A program made the position numbers and the translations under genes. Source: Candidatus Eiseniibacteriota bacterium (GTDB lineage: Bacteria > Arandabacterota > Arandabacteria > JAGLYR01). From it: a DNA stretch of 7,940 bases. The stretch lies in contig JAGLYR010000175.1 in assembly GCA_023132135.1 (NCBI GenBank), forward strand, positions 1 through 7,940. The letters run 5' to 3'. Shown here one piece after another: positions 1-7,940 of this stretch. Each line of letters starts with the position of its first letter. Positions within the stretch are counted from its first letter, which is position 1. The notes beneath the pieces were generated by a model. The model had not been told where the DNA came from, did no database searches, and saw only the letters and a list, made by a program, of their open reading frames with translations.

Positions 1-24
1 GTCTACCAGTTCCGCCACTCCGGC
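1..24 (-). tRNA. tRNA-Leu, 5' part only (cut by window edge)
   Basis: Read on the minus strand, the segment gives the 5' acceptor strand GCCGGAG, then TG, then a D-arm with GGCGGAACTGGTAGAC. This is the standard start of a bacterial class II tRNA-Leu. The anticodon, long variable arm and 3' end lie outside the window, so the isoacceptor cannot be named. It lies 36 nt downstream of tRNA-Ala on the same strand, and the two are probably co-transcribed from the promoter at 149-177. Confidence 0.85.
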
Positions 25-60
25 AGCAGAAGAGGGAGTCAGAGACCCCCTCCTTATTTC

Positions 61-137
61 TGGTGGAGCTGATGGGACTCGAACCCACGGCCCCTTGTCT
101 GCCAGACAAGTGCTCTCCCAAGCTGAGCTACAGCCCC
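61..137 (-). tRNA. tRNA-Ala (anticodon GGC)
   Basis: The minus strand folds into a complete cloverleaf. The acceptor stem is GGGGCTG with CAGCTCC, followed by the discriminator A and an encoded CCA at 61-63. The anticodon stem is CTTGT/ACAAG around the loop CTGGCAG, giving anticodon GGC, which reads GCC and GCU alanine codons. The T-arm has GTTCGAGTC-type sequence. The third acceptor pair is G3-U70, the identity element recognised by alanyl-tRNA synthetase, which independently confirms the Ala assignment. It is the first gene behind the promoter at 149-177. Confidence 0.97.
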
Positions 138-148
138 TGAATGATCCT

Positions 149-177
149 ACGATAAGCGAACGAGAGAAGCTTGTCAA
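149..177 (-). promoter_or_regulatory. sigma-70-like promoter for the tRNA-Ala/tRNA-Leu unit
   Basis: On the minus strand there is a perfect -35 box TTGACA (172-177), a 17-nt spacer, and a -10 box TATCGT (149-154; 4 of 6 to TATAAT). Eleven bases separate the -10 box from the mature tRNA-Ala 5' end, so transcription would start a few bases upstream of the tRNA. Spacing and position are as expected for a strong stable-RNA promoter. The assignment rests on sequence match only. Confidence 0.75.
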
Positions 178-206
178 TCGCAATCGCCGGCAAAAAGCGA
201 TTGACA
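172..206. promoter_or_regulatory. 10-bp inverted repeat joining two divergent -35 boxes
   Basis: TGTCAATCGC at 172-181 and its exact reverse complement GCGATTGACA at 197-206 are separated by 15 nt. Each arm carries a TTGACA hexamer facing outward. The left one belongs to the tRNA promoter. The right one (201-206) would serve the EIIA gene, but the hexamer 17 nt further on (224-229, GAAACT) is a poor -10 box. The symmetry may be a regulator-binding site or a duplicated -35 region. Confidence 0.5.
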
Positions 207-350
207 CAATCCGGCCGTTGCGCGAAACTGGAAAATGGAGAATGGACTATGCGGGCCGCCCAAGAGGCGGCCTTGGAGTTCCAGTACCGCAGCAGACTAC
301 CGGTCTGGCGGCAGAGAAGCGTTGGTTCCGGAACCCGCGGAAGAGGGCCT

Positions 351-815
351 ATGTTGAAGCTTGTCGACCTCATCAACTCCGACCTGATCACCCTCGATCT
401 CCAGGCCCGTACAAAGAACAAGGTCTTCGAAGAGATGGTGGCTGGGATGTCCGCGTCTGCGAAGGTACTGGACGGGACCGAATTCGCCCGAGCTCTCGAG
501 GAGCGAGAAAGCCTTGCGACGACCGGGATTGGCCGTGGAGTGGCTTTCCCTCATGCGCGAACGGGCAGTGTCGACGGGATCGTGATCGCCTTTGCCCGCT
601 CCCGGAAAGGCGTGGACTTCGACGCTCTTGATGGCGAGCCGGTGCACCTGGTTTTCATGATGGGCACATCGCCCGAATGTGTGGAGGAATACCTGAAGGT
701 TCTGGCGCGGATCTCCCGGATGCTCCGAAAGGGCAGTGCGAAGGAGCGACTGATGGAAGCGAAAACGCGGGAGGACGTTCTGGAGATCATCCGGAAAGTA
801 GATGAAGAAGGCTAG
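351..815 (+). CDS. Stand-alone PTS EIIA domain protein (PtsN/fructose-type)
   Basis: The 154-residue protein is a single EIIA domain of the fructose/mannitol/nitrogen-PTS family. This domain accepts a phosphoryl group from HPr or NPr on one histidine, and stand-alone forms usually regulate rather than transport. The signature TTGIGRGVAFPHAR ends near residue 70 and aligns with the E. coli PtsN segment STGIGNGIAIPHGK, making His68 the likely phosphorylated residue. The C-terminal part EYLKVLARISRML also matches the family. The ATG at 351 is chosen because AGAGGG lies just upstream (342-347) and the domain starts there. A longer in-frame start at 171 would add 60 unrelated residues. No HPr, EI, EIIB or EIIC lies in the window, so its partner is unknown. 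The stop TAG is also the first base triplet of the fold-back repeat at 813-993. Cytoplasmic. ptsN identity is likely but not certain, so no symbol is given. Confidence 0.88.
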   Translation: MLKLVDLINSDLITLDLQARTKNKVFEEMVAGMSASAKVLDGTEFARALEERESLATTGIGRGVAFPHARTGSVDGIVIAFARSRKGVDFDALDGEPVHLVFMMGTSPECVEEYLKVLARISRMLRKGSAKERLMEAKTREDVLEIIRKVDEEG

Positions 816-993
816 CCTGGGTTATTCATGAATCCCTGCTGCGAGGGTCTCAGGGCGTGCCTGGACTTCGTTGCGGCGCCGATTTCGATCCTCAGCGGAG
901 CCAGGACTACGCCTCCGGTCGAAATCGACCCCCCGCCTTGCCAGTCACACCCTGCGCTCCTCTCGCCACGGGATTCCTGAATAACCCAGGCTA
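813..993. repeat. 181-bp fold-back (MITE-like) element
   Basis: The 24-bp ends (813-836 and 970-993) are inverted repeats with one mismatch, running from TAGCCTGGGTTATTCA inward and matching TGAATAACCCAGGCTA. The symmetry continues in imperfect form toward the centre: GCTGCGAGGG faces CCTCTCGCCAC, and CGATTTCGA (about 887-895) faces TCGAAATCG. The whole element could fold into one long hairpin. TA lies at both outer edges, as expected for duplication of a TA target. It has no coding capacity. It fills nearly all of the gap between the EIIA gene and proS, supplies the EIIA stop codon and ends 26 nt before the proS start. A 35-bp partial copy lies at 3332-3366. Confidence 0.8.
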
Positions 994-1019
994 TATCTGT
1001 TTCGGAAAGGTGAAACGCA

Positions 1020-2744
1020 ATGCGTTGGACAAGGGCATTCATCCCCACGCTCAAGGAGACGCCCTCGGATGCGGATATTGCCAGCCACCGGCTGATGTTG
1101 CGGTCCGGAATGGTACGCAAGCTCTCCTCGGGGATCTACAATTTTCTCCCGTTGGGAATGAAGACCATCCTCAAGGTGGCCAACATCGTGCGCGAGGAAA
1201 TGAACAGGACCGGGGCCCATGAGCTCCTGATGCCGGTCCTCTCGCCGGCTGAGCTGTGGAAGGAATCCGGACGTTGGGACGTGTATGGCGAGGAGCTGAT
1301 GCGGATCCGGGATCGTCACAAGAGAGAGTTTGCCCTGGGCCCGACCCACGAGGAAATCATCACGGATATCGTGCGCAGGGAGATCCGGTCGTACCGCGAA
1401 TTGCCCTTGGTTCTCTACCAGATCCAGACCAAGTTCCGCGACGAAATCCGGCCACGGTTCGGGATCATGCGGGCCCGCGAGTTCATGATGAAGGATGCTT
1501 ACAGCTTCCATGAGAACGAGGAAAGCCTCCAGGAGACGTACATGGTGATGCACGAGGCCTACACGCGGATTTTCCGGCGATGCGGTCTGAGCTTCGGAGC
1601 AGTGGAGGCGGACTCCGGAGCTATCGGCGGTGACGTGACCCATGAGTTCATGGTGTTTGCCGACTCAGGGGAGTCTGAGGTCCTGCACTGTGTTTGCGGT
1701 TTTTCGGCCACAGTGGAAGGAACCGGCGTCGAGGTACCGGAAGCGGAAGGCCCGAAAGATCCGGAGGCAATGGAGAAGGTCCCGACTCCGGGAATGAGGA
1801 CGGTGGAAGAGGTCACGGGATTCATGGGTGTGAAGCCTCACAACCTGGTGAAGACCCTGATCTACACCTGTGGGGACGCGCATGTGGCGGCCATGGTTCG
1901 GGGGGACCGGGAGGTCTGCGAGACGAAACTGGCCAAGGTCACGGGCCTCGTTCCTCTGGAACTGGCGTCGGCTGAGACCATCGAGAAGTTGACGGGAGCA
2001 CCCACCGGGTTCACGGGTCCGGTGGGCCTCAAGGGCGCCAGGCTCGTAGCGGATCACTCTGTGACTGTGATGACGAACATGGTTACCGGCGCCAACGAGG
2101 CGGACACGCACCTGAAGAATGTGAACATCGATCGGGACTTCGAACCCGACCTGGTCGCGAACATTGCCGTTGCAGAGGAGGGAGACCCTTGCCCCCGGTG
2201 CGGTGAGTCTCTCTCTTCATACAGGGGAATCGAGGTGGGCCAGATCTTCAAACTGGGCACCAAGTACTCCGAGAGCTTGCGGGCAACCTTCACCGATCCG
2301 TCAGGGGCCGAGGTTCCCTTTGTGATGGGATGCTATGGAATCGGGGTGAGCCGGACGGTTGCCGCCGCTATCGAGCAACACCATGACGGGGATGGAATCT
2401 CGTGGCCGATCAGCATCGCGCCGTACGAAGCCCATGTTCTTCCTGTGAACGTAACAAACGATAAGGCAATGGCTTTGGGGGAACAGTTTCACAAGGAACT
2501 TCAAGAGAAGGGTGTGGAGACCATCCTCGACGACCGTGACGAACGGGCTGGTATCAAGTTCAAGGATGCGGACTTGGTGGGATCGCCCTTCCGCGTGACC
2601 ATCGGAGAACGCGGTCTGAAGAAGGGTATCGTGGAAGTCCGCGTCAGGGAAACCCGCGAGCAGACGGAAGTTCCCGTGGACGATGCGGTCAGTACAGTCT
2701 GCAAGATGGTTGATGAGGCGCGGCGGGAGTTCAACCTCGACTGA
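1020..2744 (+). CDS. proS: Prolyl-tRNA synthetase, bacterial type with INS editing domain
   Basis: The 574-residue cytoplasmic enzyme charges tRNA-Pro with proline using ATP. Its length is normal for bacterial ProRS. The class II core begins at the N terminus (RSGMVRKLSSGIYNFLPLG, residues 28-46). Motif 2 lies at about 138-163 (FRDEIRPRFGIMRAREFMM) and motif 3 at about 435-450 (VMGCYGIGVSRTVAAA). Between motifs 2 and 3, about residues 224-405, is the insertion domain that hydrolyses mischarged Ala-tRNA-Pro. Lys278 in VKTLIY matches the conserved lysine of that domain. CxC at 224-226 and CPRCG at 391-395 could form a metal site, as in some family members (inference). The C-terminal anticodon-binding domain is at about 465-574 (APYEAHVLPVN, GIKFKDADLVGSPFRVTIG). 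AAAGG at 1006-1010 supports the ATG at 1020. No good promoter was found between the fold-back element and the start, so read-through from the EIIA gene is possible. Confidence 0.98.
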   Translation: MRWTRAFIPTLKETPSDADIASHRLMLRSGMVRKLSSGIYNFLPLGMKTILKVANIVREEMNRTGAHELLMPVLSPAELWKESGRWDVYGEELMRIRDRHKREFALGPTHEEIITDIVRREIRSYRELPLVLYQIQTKFRDEIRPRFGIMRAREFMMKDAYSFHENEESLQETYMVMHEAYTRIFRRCGLSFGAVEADSGAIGGDVTHEFMVFADSGESEVLHCVCGFSATVEGTGVEVPEAEGPKDPEAMEKVPTPGMRTVEEVTGFMGVKPHNLVKTLIYTCGDAHVAAMVRGDREVCETKLAKVTGLVPLELASAETIEKLTGAPTGFTGPVGLKGARLVADHSVTVMTNMVTGANEADTHLKNVNIDRDFEPDLVANIAVAEEGDPCPRCGESLSSYRGIEVGQIFKLGTKYSESLRATFTDPSGAEVPFVMGCYGIGVSRTVAAAIEQHHDGDGISWPISIAPYEAHVLPVNVTNDKAMALGEQFHKELQEKGVETILDDRDERAGIKFKDADLVGSPFRVTIGERGLKKGIVEVRVRETREQTEVPVDDAVSTVCKMVDEARREFNLD

Positions 2745-2800
2745 AGAGAAACCCATCCGTCCCACACTCGCTAAGGACGAGGGCATGAGAAGCAGTCCCT

Positions 2801-2868
2801 AGTCCCTAGTCCAAGGAAAAGGGCATCATACCCTCACCCTACCCTCTCCCGGAGGGAGAGGGAAAACA
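2801..2868. repeat. Left arm of inverted repeat flanking rpsT
   Basis: This 68-bp copy matches the reverse complement of 3462-3530 with one substitution and one 1-base indel. It contains CATCATACCCTCACCCTACC and a perfect 9-bp hairpin CCCTCTCCC-GGA-GGGAGAGGG (2842-2862). It is preceded by a further AGTCCCT unit at 2794-2800. The hairpin has no following T-run on either strand, so it is not a canonical terminator. The type is familiar: such GAGAGGG repeats are scattered through many bacterial genomes and, when translated, give the artefact peptide PHPTLSQRERE. Confidence 0.9.
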
Positions 2869-2912
2869 GCACCTCGCAGCCCATGGACCGGAACCGTAGC
2901 AGAAAACTGGTG

Positions 2913-2926
2913 AGAAATGCAGGCTA
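2913..2926 (-). repeat. TAGCCTGCATTTCT motif at the rpsT stop codon
   Basis: On the minus strand the rpsT stop codon is the first triplet of TAGCCTGCATTTCT. The same 14 bases start at the stop codon of the Omp85 gene (5353-5366), and agreement extends to 16 of 17 bases. The first seven bases equal the end of the fold-back element at 813. It may be a truncated end of a related element. Confidence 0.6.
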
Positions 2927-3178
2927 GGAAGCGGGTTTCGTGTGCTTCGACAGTCCGGATTTCATACGGGCGGCGGTCTTGCGGTGATAGACGCCTTTCT
3001 TGACGGCTTTGTCCACTGTGGATGTGAATTGCCGGTAGGCTTCGCCCGTTTCTTCAGGATTTGAAGCGGTTACGACCTTGTGGGCAGCGGTCCGCACCGC
3101 AGACTTGGCCTGGCGATTCCTGTCTCTACGCACTGCATCGGAGCGAAGTCGTTTGGCCGGCGATTTATGCTGTGGCAT
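2924..3178 (-). CDS. rpsT: 30S ribosomal protein S20
   Basis: The 84-residue basic protein has the S20 pattern. The N terminus is MPQHKSPAKRLRSDAVRRDR, followed by NRQAKSAVRTAAHKV. The C-terminal helix has the signature STVDKAVKKGVYHRKTAARMKSGL (about residues 53-76; DKA.KKG..H..TAAR.KS.L). S20 binds 16S rRNA in the body of the small subunit. The length is typical. The gene runs against all its protein-coding neighbours and has its own promoter (3264-3292), with a leader of roughly 80 nt that holds AAAGGGG about 11 nt before the ATG. In E. coli S20 represses its own translation; whether this leader does so cannot be seen. Gene and promoter lie wholly between inverted repeats at 2801-2868 and 3462-3530. 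The stop TAG opens a TAGCCTGCATTTCT motif shared with the Omp85 gene. Confidence 0.96.
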   Translation of the reverse strand: MPQHKSPAKRLRSDAVRRDRNRQAKSAVRTAAHKVVTASNPEETGEAYRQFTSTVDKAVKKGVYHRKTAARMKSGLSKHTKPAS

Positions 3179-3263
3179 GGATCTGGAAACCCCTTTCGAT
3201 CTACAGGCAGAAAATCACAGTCTCGAAGAAGAGCACTCCGGGACAGCTTCATGCAACCCACCC

Positions 3264-3292
3264 AACATAGCGGCTCGCGGGTGAAGTGTCAA
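3264..3292 (-). promoter_or_regulatory. sigma-70-like promoter of rpsT
   Basis: The minus strand has a perfect -35 box TTGACA (3287-3292), a 17-nt spacer and a -10 box TATGTT (3264-3269; 4 of 6 to TATAAT). This mirrors the architecture of the tRNA promoter at 149-177. The start point would give a leader of roughly 80 nt before the rpsT ATG. Support is by sequence match and position only. Confidence 0.75.
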
Positions 3293-3331
3293 GGCTAAAT
3301 TGTCTTGCCGGGCGCCGGATGACTCTGCTAC

Positions 3332-3366
3332 CCTCTCGCCACGGGATTCCTGAATAACCTAGGCTA
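3332..3366. repeat. Partial (single-end) copy of the fold-back element
   Basis: These 35 bases match 959-993, the right end of the fold-back element, with one substitution (C to T in the AACCCAGG part). Like that end, the copy finishes in GGCTA. No matching left end is found upstream or downstream, so it is a solo end or a remnant. It lies inside the inverted-repeat-bounded rpsT segment, about 40 bp upstream of the rpsT -35 box. Confidence 0.8.
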
Positions 3367-3461
3367 CAACGGCAACGTTGCGAGTGCTAGAGTGGGCGAC
3401 AAGGGGAAGGGGCGAGAACGGCGAACCCTCAGCCGCAGATTACGCAGAGCAAGAAGACAGA

Positions 3462-3530
3462 TGTTTTCCCTCTCCCTCTGGGAGAGGGTAGGGTGAGGGT
3501 ATGATGCCCTTTTTCCTTGGACTAGGGACT
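3462..3530. repeat. Right arm of inverted repeat flanking rpsT
   Basis: This 69-bp copy is the reverse complement of 2801-2868, with one substitution and one extra T in a T-run. It includes the hairpin CCCTCTCCC-TCT-GGGAGAGGG (3468-3488). The hairpin arms are identical to those of the left copy and only the loop differs. About 593 bp carrying rpsT lie between the two arms. Confidence 0.9.
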
Positions 3531-3557
3531 TGGCACTACGCACTAGGGACTTGGCAC
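3521..3557. repeat. Short tandem repeat, 16-bp unit at 21-bp period
   Basis: ACTAGGGACTTGGCAC occurs at 3521-3536 and again at 3542-3557, separated by TACGC. The left inverted-repeat arm has a related but shorter 7-bp tandem (AGTCCCT at 2794-2800 and 2801-2807). The edges of this repeat family therefore seem to vary in copy number. Confidence 0.8.
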
Positions 3558-3582
3558 TTGTAATACAGGTTGGGTGATAAGA

Positions 3583-5352
3583 ATGAGAGCGAAAGAACAG
3601 TGTCGGGGTTCGTCTCCCCATCGGGTATTGATTTGCGTAGTCTGTGCAATCTGCGGCTTGCTTTTTTCTGTCGCACCAGGGGACTGCGCGGGGGACAGCC
3701 TCTTCGTCGTCTCGCGTGTCGTGGTGGAAGGGCACAGCGTGATGTCCACGCGCGAGATCCTGGAGAGCGTCGGGATCGGGCCGGGCGATGCCGTGGGCCG
3801 CGCTGAGACCCGGGGCCGTCTGGAGAGTCTGTTGGTCCGGTACCGGGATTCGGGTTTCCCAAGGGCCCGGGTCGTGGCATTGTGGAAATTGGTCCGGGAG
3901 GGCCGGACCGAGCTGAGACTTCTCATCGACGAAGGCGCGAAATACCATGTTGGGTCGGTGACTCTCAGTGGATGCCGGGGTGTTTCCTGCCCGGAACTGG
4001 AGAGCTTCCTGGAAACCCGGAAAGGATCGTTGCTCCGGGGATCGATCCTGGAGGAAGATCTCGACAGATTGCTTGATGCGTACGAGAACCAGGGCTATCC
4101 TTACGTCAATCTCCAACTTGGGCCGCGGTGGTCGGAAGCGGGCGCCATCGATGTTCGGGTAGCCATCGACGAAGGCCCCAGGGTGGTCATCGACGAGATC
4201 CGAATCCGGGGGAACCGGACGACCAGGAAACATGTGATCGAGAGAGCGTGCGGAGTCGCGGTGGGGGACGTCTACTCACAGCGAGTTATCGACCGGATTG
4301 AACCCCGGCTCCTGGGGCTGGGTCTCTTTGACGAAGTCCGGACGGGAGTCTCACTCCGGGATGAAGCGGGCAGCGCGGTCCTGGACATCCGGGTGGGCGA
4401 AGCGAAGACCAACAGCGTGTACGGCGCGGTGGGGTACATTCCGCGGGAGGGCAAGGCGGGCTACCTGACGGGAGTTCTCGATGTCGCGTTCGGGAACATT
4501 TCCGGCACGGGCCGATCCGCCAGCGCGCGGTGGCGAACCTACCAGCCCGGCGCCTTTGAGTGGACCTTTACCTACGGGGAGCCCTGGCTGCTGGGCACTC
4601 CGCTCAAGGCCGGCTTCTCCATCTACCAGGACGTTCAGGACTCGATCCTCACGCAGACCGTAGGCGAGATCAGCCTGGAGTACCCCCTGGGAGATCAGTT
4701 CTGGGCTCGCGTGGCCGGGTGGTCGGAAGGTGTGACGGCGGGTTCAGGCGCCGGGGGCCTCATCCGGGGAAGCCGGAGGCGGACGGTGGACCTGGGGGTG
4801 AGGTGGGATTCCAGAGACGATCCCCTGAATCCGGGCCGGGGTCACCGGACGGAGCTGGGTGTGGCCTACGGGCGAAAGCGGTACGAGGGCCACACGGGAG
4901 ATGCGGTTCGATCCACCATCTACCAGGCCAGCGAGAATCTCTTTGTCCCGGTAGCCCGACGCCGGGTTCTTGCGCTGAGAATGGCTTTCTGGTGGCTGGA
5001 CAGCACGGAGAGAGAGATTCCTGACCATGAGCAATTGCCGGTGGGAGGTGCGGAGAGCCTGCGGGGGTATGGGGAGGATGAGTTCTCCGGCTGGCGCGTC
5101 CTCACCCTGGGAGCCGAGTACAGGATTCTACTCGGCCGGCGCTCCAGGGTCCAGGTGTTCGTGGACGCCGCTCATCTTGACCGCCGGCTGAGGGTATCCG
5201 GTGGTTGGGTGGACCGGGAGAAAAGGCTGTTCGGCTACGGGTTCGGGCTGCGGTCCGAGTCCCGCCTGGGGCAGATTGGGGTGGATTTCGGCCTGGCGGG
5301 AGGCGAGCCGCTGACCGAGGGGAAAATCCATGTTAGAGTGGAGAGCGAGTTC

Positions 5353-5355
<3 letters not shown>
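3583..5355 (+). CDS. Omp85-superfamily outer-membrane protein, three POTRA domains (TamA/BamA-like)
   Basis: The protein has 590 residues from ATG 3583; GTG 3574 would add three. Positions here count from the GTG. A signal peptide precedes about residue 41: basic N terminus, hydrophobic core at about 18-34 and possible cleavage after DCA. Three POTRA-like domains follow at about 44-122, 124-202 and 204-278, each with the G-x(n)-E(I/L) start and an end such as LLIDEG or VAIDEG. The rest is a 16-strand-type barrel (about 280-593), with the family motif WDSRDDPLNPGRG (411-423) and the LRGY loop motif (496-499). The last residue is Phe, as expected for a BAM-recognised beta-signal. Such proteins insert or export proteins at the outer membrane. 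Three POTRAs and this size resemble TamA more than five-POTRA BamA, but no TamB-like gene is present, so no symbol is given. The gene ends 21 nt before ligA. Neither start has a strong ribosome-binding site. Confidence 0.9.
3631..3657 (+). repeat. Three 9-bp tandem units inside the Omp85 signal-peptide codons
   Basis: ATTTGCGTA, GTCTGTGCA and ATCTGCGGC follow each other in frame and encode ICV, VCA and ICG, the hydrophobic core of the signal peptide. CTGTGCAATCTGCGGCT (3642-3658) matches the reverse complement of intergenic 3431-3447 at 15 of 17 bases. The signal sequence therefore appears to share its origin with an intergenic repeat. Confidence 0.7.
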
Positions 5356-7395
<2,040 letters not shown>

Positions 7396-7401
7396 GAAGT
7401 G

Positions 7402-7623
7402 ATGCTGTCAGACCTGCCTCAGGATTGGCGAGTGTTCCCGCCGACCCCGGAGCTGGCGGAGATCGGTTCTGTCTGGGCGCGCTCAAGAGAATTGTGCCAA
7501 CGCAAAGCAAACCAAGAATCCTCATTCGCAGATTCCCCCTTGTCCGAGCGCGTGTATCACTTGAGCAGACTATTCAATGGGCCGGCTTCCGATCGTCCCA
7601 CCGAGTATGTCAATGCGATCTGA
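7402..7623 (+). pseudogene. Decayed fragment resembling the C-terminal part of a RES-domain toxin (tentative)
   Basis: The 73-codon open frame (ATG 7402, or GTG 7399) starts 6 nt after the ligA stop, with AGGA at 7394-7397. Its first part, LPQDWRVFPPTPELAEIGSVW (about residues 5-25), resembles the RES-domain stretch that runs LP.dWr..p.p..l..iGd.W. Further on, QESSF...P keeps the spacing of the RES motif QESNYLLNP. The conserved VPSAV block expected between them is missing and about five residues are lost. The preceding N-terminal half of a RES domain is absent, since ligA occupies that place. RES proteins are NAD+-degrading toxins normally paired with an Xre-type antitoxin; none is present. 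I infer a dead, truncated fragment. It could instead be a small unrelated protein translated with ligA. The match is from memory of the family pattern, not a search. Confidence 0.4.
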
Positions 7624-7734
7624 CAGCCCATTCTCGTGTCTGGTTACAGGCGAGCCAGGCTATCAGAATGGACGAGATGACAAGGAGTTGGCCCGAGAAT
7701 GCGCGCATGCAAGATCTGACCCCGGGAACCCATA
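7624..7734. other. Intergenic stretch with no recognisable gene
   Basis: Between the degenerate frame and the palindromic repeat cluster I see no gene, RNA, promoter or terminator that I can support. Together with the pseudogene-like frame and the repeat cluster, the 545 bp after ligA appear non-functional or repeat-derived. Confidence 0.5.
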
Positions 7735-7774
7735 CAAGGTCAAGATGGATCCCCGCGTGCGCGGGGATGACGAA
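7735..7774 (+). repeat. Palindromic intergenic repeat, full copy
   Basis: The unit reads GTCAAGATGGAT, then the hairpin CCCCGCG-TG-CGCGGGG (7751-7766), then ATGACGA. Including the flanking AT pairs, the palindrome spans 7749-7768. A direct copy begins at 7912 and agrees over 29 bases with one mismatch until the window ends. This is a familiar class of scattered palindromic repeat whose translation gives the artefact peptide SPRTRGSI or its reverse. Confidence 0.9.
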
Positions 7775-7790
7775 AGGCTTGGCCGCCGCA

Positions 7791-7893
7791 GCGTTCGCGG
7801 GAATGACGACCTAAAACCGGCGGGGTGGGACACCTCGTCGTCCTCGCGGAAGCGCTTTTTCTTGTCGTCCTCGCGAACGCGGGGACCCATTTT
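7791..7893. repeat. Half and inverted copies of the palindromic repeat
   Basis: A half copy GCGTTCGCGGGAATGACGAC lies at 7791-7810 on the plus strand. Two copies face the other way: GTCGTCCTCGCG at 7837-7848 and again at 7864-7875. The second continues into the hairpin CCTCGCG-AA-CGCGGGG (7869-7884) and GACCCAT. The order full-half, then half-full inverted, makes 7739-7893 an imperfect large inverted repeat. Confidence 0.8.
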
Positions 7894-7911
7894 GAAAGTG
7901 GGCTCTTCGAG

Positions 7912-7940
7912 CAAAGTCAAGATGGATCCCCGCGTGCGCG
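7912..7940 (+). repeat. Palindromic intergenic repeat, copy cut by window edge
   Basis: CAAAGTCAAGATGGATCCCC and the following GCGTGCGCG repeat the start of the copy at 7735-7763 with one mismatch. The window ends inside its hairpin, so the cluster continues beyond this sequence. Confidence 0.9.

Follow-up and report, generated by a model that had tools for sequence, protein, structure and literature searches.

The window analysed here, 7,940 nucleotides long, is an entire contig (C85) of a 3.4 Mb genome that is 96% complete in 345 contigs. It contains genes for a tRNA, a PTS EIIA domain protein, prolyl-tRNA synthetase, an Omp85 protein and NAD-dependent DNA ligase, as well as a gene for ribosomal protein S20 on the minus strand. 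The features around the start of the Omp85 gene are listed in Table 1. Palindromic repeats of the ATGGATCCCCGCGTGCGCGGGGATGACG type lie in 7741-7940, at the contig end, where the assembly probably breaks. Directly upstream of the Omp85 gene, ACTAGGGACTTGGCACT occurs twice in tandem (3521-3558); its first bases match many further sites in the genome, making it another dispersed repeat.

Proteins of the Omp85 superfamily are defined by N-terminal POTRA domains followed by an Omp85 beta-barrel domain, and both are found here above the Pfam cut-offs (POTRA, 81 bits, 8.3e-23; Omp85, 67 bits, 2.8e-18). Homologues are present in 56 of the 60 genomes in the searched set. An outer-membrane protein of this family requires an export signal. 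From ATG 3583, for which GTG 3574 is an alternative, the N terminus reads MRAKEQCRGSSPHR-VLICVVCAICGLLFSVA-PGDCAGDSLFVVSRVVVEG, and the first POTRA strand starts near residue 41 according to Pfam and the alignment. A Sec signal peptide is recognised by a basic n-region, a hydrophobic core and a signal peptidase site, the last judged here by eye. The predicted core is more hydrophobic (mean of the best window) than the 1.71-2.42 of the six homologues measured, and deleting the array codons in silico lowers its best window from 2.93 to 1.23. The array is located in the only credible Sec signal core predicted for this protein; from these properties we infer that translation starts at ATG 3583 and that the signal works.

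Table 1. Coordinates of repeat and coding features near the 5' end of the Omp85 gene (positions in the window).
Feature	Position	Strand	Basis or property
Omp85/POTRA outer-membrane protein CDS	3583..5355	+	ORF; 590 aa from ATG 3583
Predicted signal peptide n-region MRAKEQCRGSSPHR	3583..3624	+	net charge +3; without repeat signature
Predicted signal peptide hydrophobic region VLICVVCAICGLLFSVA	3625..3675	+	top 15-aa hydropathy window 2.93
27-bp array (3 x 9 bp), read in frame as ICVVCAICG	3630..3656	+	consensus match; family member
Tail CTTGCTTTT	3657..3665	+	common to a subgroup of genome copies; lengthens the likely repeat-derived stretch
Two-unit copy TCTGCGTAATCTGCGG of the array, in mosaic element	3433..3448	-	exact match; 12-copy composite group
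Mosaic element including the CCCTCTCCCAGAGGGAGAGGG palindrome	3343..3519 (extent approximate)	-	composite-copy alignment

The first-pass annotation had described the signal core as 9-bp tandem repeats encoding ICV-VCA-ICG, with three cysteines at a three-residue period. Sequence, frame and translation are as it described, with the register now set to 3630-3656. These bases, GATTTGCGTAGTCTGTGCAATCTGCGG, are identical to (AATCTGCGT)2AATCTGCGG at 22 of 27 positions, and all five mismatches are transitions. In the reading frame, GTA TTG ATT TGC GTA GTC TGT GCA ATC TGC GGC TTG is translated as V L I C V V C A I C G L. The reversed consensus, used as a control, gives no match of at least 17 anywhere in the window. 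Tandem Repeats Finder alone does not report the array, as its units are too diverged. Similarity to other copies in the genome continues to about 3665, see the tail in Table 1, with 20 of 20 bp shared with a copy on contig C76 and 92% identity over 25 bp with one on C4. For this reason, the repeat-derived DNA probably spans 3630-3665, i.e., ICVVCAICGLLF.

Searches of the whole genome confirm the earlier suggestion that the core resembles an intergenic repeat and show that this repeat is abundant elsewhere. Allowing up to three mismatches, the genome has 106 matches to the 16-mer TCTGCGTAATCTGCGG, whereas the reversed control gives 10. In the own-genome DNA examined with the 27-mer, 10 matches reach at least 22, and the reversed control has none of at least 18. 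With its 22 of 27 matches, the signal-core array belongs to this dispersed (AATCTGCGT)nAATCTGCGG family. The copies with at most two mismatches, the signal-core copy having two in the 16-mer core, fall into two groups. Twelve are part of a mosaic of at least 100 bp that contains the CCCTCTCCCAGAGGGAGAGGG palindrome, while 33 are solo copies with unrelated flanks, which have nothing in common beyond the array except in one subgroup. In that subgroup, to which the signal-core copy belongs, the array is followed by CTTGC(T/C)TTT. Gene positions place the solo copies at gene edges in unrelated surroundings, and nearly all of them, like nearly all other copies in this genome, are found between genes. 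Two copies provide the upstream gene with its last codons and stop (L026:1501-1509 and, on the minus strand at the array start, L034). The array-derived C-terminal ends of these two genes read GAA TCT GCG TAA and TGG TCT GCG TGA, respectively. In several gene gaps (L031, L110, L111), short repeats of the AACCACGAA type adjoin the array, as if different short repeats gather at common sites.

An inverted sequence of the same kind had also been pointed out in the non-coding DNA upstream, and it does exist: 3431-3448 matches 3641-3658 at 16 of 18 nt (89%). The two copies could be imagined as the ends of one element. This is ruled out, as the upstream copy forms the end of the 12-copy mosaic; since it belongs to this separate element, it is neither the partner nor the source of the signal-core array. 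Mosaic copies at 2811-2867 (plus strand, partial) and 3343-3519 (minus strand) flank the S20 gene in inverted orientation.

Outside this genome, the array is carried by many unrelated bacteria. It occurs in 20 of 290 sampled genomes, the genome of the window included. Among the matches listed, the exact 27-mer is spread over about a dozen phyla, and the named carriers include Verrucomicrobia, Planctomycetes, Lentisphaerae, Chloroflexi, Acidobacteria, NC10, Desulfobacterales, Riflebacteria, Alpha-, Beta- and Gammaproteobacteria, KSB1, WOR-3, Omnitrophota, Nitrospinota and Saprospiraceae. In the seven genomes of the same class that were searched, no copy of an 18-mer was found with at most one mismatch. 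The array often has three units (27 bp) in these other bacteria as well, and is often paired in inverted orientation, with some tens to 120 bp of unrelated sequence between the two copies. Pairs of CCGCAGATTACGCAGATT... around unrelated loops are seen in L117, L118, L120, L121 and L134, where long hairpins could form in the intergenic DNA. In the parts of two repeat-rich genomes that were compared with gene predictions, 12 of 62 copies overlap predicted genes, mostly at gene ends, and several of these seem to reflect mispredicted starts or C-terminal tails. No second clear ICV-frame signal core was found among 426 matches in other genomes, a count in which one three-unit array makes two matches. 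The signal core studied here is thus the only clear ICV-frame case among the more than 400 matches examined. A search of the window and six repeat loci against Rfam gave only the tRNA above gathering score, with no family at the repeats, and searches of a literature library by repeat sequence or encoded peptide found no description of the array.

The homologues of the Omp85 protein are only distantly similar (~24-30% identical), and a single-protein scan of genome contigs found no close relatives. Their signals are ~15-22 residues shorter and unrelated in sequence; the ICVVCAICG core is not found in them. As the array occurs without this Omp85 gene in many phyla and was not found in the seven same-class genomes, the repeat is the likely donor. 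The same distribution, together with the unrelated signals of the homologues, suggests that the array came after the gene, probably by insertion or fusion at its 5' end. The first-pass annotation had proposed that the native 5' end was replaced by repeat DNA. A repeat origin of the core is supported, given the abundance of the repeat elsewhere in the genome and the lack of this core in homologues, while insertion or extension fits the data as well as replacement does. No repeat signature is seen in the n-region (3583-3624) or in the ~70 bp of unique sequence that precede the array.

We consider it highly likely that the core of the Omp85 signal was made from a solo copy of the dispersed array of 9-bp units. 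A solo (AATCTGCGT)nAATCTGCGG copy, of the kind normally found in short gaps beside genes, would have reached the 5' end of the Omp85 gene and entered the reading frame in the register that reads (Ile/Val)-Cys-(Val/Ala). It would now serve as the hydrophobic core of the Sec signal that exports the protein. Points against recruitment are the low identity of the homologues (~24-30%), given that signal peptides diverge fast, the ease with which codon usage alone yields an equally good DNA match once the peptide is set (see below), and the rarity with which the array is coding elsewhere. A signal segment copied from another secreted gene was also considered and rejected, as the segment has no protein match in the genome and its DNA matches are repeat copies only.

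The resemblance might instead be a coincidence, in which an ordinary signal peptide happens to have a core rich in Ile, Val and Cys. Signal cores are free to vary, and once the peptide ICVVCAICG is fixed, 15% of codon-usage draws match the repeat as well as the real sequence does, with at least 22 matches. Therefore, codon choice carries no weight, and the evidence is instead the peptide pattern, three cysteines at period three with Ile/Val, plus the tail. However, a period-three cysteine triplet is rare, and the sequence downstream of the array also matches other copies. Further, in 300,000 simulated hydrophobic cores of 17 residues, drawn with the codon usage of this genome, the best match was 20 of 27 and none reached 21. 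If a genome is assumed to encode some hundreds of exported proteins, chance would supply fewer than about 0.01 matches of this quality. Coincidence is consequently improbable in our view.

Even less probable is a start of translation at or beyond TTG 3658, which would leave the array in the 5' untranslated region. The typical position of other copies, directly upstream of true starts, would agree with this, as would the codon-usage score, which climbs only from about 3720. With a start at TTG 3658, however, a protein that needs export, and whose first POTRA strand starts close to residue 41, would be left with no workable signal (best hydropathy 1.37, net charge -2). The frame also remains open upstream, with a basic n-region there. 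Finally, two unrelated loci could have been joined at the repeat during assembly, as may happen with a multicopy repeat in a draft of 345 contigs. Such a join would, however, have had to bring a start codon, a basic n-region and a suitable c-region into frame. The stretch in common is moreover just 27-36 bp long and has diverged from the other copies, which makes an artefact hardly credible. The observation is real, and the repeat was very probably recruited as the signal core.

Events of this kind are already known, but not with this repeat or this gene. In-frame fusions of MITE-like repeats with genes were described by Delihas (PMC2759123, PMC2229807). The closest case is RU-2, the Yersinia palindromic sequence, which contributes to the signal peptide predicted for YPO1552, whereas the signals in relatives are unrelated (Delihas 2007, PMC2759123). 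The mode is the same, a repeat recruited into a signal peptide. However, RU-2 is a 168-bp MITE-like element of Yersinia, whereas here a bare 27-bp array of 9-bp units, known from about a dozen phyla, is found in a gene of a conserved family, Omp85. Rickettsia palindromic elements (RPE, PMC2229807) are likewise repeats that genes of known function carry as translated, in-frame sequence, but these are stem-loops of 105-146 bp inside proteins, in contrast to the much shorter array in an N-terminal signal core. In MITEs of the RU-2 and RPE type, terminal inverted repeats enclose a conserved interior of at least ~100 bp. Here, the solo copies share the array alone, and the inverted pairs elsewhere enclose unrelated sequence; lacking such terminal repeats around a conserved interior, the array is not a member of these families. 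REP/BIME sequences (PMC3733652) are short, high-copy and extragenic, like the array, which is also often in inverted pairs in other genomes; the array differs in being tandem and not itself palindromic. REP sequences are palindromic units of 20-40 bp linked to a RAYT (Y1_Tnp) transposase. A REP/RAYT origin was rejected, as Y1_Tnp is found in genomes with and without the repeat and is lacking in the repeat-carrying genome G127.

The locus shows clearly, on a small scale, how non-coding repeat DNA can become part of a protein, here a predicted export signal. It also brings to notice a 9-bp array met repeatedly across about a dozen phyla, whose means of spread can be tested. It can be speculated, though we find it doubtful, that a bare array of 9-bp units, without any interior, spreads within and among phyla, lands at gene edges and donates segments to genes. 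The array could supply secretion or membrane segments ready for use because one of its frames always reads (Ile/Val)-Cys-Val, and if this speculation holds, it would also be a donor of stop codons.

The idea that the array is generally recruited as a signal was rejected, as the 426 matches in other genomes gave no clear second ICV-frame case; one possible case, in the opposite frame, is seen. A TolC-like protein (L142:12383-13745) from the unrelated, repeat-rich genome G248 has the repeat-like sequence SADCAEY at its likely signal cleavage site. This peptide would derive from the opposite frame of the array, with two mismatches, and is only suggestive.
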